From: Methylophaga marina | Lineage (GTDB): Bacteria > Pseudomonadota > Gammaproteobacteria > Nitrosococcales > Methylophagaceae | Direction of reading: 5' to 3' | Length of the DNA stretch: 64,000 nucleotides | Assembly (NCBI RefSeq): GCF_030296755.1 | Contig: NZ_AP027741.1 | Coordinates: forward strand, 558,001-622,000 | Shown: positions 1 to 64,000 of the stretch, piece by piece | How the letters are laid out: every line of letters begins with the position of its first letter | Position numbering within the stretch: the first letter of the stretch is position 1 | Notes under the pieces: generated by a model | What the model saw: only the letters and a program-made list of their open reading frames with translations | What the model was told of the DNA's origin: nothing | Databases searched by the model: none | Translations under genes and position numbers: made by a program

Positions 1-970
1 CTCCAGGTCGTGATGAATCTTCCATCTGTGGGGATGGATTACCGGTGCCAAAAAACAGCGTATCCGTATCGACATCTATGGCTGGCGTGCTCCAGGCAGA
101 GCCACCACCATAACGCCACGCATCTGGATGTGCTGCCAGCATGGCTTTTTCTTTGTTGATATCTCTGGGTAAGGTTTCTCCTGCAGGCGTGGTAGTAACA
201 AACTCCCCTTCCCAATTGCGTTCGGGAATAGTATCGAACTGCCACAAAGGACTTCCGGTATCAGCATCATAGGCAGCGAGAAATCCTCTGCGTCCATACT
301 CACCAGCAATGCCCACCACAGCACCTAATGGTGCATTAACGTCTGGCGAGTCAATATGCAAGCCATAACCGACACCAGTTATTCCAATAATGACCTGGCC
401 TTTGTACACCATGGGTGCCATGTTGATACCGGCACCAGACTTACCCGATACTGTGCCTTTAGTCTCATCTCCCAGCGTATTAATATCTTCCTGAATACCA
501 CTCTCGCCCATCGTGACATCTCTGTCCCAGGCAAGCTTGCCAGTTTGGCGATCTAACGCAATTAATCGACCATCTACTGTGCCCATATAAACACGAGACT
601 CATCAACAGCAACACCACGATTAGCGGGACCACAACACATTTCCCGCGATGTGATTCGTTCATGATGGTAACGCCATATTTGTTGTCCGGTTTTGGCATC
701 TAATGCCACCACGTCGTTAAACGGTAAGGACAAATACATGACTTTATCTTTGACAATCGGCGTTGCCTGAAAAGTGGCTTTAACACCACTTTGATATTGC
801 CATGCTGGTTGTAAATTCTGGATCGTATCTTGATTGATTTGTGTGAGCGGTGAATGTCTTTGATGCCATTGATTACCACCAAACACTGGCCATTGATTAT
901 CTTCAGCATGAGCTTGGACAGCTACTAAACTGAAAATAACGACGATACAAAGCTGTCTTAATTTCATCAT
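1..970 (-). CDS. PQQ-dependent alcohol dehydrogenase, N-terminal part (gene runs off the left edge)
   Basis: The reading frame is open from an ATG pair (968-970 and 965-967) to the first base of the window, giving about 323 residues without a stop. The first ~22 residues are a Sec signal peptide ending in AHA before EDNQW, so the enzyme is periplasmic. After it come beta-propeller repeats such as ALDAKTGQQIWRY and the adjacent-cysteine motif MCCGPANRG, the Cys-Cys disulfide beside the PQQ site in quinoprotein alcohol dehydrogenases. By family it oxidises a primary alcohol to an aldehyde and passes electrons to a cytochrome c. The sequence does not look like the close XoxF/MxaF methanol dehydrogenase core, so the substrate is open; the metal-ligand residues lie outside the window. 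It is divergent from the thioesterase gene. Confidence 0.85.
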   Translation of the reverse strand, partial: MMKLRQLCIVVIFSLVAVQAHAEDNQWPVFGGNQWHQRHSPLTQINQDTIQNLQPAWQYQSGVKATFQATPIVKDKVMYLSLPFNDVVALDAKTGQQIWRYHHERITSREMCCGPANRGVAVDESRVYMGTVDGRLIALDRQTGKLAWDRDVTMGESGIQEDINTLGDETKGTVSGKSGAGINMAPMVYKGQVIIGITGVGYGLHIDSPDVNAPLGAVVGIAGEYGRRGFLAAYDADTGSPLWQFDTIPERNWEGEFVTTTPAGETLPRDINKEKAMLAAHPDAWRYGGGSAWSTPAIDVDTDTLFFGTGNPSPQMEDSSRPG

Positions 971-1075
971 CCGCTCCATTTACTATGCTAAGTAAAAGTC
1001 ACTATACATGAGAAGTCCTTGTATTTTTATTATAACAACACTCAATAAAAATCATTTTTCGTTTAAGGATTGGCA

Positions 1076-1461
1076 ATGGAATTACCACAAGATAAACATG
1101 CAGTTTTACGGATTATGGCCAAGCCCAGTGATGTGAATATCGCTGGTGATATTTTTGGTGGTTGGTTAATGTCGCAATGTGATATCGCCGGAGGGATTTA
1201 CGCTCATCGAATTGCCGGCGGCCGGGTTGTGACTGTTGCCGTCAATAATTTTCAGTTTATTGCGCCTGTGTTGGTTGCTGATATTGTCAGTATTTATGTG
1301 GATACCATGCGTATTGGCACATCTTCTATTACGGTGAAGTTGACAGTATTAAGTGAACGTCGTGATGGAAAAAAGAAACAACAATGAAGGTGGCGGAAGC
1401 TGACATTGTCTATGTGCATATTGATGAAAACCGCCAGCCAGCCGCTATTACACAGGAATAA
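1076..1461 (+). CDS. yciA: YciA-like acyl-CoA thioesterase, interrupted by a -1 frameshift
   Basis: Hotdog-fold thioesterase that hydrolyses acyl-CoA esters in the cytoplasm. The family core is clear: KPSDVNIAGDIFGGWLMSQ followed by the helix DIAGGIYAHRIAGG. The ATG at 1076 is preferred over the TTG at 1070 because AAGGA at 1065-1069 sits at normal spacing from it. The zero frame ends at 1387 (TGA) soon after LSERRDG, but the expected family continuation, EADIVYVHIDENRQP, lies in the -1 frame and stops at 1461. The switch falls on six A followed by G (1369-1375), read in frame as A AAA AAG, the same heptamer used for programmed -1 frameshifting in E. coli dnaX. Four other genes here have homopolymer frame problems, so an assembly error (one missing A) is at least as likely. 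Confidence 0.8.
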
Positions 1462-1475
1462 GAGCGCTACATAAA

Positions 1476-1500
1476 ATATAAGGCCATAACGGCCTTATAT
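1476..1500. terminator. Perfect hairpin between convergent yciA and fdsD
   Basis: The arms 1476-1485 (ATATAAGGCC) and 1491-1500 pair perfectly over 10 bp around a 5-nt loop. The AT-rich stem base and position between two convergent genes fit a bidirectional terminator. There is no long T tract, so efficiency is uncertain. Confidence 0.55.
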
Positions 1501-1523
1501 TGATGTTTAAGATATAAGTTCAA

Positions 1524-1778
1524 TCAGACAGCTTGCTTGGTAGCAGCGGCTTGTTGCATACCACTTTTCACCTGCTCTGCCGCGTCTTTCGCGATGGGAT
1601 CAAGCTCAGCGCCACCGGCATCCAGATATTCCACTAAATCTTCTTTCATTTTTCTGGCCCAAAAGCGTTTGATATGACTGGCAACACGTTCTGCTGCCTC
1701 TTTGTCTTCATAAGCGCGATTGTTTGCCGCGATTTGGTTAATCATTTTGATCAAAGTTTCAACCGGACTATGACTCAT
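1524..1778 (-). CDS. fdsD: Formate dehydrogenase delta subunit
   Basis: Small (84 aa) accessory subunit of the NAD-dependent molybdenum formate dehydrogenase, last gene of the fds operon. The ATG at 1778 (MSHSPVETLIKMINQIAANN) is chosen over a longer in-frame opening at 1877 because GGAAAG lies just upstream of it and the extension would overlap fdhD. The conserved FdsD helix is visible as AERVASHIKRFWARKMKEDL. The tail is alanine- and glutamine-rich. In the FDH family this subunit is needed for assembly or stability of the complex and has no known cofactor. Confidence 0.88.
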   Translation of the reverse strand: MSHSPVETLIKMINQIAANNRAYEDKEAAERVASHIKRFWARKMKEDLVEYLDAGGAELDPIAKDAAEQVKSGMQQAAATKQAV

Positions 1779-1791
1779 TTTGTTACTTTCC

Positions 1792-2622
1792 TTACATTGC
1801 CCTGCGGGCTGTTTCGTGATCATGTTGAGTAAACGGATCGTGATAAATGACATGACGACCAGAGCGAGCAAAACCAACCAGTTTCAAACCAACCTGCTGG
1901 GCTTGCTCAATTGCAAGTGACGTGGGTGCCGAGACCGCTACCAGACAACCAAAACCGGCACTGGCTGCTTTTTGTACCATCTCATAGCTGGCACGACTGG
2001 TGACCAATACAAAGCCTTCGTGTGGTGATAAGCCGGCTTTAACATGTGCACCGATTAATTTATCCAGTGCATTGTGTCGGCCGACATCTTCTCTTGTCAG
2101 TATGATAGTACCTTCAAGATCACACCAGGCAGCAGCATGAGTTGCCCCTGTCACTTGTTGCAGCTGTTGATGTTGTTTGATGTTATTCAATCCAACCTGA
2201 ATCACATCATCCGTAACTTGCACCGACTGAACAGGCTGAATAGGTCGGATGGCTTGTTTGAGTGATTCAACACCACATAAACCACAGCCAGTTCGGCCGA
2301 CTAAGCTGCGTCGACGTTCACGTAAGGCGTCAAACTTTTCATCATCAATCATCAAACGAACGCTGATGCCATTACTGTTTGACTGCACATGAATATGGCT
2401 CACCTGTTCGGCGTTATCCACAATATCCTCGGTCAAACTAAACCCCAGAGCAAAATCAGCTAAATCGGACGGTGTCGCCATCATCACCGCATGAGAGATC
2501 GTGTTGTAAACCAGAGCAACAGGTGTTTCAACAGCAATATCGTCATGCTGATATTGGGTAGCCGATTCATCTTTATGAACGGCTACCTCAACATCAACTG
2601 TCGTTTTATCAACGCCTGTCAT
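1792..2622 (-). CDS. fdhD: Formate dehydrogenase accessory sulfurtransferase FdhD (FdsC-type)
   Basis: 276-aa cytoplasmic chaperone that, in characterised FdhD proteins, passes sulfur from a cysteine desulfurase to the bis-MGD cofactor before insertion into the formate dehydrogenase. The cysteine pair is at about residues 113-116 (CGLC), in the context GRTGCGLCGVESL. The C-terminal half contains ILTREDVGRHNALDKLIG, a strong FdhD signature. Its start codon shares one base with the fdsA stop (TAATG), so the two are translationally coupled. The order fdsG-B-A-fdhD-fdsD is the classical fds operon order. Confidence 0.95.
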   Translation of the reverse strand: MTGVDKTTVDVEVAVHKDESATQYQHDDIAVETPVALVYNTISHAVMMATPSDLADFALGFSLTEDIVDNAEQVSHIHVQSNSNGISVRLMIDDEKFDALRERRRSLVGRTGCGLCGVESLKQAIRPIQPVQSVQVTDDVIQVGLNNIKQHQQLQQVTGATHAAAWCDLEGTIILTREDVGRHNALDKLIGAHVKAGLSPHEGFVLVTSRASYEMVQKAASAGFGCLVAVSAPTSLAIEQAQQVGLKLVGFARSGRHVIYHDPFTQHDHETARRAM

Positions 2623-5495
2623 TACTCAGCTTCTACCTCTGAATGAGCGGTGTCTGCCCCTTTCAGTAGTTTCATCTGCAACGCTTCAAATGATTTGAAG
2701 TTTTGCTGCCACTCTGAAGGTTGGCTGACTCTCTCAACCTGAACAGCTGTCACTTTATACTCAGGACAGTTGGTCGCCCAGTCAGAGTTGTCAGTGGTAA
2801 TGACGTTGGCACCACTTCCAGGATGATGAAATGTGGTGTACACGACGCCCGGTAGGACTTTATCGGTAATACGAGCACGCAATACCGTTTGTCCGGCCCG
2901 GCTGGTGATACCTAACCAATCGTTTTCCTTAATACCACGTAACTCCGCATCAGATGGGTGAATATCTAACACATCCTCATCGTGCCATGCCTGATTCTCT
3001 GTACGACGAGTTTGAGCACCCACGTTGTATTGAGACAAGATACGGCCTGTCGTCAGTAATAATGGGAAACGACTGTTAGTACGTTCATCCGTTGCTACAT
3101 ACTCTGTAACACTGAAACGACCTTTACCAATCGGGAAGTCATCCACATGCATGGTTGGCATGCCAACTGGATTTTCATCATTACATGGCCATTGAATACT
3201 GCCCAACTCGTCAAGACGATCATAGTTCACACCGGTAAAGGTCGGTGTCAGCGAGGCAATTTCATCCATAATTTCTGATGGATGGTTGTAATGCATTGGA
3301 TAACCGAGAGCATTCGATAAATCGACTGTGATTTCCCAGTCTTCCTTACCGGCTAATGCTGGCATCACTTTACGTACACGGTTGATACGACGCTCCGCGT
3401 TAGTGAATGTACCGTTTTTCTCCAGGAATGAAGACCCCGGCAATAACACATGAGCAAACTTGGCTGTTTCATTCAGGAACAGATCCTGAACAATCAAGCA
3501 CTCTAAAGAACGTAAGGCTTTTTCAACATGTTGTGTGCCAGGGTCAGACTGAGCAATATCCTCACCCTGAACATATAAGGCTTTAAATTCGCCAGCAATG
3601 GCTGAATCAAACATGTTTGGAATACGCAGGCCTGGCTCATTATCCAGTTTCACACCCCAGACTGATTCGAAGTGTGTGCGTGCTGTGTCATCTGAAACGT
3701 GCTGATAACCTGGCAGCTCATGTGGGAACGAGCCCATATCACATGAACCTTGCACATTATTCTGACCACGTAATGGGTTTACACCCACACCTTCACGACC
3801 GATATTACCCGTTGCCATGGCGAGATTAGCAATACCCATGACCATAGTTGAACCTTGGCTATTTTCGGTGACACCAAGACCGTAGTAAATCGCACCGTTC
3901 TTCGCTGTTGCGTAAGTTCTGGCCGCTTGACGCACTTTGTCTGCCGCAACACCTGTTGTTGCTTCAACCGCTTCAGGTGAATGACGTTCATCACGAATGA
4001 ATTCACGCCATTTTTCATAGCTTTCCATATCACAACGTTTTTCAACAAACGCTCTGTCTTCCAGTCCTTCGGTCACCACAACGTGGGCAATTGCATTGAC
4101 CAATGCCACGTTAGAACCAGGACGTAAGGCTAAATGCTGTGCTTTTTTCAGATGTGGTGTTTTTAGCAAATCAATATGACGTGGATCGGCCACAATTAGA
4201 TCAGCCCCTTCACGCAGACGACGACGCATTAATGAACCAAACACCGGATGCGCATCTGTTGGGTTAGCACCGATAACCATAATGACATCAGATTTCATCA
4301 CAGAATCGAAGTTCTGCGTACCCGCAGATTCACCCATGGTGACTTTCAAACCATAACCAGTCGGTGAGTGACATACGCGTGCACAGGTATCCGTGTTGTT
4401 ATTACCAAACGCCGCACGAACTAATTTTTGAACCAGATAACTTTCTTCATTAGTACAACGTGATGAGGTAATACCTCCGACACTTTCACGACCATATTTC
4501 GCTTGAATATCTTTTAAACGCGTCGCTGCAAAGTTAATCGCTTCTTCCCAGCTGACTTCCTGCCAAGGGTCTGTGATCGACTCACGAATCATTGGCGCTT
4601 TAATGCGGTCTTTATGTGTCGCATAACCAAAGGCAAAACGGCCTTTCACACAAGAGTGACCATGGTTTGCATCACCGCCTTTATAAGGCACCATGCGAAC
4701 AACCTGATCGCCTTTCATTTCTGCTTTGAATGAGCAACCGACACCGCAATAGGCACATGTAGTGACAACACTGTGTTCAGGTTGCCCCATTTCGATGATA
4801 CTTTTCTCCATCAGGGTGGACGTTGGGCATGCCTGTACACAGGCACCACAAGACACACACTCTGAATCCATAAAGTCTTCGTCTTGACCCGCTGCGACTT
4901 TCGAATCAAAACCACGACCATCAATGGTTAAAGCGAAGGTGCCCTGCACTTCTTCACAGGCACGTACACAACGTGAACAAACGATACATTTGCTTGGATC
5001 GAAGCTGAAATACGGATTGGAATTGTCTTTTTCACTATCCAGATGGTTTTCACCCTGATAGCCATAACGTACTTCACGCAGCCCTACATCACCGGCCATG
5101 TCCTGTAGTTCACAGTTACCGTTGGCAGGGCAAGTCAAACAATCTAGAGGATGGTCCGAGATGTACAGCTCCATCACATTTCTGCGTAATTTCGCTAACT
5201 TGCTGTTTTGCGTGGTGACTTTCATGCCTTCATCAACAGTTGTTGTACATGAAGCCGGATAGCCACGTCGTCCTTCAATCTGAACAGCACATAAACGACA
5301 GGAACCAAAGGATTCCAGATTGTCGGTGGCACATAATTTTGGAATATTGATATTCGCTAATGAGGCGGCACGCATCACTGACGTTCCTTCTGGAACCGTG
5401 ATTTCCACGCCATCAATTTCTACTGTTACTAAGGTCTCCGATACACGAGCTGGTGTACCGTAGTCTTTATTTGGATTAAATGTTTCAATTCTCAT
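2622..5495 (-). CDS. fdsA: NAD-dependent formate dehydrogenase, catalytic alpha subunit
   Basis: 957-aa molybdenum (or tungsten) bis-MGD subunit that oxidises formate to CO2 in the cytoplasm, the last step of methanol dissimilation. The N-terminus carries a [2Fe-2S] ferredoxin domain with Cys at about 55, 66, 69 and 83. Then comes the His/Cys [4Fe-4S] motif DHPLDCLTCPANGNC, two ferredoxin-type clusters (CIVCSRCVRAC and CVSCGACVQAC) and the [4Fe-4S] cluster of the molybdopterin domain (CAYCGVGC). The active-site pair is Cys375-His376 in ARVCHSPT, so this is a cysteine rather than a selenocysteine enzyme. Length and order match FdsA of Cupriavidus and Rhodobacter. It ends 9 nt before the fdsB stop region is left, tightly packed in the operon. 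Confidence 0.97.
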   Translation of the reverse strand: MRIETFNPNKDYGTPARVSETLVTVEIDGVEITVPEGTSVMRAASLANINIPKLCATDNLESFGSCRLCAVQIEGRRGYPASCTTTVDEGMKVTTQNSKLAKLRRNVMELYISDHPLDCLTCPANGNCELQDMAGDVGLREVRYGYQGENHLDSEKDNSNPYFSFDPSKCIVCSRCVRACEEVQGTFALTIDGRGFDSKVAAGQDEDFMDSECVSCGACVQACPTSTLMEKSIIEMGQPEHSVVTTCAYCGVGCSFKAEMKGDQVVRMVPYKGGDANHGHSCVKGRFAFGYATHKDRIKAPMIRESITDPWQEVSWEEAINFAATRLKDIQAKYGRESVGGITSSRCTNEESYLVQKLVRAAFGNNNTDTCARVCHSPTGYGLKVTMGESAGTQNFDSVMKSDVIMVIGANPTDAHPVFGSLMRRRLREGADLIVADPRHIDLLKTPHLKKAQHLALRPGSNVALVNAIAHVVVTEGLEDRAFVEKRCDMESYEKWREFIRDERHSPEAVEATTGVAADKVRQAARTYATAKNGAIYYGLGVTENSQGSTMVMGIANLAMATGNIGREGVGVNPLRGQNNVQGSCDMGSFPHELPGYQHVSDDTARTHFESVWGVKLDNEPGLRIPNMFDSAIAGEFKALYVQGEDIAQSDPGTQHVEKALRSLECLIVQDLFLNETAKFAHVLLPGSSFLEKNGTFTNAERRINRVRKVMPALAGKEDWEITVDLSNALGYPMHYNHPSEIMDEIASLTPTFTGVNYDRLDELGSIQWPCNDENPVGMPTMHVDDFPIGKGRFSVTEYVATDERTNSRFPLLLTTGRILSQYNVGAQTRRTENQAWHDEDVLDIHPSDAELRGIKENDWLGITSRAGQTVLRARITDKVLPGVVYTTFHHPGSGANVITTDNSDWATNCPEYKVTAVQVERVSQPSEWQQNFKSFEALQMKLLKGADTAHSEVEAE

Positions 5496-5505
5496 GTCGT
5501 CACTC

Positions 5506-7047
5506 CTAGCGCGCTGCGCTGAGTTCTTCTGGGAAATATTTCATCACGCTCTGGACAGGGAATGGTGTCATTCCTCCCATAGCGCAAAGAGAGCCGTCTA
5601 TCATGGTTTCGCACAGGTCTTCGAGTAAGACCCAATTCGCGTTAGCATTTTCACCACTGCGTATGCGGTCAATCACTTCTACACCACGTGTGGAGCCGAT
5701 TCGACATGGCGTACATTTGCCACAAGACTCGACTTTACAAAATTCCATTGAAAAACGAGCTTGTTCTCCCATATCCACGGTTTCGTCAAACATCACGACA
5801 CCACCATGTCCTAATACGGCACCAACGGCAGCGAACTCTTCATAATCAACAGGTGTATCCCATTGGCTTGCTGGTAGATAAGCGCCTAATGGCCCACCGA
5901 CTTGAACCGCTTTCAATGGTTTACCGGTCAGCGTACCACCGCCAAAATCTTCCATTAATTCACGCAGACTGATACCGAAAGCCAGTTCAACCAGCCCTCC
6001 TTGTTTTACATTACCTGCCAGTTGCAAAGGTAATGTGCCGCGAGAGCGTCCCATGCCATAGTCAGCATAAGACTGACCACCTTTATCCAAAATGTAAGGC
6101 ACAGCAGCAAATGAAAGTACGTTATTCACTACTGTCGGTTGTCCGAATAGACCGACAATTGCTGGCAATGGTGGCTTGGCTCTGACTAGACCACGTTTGC
6201 CTTCGAGGCTGTCTAATAAAGAAGTCTCTTCACCACAGATATAAGCGCCTGCACCCAGTCGCACCTCTAAATCAAATCGTTTGCCCGAGCCGAGAATGTC
6301 TTCACCCAGATATCCGGCTTTATAAGCACGTTCGATCGCTTCGTTCAATAATTTATGGGCTACTGGGTATTCAGAACGAAGATAGATGTAACCCTGTGTT
6401 GCGTGTACCGCCAGACCAGAAATGGTCATGCCTTCAATCAGCATGAAAGGATCGCATTCCATCACCAGACGATCGGCAAAGGTGCCCGAGTCACCTTCAT
6501 CGGCGTTACAGACAATATATTTTTGTTCAGATGGGGTATCTAAAACGGTTTGCCACTTAATCCCTGTAGGGAAAGCGGCACCACCACGACCACGCAGGCC
6601 TGAGGTTTTAACTTCATCAACAATATTCTGAGGTTGCATTGCGATGGCATTTTTTAGGCCGTTAAAGCCGTCCAGCGCAATGTAGTCTTCGATGGAAATG
6701 GGATCGGTAATGCCAGAACGGGCAAAGGTTAGTCTTTGCTGTTTTTTAAGGAAGGGATGCTCTTCAACCAGACCGATGCAACTCTCGTGCTGTTGATTAC
6801 CATCGAGCATGCCAGCATCAAATAACGCTGATACTTGCTGAGCACTAACTGCACCATAACCAACCCGACCTTGTGCAGTATCTACTTCAACAAGCGGTTC
6901 AAGCCAGAGCATGCCACGGCTGCCATTTCGCACAATTGTCGCGTCCAGGTCGCGTTGTTCAATTTCTTGCTGAACAGCTTCAGCTATTTGATCGGCTCCC
7001 AAGGAGAGTGCGGTTGTGTCGCAAGGGATATAAATACGCTGACTCAT
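5506..7047 (-). CDS. fdsB: Formate dehydrogenase beta subunit (NADH-binding, NuoF-like)
   Basis: 513-aa diaphorase subunit that carries FMN and a [4Fe-4S] cluster and reduces NAD+ with electrons from fdsA. Visible motifs are the flavin/NADH site SGLRGRGGAAFPTG, the segment GEETSLLDSLEGKRG and the cluster motif SCGKCTPCR near the C-terminus. The first ~110 residues form the additional thioredoxin-like domain typical of FdsB compared with NuoF. Its start overlaps the fdsG stop by one base, and fdsA follows after 10 nt. Confidence 0.96.
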   Translation of the reverse strand: MSQRIYIPCDTTALSLGADQIAEAVQQEIEQRDLDATIVRNGSRGMLWLEPLVEVDTAQGRVGYGAVSAQQVSALFDAGMLDGNQQHESCIGLVEEHPFLKKQQRLTFARSGITDPISIEDYIALDGFNGLKNAIAMQPQNIVDEVKTSGLRGRGGAAFPTGIKWQTVLDTPSEQKYIVCNADEGDSGTFADRLVMECDPFMLIEGMTISGLAVHATQGYIYLRSEYPVAHKLLNEAIERAYKAGYLGEDILGSGKRFDLEVRLGAGAYICGEETSLLDSLEGKRGLVRAKPPLPAIVGLFGQPTVVNNVLSFAAVPYILDKGGQSYADYGMGRSRGTLPLQLAGNVKQGGLVELAFGISLRELMEDFGGGTLTGKPLKAVQVGGPLGAYLPASQWDTPVDYEEFAAVGAVLGHGGVVMFDETVDMGEQARFSMEFCKVESCGKCTPCRIGSTRGVEVIDRIRSGENANANWVLLEDLCETMIDGSLCAMGGMTPFPVQSVMKYFPEELSAAR

Positions 7048-7538
7048 TAGCCGACCTCCTTCATGTCTTGCTGATGGGAAGCCACTAATTCATCAAACCG
7101 ATCCAGGCTGACACGACCGTGAATATCATCATCAATTCTTATAGATGGGCCGGTAGCACAGTTACCTAAACAATAAACTGGCTCTAATGAGAACTGTCTG
7201 TTCGCCGTAGTTTGGTGGTAATCAATACCAAGGGATTGTTTGGCATGTGCTTCCAGGGACCGACACCCCATCGCCTGACAGGCCTCGGCACGACATATTT
7301 CTATTGTATGTTTGCCAGGAGGTGTCGTTCTGAAGTGGTGATAAAAACTGATCACCCCATGAACTTCTGCACGTGTTTGCAATAAGGACTCAGCAATTTG
7401 CGCAACAGCCTTTTCAGGGATATAACCAATTTCATTCTGAATGGCATGCAAGATGGGTAGCATCGCACCAGGCTTGTGCTCAAGCCCATCAATGATTCGC
7501 TGAATAGACTGCTCCGTCCATTCTTTTCCAACTGTCAT
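7047..7538 (-). CDS. fdsG: Formate dehydrogenase gamma subunit (NuoE-like)
   Basis: 163-aa thioredoxin-like [2Fe-2S] protein, first gene of the operon. The cluster ligands are in ICRAEACQAMGC and YCLGNCATGPS, as in NuoE/HoxE proteins. The N-terminal helical region (MLPILHAIQNEIGYIP) is family-typical. An AGAGAG stretch precedes the ATG. Expression is probably controlled from the 500-bp upstream region, where two 24-bp inverted repeats flank the likely promoter. Confidence 0.95.
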   Translation of the reverse strand: MTVGKEWTEQSIQRIIDGLEHKPGAMLPILHAIQNEIGYIPEKAVAQIAESLLQTRAEVHGVISFYHHFRTTPPGKHTIEICRAEACQAMGCRSLEAHAKQSLGIDYHQTTANRQFSLEPVYCLGNCATGPSIRIDDDIHGRVSLDRFDELVASHQQDMKEVG

Positions 7539-7560
7539 TTTTTTCTCTCTCCGTTATCTG

Positions 7561-7584
7561 AAATATGCACAAACACGCATATTT
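7561..7584. promoter_or_regulatory. Inverted repeat upstream of fdsG, copy 1
   Basis: AAATATGC, 8 nt, GCATATTT: a perfect 8-bp dyad with an 8-nt spacer, 23 bp from the fdsG start. An identical architecture recurs at 7639-7662. The geometry fits a dimeric regulator; fds operons are known to be controlled by a LysR-type FdsR in Cupriavidus, but no regulator gene lies in this window. Confidence 0.5.
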
Positions 7585-7638
7585 AAATTATCTTATTTTT
7601 ATTATTGACAAGACATTAGCATAGAGATTGCACGATAA

Positions 7639-7662
7639 AAATATGCATTTTGAGTCATATTT
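7639..7662. promoter_or_regulatory. Inverted repeat upstream of fdsG, copy 2
   Basis: AAATATGC, 8 nt, TCATATTT: the same 24-bp element as at 7561-7584 with one change in the right arm. The two copies are 78 bp apart centre to centre, with the AT-rich presumed fds promoter between them. The surrounding interval 7585-7850 has no convincing gene. Confidence 0.5.
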
Positions 7663-7849
7663 AAAAACTGTGAATCACCTTTTGTTTTTTATAAGAATAT
7701 GACCAGAACAAAGGCATAAAATTTCCTTATTTCTTGCCAAGGCCGAATTAAGTGCAAACAGCCATTTGTTTGCACCAAGGATGTGCATAAACGACATCCA
7801 CAAAACCCCAAAAATATATAAACTACTGATTATTATTAATAATAAAATC

Positions 7850-7865
7850 TGGCACACTTGATGCT
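7850..7865 (+). promoter_or_regulatory. Candidate sigma-54 (-24/-12) promoter
   Basis: TGGCACA-CTTG-ATGCT has GG at 7851-7852 and GC at 7863-7864, exactly 12 bp apart as RpoN promoters require, and differs from the consensus TGGCACG-N4-TTGCT at two positions. It points rightward to the short RNA at 7876-7965 and then dmeF. A TATACT at 7867-7872 could serve sigma-70, but no -35 is found at proper spacing. Confidence 0.55.
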
Positions 7866-7875
7866 TTATACTAAT

Positions 7876-7965
7876 TACAAACAACATTTCAGCTGCATTT
7901 TGTTTGTATTTCTCTCTTGTCTACGTGCTGAGCCTTGGGGTGAACAAATGTTCACCCCTTTTTTT
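7876..7965 (+). ncRNA. Candidate small RNA (or dmeF leader) with two hairpins
   Basis: About 90 nt starting a dozen bases after the candidate sigma-54 promoter. A 5' hairpin pairs 7876-7887 with 7897-7908 (one mismatch, 9-nt loop). A pyrimidine-rich linker follows, then the terminator hairpin 7937-7958 with seven T. No plausible reading frame spans it. No protein gene on this strand precedes the terminator, so something non-coding is being terminated. It could be a free sRNA or an attenuated leader of dmeF, which starts 70 nt downstream; I see no clear antiterminator. It does not match an RNA family I recognise. Confidence 0.5.
7937..7965 (+). terminator. Strong intrinsic terminator
   Basis: The 10-bp perfect stem GGGGTGAACA / TGTTCACCCC has a 2-nt central gap and is followed by seven T (7959-7965). 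It is oriented rightward only, since there is no A tract on the left. It ends the candidate sRNA. Confidence 0.85.
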
Positions 7966-8034
7966 GGGCTCATTTTCTCTCATCAGTTCTGTTAGCATAG
8001 CGGACAATTCATCAAAAATTGCCCTCAGATTTCT

Positions 8035-8970
8035 ATGCACCAGCGCACAATTGAAGAACTTCAGCAAGATCATGACTTTGTCACGATAAATCCACATGCT
8101 GAAAAACGCACACGCTATGTTCTTGCTCTCACGATCATCACCATGCTCGTGGAAATTATTGCAGGCACACTTTTTGGCTCTATGGCCTTACTAGCTGATG
8201 GCTGGCATATGGCCACACATGCCGTAGCCTTTCTCATTACCTTGTTTGCTTATTCTTACGCATCGAAAAACAAAACGAATGCTGCATTTGCTTTTGGTAC
8301 AGGAAAAGTCAGTGTATTGGGCGGCTTTGCCAGCGCTATTGCTCTAGGCGTCGTCGCTTTGATGATGTTAATAGAATCAGTAGAACGATTAGTCAATCCG
8401 CATCAAATCGAATTCAGTGCAGCAATCCTTGTCGCCATCATAGGTCTTATCGTTAACCTCATCAGCGCATTAATATTAAAAGATAACCACGCGCACAGTC
8501 ATAGCCACGCAAGTCATCACCATCACCACCATGATCACAATTTAAAAGCCGCTTATATGCACGTTTTAGCAGATGCGCTAACGTCCATTTTGGCCATCAT
8601 CGCGCTTATTGGTGCAATGCTTCTTAATTGGATGTGGCTGGATGCCTTAATGGGCATTGTCGGTGCTGTCATCATCAGTGTCTGGGCTGTTGGTTTAATC
8701 AAAGAGACCAGTCCGATATTACTGGATGGCAGCATTGAGCAGGGCTACAGTCAGGCTATTCAGGATCGTATAGAGAATGATGCGGACAATCATATTGTCG
8801 ATTTCCACATCTGGCATGTGAGTGCTGAGCATTTTGCTGCCATTATTTCTATTGCGACATCTGAGCCCAAACCCACTCAGCATTACAAATCACTACTGAA
8901 TGAATTTGATCGTTTGTCACACATTACGATTGAAGTGAATCAATATCATCAAAAAAGTGATGATCACTAA
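8035..8970 (+). CDS. dmeF: CDF-family divalent metal efflux transporter, DmeF-like
   Basis: 311-aa inner-membrane cation diffusion facilitator with about six membrane helices, exporting a divalent metal against protons. The N-terminal block AEIAGTLFGSMALLADGWHM-like region (here EIIAGTLFGSMALLADGWHM) carries the paired H/D metal site of the family and closely resembles DmeF, the Co/Ni exporter subgroup. A histidine-rich loop at about residues 152-169 (several HxH and a run of six His) lies between helices IV and V, and the C-terminal cytoplasmic domain is present. The Co/Ni assignment is by resemblance only; Zn is possible. There is no good ribosome-binding site before the ATG. No RcnR/DmeR repressor is adjacent. 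Confidence 0.8.
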   Translation: MHQRTIEELQQDHDFVTINPHAEKRTRYVLALTIITMLVEIIAGTLFGSMALLADGWHMATHAVAFLITLFAYSYASKNKTNAAFAFGTGKVSVLGGFASAIALGVVALMMLIESVERLVNPHQIEFSAAILVAIIGLIVNLISALILKDNHAHSHSHASHHHHHHDHNLKAAYMHVLADALTSILAIIALIGAMLLNWMWLDALMGIVGAVIISVWAVGLIKETSPILLDGSIEQGYSQAIQDRIENDADNHIVDFHIWHVSAEHFAAIISIATSEPKPTQHYKSLLNEFDRLSHITIEVNQYHQKSDDH

Positions 8971-9084
8971 CCGCTGATTTGCGGTACTTTTCCACAAAAA
9001 AAGCAGTATGTTCCTCGTTTTTTGAATTGGCGGTATGAATACTGCATCAGGCTATCTATCACCCGTTAATGACAGCCGAGAGAT

Positions 9085-10863
9085 ATGGATATGCTGAACA
9101 TCGACATCAGCGACTTTCTTCAAAAACATAGATTACCTGATAGTTATCAGACGCTTGCAGAACAATGGTATTTACCTGTTCTTGAAGAAATATCGATGCA
9201 CCATAAAAGTGCAAAAAGGACGATCACTGTAGGTATTAATGGTGCACAAGGTTCAGGAAAAAGTACGCTGGCCCAACTTGCTGTTTATATTCTTAGAGAA
9301 CACTACTCACTCAATGTAGTGTCTTTATCACTAGATGATTTTTATTTCACTCGTCAAGAAAGAATACAGCTAGGCCAGGGTATTCATCCTCTACTAACCA
9401 CTCGTGGTGTACCAGGCACACATGATATTGCTCTTGCTAGAAAAACAATCAGTCAGCTCATAAACCAACAATTTCCAGTCAACATTCCTCGTTTTAATAA
9501 AGCAGAAGACGACCGGGCCCCTGCTGAGTCAGAAGAAATCATTACTCAAGCTGTTGATGTCGTCATCTTTGAAGGTTGGTGCCTGGGAGCCGAAGCACAG
9601 GATGATCGTCTACTTAAAGCGCCCATTAATGATTTGGAAGAGTTCGAAGATGACTCACAAGTCTGGCGACGTTATGTGAATGAGCAATTAGCCAGGTTTT
9701 ACCCAAAACTGTTTGAACTGATTGATATCTGGATCATGCTCAAAGCGCCTTCTTTTGACTGTGTCTATCAGTGGCGGCTTGAGCAAGAAAACAAATTGAA
9801 ATCAAGCTTGTCTGAGCAGCAGACAAGCACACAAATTATGGATGAGAAAGCGGTCGGACGCTTTATCAAATATTATCAACGTATTACCGAAAATACACTC
9901 AACACGTTGCCAAACAAAGTGAACTATTTATTCGAACTTGATGAAAATCGCCAAATCACCCAACTCACTCAACCGCTACCAACCAAACTAAGCAGCAATG
10001 CGCCCCATCAATGGTTGGTGTTTACCGATATGGATGGCACTCTGCTTGATCATCATAATTATCACTTTGATGAAGCCATACCGACACTCGCAGCACTTGA
10101 GCAGAATCAGATTCCCGTTATACCTGTTACCAGTAAAACAGCGGCTGAAGTGGAGCTCATAAGAGATAGTCTTGGCAACCATCACCCTTTTATTGTGGAG
10201 AATGGTGCGGCTGTCTATATTCCAGAAGGTTACTTTGACCAGCAACCAGAAGATACTGAAAAACGAGGGAAATATTGGGTTAAAAGTTTTGTTCAGCCTC
10301 GACAACATTGGCAGTCATTGATTGACCAGGTTCGTCCTGCTTATCAGCATGAATTTAAAACATTCGCTGATGCAGGTATTGATGGCATTATTGCGATGAC
10401 AGGTCTGAATGTCCATGCAGCTGCTTGTGCTGCAAGACGCGAGTTTGGCGAACCTGTGTCATGGCATGGCAACGGCAATCTCAAACACCAGTTTATAACT
10501 GAGCTGACAGCACTTGGTGCCAATATTCTTGAAGGCGGACGGTTTATCCATGTTTCGGGCCAATGTGATAAAGGTCAGGCCCTCGCCTGGTTAACCGCGG
10601 TTTACCAACAAACCCAACCACAGCAAATTATTCAGACACTGGGAATAGGTGACAGTCAAAATGATAAAGCGATGCTAGAGCAAGCCGATTACGCTTTGCT
10701 TATTCGCTCACCTGTTCATGGTCTACCAGACATAGATAGAACAGATAACTTAACTGTGTCCACTTTTTTCGGCCCTAAAGGTTGGGCTGAAGGTGTCACT
10801 CAAATCATCGATGCAAAGCAGCATTCCGATTCATTTAACTTACCCCGAGGCAATCATGGCTGA
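9085..10863 (+). CDS. Fusion of a D-glycerate 3-kinase-like domain and a glucosyl/mannosyl-3-phosphoglycerate phosphatase
   Basis: 592 aa in two domains. Residues ~1-300 form a P-loop kinase: Walker A GINGAQGSGKST at 50-61, then LSLDDFYFTRQER and the HPLLTTRGVPGTHD signature of the plant/fungal GLYK-type D-glycerate 3-kinase family. From ~310 it is a HAD-IIB phosphatase with motif I DMDGT at 315-319, NGAAVYIPEGY, and the acidic motif GDSQND near 522-527, as in mannosyl-3-phosphoglycerate phosphatases (MpgP/YedP). By family, one half makes 3-phosphoglycerate from glycerate and ATP, and the other dephosphorylates glucosyl-3-phosphoglycerate to glucosylglycerate. The 3' end overlaps gpgS by 8 nt. 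Order and overlap tie it to glucosylglycerate metabolism; the joining of these two activities is unusual. The 114-bp upstream gap has an inverted repeat GCAGTAT (9003-9009) / ATACTGC (9039-9045) of unknown use. Confidence 0.85.
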   Translation: MDMLNIDISDFLQKHRLPDSYQTLAEQWYLPVLEEISMHHKSAKRTITVGINGAQGSGKSTLAQLAVYILREHYSLNVVSLSLDDFYFTRQERIQLGQGIHPLLTTRGVPGTHDIALARKTISQLINQQFPVNIPRFNKAEDDRAPAESEEIITQAVDVVIFEGWCLGAEAQDDRLLKAPINDLEEFEDDSQVWRRYVNEQLARFYPKLFELIDIWIMLKAPSFDCVYQWRLEQENKLKSSLSEQQTSTQIMDEKAVGRFIKYYQRITENTLNTLPNKVNYLFELDENRQITQLTQPLPTKLSSNAPHQWLVFTDMDGTLLDHHNYHFDEAIPTLAALEQNQIPVIPVTSKTAAEVELIRDSLGNHHPFIVENGAAVYIPEGYFDQQPEDTEKRGKYWVKSFVQPRQHWQSLIDQVRPAYQHEFKTFADAGIDGIIAMTGLNVHAAACAARREFGEPVSWHGNGNLKHQFITELTALGANILEGGRFIHVSGQCDKGQALAWLTAVYQQTQPQQIIQTLGIGDSQNDKAMLEQADYALLIRSPVHGLPDIDRTDNLTVSTFFGPKGWAEGVTQIIDAKQHSDSFNLPRGNHG

Positions 10864-12079
10864 TTTTCACCAGAATGGGATTATTACTACTCTTCATAAC
10901 TTAACAGATCGCCACTTAGCTGATCTTGAAAGCGATCTTGTTCAATTTAGCAAACAAAGGCCTATGGGATTACTGCTCCCTTCCCTTTTTTCAGAGCTCG
11001 AAGGTGAGGCGCTCCCTAATATTATTCAGCAGCTTAAAACGGTTCCTTACTTATCTGAAATTGTTATTGGTCTGGATCGCGCGGATGAAGACCAATATCG
11101 TCATGCCATTAACTTCTTTTCGGCCTTGCCACAGCACCATCGTATTTTATGGAATGATGGGCCGAGACTCACCGCGATTGACGAAGAACTGCAATCGCTG
11201 GGGCTCGCGCCAAAAGAAAAAGGTAAAGGTCGTAATGTCTGGTATTGCACGGGGTATATCATTGCCTCTGGAAAAGCGGAATCAATTGCCCTGCATGATT
11301 GCGACATAGTGACTTACACCAGTGATTTACTCGCACGCTTAATCTACCCTGTCGCTAACCCGATGTTTAATTATGAGTTTTGTAAAGGTTATTACGCTCG
11401 CGTGGCCAGTGGAAAGCTAAATGGCCGTGTGAATCGTTTACTCGTCACGCCGCTTATCCGCGCACTGAAGATGGTCGTCGGTAACCAGCCTTATCTGGAA
11501 TATATGGATAGCTTCCGATACCCGCTGGCCGGTGAGTTTTCATTCAGACGCGATGTATTATCTGATATTCGTATCCCGAGTGACTGGGGTCTGGAAATAG
11601 GTGTGTTATCAGAAATGCATCGTAACTATGCCAATAATCGACTCTGTCAGGTGGATGTAGCCCAAGTTTATGATCATAAGCATCAAGAATTATCACCGGA
11701 CGATCAGCAGGCCGGTTTATCCAAAATGTCGATCGACATTGCCAAATCGCTATTTAGAAAACTAGCCACGAAAGGTACGGTATTCACGCCTGAATCATTC
11801 CGAACGCTAAAAGCGACTTATTACCGTATCGCACTCGACTTTGTGGAAACCTACCACAATGATGCAGTGATGAACGGCCTGCATTTCGACATTCATCAGG
11901 AAGAAGAGTCTGTTGAAATGTTTGCTAAAAACATCATGGATGCAGGTCAAATGTTCCTGGAGAATCCGATGGAAGTCCCCTTCACGCCAAGCTGGAGCCG
12001 AGTACAGAGTGCACTGCCAGATATTTTTGAACGAATTTATGATGCTGTTGAAGCTGACTATCAGGATTTTTCTGCATAA
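10856..12079 (+). CDS. gpgS: Glucosyl-3-phosphoglycerate synthase
   Basis: 407-aa retaining glycosyltransferase (GT81 family) that joins glucose from an NDP-glucose to 3-phosphoglycerate. The ATG at 10856 is chosen over an in-frame ATG at 10793 because GAGG sits six bases upstream and the protein then begins MADFHQNG near the family start. Key motifs are LLPSLFSELEGEALPNI, KGKGRNVWYCTGY, the metal-binding DCD at 148-150 and the acceptor region PLAGEFSFRRDV followed by DWGLEIGVLSE. It overlaps the upstream phosphatase fusion and is 12 nt before the phosphorylase, so the three are one operon. GpgS is preferred over a mannosyl enzyme because of sequence resemblance and because galU follows. Confidence 0.92.
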   Translation: MADFHQNGIITTLHNLTDRHLADLESDLVQFSKQRPMGLLLPSLFSELEGEALPNIIQQLKTVPYLSEIVIGLDRADEDQYRHAINFFSALPQHHRILWNDGPRLTAIDEELQSLGLAPKEKGKGRNVWYCTGYIIASGKAESIALHDCDIVTYTSDLLARLIYPVANPMFNYEFCKGYYARVASGKLNGRVNRLLVTPLIRALKMVVGNQPYLEYMDSFRYPLAGEFSFRRDVLSDIRIPSDWGLEIGVLSEMHRNYANNRLCQVDVAQVYDHKHQELSPDDQQAGLSKMSIDIAKSLFRKLATKGTVFTPESFRTLKATYYRIALDFVETYHNDAVMNGLHFDIHQEEESVEMFAKNIMDAGQMFLENPMEVPFTPSWSRVQSALPDIFERIYDAVEADYQDFSA

Positions 12080-12091
12080 GGGATACCAAAA

Positions 12092-13846
12092 ATGACACCC
12101 AATGATGAGCAACTTCAACGATTGAAAGAGACAGTTCTCCATCATCTCAACGCTATTTATTCTGAGACCTCTACTGATTTTTCGCTAGGCACCTTATGCG
12201 ATGACATTATCCGCATCATGCGGTTAGATCAGGATTTCAAAGAAAGCATTGCGCATAAAAATAACTGGGATCAAACGGATATTGTTCTTATTACCTACGG
12301 TAATAGTGTAAAAAAAGAAGGTGAAGCACCTTTAAAAACGCTGTATCGTTTTCTTAATAATGAAATCAGTGGTTATATAAATGGCGTGCATATCTTGCCA
12401 TTTTTCCCATATTGCTCAGATGATGGCTTTGCCGTCATGGATTATTATGAAGTTAATAAAGCATTGGGAGATTGGGAGGACATTGAAGCCATTGCCAGTG
12501 ATTATCGTCTGATGGCTGATCTTGTTATCAATCATGGTTCCAGCAGCGGCACTTGGTTTAAGAACTTTATTAAAGGTGATGGTCCAGGTCATGACTATTT
12601 TTTCACCACGTCACCAAGCACGCCCATCAGTCAGGTAGTCAGACCGAGAACCAGCCCCTTGCTCCGTGAAACAGAAACTCATGATGGCACTCAATATGTC
12701 TGGTGCACTTTCAGTCATACTCAGGTGGATTTTGATTTCCGTAACCCTGAAGTGTTAAAAGAATTTATTAATATCGTTCGCTTTTATCTGGATAAAGGAG
12801 TGCATATTTTCCGGCTGGATGCGGTGGCTTTCTTGTGGAAAAAAATCGGCACAAACTGCCTCAATCTTCCAGAAACACACGAAGTAGTCAGGTTGATGCG
12901 AAGTTTGATTCAACACGTGGATCCAAATGCCATCATTATCACTGAAACCAATATCCCAAACAGAGAAAACCTGAGTTATTTTGGTAATGCTAATGAAGCT
13001 CACTGTATCTACAATTTTTCGCTGCCGCCTCTTTTGGTCAATACGCTAGTCACAGGAGACTGTTTTTATTTAAAACAGTGGTTGATGAGCATGCCGCCAG
13101 CACAACATGGGACAGCATACTTTAACTTTATTGCTTCGCATGACGGCATAGGCCTGAGGCCGGCTGAAGGCTTATTAAGTGAAGCTGAGATTGCTTCTTT
13201 AATCAGTACTATGCAGCAATTTGGTGGGCGTATTTCCTGGCGGGAAGGCGAAAATGGTGTGAAAAAACCTTATGAAATCAATATCTCACTGTTTGATGCA
13301 CTTCAAGGCACAACATCGGGTAAAGATGAGTGGAATATTGACCGTTTTATCTGTGCTCACGCCATCATGCTGGCTTTAGAAGGTATTCCTGGCATTTATA
13401 TTCATAGCTTGCTCGCTACCAGTAATGATTTAGAAAAGCTGGAACACACGGAACAAAACCGTTCGATTAATCGTCATGAATGGGATGAAGCTTCCTTGAT
13501 GAGCGAATTATCAACGCCATCATCTCAACATGCACAAGTTTCAGAATTACTTAAGAAGCTGATACATCTAAGAAAACAACAGCGGGCTTTTCATCCGAAT
13601 GCCACTCAGTTTACACTGCACCTTGGTGAAAAACTGTTTGGGTTTTGGCGACAAAGTATGGACAGAAGACAAAGTATCTTCTGCATTTACAATATAAGCG
13701 ATACCGAACAACCACTTCGTATTGCCAACCTCAATCTGGTTGTTACAGACCGATGGTGGGACCTGATAAGTGGTGTTATTCTAGATGGTTCATCTGACAT
13801 GATTACAGTTGCGCCATACCAAGTACTATGGATTACAAATGGCTAA
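12092..13846 (+). CDS. GH13 glycoside phosphorylase, probably glucosylglycerate phosphorylase
   Basis: 584-aa cytoplasmic alpha-amylase-fold enzyme of the sucrose phosphorylase group (GH13_18). The nucleophile is Asp243 in [15 protein letters not shown], the acid/base Glu285 in IITETNIPN, and the third acid lies in [15 protein letters not shown]. The N-terminal block [21 protein letters not shown] is family-typical. GH13_18 members split glucosides with phosphate to glucose-1-phosphate. Sucrose, sucrose-6-phosphate and glucosylglycerate phosphorylases all belong here. The operon (gpgS, phosphatase, glycerate kinase, galU) argues for glucosylglycerate, giving glucose-1-phosphate and glycerate. 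Sucrose phosphorylase remains the alternative. Confidence 0.85.
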
Positions 13847-13903
13847 GGTATTGTCATCAGACTTTCATACCATTTAGCTAAGCTATATAAAAAATAAGGA
13901 TTA

Positions 13904-14761
13904 ATGAATGCAATCAGTAAAAAAATTCGTAAATGTCTTTTCCCTGTAGCTGGTTATGGCACACGATTCCTGCCAGCCACCAAAGCCATGCCTAAAGAGA
14001 TGTTACCTGTCGTTAACAAGCCTCTTATTCAATATGGTGTCGAAGAAGCCATTGAGGCTGGCGTCACTGAAGTAGGTTTCATCACTGGTCGAGGTAAACG
14101 TGCAATTGCTGATCATTTCGACACCAGTTACGAATTAGAACACCAAATCCGTGGTACGAGTAAAGAGAAACACCTGGAAGATATTCGTGAAGTGATGGAT
14201 ACCTGTAACTTCATCTTTATGAGACAACGTGAAATGCTCGGTTTGGGTCATGCGATTCTAACTGGTCAACCTATTATCGGTGACGAACCATTTGCCGTTA
14301 TCCTGGCTGACGACTTGTGCGCTCGTACAGATGAAGATGTAAGCAAACGTGCATTAGGCCAATTGGTTGAAGTCTACGAAAAATATAACTGTAGTGTTAT
14401 TGCTATTGAAGAAGTACCCGGCGATAACATCAGCAGCTACGGTGTCATCTCTGGCCGTGAAATCGAAGATGGTCTATTTGAAGTCGATGACATGGTAGAA
14501 AAACCAAAACCTGAAGATGCGCCAAGTCAGCTAGGTATTATTGGTCGTTACGTATTAACGCCTGATATCTTTGAATACATTGAAAAAACAGCGCCTGGTG
14601 CCAATGGTGAAGTACAAATCACTGATGCTATCCGTACTCTGGCAAAAGAAAAACGCGTTTTGGCACTCAAATTTAAAGGTCACCGTTTTGACTGCGGTAG
14701 TATTGATGGCTTTGTTGAAGCGACCAACTACTACTACCAGCGTGATCATGCTAAAAAGTAA
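13904..14761 (+). CDS. galU: UTP-glucose-1-phosphate uridylyltransferase
   Basis: 285-aa enzyme making UDP-glucose from glucose-1-phosphate and UTP. The nucleotide-binding loop is LFPVAGYGTRFLPATKAMPKEM with the MLPVVNKPLIQY block after it; VILADDL holds the metal-binding Asp and VEKPKPEDAPS is also conserved. AAGGA precedes the ATG. It lies 57 nt behind the phosphorylase gene with no terminator between, so it is probably co-transcribed, recycling glucose-1-phosphate into the donor pool. A strong hairpin terminator follows. Confidence 0.96.
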   Translation: MNAISKKIRKCLFPVAGYGTRFLPATKAMPKEMLPVVNKPLIQYGVEEAIEAGVTEVGFITGRGKRAIADHFDTSYELEHQIRGTSKEKHLEDIREVMDTCNFIFMRQREMLGLGHAILTGQPIIGDEPFAVILADDLCARTDEDVSKRALGQLVEVYEKYNCSVIAIEEVPGDNISSYGVISGREIEDGLFEVDDMVEKPKPEDAPSQLGIIGRYVLTPDIFEYIEKTAPGANGEVQITDAIRTLAKEKRVLALKFKGHRFDCGSIDGFVEATNYYYQRDHAKK

Positions 14762-14778
14762 ACACTGATTCGCTCTTC

Positions 14779-14807
14779 AAAAAGCCGGCTTCCCCGCCGG
14801 CTTTTTT
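14779..14807. terminator. Bidirectional intrinsic terminator after galU
   Basis: Arms 14779-14789 and 14796-14806 form an 11-bp stem (AAAAAGCCGGC) around a 6-nt loop, with T and A tracts on either side. It ends the glucosylglycerate operon rightward; the polymerase gene's stop codon (14806-14808) overlaps its edge. Confidence 0.9.
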
Positions 14808-16038
14808 ATATGGTTTTTCGATGTCCTTTGGGTTTCCAGGCGGGTGCAATAACATTGGGCATAGTAGACTTCTGTAAAAGTCTGGCAGGCGCCAAAGTCA
14901 GCTCACCATACCGGTAATTGACTTTATCAACGGTCTGGTTGATATGTTCTCTTTGTATATCAGGTTGCTCGAATAAATCTAATTGTTTTCCTTGTTGAGG
15001 TGATAAGGCTGTCACCTGTACCTGCCAAACACCTTGTCCCGCCCAATAAAAATCAACAAACGCTTTACATAACTGATAAATGACGTGTCCATCATCGGTA
15101 TAGATACCTGCATGGGCTTTGGTTTTAAGCCATCCGCGCTCTGTTTTTAAACCAATAAAAAAACACTCAGCCTGATAATGAAAACAACGCATCCTGGCTG
15201 CCACTTTCTCTGCCATATGCTGTAAATAGATCAAGACCGTATTTTTTTGATGGGTGCCAGGCGGGAGTACCTTGCCATGACCAATGGTTTTAGGTGCTTT
15301 CACATTAAACGTCAGGCGCTCCGGATCTTGTCCTTGTGCCATGAGCCATATACGCCGACCTAAATGACCAAACCGTTTTGATAACAGGCTCATCGGTATG
15401 TTTTTCATTTCACCACAGCGTTCCACTCCATAATGCGCTAAAAAACGACCAATCCCCTTATTAATCCCACTCAGCGCCGTGACAGGTTCGGGAGCCAGCA
15501 CGTCAGCAGCCTCTTCCGGATGAATCACGGTCATGCCATCAGGCTTTTCCTTTTTGGCAGCGAATTTAGCTGTAGTTTTGTCTCCACTCACTCCAACAGA
15601 ACAGCGTAAACCTGAAACCTGCCAGACTCTTCTCTTAATGAGATAAGCAATATTCATTGCGCCTTTGTATAAAGTCTGACAACGCGTCAAATCCAAAAAA
15701 GCTTCGTCTACGCTGAACACTTCCACATCCGGCGTAATGTCGATTAAGCCTTCCATGATGCGTGTTGATAACTCAGCATAGCGATATGGCCGTGAAGGCG
15801 CATGGATCAGGCCAGGACATAACTGTCTGGCCTGTTTCAAACGCATTCCGGTATGTACGCCAAATGCTCTGGCTTCATAGGAACAGGTAATAATCGTCGT
15901 TCCCTGAAGACCATTGGTTACGGCTACCGGCTTTTTGAACCAATCAGCATTATCCATCTGCTCTACTTGGGCAAAAAAACAATCCATATCCACTAAGGCG
16001 ATCATGCGTGGCCATGGTGATAAGGCATCAATAGTCAT
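14806..16038 (-). CDS. Y-family (DinB-like) translesion DNA polymerase
   Basis: 410-aa error-prone polymerase. Catalytic acids are intact: ALVDMDCFFAQVEQ at the N-terminus and the SVDEAFLDL motif near residue 105. This separates it from the inactive ImuB branch. The middle has the two HhH-type elements and the little-finger domain, and QLDLF at about 352-356 is a canonical beta-clamp binding motif. It is 3 nt after the lexA-like gene on the same strand, so both are one damage-inducible unit. The family bypasses lesions with low fidelity. It is longer than E. coli Pol IV (351 aa), mainly through the tail beyond the clamp motif. Confidence 0.9.
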   Translation of the reverse strand: MTIDALSPWPRMIALVDMDCFFAQVEQMDNADWFKKPVAVTNGLQGTTIITCSYEARAFGVHTGMRLKQARQLCPGLIHAPSRPYRYAELSTRIMEGLIDITPDVEVFSVDEAFLDLTRCQTLYKGAMNIAYLIKRRVWQVSGLRCSVGVSGDKTTAKFAAKKEKPDGMTVIHPEEAADVLAPEPVTALSGINKGIGRFLAHYGVERCGEMKNIPMSLLSKRFGHLGRRIWLMAQGQDPERLTFNVKAPKTIGHGKVLPPGTHQKNTVLIYLQHMAEKVAARMRCFHYQAECFFIGLKTERGWLKTKAHAGIYTDDGHVIYQLCKAFVDFYWAGQGVWQVQVTALSPQQGKQLDLFEQPDIQREHINQTVDKVNYRYGELTLAPARLLQKSTMPNVIAPAWKPKGHRKTI

Positions 16039-16041
16039 TAT

Positions 16042-16653
16042 TTAAGGATAGGTACGTAACTGACCGACCACTACACCTTGGACCCGTACACGACTGGCAG
16101 GCAAGGTGACAGGTTCATAATTAGCATTAGCAGGCATTAATGTCACGGTGCCATCGTTATTAATTAACAGCGTTTTCAGGGTGGCATCAAACCCATCCAC
16201 CAAAGCAACAACAATATCGCCATGACGTGCTGTTGGCTGGGATTGCACCACGACATAATCGCCCGACATAATGGCCTTATCAATCATCGAGTCACCGTTT
16301 ACTTTCAGTACAAACCGTCCCTTTCCAGTAAACATATCGCTCAAATCAATTTCAGACTCATCAGCAATGGCTTCCACTAAGCGGCCAGCGGCGATTTTTC
16401 CTTTTACTGGCAAAGTGACGGATGTCAGCGGAGCAGGGTCAGGCTGCTCGGTTAAGTGCAGTCCTCGTGTTCTTCCGACATGTCGCTCTAGAAGTCCGGC
16501 ATCCACCAATGCCTGGATATAACGATGGGTTGTGCCTTGAGACTTTATCCCTAAGCCCTTGGCAATCTCAGAAACCAGCGGTGAACGTCCCTGTTCATCT
16601 ATGTATTGACGAATAAAATTCAATGTATCTTGTTCACGTTCGGTCAGCATCAT
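16042..16653 (-). CDS. lexA: LexA-family SOS repressor (LexA2-like)
   Basis: 203-aa transcription repressor. The N-terminal winged helix (residues ~1-65) is followed by the self-cleavage site AAG in GKIAAGRL and the S24 peptidase domain with Ser in VNGDSM and the Lys in DATLKTL. The recognition-helix segment SQGTTHRYIQAL differs from the SPNAAEEHLKAL of E. coli LexA, suggesting a different operator. No CTGT-N8-ACAG box is seen upstream; instead two 16-bp tandem repeats lie directly before the gene. Located upstream of a Y-family polymerase, as with LexA2-type repressors that control mutagenesis cassettes. Whether the genome has another LexA cannot be seen. Confidence 0.88.
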   Translation of the reverse strand: MMLTEREQDTLNFIRQYIDEQGRSPLVSEIAKGLGIKSQGTTHRYIQALVDAGLLERHVGRTRGLHLTEQPDPAPLTSVTLPVKGKIAAGRLVEAIADESEIDLSDMFTGKGRFVLKVNGDSMIDKAIMSGDYVVVQSQPTARHGDIVVALVDGFDATLKTLLINNDGTVTLMPANANYEPVTLPASRVRVQGVVVGQLRTYP

Positions 16654-16664
16654 CTCTTCCTTTT

Positions 16665-16696
16665 AGAGAAAATATTGAGAAGAGAAAATATAGAGA
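16665..16696 (-). promoter_or_regulatory. Tandem 16-bp direct repeat before lexA, candidate operator
   Basis: 16665-16680 and 16681-16696 are two abutting 16-mers (AGAGAAAATATTGAGA and AGAGAAAATATAGAGA) that differ at one base. They end 12 bp before the lexA-like start codon at 16653, in the promoter/ribosome-binding region. Repetition in this place suggests autoregulation, but AT-rich promoter sequence could also look like this. Confidence 0.45.
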
Positions 16697-16957
16697 ATTT
16701 ATTCCATTTCAGCAAGTATTATTTTTAATCATATCCACATGAACAAGGCGAGCTTATATCTTTGTTATTAAAGGAGTAAATTCAAGGGATAACTAGACTT
16801 AATGCCGTGTTTCAGCGATAATTGTCGCCTTTTCAAGCCTTTCCCATCGAAGGCTTACCTCTCATGACTCAGTCAAAATCAAAATAAATTACTGCTAGCA
16901 CCTTGCTATGCATGGTGTGTATGAGTCATAGCTCGGTTTGGTTTATAAAGGGATCCT
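16697..16957. other. Intergenic region between divergent lexA and sulP
   Basis: I see no supported gene here. An AAAGGAG at 16770 region is not followed by a usable start. AAGGGATCC directly before the sulP ATG is its ribosome-binding site. Confidence 0.5.
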
Positions 16958-18490
16958 ATGTTTAATCTGTTACTGAAACGCCCACAAAACATAAAGAATG
17001 ATGTGTTATCTGGACTGACTGTTGCCTTAGCGCTTGTGCCAGAAGCGGTGGCTTTTGCCTTTGTGGCTGGTGTTGAGCCTTTAGTCGGTTTATATGCCGC
17101 ATTTCTTGTCGGACTTATCACCGCGGCGATTGGTGGCCGGCCAGGTATGATTTCAGGTGCGACAGGCGCGTTAGCGGTTGTTATGGTGGCATTGGTGGCA
17201 CAACACGGTGTGGAATATTTATTTGCCACTGTCGTGTTAATGGGCATTCTGCAAATCCTGGCTGGGGTATTCCGGTTGGGTAAATTTATTCGTATTGTCC
17301 CACTTCCGGTTATGTTGGGGTTTGTAAATGGTCTGGCCATGGTCATCTTTCTGGCCCAACTCAAAGCCTTTAAAGTCACTGGTGAAAATGGTGAGGAACA
17401 ATGGCTATCAGGTGAGCCATTATGGTGGATGTTAGGTCTGGTCGCTTTAACCATGGCGATTAGCTATTTCTTGCCTAAGTTAACTAAAGCTTTCCCATCC
17501 TCTTTGGCCGCTATTATTGTCGTTACTCTAGTGGCAATTGGCCTGCATCTTGATATTCGTAATGTAGGTGATATTGCTTCTATTGCCGGCGGTCTTCCAG
17601 AGTTCAGTATTCCGATGGTTCCCTTCAATCTGGAAACATTACTGATTATCGCGCCCTACTCCTTTATCTTAGCGTTTATTGGTTTAACAGAGTCCTTACT
17701 AACCCTCACTCTCATTGATGAAATCACAGAAACAACAGGCCGCCCAAATAAAGAATGTATTGGTCAAGGTGTAGCTAACACCGTAACAGGCTTTTTTGGC
17801 GGCATGGGCGGTTGTGCCATGATTGGTCAAAGTATGATCAATATTAACTCGGGTGGACGCGGTAGATTATCTGGTATCTCGGCAGCCTTATTCTTACTTT
17901 GTTTTATTTTATTTGCATCACCACTGATTGAAATCATCCCTATTGCGGCTTTAACGGGCGTGATGTTTATGGTGGTACTGGGTACCTTCGAATGGGCGAG
18001 TTTTCGCTTACTGGGCCGTATTCCATTACCGGATGCCATTATCGGTATTTCCGTCGCCGTGATTACTGTCTTTACTGATCTGGCTATCGCCGTGATTACC
18101 GGTATCATCATGTCTGCGTTGGTTTTCGCTTGGCAACATGCCAAACATATCTATCTGAAAAGTTATAAAAATGAACAAGGCTCTATTGTTCATGAGTTAA
18201 ACGGACCGTTATTCTTTAGTTCGGTGCGTAACTTTAATGATTTATTTGATCCGAAAAATGATGATGCGGATGACGTCATTCTAGATTTCAAAAACTCGCG
18301 GGTTTATGACCATTCCGCTATTGAAGCTATTGATTCGTTGGCAGATCGTTATATCAAAGCTGGGAAAACACTGCATTTAAGGCATTTAAGTGAAGAATGT
18401 AAACAATTACTGAACAATGCAGCGGATCTGATTGAAGTCAATGTGATGGAAGATCCGCATTATCATATTGCTGATGACAAGCTGGCATAA
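16958..18490 (+). CDS. SulP-family anion transporter with STAS domain
   Basis: 510-aa inner-membrane transporter. Ten or more hydrophobic helices start with DVLSGLTVALALVPEAVAFAFVAGV, the SulP/SLC26 signature, and include GRPNKECIGQGVANTVTGFFGG and SININSGGRGRLSGI-like substrate-site segments. A cytoplasmic STAS domain fills about residues 400-505 (DDVILDFKNSRVYDHSAIEAID). Family members carry sulfate, bicarbonate or other anions with Na+ or H+. No carbonic anhydrase or cys genes are adjacent, so the substrate is open. Two micropeptide genes follow on the same strand. Confidence 0.88.
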   Translation: MFNLLLKRPQNIKNDVLSGLTVALALVPEAVAFAFVAGVEPLVGLYAAFLVGLITAAIGGRPGMISGATGALAVVMVALVAQHGVEYLFATVVLMGILQILAGVFRLGKFIRIVPLPVMLGFVNGLAMVIFLAQLKAFKVTGENGEEQWLSGEPLWWMLGLVALTMAISYFLPKLTKAFPSSLAAIIVVTLVAIGLHLDIRNVGDIASIAGGLPEFSIPMVPFNLETLLIIAPYSFILAFIGLTESLLTLTLIDEITETTGRPNKECIGQGVANTVTGFFGGMGGCAMIGQSMININSGGRGRLSGISAALFLLCFILFASPLIEIIPIAALTGVMFMVVLGTFEWASFRLLGRIPLPDAIIGISVAVITVFTDLAIAVITGIIMSALVFAWQHAKHIYLKSYKNEQGSIVHELNGPLFFSSVRNFNDLFDPKNDDADDVILDFKNSRVYDHSAIEAIDSLADRYIKAGKTLHLRHLSEECKQLLNNAADLIEVNVMEDPHYHIADDKLA

Positions 18491-18568
18491 AAGCCAAATA
18501 ACTGCTATCTTTAGCGCCATAATAATAAGTTTAAAATTGTATAACCTATTGAACTACGAGAAAAAAAC

Positions 18569-18675
18569 ATGTTAAAAAAATCGATAAATTGCTGATAGAA
18601 AAGTTTCCACATATTATTCTGGGCTTTACTGCATTTTGGCTGCTACTCATTGCTTACGGCCTTTATCACAACTAA
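18569..18675 (+). CDS. Micropeptide 1, single membrane helix, frame-interrupted
   Basis: With one extra A in the seven-A run 18574-18580 the ATG at 18569 reads a 35-aa peptide beginning MLKKIDKLLIEKF and ending LLLIAYGLYHN. As given, the zero frame stops after eight codons. The predicted peptide has a basic amphipathic start and one membrane helix. It resembles micropeptide 2 (KI-x-F-x-W-L-x-AYGL in both), which is the main reason to call it. The site reads A AAA AAA in frame, a -1 slippery sequence, but an undercalled homopolymer is simpler. I do not recognise the family. It follows sulP by 78 nt and ends just before a terminator. Confidence 0.5.
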
Positions 18676-18698
18676 GCCAATCAGCGTATTATTAAAAG

Positions 18699-18722
18699 GC
18701 CAGTCTTAGACTGGCTTTTTTT
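18699..18722 (+). terminator. Intrinsic terminator after micropeptide 1
   Basis: A 7-bp stem GCCAGTC / GACTGGC (18699-18705, 18709-18715) with a TTA loop is followed by seven T. It separates sulP-micropeptide 1 from micropeptide 2, which therefore needs its own promoter. Confidence 0.85.
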
Positions 18723-18762
18723 ATGCCTATAAATTAGCATCGATTCAGCAAGTGATTGATTT

Positions 18763-18776
18763 TTGATCTAGGTCAA
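18763..18776 (+). promoter_or_regulatory. FNR/Anr-type box before micropeptide 2
   Basis: TTGATCTAGGTCAA matches the consensus TTGAT-N4-ATCAA with one change. An AT-rich -10-like stretch (GATAAATAAT, 18795-18804) lies about 25 bp from its right edge, so the box would sit near -41 as in class II FNR-activated promoters. Confidence 0.6.
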
Positions 18777-18853
18777 TGCCCGATATCCACAGTAGATAAA
18801 TAATAACCTCACGCTGTTTAGACAGCAGACTATTTTCAGAGGGGAGAACTATT

Positions 18854-18958
18854 ATGGAAAAAATCGAACACTATATTCACGATAACTTTGCCGCATTAAT
18901 CTGCGTGATGTCTGTTGCATGGCTAGCACTTGTTGCTTACGGCCTAATCATGTCCTAA
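18854..18958 (+). CDS. Micropeptide 2, 34-aa single-helix membrane protein
   Basis: A very strong ribosome-binding site (GAGGGGAG) precedes an ATG opening MEKIEHYIHDNFAALICVMS and ending LALVAYGLIMS. Residues ~12-33 form one membrane helix; the first 11 are charged. It shares the pattern KIE/D...F...W-L-x-AYGL with micropeptide 1. Its own promoter carries an FNR/Anr-type box, implying induction at low oxygen. I do not recognise the family; small subunits or regulators of respiratory oxidases or of the neighbouring SulP protein are possible. Real translation is supported by the ribosome site and the paralogue, not by a known homologue. Confidence 0.65.
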   Translation: MEKIEHYIHDNFAALICVMSVAWLALVAYGLIMS

Positions 18959-18963
18959 TCCAG

Positions 18964-20073
18964 TTAAGGCATCAATAACTCAAAACTTGCCCGGGCAACA
19001 CACTGGCCGTTTAATAAACACTCAACCTCATGTGTGCCCGGGTAATATTGTCTTGTCGAAATCTTCTTCAAGCTATGTCGTTTTTCCAACTGAAGATATT
19101 GTCCTTCACTTAAATGAATATTTTTCCATTTAAATACTTTTTCTCTGCTTATTTTCCCTCCCGCACCAACAAAGCGAATTTTGTAATCTAATACAAGGTA
19201 TTGAATCTGTTTGCTCAGCATTCCCAATTCCAGCACGAGTGTTTCTCCAAGCTGTAATACTGACTGAGAAAGCCGAAGCTGTGCTTGTTCAATGTTAACC
19301 GAGTGACTAAAACCTAAAAGCGGATAGACATCTGTTATACCTTGTTTAACGAGACTTCTCATCGCATGGCGAATCACCCAACTCGTATTATCAGAAGCAT
19401 TTTTTTGCCATTGAGAACAGACATCAATAACCATTTGAGGATGATCTTTACTCATATCATTGATGTTATTAGCCACAGACCGTCTCACATATAGACTCGA
19501 ATCACTTTTTAACTTCTCAAGAAGCGGCCATATAAGAGCGGGATCATGACGTAGTTCAGCGAGTTGCGGTGCCCAGGGTAAACGCGGGCGAATGCCTTCA
19601 GAAGCTAATCTTCGTACATGTTCATCATCATGTTCAGCCCATAACAGCATTTGCTGATAGGTTTCATCAAAGTGAGCCTTCAGAAAAAAACGAATAGCAA
19701 ACTCAGCTGTAAATAATGAAGTGAGTTTTTCGAGTGCAGCAAAAGAAACGTTGCGATGCTCCAGACCATATAAAGCAACATAATCAATTAATGGCCAGGC
19801 TAGGTAATGTGCCCACCCAGAAAAATGTTCATCTCTAAGAGACTCAGCCGCCTCTAATAAGATATTTATTGCATCAACATAATCGTGAGGTAGATAAACA
19901 TGCAAACTCTTCGCAAGATAATCTGCACGCGCCTTGAGCTCCAGCTCATCTAGTTTGAGAGATGCAGTCTCAATAAAATCCGTTACAGCAAAATCAGGCC
20001 ACACTGAATGAATCAGAGAGCCGATTTCCTTCACTGCAGGAATATGAAGTTTATTTTTGAGTTGTTCAGCCAT
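18964..20073 (-). CDS. HEAT-repeat DNA alkylation repair protein, AlkC-like
   Basis: 369 aa. Residues ~40-260 are helical repeats, including WAEHDDEHVRRLASEGIRPRLPW and LYVRRSVANNINDMSKDHP, which match the AlkC/AlkD DNA glycosylase superfamily. The last ~100 residues are beta-rich (LVLDYKIRFVGAGGK, GTHEVECLLNG) and fit the Ig-like extension found in AlkC. AlkC removes 3-methyladenine-type alkylated bases from DNA without base flipping. No ada or alkB gene is near. It starts just past the terminator of the PEP-CTERM gene, so it has its own transcription or relies on readthrough. Confidence 0.82.
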   Translation of the reverse strand: MAEQLKNKLHIPAVKEIGSLIHSVWPDFAVTDFIETASLKLDELELKARADYLAKSLHVYLPHDYVDAINILLEAAESLRDEHFSGWAHYLAWPLIDYVALYGLEHRNVSFAALEKLTSLFTAEFAIRFFLKAHFDETYQQMLLWAEHDDEHVRRLASEGIRPRLPWAPQLAELRHDPALIWPLLEKLKSDSSLYVRRSVANNINDMSKDHPQMVIDVCSQWQKNASDNTSWVIRHAMRSLVKQGITDVYPLLGFSHSVNIEQAQLRLSQSVLQLGETLVLELGMLSKQIQYLVLDYKIRFVGAGGKISREKVFKWKNIHLSEGQYLQLEKRHSLKKISTRQYYPGTHEVECLLNGQCVARASFELLMP

Positions 20074-20076
20074 AAA

Positions 20077-20103
20077 AAAAGCCGCGATGGAATCGCGGCT
20101 TTT
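20077..20103 (-). terminator. Terminator of the PEP-CTERM gene
   Basis: GCCGCGAT / ATCGCGGC (20081-20088, 20092-20099) with a 3-nt loop and flanking A/T tracts; on the minus strand the hairpin is followed by seven U. Confidence 0.88.
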
Positions 20104-20126
20104 ATCATACGGTATTCTGTCTTAGC

Positions 20127-20708
20127 TTAGGCAGTTTTTTTACGTCTGCGCATTGCTGTCATACCCATCAAACCAGAACCTAGTAACCATACAGCAGCAG
20201 GAACAGGTACTTCGCTAACAGGTGGGCAATATTCGCCATTCACTGTTAACTCAGCCCAGAAAACGTCTTCGCTCCATTTTGAAAACCAAGCCTTGAATGA
20301 GATGCCAGCAAGGATTTCGTCAAATAAGTCTGAGCTTAGGCTGAACATTTCAACACCGCCATCCAGAGAACCTAAGTAGCTCAAACCAGTACCATACCAG
20401 TTATCAGTATAAGCATATAAATCATCCCACCAACCATTTGCATTTGTCGAAATTTTTAGTGTGGCAGATGTAATGTCTAAATCTGCAGGGTCAGTGATAG
20501 CATCGAAATCCATATAACCAAACTCATAATAGTTCGATACTGAGGCAGTAAATGTTTCTGAGTATGTTTCAGGGTTATCACATAAAGATGAATCGTCCCC
20601 ACAACCACCATGATGGTGGTGGTGACCATGGAAAAATGTTGCTGAAGCAACACTTGAAAAACCTAGCAACATAGCAGCTACTAAAATAGCCGATTTGTAA
20701 AATTTCAT
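20127..20708 (-). CDS. PEP-CTERM sorted secreted protein
   Basis: 193-aa exported protein. Residues 1-23 are a signal peptide ending VASA. A histidine cluster (HGHHHHHGG) follows. The middle is a beta-rich region without a family I recognise, with YMDFDAITDPADLDI resembling DUF-type choice-of-anchor proteins. The C-terminus is a full PEP-CTERM signal: VPVPAAVWLLGSGL, a short helix and the RRRKK tail. Such proteins are cleaved by exosortase and usually associated with exopolysaccharide or floc formation. No exosortase or polysaccharide genes are in the window. The leader upstream resembles a cyclic-di-GMP riboswitch. Confidence 0.88.
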   Translation of the reverse strand: MKFYKSAILVAAMLLGFSSVASATFFHGHHHHHGGCGDDSSLCDNPETYSETFTASVSNYYEFGYMDFDAITDPADLDITSATLKISTNANGWWDDLYAYTDNWYGTGLSYLGSLDGGVEMFSLSSDLFDEILAGISFKAWFSKWSEDVFWAELTVNGEYCPPVSEVPVPAAVWLLGSGLMGMTAMRRRKKTA

Positions 20709-20727
20709 AGAATTATCCTTGTTTACT

Positions 20728-20797
20728 ATGCAGCCCGGCCATCTTTAAAAAAAGACCCGTGGCTTTCCGTCACATGGCTCACACCAAGGTTGGCTTA
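20728..20797 (-). promoter_or_regulatory. Candidate cyclic-di-GMP-I (GEMM) riboswitch in the PEP-CTERM leader
   Basis: Read on the minus strand, the leader contains the GEMM elements in order. AGCCAACC at the 5' side (20788-20796) is followed by a hairpin UGGU-GUGA-GCCA with a GNRA loop. Then comes GUGACGGAAAGCCACGGG (consensus GACGCAAAGCC, one change), a second stem GUCUUU / AAAGAU, and GGCCGGGCUGC, the tetraloop-receptor-like 3' part (20730-20740). The 5' AGCC can pair with the 3' GGCU to close the aptamer. The G that contacts the ligand in the 5' part appears to be kept. It lies about 20 nt before the ribosome site, so control of translation is plausible. Confidence 0.68.
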
Positions 20798-20855
20798 TCT
20801 GTTTATTATGCAATCACTATCTGCAAGATAGATATTAGTGAGTTGTAATGTGCCA

Positions 20856-20874
20856 AACAATTGTACTTTGGTAC
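20856..20874. repeat. 19-bp direct repeat, copy 1
   Basis: AACAATTGTACTTTGGTAC, identical to 20998-21016. Each copy holds a palindrome ACAATTGT overlapping GTAC-N4-GTAC, so it looks like a protein binding site. This copy lies by the probable -35 region of the PEP-CTERM promoter (a TTGTTT, 17 nt, TAATAT arrangement on the minus strand). I see nothing else but short inverted repeats in 20875-20997. Confidence 0.7.
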
Positions 20875-20997
20875 TAAAAAGTAAAATAAATCAGCTTATT
20901 ACGACTCTACTTGTCCGATAACTTCACTGTTAACGGATAAATAAGTCCGACTCAACTTATTCCGGACGATTGCATAATATGAGGATATCTATGTCGG

Positions 20998-21016
20998 AAC
21001 AATTGTACTTTGGTAC
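20998..21016. repeat. 19-bp direct repeat, copy 2
   Basis: Exact second copy of the element at 20856-20874, 142 bp away and 15 bp beyond the rlmD stop codon. Confidence 0.7.
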
Positions 21017-21031
21017 AGTTTTTAATCTTTT

Positions 21032-22366
21032 TTAACGTTTTTTTACAAATACAGCAATAGACTCGACATGGGTGGTATGTGGGAACATATCCATAATGCC
21101 TGCCGATTCCATAATGTAGCCATGCTGGTTCACCAGTTCGCCAGCATCACGTGCTAGCGTTGCAGGATTACATGAGACATATACCAATCGCTCAGCACCT
21201 AACGCAGCTAATTGATGCAACACTTCAAATGCCCCACTTCTGGGAGGATCCAGTAAAATCTTATTAAACCCTTTTTGTGCCCAAGGATAATCTTTCAATT
21301 CTGTTTGGGTGAGATCCGCTTGCTCAAACTCGGCATTAGATAAGGCATTAAGTGCGGCATTATTTTTTGCGTGTTGTACCAGTGCAGCATCACCTTCAAC
21401 GCCAACGACCTCTGTCACCCGTTTAGCTAAAGGCAAAGTAAAGTTGCCGAGCCCGCAGAACAAATCAAGAATACGATCTCCATCCTGAACATCCAGCAGC
21501 GTCATGGCCCTTTGAATCATTTTTTCGTTAATACCCGCATTCACCTGCGTAAAGTCACTCGGGTCAAACTGTAAGTTCAACCCCGGCTCTGGTGCGTAAC
21601 TAAGCTGAGCAGACTCAGGCCATAATAAAGACACGGTATCCGGCCCACCTGGTTGCTGATAAATCCATAAATTATTGTTTTGTCCAAAGCTAATCAATGC
21701 ATTTTTATCAGTCTCGGATAATTCATCCAGATTACGAAACACCAATGCGACATGTTCATCATCCATTGCCACTTCAATCTGAGCGATGCGGTTATAGGCT
21801 TCCAATCCACCAATTAATGAAGCTAAATCCGTTAAACGATGACCCACACGTGGATCTAACACTTCACATTGTTCAAGCATGGCAATGTACGGCGATGACT
21901 TTTCCCTAAAGCCCACTAAAACTTGTTCTTTTTTAGCGACGTATTTAACGCCGAGGCGTGCTTTACGACGATATCCCCATAATGGACCGGTTAAAGGTTC
22001 CAACCACTGTTCAGGGCTTAAGTTACCAAAATGAGTAAAGTGTTCAGCCAATGTGGCCTGTTTATGAGCCAACTGTGCTTCAGGTGACATATGCATCAAA
22101 CTACAGCCGCCACAAATACTAAAATGCTGACATTTTGCCTCTACCCGATCATCAGCAGCAGACAAGACTTCTACCGTGCGCGCTTCATCATATTTTTTAT
22201 GAACCCGACTATATTGAAAGTTCACTTTTTCTCCGGCTAATGCGCCATCTACAAAAACAGTTTTGCCTTCGATGCGAGCAATTCCCCTGCCATCATGTGA
22301 TAATGACTCAATCTCTGCTGTCACAAGCTCTTGCGGTATTCTTTGTCTGCGGCTACGTCTTGCCAT
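21032..22366 (-). CDS. rlmD: 23S rRNA (uracil(1939)-C5)-methyltransferase
   Basis: 444-aa SAM-dependent enzyme that methylates 23S rRNA U1939. An N-terminal TRAM domain (residues ~8-70, IESLSHDGRGIARIEGKTVFV) is followed by the [4Fe-4S] cysteines CQHFSICGGCSLMH and a further Cys downstream (LEQCEVLDPR). The SAM site is LDLFCGLGNFTLPLA, with DPPRSGAFE and the catalytic Cys in YVSCNPATLARD. Length matches the family (433 aa in E. coli). It is downstream of the ydbL terminator, so probably has its own promoter; no terminator is obvious after it. Confidence 0.95.
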   Translation of the reverse strand: MARRSRRQRIPQELVTAEIESLSHDGRGIARIEGKTVFVDGALAGEKVNFQYSRVHKKYDEARTVEVLSAADDRVEAKCQHFSICGGCSLMHMSPEAQLAHKQATLAEHFTHFGNLSPEQWLEPLTGPLWGYRRKARLGVKYVAKKEQVLVGFREKSSPYIAMLEQCEVLDPRVGHRLTDLASLIGGLEAYNRIAQIEVAMDDEHVALVFRNLDELSETDKNALISFGQNNNLWIYQQPGGPDTVSLLWPESAQLSYAPEPGLNLQFDPSDFTQVNAGINEKMIQRAMTLLDVQDGDRILDLFCGLGNFTLPLAKRVTEVVGVEGDAALVQHAKNNAALNALSNAEFEQADLTQTELKDYPWAQKGFNKILLDPPRSGAFEVLHQLAALGAERLVYVSCNPATLARDAGELVNQHGYIMESAGIMDMFPHTTHVESIAVFVKKR

Positions 22367-22381
22367 TGTTATCTCTTATCT

Positions 22382-22422
22382 CTGAAAAATAAAAATCCAG
22401 TGGTGTTTTCACACCACTGGAT
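22382..22422 (-). terminator. Terminator of the lepA-ydbL gene run
   Basis: A 12-bp perfect stem (22395-22406 with 22411-22422, ATCCAGTGGTGT) and a 4-nt loop, followed on the minus strand by a U-rich tract. Confidence 0.85.
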
Positions 22423-22449
22423 ATCGTTATTATAATCAATCTGATGTAA

Positions 22450-23058
22450 TTATTTTTGTTTCCAGCTGCCGCCTTGTTGATACCACCAGCCATTAGCAGC
22501 ATTACTAATCCAACGTTGTGCAAATGTTTGCTGGATATCATTCTGCCATTCTGGATGACCATTGGCTCTGGCGATTTCAGCATATAACGCTTTACGATCA
22601 TTATTTTCAGCGGCAATCAAGCTGTTTAACTGATTACGGTCTTTTAACGGTACCGACTTAGCATCACGCAATGTAATAAAACCATCATCAGTTAAACCTA
22701 TTGCGCCACTATTATAGAAAAGCTTCAGGCTTTCATGGCGTGATTTCATATTCGACTGTAATGCATTGATAGCGGGTGAATTGATATTAATATCCGCGCC
22801 CGCCGCTTCAGCTTTCGGTACCATCCAGTTCAATATCGACATTGCCAGTGGCAACTTGGCATCTGATACTGAAGACTGCTTATCCTGATCATCAGATTTA
22901 ATCGTATCAGCGGGGTTTGTATCTGGTCCCCATACATCTTCAATAATTCTATCTGCCGCTTTTTCAGCTGCCGCTGCTGGGAAGTAGATATTTATAGTCA
23001 CGCACGAGACCAACATTAATCCCGACACCGTCCCCGTTAACCATTTCATGATTTGCAT
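22450..23058 (-). CDS. ydbL: YdbL-like DUF1318 lipoprotein
   Basis: 202 aa with an N-terminal hydrophobic segment ending LMLVSC, a likely lipobox, so an envelope lipoprotein. The block VTINIYFPAAAAEKAADRIIEDVWG directly after it is the start of the DUF1318/YnbE-YdbL group; AGADININSPAINALQ and IALRSRHESLKL-like helical segments follow. AGGAG lies five bases before the first ATG. It follows ydbH by 9 nt. In E. coli ydbH-ynbE-ydbL assemble an intermembrane phospholipid transport bridge; here the lipoprotein-type start and the YdbL-type body seem to be in one polypeptide, with no separate ynbE. The tail NGWWYQQGGSWKQK is not something I recognise. Confidence 0.75.
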   Translation of the reverse strand: MQIMKWLTGTVSGLMLVSCVTINIYFPAAAAEKAADRIIEDVWGPDTNPADTIKSDDQDKQSSVSDAKLPLAMSILNWMVPKAEAAGADININSPAINALQSNMKSRHESLKLFYNSGAIGLTDDGFITLRDAKSVPLKDRNQLNSLIAAENNDRKALYAEIARANGHPEWQNDIQQTFAQRWISNAANGWWYQQGGSWKQK

Positions 23059-23067
23059 AACCTCTCC

Positions 23068-25134
23068 TTACTCAATTATCGGTCCAGAACTATTTTGTAC
23101 CGCTTTGATACGCTCTAATAAATCTGCCCAGTCCACTCTTCGTGTATAACCAATCACATCAATCCATGGTGGTAAACCGCCACCACCTTTCACAATATAG
23201 TACCCCTGATCAGCATCTTCGATGCCAGCCATTTCACAGACATCATTTCGTAAATAACAAGACAGTCCTAAACGTTTGTAAGAAAAGTCATCAAAAAAAC
23301 GTAAAAAACTTCTGGATATCATGCCTGTTGCACCACCGCCAACCTGCGTTAAATTATCTACGGCACGCTGACTGATAACACGTTTTCCCGGATTATCTTC
23401 AGACGTTTCTAATGTGGCATCAAACTGGACCGGTTTCCAATCAGACAATCGTAAGTTATGAACAGCTCCGGACACACGACCTGTAATTTTTCCCACATCA
23501 AACGTTTTGGTTAACAGTGCTAAATCTAACTCTGTGATATCAATATTGGCATACAGTTGTGGTAATACGCCAAGAGGATCCGTCAAACGCAAGTCGCGAA
23601 TGACTGTCGTACCATCGAAGACTTTAACTTGTAATGCCCCATCGATAGTTAATTGCTGAGATTGGTATCGCACATGAGGAATAACGCCCGATAACTTACC
23701 ATGCATTGTCGGCCAGTCCAGTGCCTGCGTTAAACTCTCCATGGATATCGGTAACAACAAGCCGTCAAATGACCAGGTTATCTGTTTATCTTCTTGTTGC
23801 TGCAAACTCAGCTGATTTATTTGTAGCTCTCCATCCAATACGGGAATCGTCGTTTCTTCTACTAACTTAAAGCCATTTTTCACAGTTTGCGTATGCAGAC
23901 TGCCGGCACCAATATCGACAGCATACAGTTTGGCTTGCTGCCAGGATAAATAACCATTTAAAGGCTTATCACTATTGGTCCAAACCAGTTCACCATTCAG
24001 CTTATCCGCCTTGTAACGCTGCTCACTATCCACCACACTGACGTTATTCAACGTGGCACTCAGCTGATGCTGCTTGTCAGACCAACTTATTGAGGATGAA
24101 ACCTGACCTGACAATTGTAAATCAGCTGCGGCAGTGCCCACCATAAAAGGCTTTAGCCATGTGGAATAAAACGGTGATAGCGTTTTTACAGTCACATTCG
24201 CTTCAACCTTAGTCGGCATATTATCTGTTATTTCAGCAGTGGCCTCTAAAGTAAATTGTTCTGGTTGCGTTAACTTGATATCCGCTAAGGTCCAGTGATT
24301 TAAGCCTGATTCATACTTGCCTTCAATGCTTAACTCAATGGCAGAAGTAGATAAATCGACAAAGACAGGATCACTATAAACCTGGCCTGCAGTGAATGAA
24401 GATGCAGCAACAATATCCCAGGTATTGTCCGTATTATTTAAGGCGACATCTCCTTGCATTGTCACATTTTCCGCCACCTGACTTGCCGTCGTATTACTAA
24501 AACCCAAATCAGTGAATTGCCACTTTGCGGTGGCTGACGATACTCCCAGCAAGTTTCCATCAAAACGTGCTTGAACAGATATCTGACCTTGAGGCTGCCA
24601 GTTGTTGACCACATCAATGTATTGTTTATCCAAAAATTGAGGTAGCCATTTCTGTAGTGCTGATAAGGGAATATTCTGAGCATCAATATTCACGTCCCAA
24701 CGCTGTTCATCAAGACTAATATCAAGGCTTACCGTACCACCATCCAGTCTCAGATTTTTTAGCTGGATATGATATTGTTCACCTTCGGTACTGACATCGA
24801 GACTAAATTGGATTTGTTGCTGCCCCAGCTCAGGATGAGAAAACTGTAAACTACCTGACTGACAATGAAAGGCATCCGTTAACCAAGCTGCTTTTGTACA
24901 CTCAAATGTCACATTGCGTAATTGATTCAGTGGTTCAGCTAAGGTGATTTGAGCAGCGGTCCCTGATAGCTTCAGACCATCAGAAGTAAGTTGGACATAG
25001 GTCTTCAGCTCTTTCGCATCAAATTTTTCTGCCCAGCTATGTTCACTACTAATTTGAATCGTATTAATAGCGAATACCGGGAATGACCATAAACATAGCC
25101 ATAAGAAAACTGACTTTGGCGTCAGATAGCTCAT
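23068..25134 (-). CDS. ydbH: YdbH-like AsmA-family intermembrane lipid transport protein
   Basis: 688-aa mostly beta-strand protein with an N-terminal hydrophobic segment (SVFLWLCLWSFPVFA). The C-terminal conserved part, VISQRAVDNLTQVGGGATGMISRSF and LGLSCYLRNDVCEM, is typical of YdbH. It is shorter than E. coli YdbH (879 aa). AsmA-like proteins YhdP, TamB and YdbH form hydrophobic grooves that carry phospholipids to the outer membrane. Placement 2 nt after cysM and just before the YdbL-like gene supports the assignment. Confidence 0.78.
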   Translation of the reverse strand: MSYLTPKSVFLWLCLWSFPVFAINTIQISSEHSWAEKFDAKELKTYVQLTSDGLKLSGTAAQITLAEPLNQLRNVTFECTKAAWLTDAFHCQSGSLQFSHPELGQQQIQFSLDVSTEGEQYHIQLKNLRLDGGTVSLDISLDEQRWDVNIDAQNIPLSALQKWLPQFLDKQYIDVVNNWQPQGQISVQARFDGNLLGVSSATAKWQFTDLGFSNTTASQVAENVTMQGDVALNNTDNTWDIVAASSFTAGQVYSDPVFVDLSTSAIELSIEGKYESGLNHWTLADIKLTQPEQFTLEATAEITDNMPTKVEANVTVKTLSPFYSTWLKPFMVGTAAADLQLSGQVSSSISWSDKQHQLSATLNNVSVVDSEQRYKADKLNGELVWTNSDKPLNGYLSWQQAKLYAVDIGAGSLHTQTVKNGFKLVEETTIPVLDGELQINQLSLQQQEDKQITWSFDGLLLPISMESLTQALDWPTMHGKLSGVIPHVRYQSQQLTIDGALQVKVFDGTTVIRDLRLTDPLGVLPQLYANIDITELDLALLTKTFDVGKITGRVSGAVHNLRLSDWKPVQFDATLETSEDNPGKRVISQRAVDNLTQVGGGATGMISRSFLRFFDDFSYKRLGLSCYLRNDVCEMAGIEDADQGYYIVKGGGGLPPWIDVIGYTRRVDWADLLERIKAVQNSSGPIIE

Positions 25135-25136
25135 TA

Positions 25137-26021
25137 TCAGGCAGGGAAAACGCCTGTTGAGATGTAACGATCGCCACGATCACAGACGATACTGACAATC
25201 ACCGCATTTTCTACCTGCTCAGAGACCTTCATAGCTGCAGCTAATGCACCACCCGATGACACTCCGGCAAAAATACCTTCTTCAGCGGCCAGTCGTCGCA
25301 TCATGCTTTCAGCTTCATCTTGAGTGACATCTATTGTTATATCAATGCGCTCTGGCTCGAAAATCTCAGGTAAATAAGCCTGCGGCCAACGGCGAATACC
25401 CGGAATACTGGCGCCCTCTGCCGGCTGCACACCCACCACTTGAATCGCTGGTTTTTGTTCTTTTAAATAACGCGATGTCCCCATAATTGTGCCGGTCGTG
25501 CCCATTGAACTCACGAAGTGGGTAACTTCGCCCTCGGTATCAGCCCATATTTCAGGCCCCGTAGATTCATAATGGGCCAGAGGATTATCAAAGTTTCCAA
25601 ATTGATTTAGCACCTTGCCTTTGCCCTCTTTCTGCATTTGTAAGGCCAGATCCCTTGCGGACTCCATACCATCTGTCAGAACAAGTTCGGCACCATACGC
25701 TTTCATTGAAGCACGACGTTCAGCACTACTGTTTTCCGGCATAATCAGAATCATTCGATACCCTAATATCGCCGTGACCATCGCCAAAGCAATACCCGTA
25801 TTGCCACTGGTCGCTTCGATCAAGGTGTCGCCGGGCATGATATCACCCCGTAACTGCGCTTGTTGAATCATACTCACCACAGGTCGGTCTTTAACCGAGC
25901 CAGCAGGATTATTGCCTTCCAGCTTCACCAGAATGGTATTACTCGACTCGCCGGGAATACGCTGTAATCTGACAAGCGGCGTGCGGCCAATAAAGGCTTC
26001 AATCGTCGGGTAAGATTTCAT
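25137..26021 (-). CDS. cysM: Cysteine synthase B
   Basis: 294-aa PLP enzyme that makes cysteine from O-acetylserine and sulfide or thiosulfate. The PLP lysine is in PAGSVKDRP at residue 44, the phosphate-cradle motif is TSGNTGIALA, and GTTGTIMGTSRYLKE and VSSGGAL are present. It resembles CysM more than CysK through the region GIRRWPQAYLPEI. The ATG at 26021 overlaps the acpS stop (TGATG) and has GGAAG upstream; an in-frame TTG lies three bases earlier. Confidence 0.94.
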   Translation of the reverse strand: MKSYPTIEAFIGRTPLVRLQRIPGESSNTILVKLEGNNPAGSVKDRPVVSMIQQAQLRGDIMPGDTLIEATSGNTGIALAMVTAILGYRMILIMPENSSAERRASMKAYGAELVLTDGMESARDLALQMQKEGKGKVLNQFGNFDNPLAHYESTGPEIWADTEGEVTHFVSSMGTTGTIMGTSRYLKEQKPAIQVVGVQPAEGASIPGIRRWPQAYLPEIFEPERIDITIDVTQDEAESMMRRLAAEEGIFAGVSSGGALAAAMKVSEQVENAVIVSIVCDRGDRYISTGVFPA

Positions 26022-26404
26022 CAATTTGCTTCCATTAACACAACATAAGCAATCGCATATTCATGATCGTCACTCAGGCTTAACATCGCCTTATCAATAT
26101 GCATTTTTTCTTTCAGTTCCAGTCCCACTTTTTCGAACTGTAACTCAGGTTTACCCAGTGAATTATTTCTGACGCTGATATGACGCAAACTTAAACCATC
26201 CCGAAATCCTGTTCCCATGGCTTTAGCGGCGGCTTCTTTTGCTGCAAATCGTTTCGCTAAAAAATTAGCCGGTTTAAGTTGCAATTTAAACTCGCTGAAC
26301 TCATGGGCACTGAGTATTCTTTCAGCAAACTTATCACCATGTTTATCGAGTAAGTCTTGCATTCTGGGAATGTGAACCAGGTCTGTGCCAATGCCAATGA
26401 TCAT
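26021..26404 (-). CDS. acpS: Holo-[acyl-carrier-protein] synthase
   Basis: 127-aa phosphopantetheinyl transferase that activates ACP for fatty acid synthesis. Metal-binding [12 protein letters not shown] and the [15 protein letters not shown] motif are intact. It overlaps pdxJ by four bases (ATGA) at its start and cysM at its end, as in the widespread pdxJ-acpS arrangement. Confidence 0.96.
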
Positions 26405-27132
26405 CCCCGGCGCGCGTCCTGCATCAATTGTTTCATCTCGCGAACCGCTGCCTGAAAGCCAGTAAACACCGAACGCGCCACAATCGCGTGGCCAATATTT
26501 AACTCCACCAGTTCTGGTATCGCCGCAATTTTCTGAGTATTGTGGTAATGCAGACCATGGCCAGCATTCACCTGTAATCCCCTTTCATGAGCCTGTTTTG
26601 CTGCATCAGCAATCACGGCAAGCTCTCTTTCGGCCTCTGTATCGGTTTCGGCATCAGCATAACGGCCAGTATGAAGTTCTACCACTGGTACACCGCAAGC
26701 CACTGCCGCTTCTATTTGAGCCAAATCAGGATCGATAAATAAAGAGACACGTACATTGGCCGCCGCAAGGCGCTGACACGCTTGCTGCATTCGAGACAAC
26801 TGCCCCGCCACATCCAGACCACCTTCTGTTGTCAATTCCTCACGTTTCTCAGGTACTAAACAACAGTCTGCAGGACGATATTTTTCAGCCATCGCCAACA
26901 TTTCTTCAGTGACCGCCATCTCAAGATTCATTTTTGTCTGCAAGATATCGCTCAACATCGCCACATCACGTTCCTGAATATGTCGACGATCTTCGCGTAA
27001 ATGTAATGTGATACTGTCCGCTCCTGCTTGCTCTGCTTCAATCGCTGCCTGAATGGGGTCAGGATAACGTGTTCCACGAGCTTGACGCAGTGTGGCGATG
27101 TGATCGATGTTGACACCTAGATAAATAGACAT
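26401..27132 (-). CDS. pdxJ: Pyridoxine 5'-phosphate synthase
   Basis: 243-aa TIM-barrel enzyme closing the pyridoxine ring in vitamin B6 synthesis. [31 protein letters not shown] and [11 protein letters not shown] are diagnostic. Length equals the E. coli protein. Between recO and acpS as in many gammaproteobacteria. Confidence 0.97.
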
Positions 27133-27144
27133 GAATCTCCAAAC

Positions 27145-27858
27145 TCAGTTTGTTTTTGTTGTAAATTGATTAAGCCCAGCAAATAACTGACGACTATGTA
27201 AAGGACGGCCGCCCAAGTAATAATTTATCACTGACCGCATCATATGTTTGATTTCTTTCAGGCTCACATCATCAAATTCCGCTTCCTGATCAAGATGACG
27301 TAAGCTGCGTCCAGATACCGTATTCTCAAGCTGTTGACCAAATACACGGCGTGGACCACTATCTGGATGGTAAATATACATGCCTTCATCTTCAATATTC
27401 TGACCAGAATCGACATCCACCGTTAATGCCAGACCATAGCCTAGATGGCTGAGCAGCGCTTTTTCAAATAATCGCAGGGTAATCTGTTCATTGCTTTTTT
27501 GTTGGAGTGAAGACAGCGCCTGACGGTAAGCCAGATAAATCTCTGGTTCCGCTTCATGAAGAGGTAATAACTTGACGAGCAACTCATTCATATAAAGGCC
27601 ACAGAGGCTGGCATTACCAACAAGACGATAACTGGGTTCATCCACTTCGATGTGACTCAATGTCACTAAATCACCTTGGCCATACCAGCTGAGCCAGAGC
27701 GGTTGAAATATTTGTATCGATGAGCTGCGTTTCTTTTTTTGCCGTAAACCTCGAGCGACCAGACTCACTCGCCCATAATCCTGCGTTAACACATCGACCA
27801 GTGAACTGGTTTCACGATAGGGTCTATGGTGCAGAACAAAAGCAGACGTCAGCTCCAC
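27145..27858 (-). CDS. recO: DNA repair protein RecO
   Basis: 237-aa recombination mediator for RecFOR gap repair. The OB-fold start SAFVLHHRPYRETSSLVDVLTQDYGRVSLVARG and the helical C-terminus with YYLGGRPLHSRQL are typical. No zinc-finger cysteines are seen, as in other gammaproteobacterial RecO. Eight nucleotides behind era. Confidence 0.94.
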   Translation of the reverse strand: MELTSAFVLHHRPYRETSSLVDVLTQDYGRVSLVARGLRQKKKRSSSIQIFQPLWLSWYGQGDLVTLSHIEVDEPSYRLVGNASLCGLYMNELLVKLLPLHEAEPEIYLAYRQALSSLQQKSNEQITLRLFEKALLSHLGYGLALTVDVDSGQNIEDEGMYIYHPDSGPRRVFGQQLENTVSGRSLRHLDQEAEFDDVSLKEIKHMMRSVINYYLGGRPLHSRQLFAGLNQFTTKTN

Positions 27859-27865
27859 AAGCTAC

Positions 27866-28771
27866 CTATAGGTCGTCGTTATAACCCAGGTTCTTTAACA
27901 TGCGCTCATTATCTGACCAGCCTTCACGCACTTTGACCCATATCTGTAAAAACACTTTACAACCGAATAGCTGTTCCATTTCCAGCCGAGCATCCTGACC
28001 GATAAGCTTGAGCTGTTCGCCTCTTTTACCAATCACAATCGACTTCTGACCGCTTCGCTCAACATAAACAACAGCACCAATTCGATACATGCCTTCTTCT
28101 TCCTCGAACTGTTCAATTTCTACAGTGAGTGAATAAGGTAATTCCTGACCGAGATAACGGAATAATTTTTCACGTACGATTTCACCCGCCAAAAAGCGTG
28201 AACTGCGATCGGTTAATTGATCTTCATCAAAGATCATCTCGCCTTCAGGCATTAACTTGGCAATTTCCTGCTCCAGTACATCTGTATTCATACCTTTCCG
28301 TGCAGAAATAGGCACAACAGCCGCAAAATCATATTGTGGTGCAAGTGATTGTATCTGTGGTAATAAATCTGATTTGTCTGAGAGTTTATCGGCTTTATTT
28401 AACACTAAAATGACTGGAGAGCGTGCATCTTGTTGAATACGTTTCAAGACGCGCTGATCATCTTCCGTCCATTTCAGTCCTTCCACAACAAACAGCACCA
28501 CATCCACATCGTCAATTGAAGCGGCAGCAGCGCGGTTCATATAACGATTCATCGCTTTTTTACCGTCGCTGTGCATACCCGGTGTATCAACGTAGATAAA
28601 CTGGCCCTGGTCTGTGGTTTTAATACCTAGAATACGGTGGCGGGTCGTTTGTGGGCGACGTGAAGTAATACATAATTTCTGACCAAGAATACGGTTGATT
28701 AATGTGGACTTACCCACATTTGGACGCCCAATAATGGCAACGTAACCGGAACGAAATGGTGTGGTATTCAT
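27866..28771 (-). CDS. era: GTPase Era
   Basis: 301-aa essential GTPase for 16S rRNA maturation and 30S assembly. G1 GRPNVGKST, G3 DTPGMH, G4 NKAD, and a C-terminal KH domain with RSGQKSIVIGKRGEQLK. Its ATG overlaps the reconstructed rnc stop, the usual rnc-era coupling. Confidence 0.97.
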   Translation of the reverse strand: MNTTPFRSGYVAIIGRPNVGKSTLINRILGQKLCITSRRPQTTRHRILGIKTTDQGQFIYVDTPGMHSDGKKAMNRYMNRAAAASIDDVDVVLFVVEGLKWTEDDQRVLKRIQQDARSPVILVLNKADKLSDKSDLLPQIQSLAPQYDFAAVVPISARKGMNTDVLEQEIAKLMPEGEMIFDEDQLTDRSSRFLAGEIVREKLFRYLGQELPYSLTVEIEQFEEEEGMYRIGAVVYVERSGQKSIVIGKRGEQLKLIGQDARLEMEQLFGCKVFLQIWVKVREGWSDNERMLKNLGYNDDL

Positions 28772-29449
28772 TATTTACCCTCTATTAGAGTTAAGGCACG
28801 TTCAGCGGCTTTTTTCAGCTTTTCGGTGACTACTGCCTTGAGCAACGACCACTTTGTCCAGCAAGGTAACCTGGCAGGATGCTTCAAAGACAGGCTGTTT
28901 CTTGTCTGTTTTTAATTCTTTAACACTATATAGCGGTAAAGGCTGTTTACGACTTTGTAATAATTCCTGCAAACGCGTTTTAGGATCCTTGACCGTTTCT
29001 GTCACATCAATAGACGCTATTCGCTCGGCAAATAGTCTTAAGATGAGCTCTTTGACAGGTGTCAGACCGCTATCAAGATAAAGTGCACCTAAAATAGCTT
29101 CTACCGCATCAGCCAGAATTGATTCCCGACGAAAACCACCACTTTTTAGTTCACCTGGCCCGAGGATTAATACATCCCCTAACTTTAACTCGCGCCCCAG
29201 CTCAGCTAAGGTTTCACCTTTGACCAGAGAAGCCCGTAGACGGCTTAATTTTCCTTCCTTAACTTGAGGGAAACGGTTGAATAACTCTTCCGCAATCACA
29301 AAACTCAAAATAGCATCACCGAGATATTCAAGACGCTCATTATTTTTGGGATCCGCACTGCGGTGCGTTAAGGCTTGTTGTAAAAATGCGGTATCTTTAA
29401 ATTCTACTTTTAACTGTTTGCACAGGGCTTTTTGCCGCTGGGTTATCAT
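28771..29449 (-). CDS. rnc: Ribonuclease III, frame disrupted near the C-terminus
   Basis: Double-strand-specific endonuclease that processes rRNA. The catalytic signature NERLEYLGDAILSFVIAEELF and DAVEAILGALYLD are intact, and a dsRNA-binding domain follows. The literal frame stops at 28802 after HRKAEKSR, but removing one base from the six-T run (plus strand 28810-28815) continues as AAERALTLIEGK and stops at 28771, overlapping the era start. This gives 225 aa, matching the family length (226 in E. coli). The defect is most likely an overcalled homopolymer. Its ATG overlaps the previous gene's stop. Confidence 0.9.
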
Positions 29450-29826
29450 TATAGCTGTGGCTCTACATCAATTTCTTTATGAAAATGCCCGACCAGATCG
29501 ATCTGAGCAAAAAACGGTTTTCGCACTTCATAGTCGATAACGATTTTCGTTACGTAGGCGGTGTTTTTACCGCGGAAAACTTCGACATCATCGCGTTCGA
29601 CACTACTGATATAGCCGATATTAAAGCGCTTAGAAAGCAGTGTCTGTACTTCATTTTTCGAGAGATTGTTATTACGTAGTTCTGTCTTCATATCTTCCAT
29701 GATCTGGACGACACCGTAATACTCCTGATACATCGGCACCAAACGAATCGCTAATGTCACAAAAAAAGCAATCAAGGCCAACACAATGACCCAGCCAATT
29801 AATGTCATACCTCGCTGGTGTTTCAT
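29449..29826 (-). CDS. DUF4845 membrane protein between lepB and rnc
   Basis: 125 aa with one N-terminal membrane helix in a pilin-like context (MKHQRGMTLIGWVIVLALIAFF) and a small periplasmic domain. The start at 29826 is favoured because AAGGAG lies at correct spacing. DUF4845 proteins occupy this lepB-rnc position in many gammaproteobacteria; their function is unknown. The stop overlaps the rnc start. Confidence 0.85.
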   Translation of the reverse strand: MKHQRGMTLIGWVIVLALIAFFVTLAIRLVPMYQEYYGVVQIMEDMKTELRNNNLSKNEVQTLLSKRFNIGYISSVERDDVEVFRGKNTAYVTKIVIDYEVRKPFFAQIDLVGHFHKEIDVEPQL

Positions 29827-29836
29827 CACAATCTCC

Positions 29837-30613
29837 TTATTCAATAGACTGACCTAAACGATTCCAGACAATGCCGCCCTCATTCCAGTCCCAACTCATC
29901 CAAACTAAAAAGGCCTTACCGACCAAATTTTCTTCAGGGACGGTTCCCCAGTAACGACTATCATTACTGTTATCACGGTTATCCCCCATAACAAAATAGT
30001 GTCCTTCAGGCACCACGGTTTCACCTTCCACACGTTTAACACCCGGTTCAACCACGATTAGATGATTATGTTCACCGAGCTGTTCAGAACGTAACTCAGA
30101 GCCTGGAGCTGAAATATTAATCATGCTTTCAGGTTTTTCTTGTGGCTCTTGTGCAACCGGTTCGCCGTTAATATAAATCGTTTTATTGAAATAACCGACT
30201 TTATCTCCGGGAAGGCCTACCACACGTTTGATATAGTCAATATCAGGGTCACTTTTATTCTTCTTCACCGGGTAACGAAAAACTACCACATCACCTCGTT
30301 CAGGCTCGCCTGTCTCTAATATTTTTGTGTTGAGGACCGGTAAACGGATGCCATATGAGAATTTATTCACCAGAATAAAATCACCAATGTGCAGCGTAGG
30401 TACCATTGATGACGATGGGATACGGAAAGGTTCAGCGATAAAGGAGCGAATCACTAACACCAAAAGAATGATAGGAAAAAATGAGCGTGCATATTCAACC
30501 ACGACAGGTTCTTTTGCATCGTTATCACGACCTGGTGCCCAAAACAGCTTGTCGATTAACCAAATCAAGCCGGTGACGGCTACCAGTAACACCATGATTG
30601 CGGGAAAACTCAC
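29837..30613 (-). CDS. lepB: Signal peptidase I
   Basis: 258-aa inner-membrane leader peptidase. Two N-terminal helices, then the catalytic Ser in IPSSSMVPTL, the Lys in DIDYIKRVVGLPGDKV and GHYFVMGDNRDNSNDSRYWG. It cleaves signal peptides of Sec and Tat substrates at the periplasmic face. It follows lepA, as in E. coli. Confidence 0.96.
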   Translation of the reverse strand: MSFPAIMVLLVAVTGLIWLIDKLFWAPGRDNDAKEPVVVEYARSFFPIILLVLVIRSFIAEPFRIPSSSMVPTLHIGDFILVNKFSYGIRLPVLNTKILETGEPERGDVVVFRYPVKKNKSDPDIDYIKRVVGLPGDKVGYFNKTIYINGEPVAQEPQEKPESMINISAPGSELRSEQLGEHNHLIVVEPGVKRVEGETVVPEGHYFVMGDNRDNSNDSRYWGTVPEENLVGKAFLVWMSWDWNEGGIVWNRLGQSIE

Positions 30614-30636
30614 TGTATAACGCTCCTTCCTACCTT

Positions 30637-32433
30637 TTATGAATTCTTTGACAGTTGTAATACGGCGAGGAAGGCTTCTTGTGGCACATCCACCTTACCA
30701 ACAGACTTCATCCGTTTTTTACCTGCTTTTTGTTTTTCCAGCAATTTACGTTTACGAGAAACGTCACCGCCGTAACATTTAGCTAATACATTTTTACGCA
30801 TCGCTTTGACGGTAGAACGAGCAATAATATGTCCGCCAATAGCCGCTTGAATAGCAATATCAAACATTTGACGCGGTATCAGCTCTTTCATTTTTTCGAC
30901 TAGCAGTCTCCCGCGACTCACACTGCTATCCTTGTGCACGATGAGCGATAAGGCATCGACTCGTTCACCATTAATCATAATATCTAATTTCACCAGATTG
31001 GCTGGCTCGAACCGAACAAAGTGATAGTCAAGCGAGGCATAGCCACGGCTGACAGACTTCACACGGTCGAAGAAATCAATGACCACTTCATTCATAGGAA
31101 GTTCATAGGTTAACGCAACCTGTTTTCCCATATACTGCATATTCTTCTGCACACCACGTTTTTCAACGCATAAGGTAATCACAGCGCCTAAATGGTCTTG
31201 TGGCACCAGAATATCCGCTCTGACGATAGGTTCACGTATTTCTTCAATGGTGCCAACATCAGGTAGCGATGATGGATTTTCAACCCGTTCGACTTCGCCA
31301 TTTTTCTTGAGAACTTCAAACACAACGGTCGGCGCTGTTGTGATCAGATCAAGATCGTATTCACGTTCCAATCGTTCCTGAATGATTTCCATATGCAACA
31401 GCCCCAGGAAACCACAACGGAAACCAAATCCTAAGGCTTGTGAGCTTTCAGGTTCATAAAATAATGAAGCATCATTTAGGCGTAATTTCGACAAGGCTTC
31501 ACGGAAGTTTTCGTAATCATCACTGCTGACAGGGAAAATACCGGCATAGACTTGTGGGGTTACTTCTTTGAAACCGGGCAGCATTTTATCTGCACCATGG
31601 TGTGCGTGCGTTAAGGTGTCACCTACCGGTGCCCCATCAATTTCCTTGACCCCTGAAATGACGTAACCCACGTCACCACAATCCAGCACGTTACATGGTG
31701 TGCGTTTAGGTGTGAAAGTACCTACTTGATCGACTTGATATTCCTGCCCTGTCGACATGACTTTTATTTTATCTTTGTGCTTAAGTGAGCCATCGACAAT
31801 ACGTACCAATGAAATAACACCCACGTAGCTGTCAAACCAGGAATCAATAATGAGGGCTTTAAGAGGTGCGTCTGGATTACCTCTTGGCGCAGGGACTTTT
31901 GCCACCAGCTCTTCCAGTACGTCTTCAATACCAATACCAGTTTTGGCACTACAACGTACAGCATCCATAGCATCGACGCCGATAATGTCTTCAATTTCTT
32001 GGGCAACACGTTCCGGTTCTGCCGAAGGTAAATCAATTTTATTCAGAACTGGCAATACTTCTAAGCCTAAATCAATGGCGGTGTAGCAGTTCGCCACACT
32101 TTGTGCTTCCACACCCTGCGCCGCATCAACGACTAATAATGCCCCTTCACAAGCAGCAAGAGAGCGGGATACTTCATAAGAAAAGTCGACGTGTCCGGGT
32201 GTATCGATGAAATTCAGCTGATAAGTTTCCCCATCGCGTGCTTTGTATTCCAGTGATACGCTTTGCGCTTTGATGGTAATACCACGTTCGCGCTCAATAT
32301 CCATAGAATCTAGCACTTGCTGGGACATTTCCCGGTCAGTCAGACCACCACAAATTTGAATAAACCGATCAGCAATGGTGGATTTACCATGATCGATATG
32401 TGCGATGATAGAAAAGTTACGTATATTGTTCAT
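30637..32433 (-). CDS. lepA: Elongation factor 4
   Basis: 598-aa translational GTPase. G1 [10 protein letters not shown]3 DTPGHVDF, G4 NKIDLP, and the LepA-specific C-terminus with [23 protein letters not shown]. Associated with ribosome back-translocation or initiation/assembly quality control. Head of the lepA-to-ydbL run on the minus strand. Confidence 0.98.
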
Positions 32434-32490
32434 TTAGTTACATTTTCATTAGTGACGTCGGTGGCCATTCCGAACAGTTAACATAGATTT

Positions 32491-32503
32491 TGCATGACAT
32501 GCA
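32491..32503. promoter_or_regulatory. TGCATG-N-CATGCA palindrome upstream of lepA
   Basis: A 13-bp near-perfect inverted repeat 58 bp before the lepA start. A similar TGCATG-N-CATGC element precedes typA (50654-50668). The rest of 32434-32726 shows no convincing gene. Confidence 0.35.
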
Positions 32504-32726
32504 TTGTTCCCGCTGGCAGATGATATAGGCCTTTGAGTCACGCGCTCAGCAAATGATCCCACATTATACGCATTTCACTATGACAAAACGATAATCTCGA
32601 CACGCCTTAGATAAAAACGTGACTTCTGAATACCAGTCTGACACTCTGTCTTCGCTCATGGCTGAGAAGACTTCTGAGTCAGATCATCTCAATAGCAATA
32701 CAGTACTTTTGTGGACAATAATTACC

Positions 32727-34055
32727 ATGGATAAATCGGTCCTGACGGGTCCCATCATAAAAACCTTCTTAAGCTATGCCATCCCCTCCATTTTGGGCTT
32801 ATTAGCCATCACTACGGCCAGTATCGTAGATGGTATTTTTGTCGGCCAATTTGTCAGTGCTCAGGGGCTCGCAGCCATCAATTTACTGATTCCCTATCTG
32901 TCATTGATATTTGGACTGGCTTTAATGTTTTCCATTGGAGGAGCCGTTCGAGCGGGCTATTATATTGGTCAGAAACGTTTTCAATCAGCATCCGATGTCT
33001 TTAGCCAGTGCCTGCTTATTATTGTCGTTATTGGACTTGGTTTTCTGCTTTTTTCCTGGTTATTCACTGACGCTATATTGCTTTTTCTCGGCACGCCCAC
33101 CTCCATACTAACGTTAATCAGGCCTTATTTTCTGATCATCAGTGCTGTATTGCTTATTCAGATTTCTACGATGGTGATGTATTACTTTATTCGTCAGGAT
33201 AATGCTCAAACACTCGCTTCAGTTGCATTAATCAGCGGCGCCATCATTAATATTATTCTGGATGCTGTGTTTATTATCGTATTCGAATGGGGACTAAAAG
33301 GCGCTGCCGCTGCAACAGCCATTGCACAAACCATACAACTGATTATGTTAAGTCGTTATTTTTTACGATCTCAGAAAAAGTTAACTTTTTCATTCATCCA
33401 ACATAATAAATCAGAAATAAAACCCGTAATGTTTAATGGCAGATCAGAGTTTATCAATGAAATCTCTGGGGGATTGGTCATCCTGGTATTGAACTGGATT
33501 TTAGTCAGTCGGCTTGATGTTGAGGGTATCGCGGCTTTTGCCGTCATTAATTACCTGATCTTTATCAGTCTGATGCTGTATTACGGCATATCTGATGCAT
33601 TACATTTGGTGGTCAGTCAAAATCATGGGGCCCGAAATACCCAGCGAATCAGTCAGTTTATGCTAACAGCCATCATCGGTATTCTTTGCATCAGTATCAG
33701 TGTGACACTGTGTTTGCTCTATTTCCCAGAACACATCAGCAGCCTGTTTCTGGATAAAACAGCCGAACACACGATGCAATTATCCAAACACTTTATTTCT
33801 CTATTGTGGCCGTTATTTTTGATAAATGGTGTTAATGTGATTCTTTCTATTTATTTAACGGCCATCCAGCAACCGATTCCCTCTATGGCCATCGCGTTAT
33901 CGAGAGGGTTATTCTTGCCTATTGCATTGTTACTCGTTTTGTCTTGGTTACTTCCAGAGCCTGAATTTCTTATTGCTTTACCACTCTCAGAATGGCTGAC
34001 ATTTTTACTCGCTATCCTCTTATTTATCCGATATCGCCCAAAAAAAATGAATTAA
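32727..34055 (+). CDS. MATE-family multidrug/toxin exporter
   Basis: About 442 aa with 12 membrane helices, beginning LTGPIIKTFLSYAIPSILGLLAITTASIVDGIFVG, typical of MATE transporters that export drugs or metabolites using Na+ or H+. The ATG at 32727 matches the family start; an earlier GTG at 32619 would add 36 residues unlike the family. No clear ribosome site is seen before either. Alone on the plus strand, with no adjacent regulator. Confidence 0.82.
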   Translation: MDKSVLTGPIIKTFLSYAIPSILGLLAITTASIVDGIFVGQFVSAQGLAAINLLIPYLSLIFGLALMFSIGGAVRAGYYIGQKRFQSASDVFSQCLLIIVVIGLGFLLFSWLFTDAILLFLGTPTSILTLIRPYFLIISAVLLIQISTMVMYYFIRQDNAQTLASVALISGAIINIILDAVFIIVFEWGLKGAAAATAIAQTIQLIMLSRYFLRSQKKLTFSFIQHNKSEIKPVMFNGRSEFINEISGGLVILVLNWILVSRLDVEGIAAFAVINYLIFISLMLYYGISDALHLVVSQNHGARNTQRISQFMLTAIIGILCISISVTLCLLYFPEHISSLFLDKTAEHTMQLSKHFISLLWPLFLINGVNVILSIYLTAIQQPIPSMAIALSRGLFLPIALLLVLSWLLPEPEFLIALPLSEWLTFLLAILLFIRYRPKKMN

Positions 34056-34124
34056 ACATCGCTAAAGTATCTTTTTTAAAAACAGAAGAATGGCAACAAA
34101 ATTCATATGTCATGAATCATCAGG

Positions 34125-34156
34125 CAAAAAAAGCCAGATAACATACATTATCTGGC
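34125..34156 (-). terminator. Terminator of the TonB receptor gene
   Basis: A 9-bp stem GCCAGATAA / TTATCTGGC (34133-34141, 34148-34156), followed on the minus strand by seven U. Confidence 0.88.
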
Positions 34157-34195
34157 TCATAGCAAAGTCTGAGAGTATTCAGACGGTTGGGGAAA

Positions 34196-36178
34196 TTAGA
34201 ACTGCCAAGCAACGCTCAGGCGAACATCACGACCAGGTTCTGCGAAACCACTGACGCCATCATTCACATCTGCAATATCAGCTACGCTGGCATGATCTAG
34301 ATAATATTTATCAAAGACATTTCGAACAGTCAGTGTGATTGCGACATCTTCTGTACTAGAAGGACGCCACTGTGCATAAAAATCGTGTATGGCATAGCCT
34401 GGCTTATCTATTTTAGTGCCCTCTGGTAACCAGACAGGTGCATACAAATCAACATTGTCTTCTCTTTTCACAAACTGTGCATTCCAGCCGAATGTCCAGG
34501 TAGAATTCATCTGATAATCTAGGGTAGCAACCAAACTGTCACCAATGGTGTTAGCTTGTCCATTTGTTGAGTAGCCTCCCGCATCCTGGCCAGCAATTTC
34601 GATATCATTATGGTGATAACTCAAGCGACCCATCAATTTTTCCCAACGACGACCAATCTCCAGTACATAACCATCTGATTCCAGATCGCCCACATTTTCG
34701 AAGATTGTTCCAGCCGCCGCTCCTCCACCAACGCGATCAGCGATGATGTCATCAATGTTTGAACGATAAACTTTGGCAGATCCAAACCAAGTTCTTGATT
34801 CATAGGCGACACCAAATTCAGTATTGTCGGCATCTTCTGGTTTTAGGTCTGCATCATAGCTACCGAATAGCTTATAAGCATCCTGAGATGTAGGTCCTTT
34901 GAAAGCTTCCGAATAAGAGGCGAAAGCACTCCAGTTATCAGTAAAGTGATAGTTAATACCAATGTTATGACTGACTTCATCTTCCTCAAACTTTTGATTA
35001 TCAGCATCATTCAGTTCATAGTCATCGTATCTCAGACCCGCACTTAAAAGTAGCGCATCGGTGATTTGAATATCATCCTGAATATAAACACCTTTAACTT
35101 TTACATTTTCCTTCAGTGCACGCTCGTCACTCGGAGGCCCTGCGTAAGTTTCATCCTCACGGTAATCAATACCGTAAGTCACTTTGTGCATCCCGAAGAT
35201 CGAAGTATTTCTCAAATCGAGACCTTTGCTTTCACCTGTCCCGATGTAAGGATCTCGTTCACCAGTTCGCTTCAGTTCTGACTCGATGTTATACACAGTA
35301 AGGCCCAAATCAAGATATGGGTTATCAATAGGGTTCAATTCATAATTGAACGTGACGGTTTCGCGTTCCAGCTCTAGAGGAGCTAGTGGATTCCAGGAAA
35401 GAACAGGCCATTGCGGTCTGAATGGTCTTTCACCATCATCGGTACGTTTCTGATAACTCAGACGAACTGTCTGACTATCAGTCAGGTGACCAACAACTTT
35501 GGCAAAAAGAAAGTCCTGGTCGAATTTGCTGCCTTCAACTTCATCGCCATTACCATCCTCATAGGCATCAGCGTTGTAGTTGGTCGCAGAAACCATAGCA
35601 CTCCAGTCATCAGTCAGACGACCAAACAGTGTGGTATTTGTTTTAAACGAATCTGTATTGCTGGAGAACATGCCTTTGACCAAGCCACCAAATTGCTCGC
35701 CCGGCTTCAGCATATCTTCAGGATCTTTAGTAACAAATTTGACTGAACCACCAAGTGCTCCAGCACCTGATAGCGCATTACCTGAGCCGGCATTCACTTC
35801 AACACGTTTAAGAAGTTCTGGCTCAATACTGATGCGCCCAGCATGGTGAAATAAACGTGTTGCCTGAACAGCGCCATCAATACTGATGCTCAGCAATTGG
35901 TCTTCAATACCTCGCACATAGAGTTTCTGAGCGATATCGACACCACCACCGACAGATATTTCTGGTGATTGACTGAATAAATCTTCCAAATCATTCGCCT
36001 GAACTTTTTCAATTTGTTCAGCGGTCACGCTGTTAAGTTCAGGAGTAATCGTGTTACCAGTCACCTCAACAGTGTCCAAGATTATTTCTTCAGCTATTGC
36101 AGCCTGTGAAAACATCGCGGCGAAAAGCGCGACAGAAAGTACAGTCCGATGACTAATTGGGTTTAAGCTTTTACTCAC
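34196..36178 (-). CDS. TonB-dependent outer-membrane receptor, probably for iron
   Basis: About 660 aa. GTG at 36178 is preferred: AGGTGG lies five bases upstream, and the longer frame to 36217 would run through the Fur box. The protein starts with a signal peptide ending QAAIA, then the plug domain (LDTVEVTGN, YVRGIEDQLLSISIDG, GAGALGGSVKFVTKDPEDM) and a 22-strand barrel ending RNVFDKYYLDHASV and WQF, the terminal Phe needed for assembly. Ligand is not evident; siderophore or heme is plausible from the Fur box. It lies 3' of a two-component system, as with PfeRS-PfeA. Confidence 0.85.
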   Translation of the reverse strand: MSKSLNPISHRTVLSVALFAAMFSQAAIAEEIILDTVEVTGNTITPELNSVTAEQIEKVQANDLEDLFSQSPEISVGGGVDIAQKLYVRGIEDQLLSISIDGAVQATRLFHHAGRISIEPELLKRVEVNAGSGNALSGAGALGGSVKFVTKDPEDMLKPGEQFGGLVKGMFSSNTDSFKTNTTLFGRLTDDWSAMVSATNYNADAYEDGNGDEVEGSKFDQDFLFAKVVGHLTDSQTVRLSYQKRTDDGERPFRPQWPVLSWNPLAPLELERETVTFNYELNPIDNPYLDLGLTVYNIESELKRTGERDPYIGTGESKGLDLRNTSIFGMHKVTYGIDYREDETYAGPPSDERALKENVKVKGVYIQDDIQITDALLLSAGLRYDDYELNDADNQKFEEDEVSHNIGINYHFTDNWSAFASYSEAFKGPTSQDAYKLFGSYDADLKPEDADNTEFGVAYESRTWFGSAKVYRSNIDDIIADRVGGGAAAGTIFENVGDLESDGYVLEIGRRWEKLMGRLSYHHNDIEIAGQDAGGYSTNGQANTIGDSLVATLDYQMNSTWTFGWNAQFVKREDNVDLYAPVWLPEGTKIDKPGYAIHDFYAQWRPSSTEDVAITLTVRNVFDKYYLDHASVADIADVNDGVSGFAEPGRDVRLSVAWQF

Positions 36179-36187
36179 AACCACCTC

Positions 36188-36206
36188 GTTAATAATAATC
36201 ATTATC
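36188..36206 (-). promoter_or_regulatory. Fur box
   Basis: On the minus strand GATAATGATTATTATTAAC matches the 19-bp Fur consensus at 16 of 19 positions. It lies immediately before the receptor start, so repression by Fe-Fur is expected. Confidence 0.8.
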
Positions 36207-36280
36207 AAATAAAACAAGATCGCATTCTAATGATTAAGCGAGATGATGAATATGAAATTTACAATTGTTACATTTCACCC

Positions 36281-37621
36281 CTAACTTGCAGGTAGGACCA
36301 TGTTCATTCTTAAACCACCCGTCACTAAGTTCTCAGCGCTCAGTTGTCCTCCACACACTTCAATATGGCGTTTAGCCAGGCTCAAACCCACACCAAATCC
36401 ACGATGAAGCTGACGCCCAGAATGAGCCAGCCTGAAAAAAGGTTTAAAGATATTGGTTAAATGGTGTGGTGCTATACCTGGGCCGAAGTCATCAATATAG
36501 ATTTGGTATTGATCTGCCACTTTCTCAACGATGACTTTGACGGTTTGGCCATCGGGGGTATGTGCTAGTGCATTCCTGAGAATATTTTCAAAGGCGTGTC
36601 CTATAGCACGCGCACTGCTGTTTTCAATAATCGCGTGCTCTGGCATCGTCGCCTTGATTTCGCATTTGGGAAACTCAAACCTCGCATCCTCAATGATACT
36701 ATCGATCAAATCAGTTAAGTCTAATGTTTCTTGACGTAAATCGGGACATTCGTTATCAAGCCACGCCAAAGTGAGTGTATCCTCAACCAATACACGCATT
36801 TGCTGACTTTCATATCGAATTCGTTCTATCAATTTCGGATCAAGATCCTGATTTTCAGCCCAGCTTAATGCTAATTCCACTCGTGCTAGCGGGGTTCTAA
36901 GTTCATGAGAGAGATCAGAAATGAGGTGACGCTGTGTTTGAATTAAGTGACCTATTCGCTCTGCCATCCCATCAAAGGTGTCACCCAAGGCGGTAATTTC
37001 GTCTTGACGTTTTGCCAAAGTTTTCCCGACACGCACATTGAAATTACCATCACTAAATTGCCTTGTTGCTTTTTCCAGTTGACTAAGTGGTGACATGACA
37101 TGGCGATAGATAATCAAGCTAATTAAGGTCATCAACAATAAAGGCAAGGCGATCTGTAACAGCAAGCTAGTCTGAAACCAGTATGCTCCTGGCCGCATTC
37201 GATCCGGTAAGGTGATGAGAAAATGTGTTTTACCGTCAGAAAAAGGCAAATCCATTGTCGGGTTTTCTTTGAAATAGAGATGTATTTTCCAGCTGATGTC
37301 ACGACCAAGAGCAAATCTCTCCTGGTATTGTTCTGATATATAGCTATTTCCTACTGGTGCAACATTGGAAGAAACAACAGCTACCCAGGTATTTTCTTTT
37401 TCTTGAAGATGCTTTACCCACTCATTTAGCGATTGAATATCACCGTTTTCATGATATTTCTCCGCCAATTTGGCATACGCTTTCAATTCAGACTGGTAAC
37501 GCTGATCAATGAAACTCATATGTTGCTCTGTGTGCAGTAGCAAAATATGTATCAGCCAAAAAAGTAAAATAGTGCCAATGACTATGGTTGCGACTAACTT
37601 CCATAGTAAGCGACGCTTCAT
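36281..37621 (-). CDS. Two-component sensor histidine kinase
   Basis: 446-aa inner-membrane kinase. First helix at ~8-28, periplasmic sensor of ~130 residues, second helix near 165-185, HAMP, HisKA with the phospho-acceptor His in ISDLSHELRTPLARVE, and HATPase_c (DFGPGIAPHHLTNIF and GFGVGLSLAKRHIE). Its ATG overlaps the stop of the response regulator by four bases, so they are one unit. Resembles PfeS/QseC/CpxA-type kinases. The adjacent receptor suggests an iron-siderophore signal, but this is inference. Confidence 0.9.
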   Translation of the reverse strand: MKRRLLWKLVATIVIGTILLFWLIHILLLHTEQHMSFIDQRYQSELKAYAKLAEKYHENGDIQSLNEWVKHLQEKENTWVAVVSSNVAPVGNSYISEQYQERFALGRDISWKIHLYFKENPTMDLPFSDGKTHFLITLPDRMRPGAYWFQTSLLLQIALPLLLMTLISLIIYRHVMSPLSQLEKATRQFSDGNFNVRVGKTLAKRQDEITALGDTFDGMAERIGHLIQTQRHLISDLSHELRTPLARVELALSWAENQDLDPKLIERIRYESQQMRVLVEDTLTLAWLDNECPDLRQETLDLTDLIDSIIEDARFEFPKCEIKATMPEHAIIENSSARAIGHAFENILRNALAHTPDGQTVKVIVEKVADQYQIYIDDFGPGIAPHHLTNIFKPFFRLAHSGRQLHRGFGVGLSLAKRHIEVCGGQLSAENLVTGGLRMNMVLPAS

Positions 37622-38301
37622 AATAAAATATATCCTGTCCCATGCACGGTTTGTAGGTGATCAGCGGGTAGTCCCGCCGAGACTAACTTCCGCCTAACCC
37701 GGCTCATATGCATATCAAGACTTCTGTCATAACGACTAAACTCTTTTTCCAATACGAGACGATATAGTTGTGGTTTGCTGAGCGTTTGTTTGGGATTCTG
37801 CATCAGTGTCCACAAAAGTTTGAACTGTATAGGGGTAAATGGAATGGTTTGGCCCGCAAACGAAACGGTTTGTTTGTGTTTATTTAACTCAATACCGTGT
37901 CTGCTGAGATAATGATGATCATCGTCATTGATTTGTGGTGCTAAACGCCTGAGAATCGCTTCTATCCTTAATATCAACTCGGTGAAATTAAATGGTTTTG
38001 ACAAATAATCATCTGCACCACTTTTTAATCCAAGAATACGTTCTTCCTCTGCACCATGTGCAGTTAGCATAATCACTGGCGTAACACGTGTTTGCCTGAT
38101 TGTTTTTAAAATTTGGTAGCCATCTTTTTCTGGCAAAGACACATCCAATAAAATTAAATCCAACGACAAACTAATAGATTTTGTCAGACCATCATTACCA
38201 TCATGTGCTACCACCGTATCAAAACCAGCATTCACAAGAAGCTGCTGTAATTGTTGGTTTAATGTGATGTCATCCTCAACTATAAGCACTCTAGGTGGCA
38301 T
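37618..38301 (-). CDS. OmpR-family response regulator
   Basis: 227 aa: receiver domain (VEDD near 10, phospho-Asp in LDLILLDVSLPEKDG, Lys in YLSKPFN) and a winged-helix C-terminus (RYDRSLDMHMSRVRRKLV, HGTGYILL). First gene of the pair with the kinase. The regulated target is likely the neighbouring TonB receptor, by analogy with PfeR-PfeA. No typical repeat box could be pinned down. Confidence 0.92.
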   Translation of the reverse strand: MPPRVLIVEDDITLNQQLQQLLVNAGFDTVVAHDGNDGLTKSISLSLDLILLDVSLPEKDGYQILKTIRQTRVTPVIMLTAHGAEEERILGLKSGADDYLSKPFNFTELILRIEAILRRLAPQINDDDHHYLSRHGIELNKHKQTVSFAGQTIPFTPIQFKLLWTLMQNPKQTLSKPQLYRLVLEKEFSRYDRSLDMHMSRVRRKLVSAGLPADHLQTVHGTGYILL

Positions 38302-38390
38302 GATTTGACGTTACCTTTAAAATCTTAATAACAATTGTTCGTATTATGAATAATAGCAGATAAGTCGTTATTTAACTGACATCGAAGGTA

Positions 38391-38424
38391 AAAAAAGCCG
38401 TTGATATACATCAACGGCTTTTTT
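38391..38424 (-). terminator. Terminator of the rpoE-mucD operon
   Basis: A 15-bp perfect stem (38391-38405 with 38410-38424) with a 4-nt loop and flanking A/T runs. It separates mucD from the response regulator. Confidence 0.92.
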
Positions 38425-38443
38425 AGTTTGATTTAAAGAGAAG

Positions 38444-39859
38444 TTACTCTTTAATTTCTAACGCCAGGAATTGTGCTGAACCACCGCGTTGTACTAACAC
38501 AGGAATCGGTTTATTAGCAGGCAGTTTTTTTGCCACCTCAATAAATTGATGAGGATCCTGGATATCAGTGTTGTTGATACTCAGAAGAATATCACCAGGT
38601 CTAATACCAGCTTTGATTGCGGGTCCTTGTTCAACCTTCATGACCATGACACCACCTTTTGCTACGTCAAACTGTTTACGTTGCTCTGGTGTGATATCAG
38701 CGACTTCCATTGATAGACGTGAATCAACAAATCGACCTGGTTTTGAGCTATTGTTGGTAAGGTCTTCATCTTTTGGTAGTTCTTCGATGGTGACTTTGAG
38801 TGTTTCGTGCTTATTATTACGCATCACCTCAACGTCTACTTCTTTACCTACTTTAGTTCTACCAACGATTGGTGGTAAATCAGAAGAGGTCTCTACTTCT
38901 TTACCATCAAAATCAAGAATCACGTCACCTGCTTTAAAGCCTGCTCGTGCTGCTGGGCTGTCGTCGACGACACGAGATATAAGTGCACCGCTTGGTTTAG
39001 ATAAACCAAACGATTCGGCGAGTTCACGCGTTACATCTTGAATAACGACACCTAACCAGCCACGGCTGACATAGCCTTGTGATTTAATCTGATCCACCAC
39101 ATTCATGACGGTACCAATTGGGATAGCAAACGATACCCCCATAAAACCACCGGTACGGCTATAAATTTGTGAGTTGATACCAATCACTTCGCCGTCCAGA
39201 TTAAATAGTGGGCCACCTGAGTTACCGGGATTAATAGCCACATCTGTTTGAATGAAGGGTACATAACTATCGCTAGGTAAACTACGGCCTAAGGCGCTGA
39301 TAATGCCAGCGGTTGCAGAGTAGTCAAAGCCGAAAGGTGAGCCAATCGCTAACACCCACTCTCCCACTTTCAAATCATCTGAGTCACCGAGTTTGACGGC
39401 TTTTAAGTTTTTGGCATCGACTTTGATTAAGGCAACATCACTGCGTGCATCGCTACCTAATACTTTTGCCTCTAATTCAGTTCTATCACTGAAACGGACG
39501 ATGATTTCATCAGCATCTTTGATAACATGATGATTAGTCAGAATGTAACCATCAGAAGACAAAACAAAACCAGAACCTAGAGATTCACTTTCTCTCGGCA
39601 TTGGTGAGCCGCCCTGTTCACCAAAAAACTTTTTGAAGAACTCATCCATCCCTGAACCTTCAGGTAACTCCAAACCACGTGGTAGCATTGAAGTGGGAGT
39701 TTGCTCTGTTTTGTTATGAGTTCGGATGTTTACAACAGCATCACCATTGTCGGCAACGAGTTCGGTAAATTCTGGTAGTGACCGAGCCTGAACACTAACA
39801 CTCAGCATTAGCCAAGTCATTAGCATTGCTAACGCCGTCCAATTTTTGTTTACTCTCAT
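38444..39859 (-). CDS. mucD: Periplasmic serine protease MucD/DegP-like
   Basis: 471-aa protein with a signal peptide (cleavage after VQARS region), trypsin-like domain with His in LTNHHV, Asp in RSDVALIKV and Ser in NPGNSGGPLF, and two PDZ domains. It degrades misfolded periplasmic proteins. Last gene of the sigma-E operon, as mucD is in Pseudomonas; its ATG overlaps the rseC stop by four bases. Confidence 0.95.
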   Translation of the reverse strand: MRVNKNWTALAMLMTWLMLSVSVQARSLPEFTELVADNGDAVVNIRTHNKTEQTPTSMLPRGLELPEGSGMDEFFKKFFGEQGGSPMPRESESLGSGFVLSSDGYILTNHHVIKDADEIIVRFSDRTELEAKVLGSDARSDVALIKVDAKNLKAVKLGDSDDLKVGEWVLAIGSPFGFDYSATAGIISALGRSLPSDSYVPFIQTDVAINPGNSGGPLFNLDGEVIGINSQIYSRTGGFMGVSFAIPIGTVMNVVDQIKSQGYVSRGWLGVVIQDVTRELAESFGLSKPSGALISRVVDDSPAARAGFKAGDVILDFDGKEVETSSDLPPIVGRTKVGKEVDVEVMRNNKHETLKVTIEELPKDEDLTNNSSKPGRFVDSRLSMEVADITPEQRKQFDVAKGGVMVMKVEQGPAIKAGIRPGDILLSINNTDIQDPHQFIEVAKKLPANKPIPVLVQRGGSAQFLALEIKE

Positions 39860-40278
39860 TTGAAGTCCTCATTTGGTTTGACATTGATACCGGCATCATG
39901 ATGACTCATACGGTGCTTAACCCATACAAAGCCAGTAATCAGACCTAATAGACCAGACACAATTTGCAGCAGTTCCCCCCCCATTAAACGCACGGTAATT
40001 GCGATGGTAAATAGGAGAATAAGCGGCAACATGTACATCATGAAAGCCCCTGTTAACAAGGCTTCTTCAGGAATTGAAACGGTCACCTGTTGACCCACTC
40101 TCAACTCACCATCGTCCTTAACCGCTATACGAGAAAATTTTTTGCCGACATGCTTGGATAACAAGCCAGTACCACAGCCTTTACGTGCCTGGCATTGACC
40201 GCAAGTTGACTGGCGTTCGGCTTCTACCCAGACTTGTTCACCACTTCTACTGGCTACGGTCGCTTTTTGTTCAATCAT
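39856..40278 (-). CDS. rseC: SoxR-reducing/sigma-E regulatory protein RseC (MucC)
   Basis: 140 aa with the N-terminal cysteine cluster STCGQCQARKGCGTG and two membrane helices separated by a short loop (TGAFMMYMLPLILLFTIAI and the following GLLGLITGFVWV). RseC proteins modulate sigma-E signalling and are linked to SoxR reduction. Overlaps both neighbours. Confidence 0.92.
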   Translation of the reverse strand: MIEQKATVASRSGEQVWVEAERQSTCGQCQARKGCGTGLLSKHVGKKFSRIAVKDDGELRVGQQVTVSIPEEALLTGAFMMYMLPLILLFTIAITVRLMGGELLQIVSGLLGLITGFVWVKHRMSHHDAGINVKPNEDFK

Positions 40279-41261
40279 TCCTGTTCGGCCTGACTGAAGG
40301 CGATAGCACTCCCGATCTTTTCAACAGTAACGGCAGGTACCTCACCCACTACGGTGACGAAATGTGCATTCATGATTGTGCCAAAAGCATTAATACCACC
40401 CACGTGCGAAGCACCATGCAGATGATTGTGTTTGGCACGAATTTTCTCAATAAAAACAGACACTGAGCTTAGGCCATCACTGTAAACACGTTGTTCAACA
40501 TCGGCCCCATTACTGGATCTTAGGCGGTTCTGTAAAGCAACTAAAGCGAATCCGTCAGGCAACCAATTCACCTGCCATGCCAGTTCATGGTGGTGTTCTT
40601 CAATGTCGATAGGTTCTTGAGGTTCTGTCTTGTGCCAGACCATGTCATCTTCAGCTAGTAGTGACTCGAACTTATAATCTGGAATAGGTTCGCCTGTGCT
40701 AACTGATGAAAAAGAAAATGTTTCCAGCACATCACCATCTTGAGCTATAAGTTCTGACTTTAGAAGAAGGTATGTTTCAACATCAACCCACAAGCGATAG
40801 CCATAACGATAATTATCATTAGGCGTAATCAATAACTGATAGGCATCTTTACCAGCAACGCGTTTTTTTCCACCCATTTCAACTTCATAATACGGTGCTG
40901 CAGAGCTGAAACGTCGAGGTAAGTCACTTGGAAACCCTCCACTCAGTGGACGACGACTAACATTGATTTGTTTACCATCGGGACTGATGCACGTCACCAT
41001 ATCGTTACTACGAATAACTTCTCTGGCAGCACCATTCAGAGAAATCATTCTTTCGAGCTCACCATTGTCATCTGACCGATGGAAAATACGTATTGACTGT
41101 AAGTTTCTGCCAGACTGATAGTTAAATACCCCTTCGTAGGTCAATGTTTTTGCCGCGGAAGTCATTTTTTCAAGGATCTGCATTGCTCGCGGATCATCAG
41201 CATGCGCCAGAGCAGAAAATGATAAAAATGTGACAACTAACAGGTGGAGCATGACGCGCAT
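40275..41261 (-). CDS. rseB: Sigma-E negative regulator RseB (MucB)
   Basis: 328-aa periplasmic protein with signal peptide ending ALAHA and the LolA-like lipid-sensing domain (AKTLTYEGVFNYQSG, YGYRLWVDVETYLLLKSEL), plus a smaller C-terminal domain (VNWLPDGFALV). It protects RseA from proteolysis until lipopolysaccharide displaces it. Confidence 0.94.
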   Translation of the reverse strand: MRVMLHLLVVTFLSFSALAHADDPRAMQILEKMTSAAKTLTYEGVFNYQSGRNLQSIRIFHRSDDNGELERMISLNGAAREVIRSNDMVTCISPDGKQINVSRRPLSGGFPSDLPRRFSSAAPYYEVEMGGKKRVAGKDAYQLLITPNDNYRYGYRLWVDVETYLLLKSELIAQDGDVLETFSFSSVSTGEPIPDYKFESLLAEDDMVWHKTEPQEPIDIEEHHHELAWQVNWLPDGFALVALQNRLRSSNGADVEQRVYSDGLSSVSVFIEKIRAKHNHLHGASHVGGINAFGTIMNAHFVTVVGEVPAVTVEKIGSAIAFSQAEQE

Positions 41262-41267
41262 TAGAGT

Positions 41268-41828
41268 TTACTCCTCACCGTACGACACAACTCTTGCGTA
41301 TGAGAATAAGCCTGATGCACCGGCATATTCATTGTGATCGACCAAGTAGTCGTTCAACCTGTCTTCGACTTCGGTCTCTCCCACTGTCCACCGATTTGTT
41401 TCGGCAACAGTAGTTTGTTGTTGCAACGGTTCAGATTGAGCCATATTAGTGGTAGGCATCACGGTCTGAGGTTGTGACATTAACCCCACTACAGCTAGCG
41501 CACCGAGTGATGCAGCCGCAGCCAGGCCAGCTGTTTGTCGCCAAAACCAATCAGGAAGTGCAAACACTTTTGCTGTTTTCGTTTTTTCAGTTGCATTGAT
41601 ATGCAAATCAGGCTCATCTGATAATGCCTGATGTATTCTGTCTGTTAAATCAACGTGATTATGATCAGTGACATAGCCATGTAGAAGATCACTCGAGAAC
41701 TGATATCTCATGTAATCCACTTTGGCACTGTCATCTGTTTTCATCAATGCCAACAACTCATCAAGCTCTTGCTCATTAAGTTCGCCATCAACAAACGCTG
41801 ACAATAGTTCTTGTTGCTTGATTGTCAT
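41268..41828 (-). CDS. rseA: Anti-sigma-E factor RseA (MucA)
   Basis: 186-aa single-pass membrane protein. The cytoplasmic N-terminal domain (LSAFVDGELNEQELDELLALM) binds RpoE; one helix is near residue 100 (TAGLAAAASLGALAVVGL), and the periplasmic tail is glutamine-rich. Regulated proteolysis frees RpoE in envelope stress. It overlaps rpoE. Confidence 0.93.
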   Translation of the reverse strand: MTIKQQELLSAFVDGELNEQELDELLALMKTDDSAKVDYMRYQFSSDLLHGYVTDHNHVDLTDRIHQALSDEPDLHINATEKTKTAKVFALPDWFWRQTAGLAAAASLGALAVVGLMSQPQTVMPTTNMAQSEPLQQQTTVAETNRWTVGETEVEDRLNDYLVDHNEYAGASGLFSYARVVSYGEE

Positions 41829-42403
41829 AGTTCCTCTCCACCCATTACTGCTTTGACCTGTTTATCTATTGCCTCTCTGGCGCGAAAAATACGCGACCGT
41901 ACGGTCCCAATTGGACAATCCATTGCCTGTGCAATTTCCTCATAGCTCAGACCTTCAAACTCCCGCAGTTTGATTGCCGTTGCCGTATCTTCAGGCAATT
42001 CCTGAATCGCATCATGAATTGCTTGTTGTAAGTCATCACTCATCAGACTACTTTCAGGCGTCTCAAATTCCTTCAATTCGGGCGCATCGTAGTAAATAGT
42101 TGCATCCATAGCGTCAACATCACTAACTGGTGGCCTTCTGGAGGCAGCGGTCAGATAGTTTTTTGATGTATTGATTGCAATACGATATAACCATGTATAG
42201 AAGGCACTATCGCCTCTGAAGCCGGGTAAAGCACGGTATGCTTTAATAAAGGCTTCTTGCGCAACATCCATCGCTTCAACAGGATCATGAACAAACCCTG
42301 TAATGACGTGAATGATTCTTTGCTGATACTTCATTATCAGCAAGTCAAACGCCTTTTTATCACCTGCTTGTACGCGCCGTACTAGCTCTTGATCCACATT
42401 CAT
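41825..42403 (-). CDS. rpoE: RNA polymerase sigma-E (AlgU)
   Basis: 192-aa ECF sigma factor with region 2 (RVQAGDKKAFDLLIMKYQQRI, DVAQEAFIKAYRAL) and region 4 (EGLSYEEIAQAMDCPIGTVRSRIFRAREAI). It controls outer-membrane stress genes. First gene of the five-gene operon, divergent from nadB as in Pseudomonas and E. coli. A sigma-E-like promoter lies upstream. Confidence 0.97.
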   Translation of the reverse strand: MNVDQELVRRVQAGDKKAFDLLIMKYQQRIIHVITGFVHDPVEAMDVAQEAFIKAYRALPGFRGDSAFYTWLYRIAINTSKNYLTAASRRPPVSDVDAMDATIYYDAPELKEFETPESSLMSDDLQQAIHDAIQELPEDTATAIKLREFEGLSYEEIAQAMDCPIGTVRSRIFRAREAIDKQVKAVMGGEEL

Positions 42404-42455
42404 CCTATCATCCGGCTTGAGTCGACACGTTCACTGCTTCAATTAATCCAGCTTG

Positions 42456-42483
42456 ATTGACCATGTCGATTTAACTTTGTTCC
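42456..42483 (-). promoter_or_regulatory. Candidate autoregulatory sigma-E promoter of rpoE
   Basis: On the minus strand GGAACAA (42477-42483), 15 nt, GTCAAT (42456-42461). The GGAAC and GTC cores fit the sigma-E consensus GGAACTT-N15-GTCTAA. Confidence 0.5.
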
Positions 42484-42530
42484 ACATTCAGTGCAAAATA
42501 AACTTTCTTATTGTACCTGTATAGAGATTT

Positions 42531-44150
42531 ATGACCACAACGCATCATTACGATATTTTAATCATTGGCAGTGGCACCGCCGGACTGACCCTTGCTTTAC
42601 ATATGGCAAACGATGTCAAAGTCGCTGTAATATCAAAGGGTCAACTTGAAGAAGGCGCCTCTTTGTATGCTCAGGGTGGCATCTCTGTGGTCCTTGATAA
42701 AACCGACTCTATCCAGTCACATATTGATGATACTTTGCGGGCAGGTGCGGGACTATGCAATGAAAAGTCAGTCCGCTTTACCGTCGAGCATGCCCGCGAA
42801 AATATTGAGTGGCTTATCAATCAGGGAGTGACATTTACTCGCGATGGCATCACCTCAGAAACTTATCACCTTACACAGGAAGGTGGACACAGTCATCGAC
42901 GTATTATTCATTCAGCTGATGCCACTGGAAGAGAAGTTGAAACAACTTTGCTCGATAAGGCTAAAGCACATCCTAATATCGAAATGCTGCCTTACCATAT
43001 CGGCATCGATCTCATCAGTAGTAGTAAACAACTTGGTGAAAAAGAAAACCGTATTCTCGGCTGTTATGTGCTTGATATCCAAAAAGATGAAGCCAAAACA
43101 TTGTTGGCCCCTATTACCGTACTGGCCACAGGTGGCGCGGGAAAGGTCTATCTTTACACCAGCAACCCAGATGTCTCGACTGGTGATGGCATAGCCATGG
43201 GTTGGCGTGCGGGTTGCCGTATTGCCAATATGGAATTTATTCAGTTTCATCCAACATGCCTGTTCCACCCTCAAGCAAAATCATTTTTGATCAGTGAGGC
43301 ATTACGTGGTGAAGGCGCCAAGTTGGTATTAGCGAATGGTGAACAGTTCATGGAGCGATTTCATCCTCAGGCTGAACTCGCGCCAAGGGATGTTGTTGCC
43401 CGAGCCATTGATCACGAAATGAAACGCACAGGACATGACTGTGTATATCTTGATATCTCCCATAAACCCGCTTCATTTATCAAAGAACACTTTCCTACCA
43501 TTTATCAACGTTGTTTAGAATTTGGTATAGATATCACCAAACAACCCATTCCTGTGGTACCCGCGGCGCATTACACTTGTGGCGGTATTATGACTGACTT
43601 GAATGGCAGGACCGATGTACCCGGCTTGTATGCCATTGGGGAGACAGCCCATACTGGTTTACATGGTGCCAACCGAATGGCCAGTAATTCGTTATTAGAA
43701 TGTCTGGTATTCGCAAAATCAGCCGCTGAAGATATAAAAAAACAGTTACCACTGGTTACCTCTGCCATCGTGCCTCAATGGGATGCCAGTCAAGTACATC
43801 CAGCCAAAGAGGCTGTTGCGATTAGTCATAACTGGGATGAGTTACGACGGTGTATGTGGAACTATGTCGGCATAGTTCGAAAGACCGATCGTTTACTAAG
43901 AGCAAAGCAGCGCTTGCAAGTCCTGCAAGCTGAAATTCGTGATTTTTATACTAAACACCATATCAGTGCAGATTTACTGGAACTGAGAAACCTCGCTGAT
44001 GTAGCTGAACTCATCATTGAATCAGCTTTGCGTCGAAAAGAAAGCCGAGGCCTTCATTACATTCTCGATTATCCAGAGACCGATAACACGCATTCGGCTA
44101 CTGAAACGATTATTGCTCCCAAGAATCAGGATGACGAAGCTCAGCTCTGA
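42531..44150 (+). CDS. nadB: L-aspartate oxidase
   Basis: 539-aa FAD enzyme that oxidises aspartate to iminoaspartate, the first step of NAD synthesis. Dinucleotide-binding GSGTAGLTLAL, the substrate site ASLYAQGGISVV, active-site segment THTGLHGANRMASNSLLECL and AAHYTCGGIMTD. Divergent from rpoE. Its 3' end overlaps the ygfX gene on the other strand by 41 nt. Confidence 0.96.
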   Translation: MTTTHHYDILIIGSGTAGLTLALHMANDVKVAVISKGQLEEGASLYAQGGISVVLDKTDSIQSHIDDTLRAGAGLCNEKSVRFTVEHARENIEWLINQGVTFTRDGITSETYHLTQEGGHSHRRIIHSADATGREVETTLLDKAKAHPNIEMLPYHIGIDLISSSKQLGEKENRILGCYVLDIQKDEAKTLLAPITVLATGGAGKVYLYTSNPDVSTGDGIAMGWRAGCRIANMEFIQFHPTCLFHPQAKSFLISEALRGEGAKLVLANGEQFMERFHPQAELAPRDVVARAIDHEMKRTGHDCVYLDISHKPASFIKEHFPTIYQRCLEFGIDITKQPIPVVPAAHYTCGGIMTDLNGRTDVPGLYAIGETAHTGLHGANRMASNSLLECLVFAKSAAEDIKKQLPLVTSAIVPQWDASQVHPAKEAVAISHNWDELRRCMWNYVGIVRKTDRLLRAKQRLQVLQAEIRDFYTKHHISADLLELRNLADVAELIIESALRRKESRGLHYILDYPETDNTHSATETIIAPKNQDDEAQL

Positions 44151-44541
44151 GTTTTCTCCAATTATTTTTTTCTACAGCATCTATCGGAATCATCAGTATC
44201 TGACCTCGTCCATGCATAGATGGGTTTAAATAGATGAATAAAACATAAGGTAATTGAGTGCTCGATTTCAGTGTATAAGGCCCTGACACAGAGCCGTCGT
44301 TATAGTTTAGAAACCATTGTCTATCTTTGCTCATGCTGATTCCAGTCACAGACGCTTTTCCAGACACTCTCTTGTAGCGGCGTAACCAGATGACAAATCC
44401 CACACAAGCAAAACTAATTAACACACCCGTCAGCAGAGGCCCCATGCTTGCTTTGTTAAGCAGCAGTAAACTGATGACAACGACATGCAGCAATATCATA
44501 TATCTAAACTCATACTGTGATTGACTGATCTCAACCTTCAT
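44110..44541 (-). CDS. YgfX-like membrane protein
   Basis: 143 aa with two closely spaced N-terminal helices (YMILLHVVVISLLLL and LLTGVLISFACVGFVIWL) followed by a cytoplasmic domain containing QWFLNYNDGSVSGPYTL. This is the architecture and gene place (between nadB and ygfZ) of YgfX/CptA, which pairs with SdhE/YgfY in E. coli. No sdhE gene is in the 88-bp gap to ygfZ. The family role (cell-division toxin or flavinylation-related) is disputed. Confidence 0.72.
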   Translation of the reverse strand: MKVEISQSQYEFRYMILLHVVVISLLLLNKASMGPLLTGVLISFACVGFVIWLRRYKRVSGKASVTGISMSKDRQWFLNYNDGSVSGPYTLKSSTQLPYVLFIYLNPSMHGRGQILMIPIDAVEKNNWRKLRAELRHPDSWEQ

Positions 44542-44628
44542 CCTTGAATGCCCTTTATTTTCATCCCTGTTTTAGCATCGCTTATACAGTTAGAATAAAG
44601 TCTGTTCACAATAAATCGCAATATATCT

Positions 44629-45570
44629 ATGAATTTTCAGACTCTTTCTCAATCCACACCCAGCGTCAATTACTTGTCCGAAGTTAGTCATGACTCATCG
44701 CCCGTAGCAATGGCCTTGCCCTCGCTCTCTGTCATTCAAGTCTCGGGTGAAGAAGCAGACAGTTTTTTACAGAATCTACTGACGAATGATATCCGCACAT
44801 TAACGAACAATACTGCTCAGCTAAGTGGTTTTTGTAACCCAAAAGGTCGCTTATTAAGCCTGTTCTACGTTGTTAAGCGTGAAAAAGATTTTCTGCTAAT
44901 CACAGCCACAGATCTAGCTGATAGCATTGCTCAACGATTGACGATGTTTAAGCTGCGTAGCAAGGTAGATATTTCTGTGAGCGCTGAACTCAATACAATG
45001 GGATATATCAGTGAAGCTCCGCTTAAAGATCAAGCGAGTACATTCTGGTCAGCTAGTGAGCATGATGGACAGTTGAGTATATATCTGCCGGGCGATTTGC
45101 ATCGATATTTAGTTATCACGCCAGTAGATAAAAGTATCATCGAAAACAGTCGTATCGGTTCAGAGAACCTATGGCAAAGTGCTGATATTACATCAGGCTT
45201 ACCCAAGGTCAGTCTTTTAACTAAAGAACAATTTACTCCTCAGCAACTCAATTTGGATGTCATCGGTGGTGTCAGTTTCAAAAAAGGCTGTTATCCAGGT
45301 CAGGAAGTGGTGGCTCGACTGCACTATCTGGGAAAACCCAGTCGCCGCTTATTTTTAGCTGAAATAACAACATCACATCTTCCTGAGCCCAATACCGAAG
45401 TTATTGATGAAGCTGGCGATGTAGCTGGACATGTAGTTCAAGCCGCGATGAACCAGGCTGATAATGGCCTATGTCACCTCAGTATAAAATTATCAGCACA
45501 AGCAAAATCACTCTATATTGGTCAGGATAAAATCTCGACACTCACTGCCTTCGTTGATGATGCAGAGTGA
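44629..45570 (+). CDS. ygfZ: Folate-binding tRNA-modifying protein YgfZ
   Basis: 313-aa glycine-cleavage T-like protein that supports MiaB and other Fe-S enzymes. The diagnostic motif KKGCYPGQEVVARLHYLGK carries the conserved Cys. The N-terminus reads LPSLSVIQVSGEEADSFLQNLLTNDI. It ends where the convergent pilR gene ends. Confidence 0.93.
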   Translation: MNFQTLSQSTPSVNYLSEVSHDSSPVAMALPSLSVIQVSGEEADSFLQNLLTNDIRTLTNNTAQLSGFCNPKGRLLSLFYVVKREKDFLLITATDLADSIAQRLTMFKLRSKVDISVSAELNTMGYISEAPLKDQASTFWSASEHDGQLSIYLPGDLHRYLVITPVDKSIIENSRIGSENLWQSADITSGLPKVSLLTKEQFTPQQLNLDVIGGVSFKKGCYPGQEVVARLHYLGKPSRRLFLAEITTSHLPEPNTEVIDEAGDVAGHVVQAAMNQADNGLCHLSIKLSAQAKSLYIGQDKISTLTAFVDDAE

Positions 45571-46926
45571 CTATTCCTCCAGAGCCAGTTTTTTGAGTTT
45601 GTAACGCAACGAGCGAAAACTGATACCAAGCTTTTTGGCGGCGGCAGTCTTATTCCACCGGGTTGATTCCAGTGCATCCACGATAAGCTGCCGCTCCTGA
45701 TCTTCAAGATGCGATTCAAGATCCGTCTCTCCACTTAACTGTGGCAGATCAACATTGAACACGGCATTGTCGGCCACGGTTGTGGCAGGTAGCATTAAAT
45801 CATCTTTTTGAATGAGATTTCCTTCAGACCAGGTCATCGCTCGCTCTAGGATATTTTCAAGCTCACGGACATTACCCGGGAAAGCATAGGCGCAAAGTGC
45901 TTCAATTGCAGCCGTCTCTATACCTGGTTTGTTCTCACCATTTTTGGTCGCAAGATGACTCAGAATATGATCAACCAACATGGGTATATCCGCCTGTCGC
46001 TGACGTAAGGGAGGGACAAACAGCTCAATGACATTGAGACGATAAAACAAATCCTCCCGGAAATGGCCTTGCTTAACACATTCCGCTAGGTTTTTATGTG
46101 TTGCAGATAAAATGCGTACATCAACACTCATTTCTTCGTTGCCACCGACTGGTCGTATGGCTTTTTCCTGAATCGCTCTAAGCAACTTCACCTGCATCAT
46201 CAGTGGTAAGTCGGCTACTTCATCTAAAAACAAGGTGCCACCATTGGCAGCCTGAAACAGTCCTTGCTTATCTGAGACAGCACCCGTGAAAGCTCCCTTT
46301 TTATGCCCGAAGAATTCACTTTCTACTAATTCAGCTGGAATAGCACCACAATTAATGGGCACAAAACTTTGCGCCGAGCGACTGCCTAGTTCATGAATAA
46401 GACGTGCTACCAGTTCTTTGCCGGTTCCTGACTCACCGGTGATATACACCGGAGCCTGACTACGAGCCAATTTACTGATCTTACTTCTTAACGAACGTAT
46501 GACATCGGTATCACCAAGTAATTTATCTCTGGAACGGCGCTCTTTATTTTCTGTTTTTAAAGGAGATAAATTTAATGCTGAATTGACGAGATCACGTAGC
46601 ACTTTAAGTTTGAGAGGTTTTGAAACAAAATCAAAAGCACCCGACTTCAGTGCTTCAACAGCCAGGTCAACATTACCATGGGCGGTAATCACGGCCACTG
46701 GACAGTTAGGATAAGATTTCTGAATCAGACGAACAATATCCAAACCATTGCCGTCCGGCAAACGCATATCCGTAAAACACAAATCAAATGACTGTTGTTT
46801 TAATGCTTGTGTCGCTTGAGCTACGTTTTCTGCTGTGACGCAATCGATAGACATGCCAGACAATGTCATGGTTAATAACTCAAGAATATCGGGCTCATCA
46901 TCAATAACTAATGCTTGTCTATTCAT
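45571..46926 (-). CDS. pilR: Sigma-54-dependent response regulator PilR
   Basis: 451 aa: receiver domain (LVIDDEPDI, phospho-Asp in FDLCFTDMRLPDGNG), AAA+ sigma-54 activator domain (GESGTGKELVARLIHE, GAFTGAVSDKQG, GTLFLDEVADLP) and Fis-type HTH (TRWNKTAAAKKLGISFRSLRYKLKKL). PilR switches on pilin transcription with PilS. The GAFTGA loop is intact, so it should contact RpoN. No pilA is present in the window. Confidence 0.92.
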   Translation of the reverse strand: MNRQALVIDDEPDILELLTMTLSGMSIDCVTAENVAQATQALKQQSFDLCFTDMRLPDGNGLDIVRLIQKSYPNCPVAVITAHGNVDLAVEALKSGAFDFVSKPLKLKVLRDLVNSALNLSPLKTENKERRSRDKLLGDTDVIRSLRSKISKLARSQAPVYITGESGTGKELVARLIHELGSRSAQSFVPINCGAIPAELVESEFFGHKKGAFTGAVSDKQGLFQAANGGTLFLDEVADLPLMMQVKLLRAIQEKAIRPVGGNEEMSVDVRILSATHKNLAECVKQGHFREDLFYRLNVIELFVPPLRQRQADIPMLVDHILSHLATKNGENKPGIETAAIEALCAYAFPGNVRELENILERAMTWSEGNLIQKDDLMLPATTVADNAVFNVDLPQLSGETDLESHLEDQERQLIVDALESTRWNKTAAAKKLGISFRSLRYKLKKLALEE

Positions 46927-46940
46927 TCTTTAATCATTTC

Positions 46941-48527
46941 CTACCATTCTCCCGGAAGGCTAATACGAAAAAAACCTGTATTAGACGTATCGTGAAGATA
47001 GTTCAAACGTGCTCGGTTAGCCTGGCAGAGTTCTCTCGCTAAATACAACCCCAAGCCTGTTCCTCCCTGACGAGCAGAATGAAATGGCTCAAATAAATGG
47101 GCCTGAACAGCCTCTGGAACCCCTGGGCCATTATCAATAATATCCAGAAAAATCTGTTTAGCATTCTGTTCCAGTCGGATATGTATATAAGGCTTTTCTT
47201 CTCGCTTAGCATGAAACCAGGCATTATCCATTAAATTCCATACAACCTGATGTAGCTGTTCAGGATCCATTGCAATCTGAAGATTAGCCGCTTTCATATC
47301 CAGGGCAATATCATCGTCATCAAGCTGTTTTGTTTCGGTAAATTCGTGAATAAATTTTTCTAGCCAGTCATTAAGCATAAACACAGCGGGTTCAGCTGTT
47401 TTTTTACGACTCATCTGCAAGATAGTTTCGATAATATTATTCACACGCTGAGTGTGTTTCAAGATGATGGCAGTCAGTTTCGTCATCATGTGATCTGCCG
47501 CATATTGCTCAGCCAATAATTCACCAGCATGGCTGATTGCACCGAGAGGATTTCGAATTTCGTGAGCAATGCTTGCCGTTAGCCTTCCCAAAGAAGCCAG
47601 TTTTAATTGCTGTGCTTGTTGGGCAAGTGCTGACGTATTTTCAATATAAATCAGCGTTTCACCGCTATCCAGCTGAGTAGCGGAGACTTGAATTTCAGGC
47701 AAGTCAGCCCGAGCCTGAAATGGAAGAAAAGCATTCAGACTTTGCTGCTGCCACAGCCAGACCTGCTCGCCTAGTTCAGGAACATGCTCACGTAAGTTAA
47801 ATCCGGGCTCAATATCTGCTATGCCAAGCAATTGTCTTGCTGACGTATTCAGCATCGTTACGTTGCCATACGTGTCCAGAGCCAGCACGCCAGTGTGCAT
47901 TTGACTGATAATGTGCTGATTTAATACAGCTAGATTTTCAACATCTCTCGCCCGCTCTTCTGCCAGGACCTGCGAACTTTGTAATTTTTTAGATAACCAT
48001 TGTGCCAACCATGCTGTGACAAAAAATGTGGCACCTAAGATACCTGCCTGACTATATTTAGTGACACCATCGCCAGCAATTTGTGAATAACTGACTTCGA
48101 GCAAAACGGCTAAGGTCGCTAATGCGGCTATAAATGCGGCCAAACGTCCCGGCATTAACGCACCACCCGCCACGACAACGACTAACATCAGTGATCCAAG
48201 CCCGGTATGTAATCCACCACTGGCATGAATAATAACGATCAGAGCAATGATATCTATGACAGCTTGAATTCGTATCTGTGTTTGTACATCTCGCCAATGA
48301 TTCAGTGTTAATACCAATAAAAGAAAGGCACTTAACAGATACGACAGGCTCACGACACTGTATAAACGTGGATCTGCTTCTCCCAGAAACTCAGGCGGTA
48401 GTCTCAAGTAAAAAACTAAGAAAAGGACCGTAGCGAGAAATAAGCGATAGCTGGCAAAAACGGTCAGCGCACGCCATGTAGCTGGATCTTGATAATACGG
48501 TTTATATGAATCCAAAGATGAACTCAT
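46941..48527 (-). CDS. pilS: Sensor histidine kinase PilS
   Basis: 528-aa kinase with six N-terminal membrane helices (residues ~20-185), a PAS domain (~200-300), HisKA with His in LTASIAHEIRNPLGAISHA, and HATPase_c (NLMDNAWFHA, IDNGPGVPEAV). PilS responds to pilin levels in the membrane and phosphorylates PilR. 14 nt before pilR. Confidence 0.92.
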   Translation of the reverse strand: MSSSLDSYKPYYQDPATWRALTVFASYRLFLATVLFLVFYLRLPPEFLGEADPRLYSVVSLSYLLSAFLLLVLTLNHWRDVQTQIRIQAVIDIIALIVIIHASGGLHTGLGSLMLVVVVAGGALMPGRLAAFIAALATLAVLLEVSYSQIAGDGVTKYSQAGILGATFFVTAWLAQWLSKKLQSSQVLAEERARDVENLAVLNQHIISQMHTGVLALDTYGNVTMLNTSARQLLGIADIEPGFNLREHVPELGEQVWLWQQQSLNAFLPFQARADLPEIQVSATQLDSGETLIYIENTSALAQQAQQLKLASLGRLTASIAHEIRNPLGAISHAGELLAEQYAADHMMTKLTAIILKHTQRVNNIIETILQMSRKKTAEPAVFMLNDWLEKFIHEFTETKQLDDDDIALDMKAANLQIAMDPEQLHQVVWNLMDNAWFHAKREEKPYIHIRLEQNAKQIFLDIIDNGPGVPEAVQAHLFEPFHSARQGGTGLGLYLARELCQANRARLNYLHDTSNTGFFRISLPGEW

Positions 48528-48742
48528 TTCGACTCGTTAAAAGCCTCTAAATGTTGTGTGGAACAAAAATAATGATGGTTTTGTTGTATCGCTTCGTGTT
48601 CAGAAATATGTAATCCACACTGCTCGCAACGTACCATTTTTTCCATCCGTGCTTGTTCATCTTCTGCTTTAGCTTTGCGTAACAACGTCGTGATGATGAT
48701 ATATAGCAGCAAGCCAATGGCAATTAAAATAAGAATTCGCAT
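48524..48742 (-). CDS. PP0621-family small membrane zinc-ribbon protein
   Basis: 72 aa: one N-terminal helix (MRILILIAIGLLLYIIITTLL) and a cytoplasmic zinc-ribbon-like tail with CEQCGLHISEHEAI and HHYFCSTQH. This small protein commonly precedes pilS in gammaproteobacteria; function is unknown. Its stop overlaps the pilS start. Confidence 0.82.
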   Translation of the reverse strand: MRILILIAIGLLLYIIITTLLRKAKAEDEQARMEKMVRCEQCGLHISEHEAIQQNHHYFCSTQHLEAFNESK

Positions 48743-48752
48743 TTTTCACCTC

Positions 48753-48785
48753 AAAAAAAGGGTATCGACATAGGATACCCTTTTT
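48753..48785. terminator. Terminator of typA
   Basis: A 7-bp stem GGGTATC / GATACCC (48760-48766, 48774-48780) with a 7-nt loop, flanked by A and T runs. Minus-strand poly-U follows for typA transcripts. It sits before the small zinc-ribbon gene start (48742). Confidence 0.85.
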
Positions 48786-48804
48786 CTTTTATTTTTAGTG
48801 ACGT

Positions 48805-50634
48805 TTAGCCACGAGAAGCACGTTTCCGTTCATGTTCCAGTAATAATTTTTTACGAACACGAATGGCTTTAGGTGTGACCTCAAGTAACTCATCATCACC
48901 GATAAATTCTAGTGCCTGCTCTAGGCTCATACGAATAGGCGGTACTAAAGTCACCGCTTCATCAGATCCAGATGCACGCATATTGGTTAGCTGTTTACCT
49001 TTTAATGGGTTAACAACTAAATCATTATCACGTGAGTGGATGCCAATCACCATACCTTCATAGACTTCATCACCATGTCCGATAAACATGCGACCACGGT
49101 CTTGCAAGTTAAAGATAGCAAAAGCAACCGCTTTACCCACACCATTTGCAATCAGAACACCATTGATACGTTTACCAAAACTACCGGTTTTCATCGGTGC
49201 ATAATGATCAAATACACTGTAAATCAAACCTGTACCTTGGGTAGCCGTCAGAAATTCTGTACGGAAACCAATCAGGCCACGAGACGGAATAATAAAGTCT
49301 AAACGAATACGACCTTTACCATCGGGTACCATATTTTTCAGGTCAGCGCCCCGCTCACCCATTTTTTCCATGACAGTGCCTTGATGCTCATCTTCGATAT
49401 CAATAGTGACAGCCTCAAAAGGCTCTTCTTTTACACCATCGACTTCACGGATAATCACTTCCGGACGAGAGACACCCAGTTCAAAACCTTCACGGCGCAT
49501 ATTTTCGATAAGCACAGACAAGTGCAACTCACCGCGACCTGACACTTTGAACTTATCAGGATCTGTTGGCACTTGATCCACACGTAACGCCACGTTATGA
49601 ATTAATTCACGATCCAGACGCTCTTTGATTTGACGTGTAGTAATAAATTTTCCGTCTTTACCTGCAAACGGAGAATTATTAACCTGGAAGGTCATTGTCA
49701 CGGTGGGTTCATCTACTGACAATGGTGGTAATGCTTCAACAGCATTTGGGTCACACAAGGTATCAGAAATATTTAATGGATCTAGACCGGTAAACGCAAT
49801 AATATCGCCCGCTTGTGCCTCAGCCACTTCTTCACGTTGCAGACCTAAAAAGCCCATTACTTGCTGTACTCGACCGTTACGTTTTTTACCTTCACGGTCA
49901 ACGACAGTGACAGGTGTATTCGTTTTCACACGGCCACGTTCGATACGACCAACACCGATAACACCCACATAACTGTTGTAGTCAAGTGATGACACCTGCA
50001 TGCGGAAAGGACCTTCTGAATCGACATCAGGATGATTGACTTTGTCGACGATAAGCTCAAATAACGGTGTCATATCACCTTCACGAACAGTGTCTTCCAT
50101 GCCTGCAAAGCCATTTAATCCTGATGCGTAAATGACATCAAAATCAAGCTGTTCATCTGTCGCATCCAAATTAACGAATAGATCAAAAGTTTGATCTAAT
50201 ACCCAATCTGGACGAGCTGATGGTTTATCAATCTTGTTAATAACAACAATAGGTTTGAGTCCTAATGCCAGCGCTTTCTGAGTCACAAAACGGGTTTGTG
50301 GCATCGGACCTTCAGCTGAATCTACCAGCAACAATACTGAATCAACCATCGACAGAACACGCTCAACTTCACCACCGAAATCAGCATGGCCTGGTGTATC
50401 CACGATGTTGATGTGGTAGTCATTCCAGCGAATCGCTGTATTTTTTGACAGGATGGTAATACCACGTTCACGTTCAAGATCGTTGGAGTCCATCACCCGT
50501 TCTGTCAATTCTTCATGCTCACCAAAGGTGCCAGACTGACGAAGGAGTTGGTCAACTAAGGTCGTTTTGCCATGGTCGACGTGGGCAATAATCGCTATAT
50601 TGCGTAGCTTAGAAATATCTCGTTTATTTGTCAT
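48805..50634 (-). CDS. typA: Ribosome-binding GTPase TypA/BipA
   Basis: 609-aa translational GTPase. G1 [10 protein letters not shown]3 DTPGHADF, G4 NKIDKP, C-terminus with [17 protein letters not shown], diagnostic of BipA. Needed for 50S assembly at low temperature and for stress responses. Confidence 0.97.
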
Positions 50635-50653
50635 TAGTTTGAATTCTGTAAAA

Positions 50654-50668
50654 GCATGCCATGCATGC
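50654..50668. promoter_or_regulatory. TGCATG-N-CATGC element upstream of typA
   Basis: On the minus strand GCATGCATGGCATGC holds TGCATG-G-CATGC, as in the palindrome upstream of lepA. It lies 19 bp before the typA start codon. Confidence 0.3.
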
Positions 50669-50691
50669 GAAAAAAATATGCCCTTAGGCGC

Positions 50692-51483
50692 TTATTTGGC
50701 TTTTGATAAATGTGGTTGCAGCGTGGTTAACATCAGATTATGAACACCAAGACCTGCTGCAATGACATTACCTTTATTGAACAAATTATCGGTACCATCA
50801 AAGTCGGTGACAATGCCCCCAGCTTCTTCGACCAGAAGTAAGCCTGCCGCCATATCCCAATTCTCCAGCCCCATTTCCCAGTAACCATCAACACGGCCTG
50901 CGGCCACATAAGCAAGGTCCAACGCAGCTGAACCCGTACGACGGATATCTGCTACCTGAGGAAACAAGGCTTTAAAACTGTTGAAGTAAGCTTCATGAAA
51001 AGCGGGATATTTGAATGGGAAACCTGTTGCAAGTAGTGCACCTGCCAGCTCTCTGCGTTTGGTTACACGGAGTCGACGGTCATTCAGTTTGGCGCCTTCA
51101 CCACGGCTTGCAGTGAACAATTCATCGCGCTGAGGGTCATAGATAACAGCATGTTCAACTCGTCCTTTCACTCTGACGGCGATGGATACACAGTAGTGCG
51201 GAAACCCATGAAGAAAATTTGTTGTGCCATCCAAGGGGTCAATAATCCAAACGGTTTCATTGTCACCTGAACGACCCGACTCTTCAGCCATAATGGCATG
51301 GTCAGGATAGGCTTTTTTGATGACGTTGATGACTTCTTGTTCCGCGAGTCGGTCAACGTCTGACACGTAATCATTACGACCTTTAGTCGTGACTTCAAGA
51401 TGCTGAACGTGCTGCAGCGAGCGCATGATCAGAGAGCCAGCATTGCGGGCAGCCCTGATTGCTATATTGAGCATTGGATGCAT
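50692..51483 (-). CDS. suhB: Inositol-1-monophosphatase family protein SuhB
   Basis: 263 aa. Lithium-sensitive phosphatase motifs EESG, WIIDPLDGTTNFLHG and GLENWDMAAGLLLVEEAGG are intact. SuhB also aids rRNA antitermination in E. coli. The ATG at 51483 (MHPMLNIAIRAARNAG) matches the family start; the frame is open further to 51534. Confidence 0.93.
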   Translation of the reverse strand: MHPMLNIAIRAARNAGSLIMRSLQHVQHLEVTTKGRNDYVSDVDRLAEQEVINVIKKAYPDHAIMAEESGRSGDNETVWIIDPLDGTTNFLHGFPHYCVSIAVRVKGRVEHAVIYDPQRDELFTASRGEGAKLNDRRLRVTKRRELAGALLATGFPFKYPAFHEAYFNSFKALFPQVADIRRTGSAALDLAYVAAGRVDGYWEMGLENWDMAAGLLLVEEAGGIVTDFDGTDNLFNKGNVIAAGLGVHNLMLTTLQPHLSKAK

Positions 51484-51673
51484 AAACAAATTTTTCCAGA
51501 ACGATAGGTACTTCAAGAGTGCATTGAAGAACAATGACTCAGATTAAAGCCGATTATTATACCAACTATTTCTTTATGTATCTGTTGTAATATTAAAACG
51601 GTCCTTTTTGATAATGTTAATGGACAGCAAAAATATTTCTTGCTAGCGTATGTTTTATGTTGCGAATAAGCAA

Positions 51674-51679
51674 TATAAT
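51674..51679 (+). promoter_or_regulatory. Candidate -10 of the Lpp-like gene
   Basis: A perfect TATAAT 38 bp before the start codon. The -35 at matching spacing (TGTTTT) is poor. AAGGAG directly precedes the ATG. Confidence 0.45.
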
Positions 51680-51717
51680 ATCCACGCCAATTTAACTGGT
51701 ACTTTAAGGAGATAAAA

Positions 51718-52017
51718 ATGAAATCATTAGCAAAACTGAGTGCTGTAATCCTGCCTTTAGCTATGTTGACTGCTTGTGCGAACACAGCTGAAATGGAAGC
51801 GCTGAAAGCCTCTGTAGAATCAGCTCAATCAACAGCTGATTCAGCTCTGGTCGCAGCCCGCAATGCTCAAAGCACTGCTGACACAGCGCAACGTACTGCA
51901 ACTGACGCAGAACTGGCTGCCATGAACGCCCAGAAAGCTGCTGATGAAGCTCAATCAACTGTCGAAGAATGCTGTGCAAAAATCGACCGTATGTTTGAAA
52001 AAGCGATGAGCAAATAA
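51718..52017 (+). CDS. Lpp/OprI-like alanine-zipper lipoprotein
   Basis: 99 aa: signal peptide with lipobox LTAC (Cys near 20), then heptad repeats rich in alanine (ESAQSTADSALVAARNAQSTADTAQ), forming a trimeric coiled coil in Lpp/OprI. It ends in lysine, the residue that L,D-transpeptidases link to peptidoglycan. An odd feature is a Cys pair (VEECCAKIDRM) near the C-terminus. Very strong ribosome site. The adjacent convergent gene is an L,D-transpeptidase. Confidence 0.85.
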   Translation: MKSLAKLSAVILPLAMLTACANTAEMEALKASVESAQSTADSALVAARNAQSTADTAQRTATDAELAAMNAQKAADEAQSTVEECCAKIDRMFEKAMSK

Positions 52018-52041
52018 TCTAAATTTTAGATTTACTCATAC

Positions 52042-52073
52042 AAAAAAGCCGGAACAATTGTTCCGGCTTTTTT
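52042..52073. terminator. Bidirectional terminator between lpp-like and transpeptidase genes
   Basis: Palindrome of about 32 bp centred on CAATTG, with a GCCGGAACA stem and A/T tracts of six or more at each end. Confidence 0.92.
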
Positions 52074-52091
52074 TATCTATAGTATTTATCT

Positions 52092-53255
52092 TTAGAGCGT
52101 GTCACTCGATACTTGCGCAACCCATACAGAAATACCTACTACTTCACTAATTTTGTCAGCCATCTCAGCGGCTTCTTGTTGTGAATTAAATGGGCCGATT
52201 AAGGTTTCCCCCACTGCGCCAGATTTCGCAGGCCAGAACAGATCATTCAATTGCAAAGTATTGATTGCCTGACGTGTTTTTTGTATCGCTTTCTGGCTTA
52301 GTCCGGCATGAACAAACCAAACATCTTCTACGATATCGAGTGGCTCTTCTCCTAGGCGTTTAACGATACTATCCTGGGCTTCCACTAATCTTTCTGTAAA
52401 TGCCCACTCATCATCAGCAGGTAATTTATCTTGCGCCTCTAAAATGGCTGCTACCATCGGTGTCATGTTTAAACCTTGGCGTTTATCGATGTCACTGTGT
52501 GGTTTATTGACTTCCAAATAGAGTTTGCCATCACGAACACCCGCTTTATCTGGCTGATAAATAATTTCTACAGGCGTATTCACTGATGCGATATTAAATA
52601 AGTGCTGGATATCTTCTGGGAAAAGTCGAATACAACCATGGCTCACACGCATACCTACACCAAAAGGCTTATTTGTGCCATGCAATAAATAACCTGGCAT
52701 CGATAACCGCATCGCATAAGCCCCTAATGGATTATCAGGCCCGGCCGCAACCACTCTTGGCAAAGGATCACCTTTTTCAAGATGCTCTTTTCTGATTGAT
52801 TCTGGTGGTGTCCATGTTGGATCTTTTCTTTTCTGGGTGATCTTTGCTTTGCCCAATGGCGTGCCCCATCCTTCACGTCCGATACCGATTGGGTGGGTGA
52901 TCACTTTCTGTGTTTCTCCCGCCTTTGTTTCTGGATAATAGTAAAGGCGTAATTCGGCAATGTTGATCACGATACCTTTTTGGCCAGCTTTAGGAAGAAT
53001 GAAACGGCTTGGAATAATAACGCGTGTATTCTCACCCGGAAGCCATGGATCAACATCTGGATTGGCTTCGACAATGTCGCTGTACCCTAAATCAAATTGA
53101 CGTCCAATATCGAGTAAGGTGTCTTTATCTGTGCTATAAACCACCATGTTGTGACCCACAACGGTTGAGCCAGCGGATTTAAGTTCAAAAGTAGTTGCCA
53201 TAGAAGGTGCCGATATCGCAAGACCTACAGCAAGAGACAACAACCGTTTCAACAT
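52092..53255 (-). CDS. L,D-transpeptidase (YkuD/ErfK family)
   Basis: 387-aa periplasmic enzyme. The ATG at 53255 gives MLKRLLSLAVGLAISAPSMA, a clean signal peptide; the longer frame to 53363 adds an unlikely leader. A LysM-like segment at ~40-90 (DTLLDIGRQFDLGYSDIVEANP) precedes the catalytic domain with HGTNKPFGVGMRVSHGCIRL, holding the active-site Cys. A C-terminal region (~270-387) is similar to SPOR-like domains (FNSQQEAAEMADKIS). Such enzymes attach Lpp to peptidoglycan or form 3-3 crosslinks. Confidence 0.9.
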   Translation of the reverse strand: MLKRLLSLAVGLAISAPSMATTFELKSAGSTVVGHNMVVYSTDKDTLLDIGRQFDLGYSDIVEANPDVDPWLPGENTRVIIPSRFILPKAGQKGIVINIAELRLYYYPETKAGETQKVITHPIGIGREGWGTPLGKAKITQKRKDPTWTPPESIRKEHLEKGDPLPRVVAAGPDNPLGAYAMRLSMPGYLLHGTNKPFGVGMRVSHGCIRLFPEDIQHLFNIASVNTPVEIIYQPDKAGVRDGKLYLEVNKPHSDIDKRQGLNMTPMVAAILEAQDKLPADDEWAFTERLVEAQDSIVKRLGEEPLDIVEDVWFVHAGLSQKAIQKTRQAINTLQLNDLFWPAKSGAVGETLIGPFNSQQEAAEMADKISEVVGISVWVAQVSSDTL

Positions 53256-53401
53256 CGATGATTCCTGTTTATTAAAGAATAAAGCTGCATATTGTACTTG
53301 ATTAAATATAATCTTCACATTCGCTAAAAGCGTGCTTTGAATCCGAAAAAGGGCTAAGATCAACCTTTACCTTAAACAGCAAGCTAGCGTACTCTACTTC
53401 A

Positions 53402-54186
53402 ATGAAAAAATATTATTTGCCATTAATCATCGGTCTGACCTGTTTATCACTGTCTGGTTGTTCTTTTTTCAAAAAGAAGAAGTTAAAGCAGATGAAAGCT
53501 GGAGTGTAGAAAGAATCTACAGTGAAGCTAAAGCCGCGCTGGATATCGCAGATTACAGTAAAGCCATCACCTACTACGAGCAATTGGAAGCGCGTTTTCC
53601 TTTTGGTGAATATGCTCAACAAGCATTACTCGAATCTGCTTATGCTCATTACAAATCAGATGATCCTGAAACCGCCATTGCCACCATTGATCGATTCATG
53701 CGGGTATACCCACTGAATCCGAACATCGACTACGCGATATACCTTCGTGGCTTGGTTAACTTCCACCGTGACATTGGTTTATTAGAAAAATATATTCCCC
53801 GTGATGAATCTCAGCGTGACCCAGGCGCTGCGGAGGATGCATTACGTGACTTCAATACATTGATTCAGCGTTTTCCTACCAGCCGTTATGCAGAAGATGC
53901 CGCTCAACGCATCGTCTATTTACGTAACCGTCTCGCACAACATGAAGTGAACGTTGCCAATTATTACATGCGTAGAGGCTCATACTTAGCCGCGCTCAAT
54001 CGCGGTAAATATGTGATAGAAAACTATGACAGAACACCTGCGATGCCAGAGGCGCTAGTAGTGATGGCAAAAGCCTACAAAGTGTTGGGCATGCTTGAGC
54101 TGTCAGAAGACTCACTTCGTGTTCTTAGAATTAACTATCCCGGCCATCCTGGAATTGCGGAAGTAGCCCAAACCGAAGTGCAGTAG
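53402..54186 (+). CDS. bamD: Outer-membrane assembly lipoprotein BamD, frame disrupted
   Basis: The ATG at 53402 reads a lipoprotein signal (ending SLSGC) but its frame runs out near 53508. Inserting one A into the five-A run 53471-53475 joins it to the main frame (KEEVKADESWSVERIYSEAKAALD), giving about 261 aa, close to the family length. TPR-type repeats follow (YYEQLEARFPFGEYAQQALLES, FNTLIQRFPTSRYAED). BamD is an essential part of the BAM complex inserting beta-barrel proteins. Because the gene is essential, a base-calling error is likeliest. Divergent from the transpeptidase gene. Confidence 0.9.
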
Positions 54187-54194
54187 TCAAAAAC

Positions 54195-54235
54195 AAAAAA
54201 GCCCGTCGTTGAACATTCAGCGACGGGCTTTTTTT
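54195..54235. terminator. Bidirectional terminator between bamD and glnB
   Basis: GCCCGTCG / CGACGGGC (54201-54208, 54221-54228), extended inward with one wobble pair, flanked by A and T tracts of six and seven. Confidence 0.92.
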
Positions 54236-54251
54236 ATGCATACAGCATCAA

Positions 54252-54599
<348 letters not shown>

Positions 54600-56240
54600 T
54601 TACTCTATAGTTGAAGTGACGGTGTAGCCTGACGTGATAGGATATCGGCGATCTCGGCCAAAAGCCCGGCTACTGATACGAATACCTGGAGGCGCCTGCC
54701 GCCTTTTATATTCATTACGATCCACCATTTTGATGACTCTTGCAACTACATCCGCGTCATAGCCCCCTTCAACCAAGTCTTCAAAGCACTGTTGATCCGC
54801 TATATAACGCTGCAGAATCTGATCTAAGACAGCATAGTCAGGCAAGCTGTCTTGATCCAACTGTCCTTCTGCCAGTTCAGCTGACGGGGGACGTGTAATA
54901 ATTCGCTCAGGAATAGCCGGGGACTGTTGATTTCGATAACGGCTTAACTGATATACCAGCGTTTTATATACATCTTTCAATGGCGAGTATCCACCAGCCA
55001 TATCGCCGTATAATGTCGAGTAACCCACAGCCATTTCGCTTTTATTACCGGTCGATAGCACCATTGAGCCTGTTTTATTGGATAAGGCCATCAAAATAAT
55101 GCCACGGCAACGTGCCTGTATATTTTCTTCCGTTGTATCGTTCGGCAGTCCTTTAAATTCATCGGCTAATGAGTCAATAAATGCATTGAAGGTGGGTTCT
55201 ATCGAAATAATGCTGTACTTGACCCCAAGCCCTTCGGCCATTAATTTCGCATCATCCAGACTCATTTGAGAGGTATAACGCGACGGCATCATCACCGCAT
55301 GCACTTTGTCTGCGCCAATGGCGTCAACAGCCAGTGCCATGGTTAAGGCAGAGTCAATACCGCCTGATAAGCCAAGCACGACACCGGGAAAATGATTTTT
55401 CTCGATATAGTCTTTCAGCCCAAGCGTTAGTGCTTTGTATATGGTAGACAACTCCTCTTCAGGCTCGCACAAGGCTCCAGATAAGGATAAAGCCCCTGAT
55501 GCATCCCGCTTGATGCTGACAGGGAATAAACCAAACTCTAATGCTGGCGCCTGAGCAACTTTTGTTCCTGCAGCATTGATTGCAAAAGAATAACCATCAA
55601 ATACCAGTTCGTCCTGACCACCATATTGGTTGACATAGATAACAGGCAGCCCCGTTTCAGAGACACGTTTATTAACTTCAGCTTCACGCAGCGGCCATTT
55701 ACCAACGTGGTAAGGGGAAGCATTTAAGTTGACAATTAATTCCGCTCCGGCGGCTTTTGCTCTGGCAGCGGGGTCTTTGAACCAGATATCCTCGCATATG
55801 GTAATGCCAATAATGATGCCACGAAAATCAAAGACAACCGCCTCATCACCTTCAACGAAATAACGCTTCTCATCAAACACACCATAATTGGGTAACTGCT
55901 GCTTGTGATAAGTACAAACCACCTTGCCATCATCAATTAACGAGGCAGAGTTATATAAACCCGATTCAACATCACCTGCTAGATGACCAACTAACACCGT
56001 TATATTATCCAGCTTACTCGCCAATGTGCTTAACGCTTTACGAACCCGCTTCAACAAACCGGGGCGGAGTAATAAATCTTCTGGAGGATATCCGCTCAGT
56101 GTCAATTCAGGAAACACCACTAAATCGGCATTATGCTGTTGTTTTGCCTGATTTGCAGACTCAATAATCCTGTTAACATTTCCTCTGACATCACCTACTA
56201 CGGGATTGATTTGTCCCATCACCAGCGTGAGTGTTTGCAT
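54600..56240 (-). CDS. nadE: Glutamine-dependent NAD+ synthetase
   Basis: 546 aa. N-terminal glutaminase (nitrilase-like) with Glu in FPELTLSGYPPEDL, Lys in CTYHKQQLPNYGVFDEKR and Cys in ITICEDIWF, followed by the ATP-pyrophosphatase domain (GLSGGIDSALTMALAV). Makes NAD from deamido-NAD. Abuts sucD without a gap and is followed by glnB. Confidence 0.96.
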   Translation of the reverse strand: MQTLTLVMGQINPVVGDVRGNVNRIIESANQAKQQHNADLVVFPELTLSGYPPEDLLLRPGLLKRVRKALSTLASKLDNITVLVGHLAGDVESGLYNSASLIDDGKVVCTYHKQQLPNYGVFDEKRYFVEGDEAVVFDFRGIIIGITICEDIWFKDPAARAKAAGAELIVNLNASPYHVGKWPLREAEVNKRVSETGLPVIYVNQYGGQDELVFDGYSFAINAAGTKVAQAPALEFGLFPVSIKRDASGALSLSGALCEPEEELSTIYKALTLGLKDYIEKNHFPGVVLGLSGGIDSALTMALAVDAIGADKVHAVMMPSRYTSQMSLDDAKLMAEGLGVKYSIISIEPTFNAFIDSLADEFKGLPNDTTEENIQARCRGIILMALSNKTGSMVLSTGNKSEMAVGYSTLYGDMAGGYSPLKDVYKTLVYQLSRYRNQQSPAIPERIITRPPSAELAEGQLDQDSLPDYAVLDQILQRYIADQQCFEDLVEGGYDADVVARVIKMVDRNEYKRRQAPPGIRISSRAFGRDRRYPITSGYTVTSTIE

Positions 56241-57116
56241 TTATTTTTTATCCATCATTGCCAGCATTATGTCGCCAATTTCAGCAGGCGATCGTGCAAT
56301 ACCACAGCCAGCAGCTTCAAGCGCTTTTAATTTCGCTTCAGCCGTGCCACTGCCGCCACTGATAATGGCGCCAGCATGGCCCATACGTTTGCCAGCAGGA
56401 GCAGTCAAACCAGCGATATAGGTCACAACCGGTTTAGAAACATGCGCTTGAATAAACTCGGCGGCATCTTCTTCGGCATGGCCACCAATCTCACCAACCA
56501 TCACAATACCTTCTGTTTGGGGGTCATTCTCAAACAACTCAAGACATTCGATAAAGTTCATACCATGAATAGGGTCACCACCAATACCGACGCACGTACT
56601 TTGCCCCAACCCATTCTGTGTTGTCTGATGAACCGCTTCATAGGTTAGCGTACCTGAACGTGAGACAATGCCAATTTTTCCTGGCTGGTGAATATTACCG
56701 GGCATGATGCCAATCTTACATTCACCTGGTGTAATCAAGCCCGGACAATTTGGACCGATCAAATGTGCATCGTAACTATCTAGAGCATGTTTCACGCGTA
56801 ACATATCCAGAACGGGAATACCTTCAGTGATACAGGCAATCACTTTAATACCGGCATCAGCCGCTTCCAGAATCGCATCGGCAGCAAATGCAGCAGGCAC
56901 ATAAATCATGGTGGCATCTGCACCTGTTTGTTCGACTGCTTCATGTACCGTGTTGAAAACAGGTTTATCTAAATGTGTTTGTCCACCTTTTCCTGGCGTC
57001 ACACCACCGACAAACTGGGTGCCATAAGCAATGGCCTGCTCGGAGTGAAATGTACCTTGTTTGCCAGTAAAGCCCTGACAAATCACTTTGGTTTCACGAT
57101 TGATTAAAATACTCAT
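56241..57116 (-). CDS. sucD: Succinyl-CoA synthetase alpha subunit
   Basis: 291 aa. CoA-binding [18 protein letters not shown], the phospho-His loop [14 protein letters not shown], and [18 protein letters not shown]. Interconverts succinyl-CoA and succinate with nucleotide synthesis. Overlaps the sucC stop by four bases. No sucAB genes are near. Confidence 0.96.
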
Positions 57117-58284
57117 GCCTGCGACTCCTGGGCTGCCGCTACAGCTTGACGTGCAGCATCGGTTAAATCATCGGCAGCATATATACTCATTTCACTGTTT
57201 TTCAATAATTCACGACCTCGTTGGGCATTTGTGCCCTCAAGTCTTACAACAACGGGTAATGACAGACCGACTTCTTTCGCTGCCTGAATAATACCTTCGG
57301 CAATCAGATCACAACGAACAATACCACCGAAGATATTGACCAAAATCGACTTCACTTTTTTATCAGAAAGAATCAACTTAAATGCTTCAGCGACGCGAGC
57401 AGCTGTCGTACCACCACCGACATCTAAGAAGTTAGCAGGCTGTCCACCTTCTTTTTGAATTAAATCCATGGTGGCCATTGCCAGACCGGCGCCGTTGACC
57501 ATACAAGCCACATTGCCATCCAAAGAGATATAGTTAAGGCCAAATTCACGAGCGATAACTTCTGCATCATCTTCCTGACTGGGATCAAACATCTCTGCCA
57601 ACTCGGCATGGCGGAATAAACCGTTATCATCCAGATTAATTTTGGCATCCACAGCAAGTAAATCACCCTCATCAGTAACAACGAGCGGGTTCACTTCCAC
57701 CAGACTGGCATCATTTTCTGTAAACAATTGATACAGATTTTGCATCACGGACTGTAGCTGTTTGAAGCTATTGCCCGTCAAGCCAAGAAAAATGCTGCAC
57801 GGCGACATTGATATCCCTGTAAGCCAACAACAGGATCCACATATAAATTCAGTATCGCCTCAGGTTGTTGTTCCGCCACGGCTTCGATATCCATACCGCC
57901 TTCTGCTGAGACCATAAAAACAATACGTTGTGAACTGCGGTCAACCAGTACGGCCAGATAAATTTCACGACTGATATTGGTCGGTTTTTCTACCAGTACC
58001 TGGTGCACGGGCAGGCCTTCAGCTGTAGTTTGATGGGTGACAATATGTGTACCTAACATGCCGGCTGCGGCGGATTCTACGTCATCCAGAGAATTCACCA
58101 CTTTGACACCACCCGCTTTGCCGCGACCACCGGCATGAACTTGTGCCTTAACGACCCAACGCTCGCCTGCTAGTAACTCAGCGGCTTGTCGAGCTTGAGC
58201 GGGTTCAGCAACGGATTGACCTTGAGGTGTAGGCACACCGTATCGATTAAATAATTGTTTGGCCTGAAATTCATGCAGATTCAT
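57113..58284 (-). CDS. sucC: Succinyl-CoA synthetase beta subunit, frame disrupted
   Basis: Two frames together make a normal SucC. The N-terminal part ([36 protein letters not shown]) stops at 57778 after [10 protein letters not shown]. The second part begins near 57790 and continues [12 protein letters not shown] to [14 protein letters not shown]. Adding one base to the five-A run 57788-57792 (plus strand) joins them as [13 protein letters not shown], 390 aa against 388 in E. coli. It is read as a base-calling error rather than a pseudogene because sucD, nadE and glnB downstream are intact. Confidence 0.9.
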
Positions 58285-58474
58285 TGTATGTTCTTGCCTT
58301 ACTTGGTTGTCTTTTCAACGCCAGCGACAGTTATCTTTTAATAATCTGCGATTTGTTGATAAAAACAAGATCTTAATTCAATGTCGAAAACGTTATATTT
58401 TCTCGCAATAGCGCAATAATTACCATCACTACACATGATATAGTTCACGCTGAATGCCTTAAACGAGTTTTTAC

Positions 58475-59437
58475 ATGTTAACGCTATACCCAGAAATAGA
58501 ACCTTATCAAACCCATTTACTTGAGAGAGAGACCTTATCTTCTGGAAAGAAACACGAAATTTATGTCGAAGAATGCGGCAATCCTGATGGGATTCCAGTT
58601 GTTTTTCTGCATGGTGGCCCTGGCTCAGGGTGTCGTCCACAACATCGTCAATATTTCGATCCTGAAAAATATCGTATTGTGTTGTTTGATCAACGTGGCT
58701 GCGGACGTTCTAAGCCCAGCGGTGAGCTTGAAAACAATACCACCGCGCATTTAGTCAGTGATATGGAGTATATCCGCACCCAGCTCGGTATAAATACATG
58801 GGTGATTTTTGGCGGTTCCTGGGGAGCGACATTGGCGTTGTGTTATGCAAGAGATCACGCTGACAACGTCATACACATGATATTGCGTGGTACATTTCTG
58901 GGGCGCCAGCAAGATATTGATTGGGTTTATGCTGCAGGAGGCGCTTCAAAGCTATTTCCGGAAGCATGGCATCGCTTAACGCATATGCTAGATGACGCGG
59001 AACAACAAAGACCACTGAAGGCTTACTATACTCGGCTAACCGATCCTGATGAGTCACTGCAATTATCAGCGGCTGCCATTCTTAACAGTTGGGAGGCGAC
59101 GATTGTGACCATGCGAGATCATGAGTACGAAGCCGATTTAACTGAAGCGCCCGGCCCATTGGCCCACTCACGTATTCAGTTACATTATGCATTGAACCAA
59201 TGTTTTATCGAAAACCGGCCTATCTTGAGCGAAATTGACTCATTACGTCATATTCCCACCCATATTATTCATGGTCGTTATGATATTGTTTGCCCATTAC
59301 AGCAATCCTGGGAACTACACCAGGCATGGCCTGAAACAAGCTTAACGGTGTTACCTCTTGCGGGACATGCTGCGGGCGAACCTGCAGTGATCGATGCCTT
59401 AGTCAAGGCTACCGATGCGTTCGCGGATGAACTGTAG
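58475..59437 (+). CDS. pip: Proline iminopeptidase
   Basis: 320-aa alpha/beta hydrolase that removes N-terminal proline from peptides. HGGPGSG oxyanion motif, nucleophile elbow GGSWGATLAL, Asp in HGRYDIVCP and His in AGHAAGEP. Divergent from sucC. dtd begins within its stop codon. Confidence 0.93.
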   Translation: MLTLYPEIEPYQTHLLERETLSSGKKHEIYVEECGNPDGIPVVFLHGGPGSGCRPQHRQYFDPEKYRIVLFDQRGCGRSKPSGELENNTTAHLVSDMEYIRTQLGINTWVIFGGSWGATLALCYARDHADNVIHMILRGTFLGRQQDIDWVYAAGGASKLFPEAWHRLTHMLDDAEQQRPLKAYYTRLTDPDESLQLSAAAILNSWEATIVTMRDHEYEADLTEAPGPLAHSRIQLHYALNQCFIENRPILSEIDSLRHIPTHIIHGRYDIVCPLQQSWELHQAWPETSLTVLPLAGHAAGEPAVIDALVKATDAFADEL

Positions 59438-59874
59438 TGATAGCCTTATTGCAGCGTGTGAAACAGGCTTCGGTTGAAGTCAATAATCAATGTATTGCTG
59501 AGATCGATCATGGCCTGCTGGTATTTGTGGGGTTTGAAAAAGACGACTCATCGGCGATGATTGAACGTCTGGTGGAGCGAGTGATCAATTACCGCCTGTT
59601 TGCTGATGTGGATGACAAGATGAATCTCTCCGTGAAAGATATTAATGGCGGATTACTGCTTGTCCCGCAATTTACCCTGGCAGCAAACACGCAAAAAGGC
59701 CTACGTCCCAGCTTTGCTTCTGCTGCATCGCCTGACATAGGATATCAACTGTTTAATGAGTTTGTTGATGCCGCTAATAAGCAGCATCCTAAAGTTTGTA
59801 CCGGTCAGTTTGGTGCTGACATGCAGGTTAAACTCATTAACGACGGGCCAGTGACTTTCTGGCTTCAGAGCTAA
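59437..59874 (+). CDS. dtd: D-aminoacyl-tRNA deacylase
   Basis: 145-aa enzyme that hydrolyses D-aminoacyl-tRNAs. GTG start overlaps the pip stop by one base. MIALLQRVKQASVEV, the active-site loops GLRPSFASAASP and NDGPVTFWLQ are conserved. Confidence 0.95.
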   Translation: MIALLQRVKQASVEVNNQCIAEIDHGLLVFVGFEKDDSSAMIERLVERVINYRLFADVDDKMNLSVKDINGGLLLVPQFTLAANTQKGLRPSFASAASPDIGYQLFNEFVDAANKQHPKVCTGQFGADMQVKLINDGPVTFWLQS

Positions 59875-59897
59875 ACTACTGTTACAGGATTTTTTGA

Positions 59898-60527
59898 ATG
59901 CGCATTATCAGAAACTTTATTGTCGGGCTGTTATTGGTATTGGTTGGCATTGCCGCCATCATGCTTATCCCATCGCCTCAACCGCCTGCCAGTAAACCAT
60001 GGGAAGTGACTGTGATGCCTGACAATAATGTCCAAGTATTTGGCATTCATTTAGGTAAAACTGATTATAAAACGGCTCAACAAGCACTCCGTGTGTTTGG
60101 CAAAACAGCCATCTTTACAGATCCGGATAATAAAGCCACGGTTGAAGCCTATTTTGATAGTGTGAACTTAGGTGGTTTATCAGCCAAAATGGTGCTGAAT
60201 CTCGTCGTAGATGAAGACAAAATCGCTGATATGTTGGAGCGAGCATCAGCAGGAAAACTACAACCTAGTGGCGCGCATCAGCATGAATTGGCAGAAGAAG
60301 ATAAACAGTTTTTATTGTCATCACCTGTTGCAGCGATTACCTATATACCCAGTGTTCGTTTAGATGAAGAAATGATTCAAGAACGCTTTGGTGCGCCTGA
60401 TAGCACTAATACAGGATTACCAGATGATGAAGGTAACGCAGACATAATTTGGCTTTATCAGAAGCTTAATCTCACGGTTATTTTTAGCAGCAATAATAAG
60501 ACGCTATTAATTTATCAAACTAAATAA
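59898..60527 (+). CDS. Conserved hypothetical membrane-anchored protein
   Basis: 209 aa with a single N-terminal helix (FIVGLLLVLVGIAAIML) then a proline-rich linker and a soluble, probably periplasmic domain. It contains a repeated form of LGKTDYKTAQQALRVFG and ERFGAPDSTNTGLP. I do not recognise a family. It follows dtd by 23 nt and its stop overlaps the 3' end of the GGDEF-EAL gene by 8 bp. Confidence 0.7.
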   Translation: MRIIRNFIVGLLLVLVGIAAIMLIPSPQPPASKPWEVTVMPDNNVQVFGIHLGKTDYKTAQQALRVFGKTAIFTDPDNKATVEAYFDSVNLGGLSAKMVLNLVVDEDKIADMLERASAGKLQPSGAHQHELAEEDKQFLLSSPVAAITYIPSVRLDEEMIQERFGAPDSTNTGLPDDEGNADIIWLYQKLNLTVIFSSNNKTLLIYQTK

Positions 60528-63500
60528 GCGTCTCTTTTTCTGCCAGTTCATAGAAGGCTTCTTCGCTAACAGGCTTACTGAATAAATAGCCTTGTGCACA
60601 CTGGCAAGTATGCTGTCTGAGATAATTGAGTTGCTCGTTGGTTTCCACACCCTCCGCAACGACTATCAATCCCAGGCTTTCCGTCATTGCCAGAATTGCA
60701 TTGACGATGGCGGCATCGTCCTTGTCGGTGGTGACATCTCGTATGAAACTGCTATCAATTTTAAGTACATTCAATGGAAACTGTTTCAAATATGACAAGG
60801 AAGAATAGCCCGTACCAAAGTCATCAATAGCTAAGCTAATACCCATTTCACTGAGCTCAGATAATGTTAAGGTTGCCAGCTCAGGATCTTCCATTAACAT
60901 AGTTTCCGTAATTTCCAGCTCTAAATTTTTAGTCGGCATACCTGTCTCCGCAAGAATATAGCGGATACGACTGGCAAGATTGCCGCCTTTAAATTGTCGA
61001 CCAGATAAGTTAACGGCTAATTTGAAGTCTTCAGCTAGCTTATGCTTAATATTTAAAAAGCACTGACACGCCTGTTTCAGCACCCACTCACCGACAGATT
61101 CAATCATGCCAGTATCTTCAAGAATGGGTATAAAATCTGCGGGTGAGACTAAGCCCCACTGTGTACTATTCCAGCGCAATAGCACTTCTGCACCGTTCAT
61201 TTTTCCAGTATCGAGATCAATTTGTGGCTGTAAATGAATGAAGAATTCTTCTTGCTCGACGGCTCGTCTTAAAGCCGTTTCCATAGCGAGTCTTAATGAG
61301 GCTTGTGCGTTCATATCGGCAGAATAGAACTGGAAATTATTTCGCCCCGTTTTTTTTGCGTGATACATGGCGGCATCCGCATTTCTGATCAGCATGTCAA
61401 CATCACGACCATCGGCTGGATAGAGGCTCACACCAATACTTGGGCTAATATTGATTTCAACACCATCAATAAAATAAGGTTGTGACATGGCATGAATTAT
61501 TTTTTCAGCCACTTTCCCTACATATTGTGCAGATCGAATATTTTCCAAAATAACAGTAAATTCATCACCGCCTAATCTGGCGACCGTATCACCTTCACGA
61601 ATCGTCTCTTTAATTCGTTTCGCTACGTCTTTTAAAAGACTGTCACCTGCTTTGTGCCCTAAAGAGTCGTTAATATGTTTAAAGTGATCCAGATCGAGGA
61701 AGCAGACAGCAAGTCGGCCAGAGTCACGGTGTGCTTTGTGGATTGCATGCTCAAGCCGATCATTAAAGACATTTCTATTGGGTAAGCCTGTGAGACTATC
61801 TATACTCGCCAGATTGGTTAACCTTTCCTCATTTTGGCGCTGTGTTGTTACATCTTCAAATAACCATATCGATCCATTTTGCGGGGCATCAGCTTCAATC
61901 GATTTGCCAGCCATAGCGCACCAGAACCTATCTCCATTTTTGCGAACTAATTCCAGCTGAGCTTCATAACTTTCTCCTACTGAGAGATATTGAGACACAT
62001 GTTCGCCAAATTGTTCGTAGGCGATTTGGCTTGGATAGATAAATCGTGTTTTTTGTCCTTCAATCTCTTCACGACTGTATTGGAATAGTTCTTCAAACTT
62101 CTGATTAACTCGTATCACTCTTCTGTCACGAATAAAAGCGATCCCCACCATCGCATTTTCTAAAATGGTGTTCAATTCTGATGTCATCTGATGCAATTGC
62201 TGATTCGTTTTCTTCCATTTCGTGATATCCGCTATGACACAGACCCAGACAAAGTCATCACTACCACTGATTATCCTGCTAACGGAAATCCATAATGAGA
62301 AAGCCGTACCGTCCATGCGAAGACCTTCATACTCACCACTCGACTCATCATCCAGCTCTAAATCATCAATTGATTCAGGTTTATTTGCTTCAGCAAAAAA
62401 CTGTAATAAGTGCTGACCAAGAAGATCCTCAATAGCACCACCGAACATGCTGGCACCAGCAGGGTTTATATCAATGATATAGCCTTCTTCATTAAGAGAT
62501 AGAATGGCTTCTGGGACACTATTTAATACTGCTCTGAGTTGCTGCTTTTTATGCTGCATGGTGACTTTAGCTTTGCTGTAATCAGCAATAAGATTCTGGG
62601 TCACCTCAGCAAAGTGATTAAAATCTCTAGCCAGCATAGAGACTTCATTTTGAGTGGATGTCACTGATATTCTTGTCTCAAACCGCCCCTCAGAAAGCGA
62701 CCGGATAGAGTCTTTGATGAGCACTAAAGGCTGGTTGATCCTATTGAATAAAATATACGCAAATATCATGACAGCACTCATGATAAAGACACTTACGACG
62801 ATAATTTGCCACCATGAGTAATTGGCCGAAGTAACGTCATCACTGATCTCAGCATAATTTTGTAAATTGATATGTTTTATTAACTGATTGAGTTGCGTTG
62901 TTAAGCTCGACATCAGCTTGATAGAAATACTTTGCTCTCTGGCTAACGCTGACTGTGTGGCTGTGCTCTCTTCTTCTATCGCTACCAACCCAGTTTCACC
63001 ACCCATCAATACCCTGAGTGCTTCCACTTGCCTTTCTATTGCTTGTAACGTTTCAGAGACATACATCAACTCAAAAGTCTGACTTGAGAAAGCATCAATA
63101 TCCTGTTCGATCTGAGCAAAAACACGATTAAACTGTTTCTTTGATTGAGAAAAATCAGATATATCGCCTGTTCGCAGAAACAACTTATAGTTGAGTAAAC
63201 GAAGCTCATTGATATGACTTTTAAGAGGATGGGCTAAGTTTAGAAGCGAGACGAGGTTATCATTGCGCAGGCGTTTTTCGAGATCATCCATCAAATTTAG
63301 CAATGAGGCAGAAACACGCTCATTGCCAGCCTGCTTGGCTTTGATGTCACTGGTTAATTCAAGATGACGTTTTTTTAACTGGAAAAGCTTGCTATCAAGC
63401 ACTAGATAATCTTGATATGTTGCTGATAAAGACTCTAATAAGCGGTGAGCCTCCTGCTGCTCATCCAAAGCCTCAGATAACAGCTGCGCATTTTCCTGGA

Positions 63501-63777
63501 ACATGAGTTCAATTGCTGTTCTATCAGCAAATTCAGGTAATGCAGACACATCAGAAACACTAAGAAACTGTTGCTGTCGTTGTGCAAACAGTAAAGCAGC
63601 TTGACTAAGCTCACGGCTGTTAGCTTCTATCGGCAGTAGATGCTCAATGAAAATAGACTGTGTCTCGGACATCAAATTATTGGCATAATTCGCCATAATG
63701 CCCATAACAATAACAGCCACTAAGGTGATGGCTGCCCACAGTTGGAGCATGTGTTTAATACTCCAGTTTTTAAACAT
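60520..63777 (-). CDS. Membrane PAS-GGDEF-EAL cyclic-di-GMP signalling protein
   Basis: About 1085 aa. First helix ~8-30, large periplasmic helical sensor (~30-320), second helix ~320-343, HAMP ~345-400, two PAS domains (~430-540, ~560-670), GGDEF with intact RLGGDEF near 735, and an EAL domain. The EAL signature reads EVL (GAEVLLRW, near 863), but downstream metal and catalytic motifs (NLSGRQF, ETMLMEDPELA, DDFGTGYSS, KIDSSFI) are retained. It could make and break c-di-GMP. The ATG at 63777 is preferred; the frame is open to a TTG at 63825 overlapping the ccoS stop. Confidence 0.9.
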   Translation of the reverse strand: MFKNWSIKHMLQLWAAITLVAVIVMGIMANYANNLMSETQSIFIEHLLPIEANSRELSQAALLFAQRQQQFLSVSDVSALPEFADRTAIELMFQENAQLLSEALDEQQEAHRLLESLSATYQDYLVLDSKLFQLKKRHLELTSDIKAKQAGNERVSASLLNLMDDLEKRLRNDNLVSLLNLAHPLKSHINELRLLNYKLFLRTGDISDFSQSKKQFNRVFAQIEQDIDAFSSQTFELMYVSETLQAIERQVEALRVLMGGETGLVAIEEESTATQSALAREQSISIKLMSSLTTQLNQLIKHINLQNYAEISDDVTSANYSWWQIIVVSVFIMSAVMIFAYILFNRINQPLVLIKDSIRSLSEGRFETRISVTSTQNEVSMLARDFNHFAEVTQNLIADYSKAKVTMQHKKQQLRAVLNSVPEAILSLNEEGYIIDINPAGASMFGGAIEDLLGQHLLQFFAEANKPESIDDLELDDESSGEYEGLRMDGTAFSLWISVSRIISGSDDFVWVCVIADITKWKKTNQQLHQMTSELNTILENAMVGIAFIRDRRVIRVNQKFEELFQYSREEIEGQKTRFIYPSQIAYEQFGEHVSQYLSVGESYEAQLELVRKNGDRFWCAMAGKSIEADAPQNGSIWLFEDVTTQRQNEERLTNLASIDSLTGLPNRNVFNDRLEHAIHKAHRDSGRLAVCFLDLDHFKHINDSLGHKAGDSLLKDVAKRIKETIREGDTVARLGGDEFTVILENIRSAQYVGKVAEKIIHAMSQPYFIDGVEINISPSIGVSLYPADGRDVDMLIRNADAAMYHAKKTGRNNFQFYSADMNAQASLRLAMETALRRAVEQEEFFIHLQPQIDLDTGKMNGAEVLLRWNSTQWGLVSPADFIPILEDTGMIESVGEWVLKQACQCFLNIKHKLAEDFKLAVNLSGRQFKGGNLASRIRYILAETGMPTKNLELEITETMLMEDPELATLTLSELSEMGISLAIDDFGTGYSSLSYLKQFPLNVLKIDSSFIRDVTTDKDDAAIVNAILAMTESLGLIVVAEGVETNEQLNYLRQHTCQCAQGYLFSKPVSEEAFYELAEKETLI

Positions 63778-63821
63778 TGAATGAATAACCGTATTGATTG
63801 AACATTTAGCCTTCCATAGCC

Positions 63822-64000
63822 TCAATCTTTACTCTCATCGTTATTTTCGGCTTCAGTCTGTTTTTGTTTTTCTTTGGGTGCTGAAGAAGATGACATATCA
63901 TCGTCATCCATCAGTACCCGATTGGCAGCACCATCCATATCATCATATTGACCATTTCTGACTGCCCAGAAAAACACAGCAACACCGATAATACCAAGTA
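63822..64000 (-). CDS. ccoS: cbb3-type cytochrome oxidase assembly protein CcoS, C-terminal part
   Basis: 59 codons from the right edge to a TGA at 63822. The readable part LGIIGVAVFFWAVRNGQYDDMDG followed by ANRVLMDDDD is a clear CcoS pattern (membrane helix, then the GQFDDLEGPA...DDD region). The tail (KEKQKQTEAENNDESKD) is longer than usual. CcoS is needed for copper/heme maturation of the high-affinity cbb3 oxidase; the rest of the ccoGHIS genes should lie beyond the window. Its stop is just before the GGDEF-EAL gene. Confidence 0.85.
   Translation of the reverse strand, partial: LGIIGVAVFFWAVRNGQYDDMDGAANRVLMDDDDMSSSSAPKEKQKQTEAENNDESKD

Follow-up and report, generated by a model that had tools for sequence, protein, structure and literature searches.

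The four-gene operon and its proposed cycle

A short operon of Methylophaga marina raises two questions: which solute its enzymes make and recover, and what is meant by the joining of a kinase to a phosphatase in a single reading frame. The operon probably directs the synthesis and the recycling of glucosylglycerate by means of a fused kinase-phosphatase. Its four plus-strand genes occupy positions 9085–14761 of the window, i.e., of the whole 64,000-nucleotide stretch of DNA that was analysed; all are uninterrupted frames in the ORF listing, and the span is that of an earlier sequence-only reading. The fusion gene (9085–10863, plus strand, 592 aa) is followed by the gene for a GpgS-like synthase (10853–12079, plus strand). 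The ORF list starts the latter mechanically at GTG 10793; the in-frame ATG at 10853, which overlaps the 3′ end of the fusion gene, is in our judgement the more likely start. Next come the gene of a predicted GH13_18-type glucosylglycerate phosphorylase (GGaP; 12092–13846, plus strand, 584 aa, PF00128) and galU, for UTP–glucose-1-phosphate uridylyltransferase (13904–14761, plus strand, 285 aa, TIGR01099). The operon likely ends at an intrinsic-terminator-like hairpin after galU (14779–14806, plus strand; 11-pair stem with a T-rich stretch), one of a type that is found four times in the region against 5.3 expected, a number not above chance. The promoter scan gave no site 5′ of the fusion gene, and its promoter-like sites numbered 10 against 14.1 expected.

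In the proposed cycle, GpgS would join the glucose of a nucleotide sugar, either UDP- or ADP-glucose, to 3-phosphoglycerate, and the HAD half of the fusion would remove the phosphate, yielding glucosylglycerate. When the solute is unneeded, its phosphorolysis by GGaP would give glucose-1-phosphate and D-glycerate, the former then becoming UDP-glucose through GalU and the latter 3-phosphoglycerate through the kinase half of the fusion. Such a synthesis and salvage cycle within one operon had been put forward in the sequence-only reading and is supported by the families and motifs described below, from which the substrates and the in-cell direction of the steps are predicted. The presumed role of the product is osmotic, and the sequence-only reading suggested that the cycle might allow its fast adjustment at high salt. 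Since the same genome also encodes an ectoine synthase, glucosylglycerate is perhaps a second osmolyte.

The two halves of the fusion protein

The N-terminal domain (about aa 1–295) is a glycerate kinase of the GLYK type, or class III. In the sequence search it matches the solved D-glycerate 3-kinases 6ckg (1.6e-21) and 7xpc (4.6e-19), and the predicted model finds 7xpc again by Foldseek (2.0e-13). The P-loop kinase motifs of GLYK are conserved: G53, G56, G58, K59, D84, D85, R107 and H113, together with K139, E163, W165, R231 and E235, are the same in all 56 rows of the alignment, while G50 (48/56), D114 (49/56), D143 (42/56) and R144 (35/56) vary. Pfam at its own cut-offs detects the HAD domain alone and misses the kinase, and the NCBIfam matches to the kinase half stay below cut-off, so this half may escape annotation.

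The earlier assignment of glycerate kinase activity agrees with these matches, and glycerate is the likely substrate because a search of the genome for the two remaining glycerate kinase families (PF02595 and PF05161) found no member and because the kinase homologue adjoins a glycolate-oxidase-type FAD-oxidase gene in all six same-order genomes of the sample. Two of these six neighbours were scored with the GlcD model, at about 551 bits each against a cut-off of 567.9, and four were judged by eye. The association is seen in that order alone: by eye, no glycolate-oxidase-like neighbour lies within three ORFs on each side at 14 further kinase loci (L134–L136 and L138–L148; L137 gave no kinase ORF). 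At L140, a glyoxylate-type aminotransferase is encoded near the kinase (NF045640, 584.7 bits, cut-off 650). The product of Arabidopsis GLYK is 3-phosphoglycerate (PMC4378991), and by analogy the kinase half would form the same compound. Seven Methylophagaceae genomes carry the kinase alone, none of them with a close GGaP, and in G025 (locus L093) the kinase gene overlaps galU; the kinase may therefore have another job there.

The C-terminal domain (about aa 309–580, plus strand) is a HAD-IIB phosphatase of the MpgP/GpgP type. It scores 209 bits with the MPGP family TIGR01486 (cut-off 164.75) and 355.9 bits with NF001218, below the cut-off of 362; it has no equivalog-level match, the other equivalogs among the 25 families listed all being below their cut-offs. 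The MpgP/YedP structures 1xvi (3.9e-33) and 3ztw (1.4e-24) are matched in the sequence search and in fold. Residues D315, D317, S350, K496, D523, N526 and D527 are the same in 56/56 rows; D495 and S524 vary. The structure model is poorly predicted at aa 261–301. As a whole (pLDDT 72.7, pTM 0.51; built with nine sequences), it does not allow contacts between the domains to be judged.

Synthase, phosphorylase and the identity of the solute

The synthase matches the GpgS_Meth model NF040724 over positions 2–401 of 402 with 372.5 bits, far below the cut-off of 700, and weakly matches the solved GpgS 7p5l (1.9e-4); it has no Pfam match. Since the HAD half falls into families named mannosyl-3-phosphoglycerate phosphatase and resembles the MpgP structure, the product might instead be mannosylglycerate. 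This is very improbable: apart from two GpgS models, no NCBIfam family among the matches listed is hit by the synthase, the phosphorylase bears glucosylglycerate signatures, and GalU is the last gene of the operon.

These signatures, as given in PMC7178133, are a (T/S)ETN motif at strand beta-5 and a Glu replacing Gln in loop A. When aligned, the Methylophaga enzyme and E. coli YcjM show 38% identity; in the former, TETN (aa 284–287) is invariant in 8/8 aligned proteins, YcjM included, as is the pair Y394 E395 in 8/8; we read the YE stretch as the probable loop A. A sucrose phosphorylase, with the kinase serving a different path, is likewise very improbable. The nearest solved structure bears that name (7qqj, 1.4e-56) and the best NCBIfam model is sucrose_gtfA, but the score of 217.5 bits lies under the cut-off of 334.4 and YcjM, a known GGaP, scores alike at 221.1; the TETN motif and the YE pair also speak against it, as does a separate amylosucrase-like GH13 protein present in the genome. 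The motifs thus favour the glucosylglycerate enzyme that had been proposed earlier.

GalU, encoded by the last gene of the operon, scores 393.5 bits with TIGR01099 (cut-off 326.8), and no other protein of the genome exceeds that cut-off; its role is therefore probably whole-cell rather than dedicated.

Comparison with known systems

GGaP genes are frequently accompanied by genes for glycerate kinase, GpgS or GpgP, as a review notes (PMC7178133, in the part available). The clusters of Meiothermus silvanus and Spirochaeta thermophila (GH13_18, EC 2.4.1.352, the enzyme being also E. coli YcjM) keep the same gene company; that part of the paper mentions no fused kinase-phosphatase, and the Methylophaga operon differs also by the attached GalU. 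A second example is the operon of the cyanobacterium Prochlorococcus NATL2A, where synthesis proceeds via glucosyl-3-phosphoglycerate and recycling leads to glucose-1-phosphate and 3-phosphoglycerate, as in the scheme above; it has a putative transporter gene, and the available text mentions no fusion (PMC11631117). Both the gene cluster and the recycling are thus already in print and are not new.

Each half of the fusion resembles a separate enzyme. The plant and fungal GLYK (7xpc, 6ckg) match the kinase half only, whereas the Methylophaga kinase has a phosphatase attached; the HAD enzymes MpgP of Thermus and YedP of E. coli (3ztw, 1xvi) match the phosphatase half only. The bifunctional mannosyl-3-phosphoglycerate synthase/phosphatase family NF011072 has a like phosphatase at its C-terminal end and belongs to the same type of pathway, but there the phosphatase is joined to the synthase and in Methylophaga to the glycerate kinase (150 bits, cut-off 762). 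No glycerate kinase-phosphatase fusion was found among the titles and abstract openings listed in searches of open-access papers. The fusion is apparently undescribed, while the pathway and the gene cluster are known.

Distribution and recurrence of the fusion

The kinase-phosphatase fusion proposed from this one sequence is real: the GLYK and MpgP/GpgP halves share one 592-aa frame, and a full-length fusion without internal stop is present in 23/57 Methylophagaceae genomes, a count that includes this genome and others of its species. On the tree, the 15 Methylophaga rows form one supported fused clade. Both observations show that the fusion is no local artefact. All or part of the HAD half occurs in 27 of the 57 genomes, and 26 of these 27 also have a close GGaP; the single exception is a 55% complete assembly. 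A genus member with 99% completeness (G007) has neither the fusion nor a close GGaP.

Fused and split forms are mixed on the 56-row tree, where the state needs eight changes, four of them forced by well supported branches; these are changes and not gains, the fused rows are related, and some changes may reflect the breaking-up of a fusion that was already there. The near repeats L008, L010 (with a stop within the kinase), L014, L019 and L046 were excluded from the second tree, as were L179 and L180, where a search for the HAD gave nothing. Three loci close to the window (L005, L007 and L036) were never in the tree; neither were the other loci of the related-locus search except L033 and L035, nor shorter copies of included loci.

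A distant gammaproteobacterial family has eight uninterrupted fusions in 147 genomes. In G337, the same phosphatase is fused to an unrelated MOFRL kinase in reversed order (HAD-MOFRL); this occurs in one of the eight genomes of its family, and no further HAD-MOFRL fusion was seen among the matches listed for 398 phylum genomes, with at most two candidates scored per genome. Two candidates for a larger kinase fusion were rejected: the 855-aa frame of G051, in which the sole Pfam result is an AAA hit below cut-off in the kinase part, and the 467-aa frame of G225 both look over-long. The kinase-phosphatase fusion therefore appears to recur and is not confined to this salt-loving methylotroph. The cycle is thus a known one, and what is apparently undescribed is its recurrent, predicted bifunctional enzyme.

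Meaning of the fusion

The fusion would have arisen when adjacent kinase and phosphatase genes, in this order and overlapping or close in relatives, became one reading frame. The last synthesis enzyme and the salvage kinase would then be held at equal amounts in one protein; any advantage beyond equal expression is conjectural. Two explanations concern the meaning of the fusion, and both are compatible with the cycle. The first is a neutral merger of overlapping genes, whose product behaves just like a pair of unlinked enzymes, without regulatory meaning; the chance of this explanation is somewhat short of even. Where the gap was measured, at 14 split loci, the genes overlap in ten cases (with mechanical ORF starts), in six of them by exactly four bases (L079–L082, L087, L088); confidence in the predicted linker is low, and on the tree fused forms are interspersed with split ones. 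Against such a merger, equally tight junctions remain unfused: the kinase-HAD junction is fused at 33/63 loci versus 0/63 for HAD-GpgS and 0/39 for GpgS-GGaP, in a sample of related rows that, like the tree, was partly picked by match score favouring same-frame pairs. Of the 63 loci, 56 are the tree rows and seven come from the related-locus search; four of these seven (L025, L029, L030, L032) belong to genomes that the rows already represent. The unrelated kinase joined to the same phosphatase in G337 also argues against neutrality.

The second explanation is a two-way switch, in which salt or metabolites would act in opposite ways on the two halves, and these would thereby set the direction of the cycle. 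In the cycle as predicted, the kinase would serve solely in salvage and the phosphatase solely in synthesis; this pair alone is fused, by the tree and the junction control, and G337 pairs the phosphatase with an unrelated kinase. The fusion, however, shows no regulatory domain, and the model is too weak to reveal contacts between its halves. A switch is accordingly an unlikely explanation. On this doubtful reading, bacteria would have repeatedly joined glycerate kinase and glucosyl-3-phosphoglycerate phosphatase into a bifunctional switch for the direction of osmolyte turnover. In at least one case, an unrelated kinase was used in the opposite order, and the salvage and synthesis ends of the cycle would again meet in one protein.

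If true, the switch enzyme would be the small-solute counterpart of PFK-2/FBPase-2. The fusion, more than once, of a salvage kinase to the phosphatase of synthesis gives evidence at the genome level that the solute is made and broken down in one cycle, and this idea becomes testable with one protein that would carry two assayable activities.

Operon layout and the fusion protein

The four plus-strand ORFs of the operon follow one another at small spacing from 9085 to 14761. The ORF listing gives the 592-aa fusion, whose families were assigned by sequence and fold (9085-10863), GpgS (alternative starts at 10793 and 10853, end at 12079), the GH13 phosphorylase (12092-13846) and GalU (13904-14761), with a terminator-like hairpin 3′ of the operon at 14779-14806. 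The N-terminal half of the fusion matches solved D-glycerate 3-kinases in sequence, and the C-terminal half matches MpgP/YedP phosphatases. A fold search with a mediocre model of the protein returned MpgP (3ztw, 5.2e-19) and GLYK (7xpc, 2.0e-13), and at Pfam's own cut-offs the HAD half is the sole detected part. The operon with a kinase-phosphatase fusion, as proposed in the sequence-only reading, is confirmed by these ORFs and by the sequence and fold matches of both halves; the predicted functions of the operon enzymes are well supported at the sequence level. As one protein, kinase and phosphatase would be made in a fixed ratio, and the fusion may do more than this. A fusion with 100% identity was found in Methylophaga sp. 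SAT92 by the related-locus search. Directly upstream on the same strand lies a gene of a DmeF-type Co/Ni efflux transporter (8035-8970; NF033827 381 bits, cut-off 250), for which no link to the operon was seen.

The phosphorylase

In an alignment, the TETN motif and the YE pair are common to the window GH13 protein, E. coli YcjM and six relatives. YcjM is a characterised glucosylglycerate phosphorylase (GGaP) according to PMC7178133 and PMC8950772; in the former, the family is recognised by its (T/S)ETN motif and by a Glu residue in loop A. Both the window protein (217.5 bits) and YcjM (221.1 bits) fall below the cut-off of the NCBIfam sucrose phosphorylase model (334.4). The predicted action of the GH13 enzyme on glucosylglycerate, put forward earlier, is supported by the TETN and YE signatures that match YcjM.

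Another GH13 of about 660 aa is found in the same genome outside the window (locus L001, G000:C1:326243-327820), with 35% identity to the window protein in the best stretch; it is called amylosucrase-like from the length of its frame and because the window GH13 has amylosucrase matches. In one relative (G244), the GGaP homologue (44%; L087:9214-10989) lies on the strand opposite kinase-phosphatase-GpgS, an arrangement by which breakdown may be separately controlled in some relatives.

Distribution and recurrence of the fusion

The uninterrupted fusion is present in 23 of 57 sampled Methylophagaceae genomes, own included. The fusion region carries one stop in two (G002, G030), kinase and HAD are adjacent genes in one (G078), one holds a HAD fragment only (G077), seven have the kinase alone and 23 have no match. 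A close GGaP (E < 1e-200) occurs in 26 of the 27 genomes with the HAD half, the exception (G001) being 55% complete, and in none of the seven kinase-alone genomes; the 23 no-match genomes have no close GGaP, bar a 137-residue piece in G029. From this pattern, the phosphatase and the phosphorylase occur as a pair, and the kinase can exist without them. The in-frame stop within the kinase half at L028:6004-7764 and L010 (Methylophaga thiooxydans DMS010) is either real decay or a draft sequencing error.

The comparison of junctions covered 63 loci: the 56 tree rows plus seven more, of which four repeat genomes. The kinase-phosphatase junction is fused in 33, the phosphatase-GpgS junction in none, and the GpgS-phosphorylase junction in none of the 39 with both genes in reach on one strand, a contrast rather than a probability, because the rows are related and partly score-chosen.

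Matches somewhere in the query were obtained for 80 of the 369 genomes of the class sample, the weakest via a short P-loop stretch, and uninterrupted full-length fusions for the own genome, G013 and G200. The family of G200 matches in 121 of 147 genomes (E <= 1e-20). Among the matches listed, eight are uninterrupted fusions (G200, G847, G835, G915, G938, G924, G896, G849), seven have both halves in one frame with 1-2 stops between, and the others are single halves or separate genes.

On the main tree of 56 kinase and phosphatase rows (27 fused, 29 split), the fused/split state needs at least eight changes (8-9 over bootstraps), with well supported branches forcing four of these; the smaller, 34-row tree has four, two forced. 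These changes may be gains or losses. The 15 Methylophaga rows form one supported fused clade (97/96), and the fused, long-branched L173 has an unsure position. The halves are in frame in nine split rows and out of frame in 20; the nine are close to one third, so there is no sign of the splits being mostly broken fusions, with the caveat that locus picking favours in-frame pairs.

A second pairing in G337

G337, by genome placement from another family of the class, encodes a 720-aa phosphatase-kinase fusion on the minus strand (L077:6555-8714), detected by Pfam and NCBIfam scans. Its N-terminus is an MpgP-family phosphatase (TIGR01486 235.8 bits, cut-off 164.75). Its C-terminus carries DUF4147 (PF13660, 283.7 bits) and MOFRL (PF05161, 135.8 bits), both above cut-off, the domains of another glycerate kinase family; the best NCBIfam kinase match is 'glycerate 2-kinase' (220.2 bits, below the cut-off of 550). 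Nearby genes encode a GpgS homologue (52%), a second glycosyltransferase of GpgS/MGS-like type and a mechanosensitive channel. Compared with the Methylophaga fusion, the phosphatase partner is the same, whereas the kinase is of a different, unrelated family and the order is opposite. This HAD-MOFRL fusion occurs in one of eight genomes of its family, with no further one among the matches listed from 398 phylum genomes. From a single genome, it lends independent support to the kinase-phosphatase pairing and to glycerate as the kinase substrate.

The kinase half and its substrate

The P-loop and active-site columns of the kinase core are identical in all 56 rows; G50, D114, D143 and R144 are variable. 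PF05161 and PF02595, which we take to be the two other glycerate kinase families, gave no match in the own genome, in searches whose controls were positive in 4 and 5 of 14 genomes, respectively. According to PMC4378991, the product of Arabidopsis GLYK is 3-phosphoglycerate, and the two E. coli kinases yield 2-phosphoglycerate.

In all six same-order genomes sampled (G035-G040), the kinase homologue adjoins an FAD-oxidase gene of glycolate-oxidase type, two typed by model and four by eye from sequence starts. The GlcD model gives the L094 and L131 oxidases about 551 bits each, against a cut-off of 567.9; with the longer model they reach 846 and 860 bits (cut-off 897). A class-V aminotransferase neighbours the kinase in four of the six (L094 by scan, three by eye). 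Such a setting is what would be expected for a glycerate kinase of photorespiratory type, and the loci (L094, L129-L133) form a photorespiration-like cluster. Counting against this setting, 14 further kinase loci (L134-L136, L138-L148) show no such oxidase by eye within three ORFs each side; L140 has a glyoxylate-type aminotransferase nearby (584.7 bits, cut-off 650).

At L093:7879-9634 (G025) and L134:5717-7646 (G041), galU immediately follows the kinase, which suggests another kinase role. The two genes overlap at L093, where a 16-kb stretch is without phosphatase, GpgS or GGaP; G025 gave no GGaP match, and none of the three is seen among the neighbouring ORFs shown for L134.

Relation to known pathways and osmolytes

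GGaP genes are often accompanied by genes of glycerate kinase, GpgS or GpgP (PMC7178133), and a Prochlorococcus operon is described as recycling glucosylglycerate to glucose-1-phosphate and 3-phosphoglycerate (PMC11631117). Because both are in print, the cycle of the sequence-only reading had already been described. Searches of open-access literature turned up no earlier description of a glycerate kinase-phosphatase fusion. Since ectoine is named for Methylophaga in PMC1224877 and an ectoine synthase is present in the own genome, glucosylglycerate is probably not the sole osmolyte of this Methylophaga. The fusion is an apparently undescribed variant, and a recurring one.
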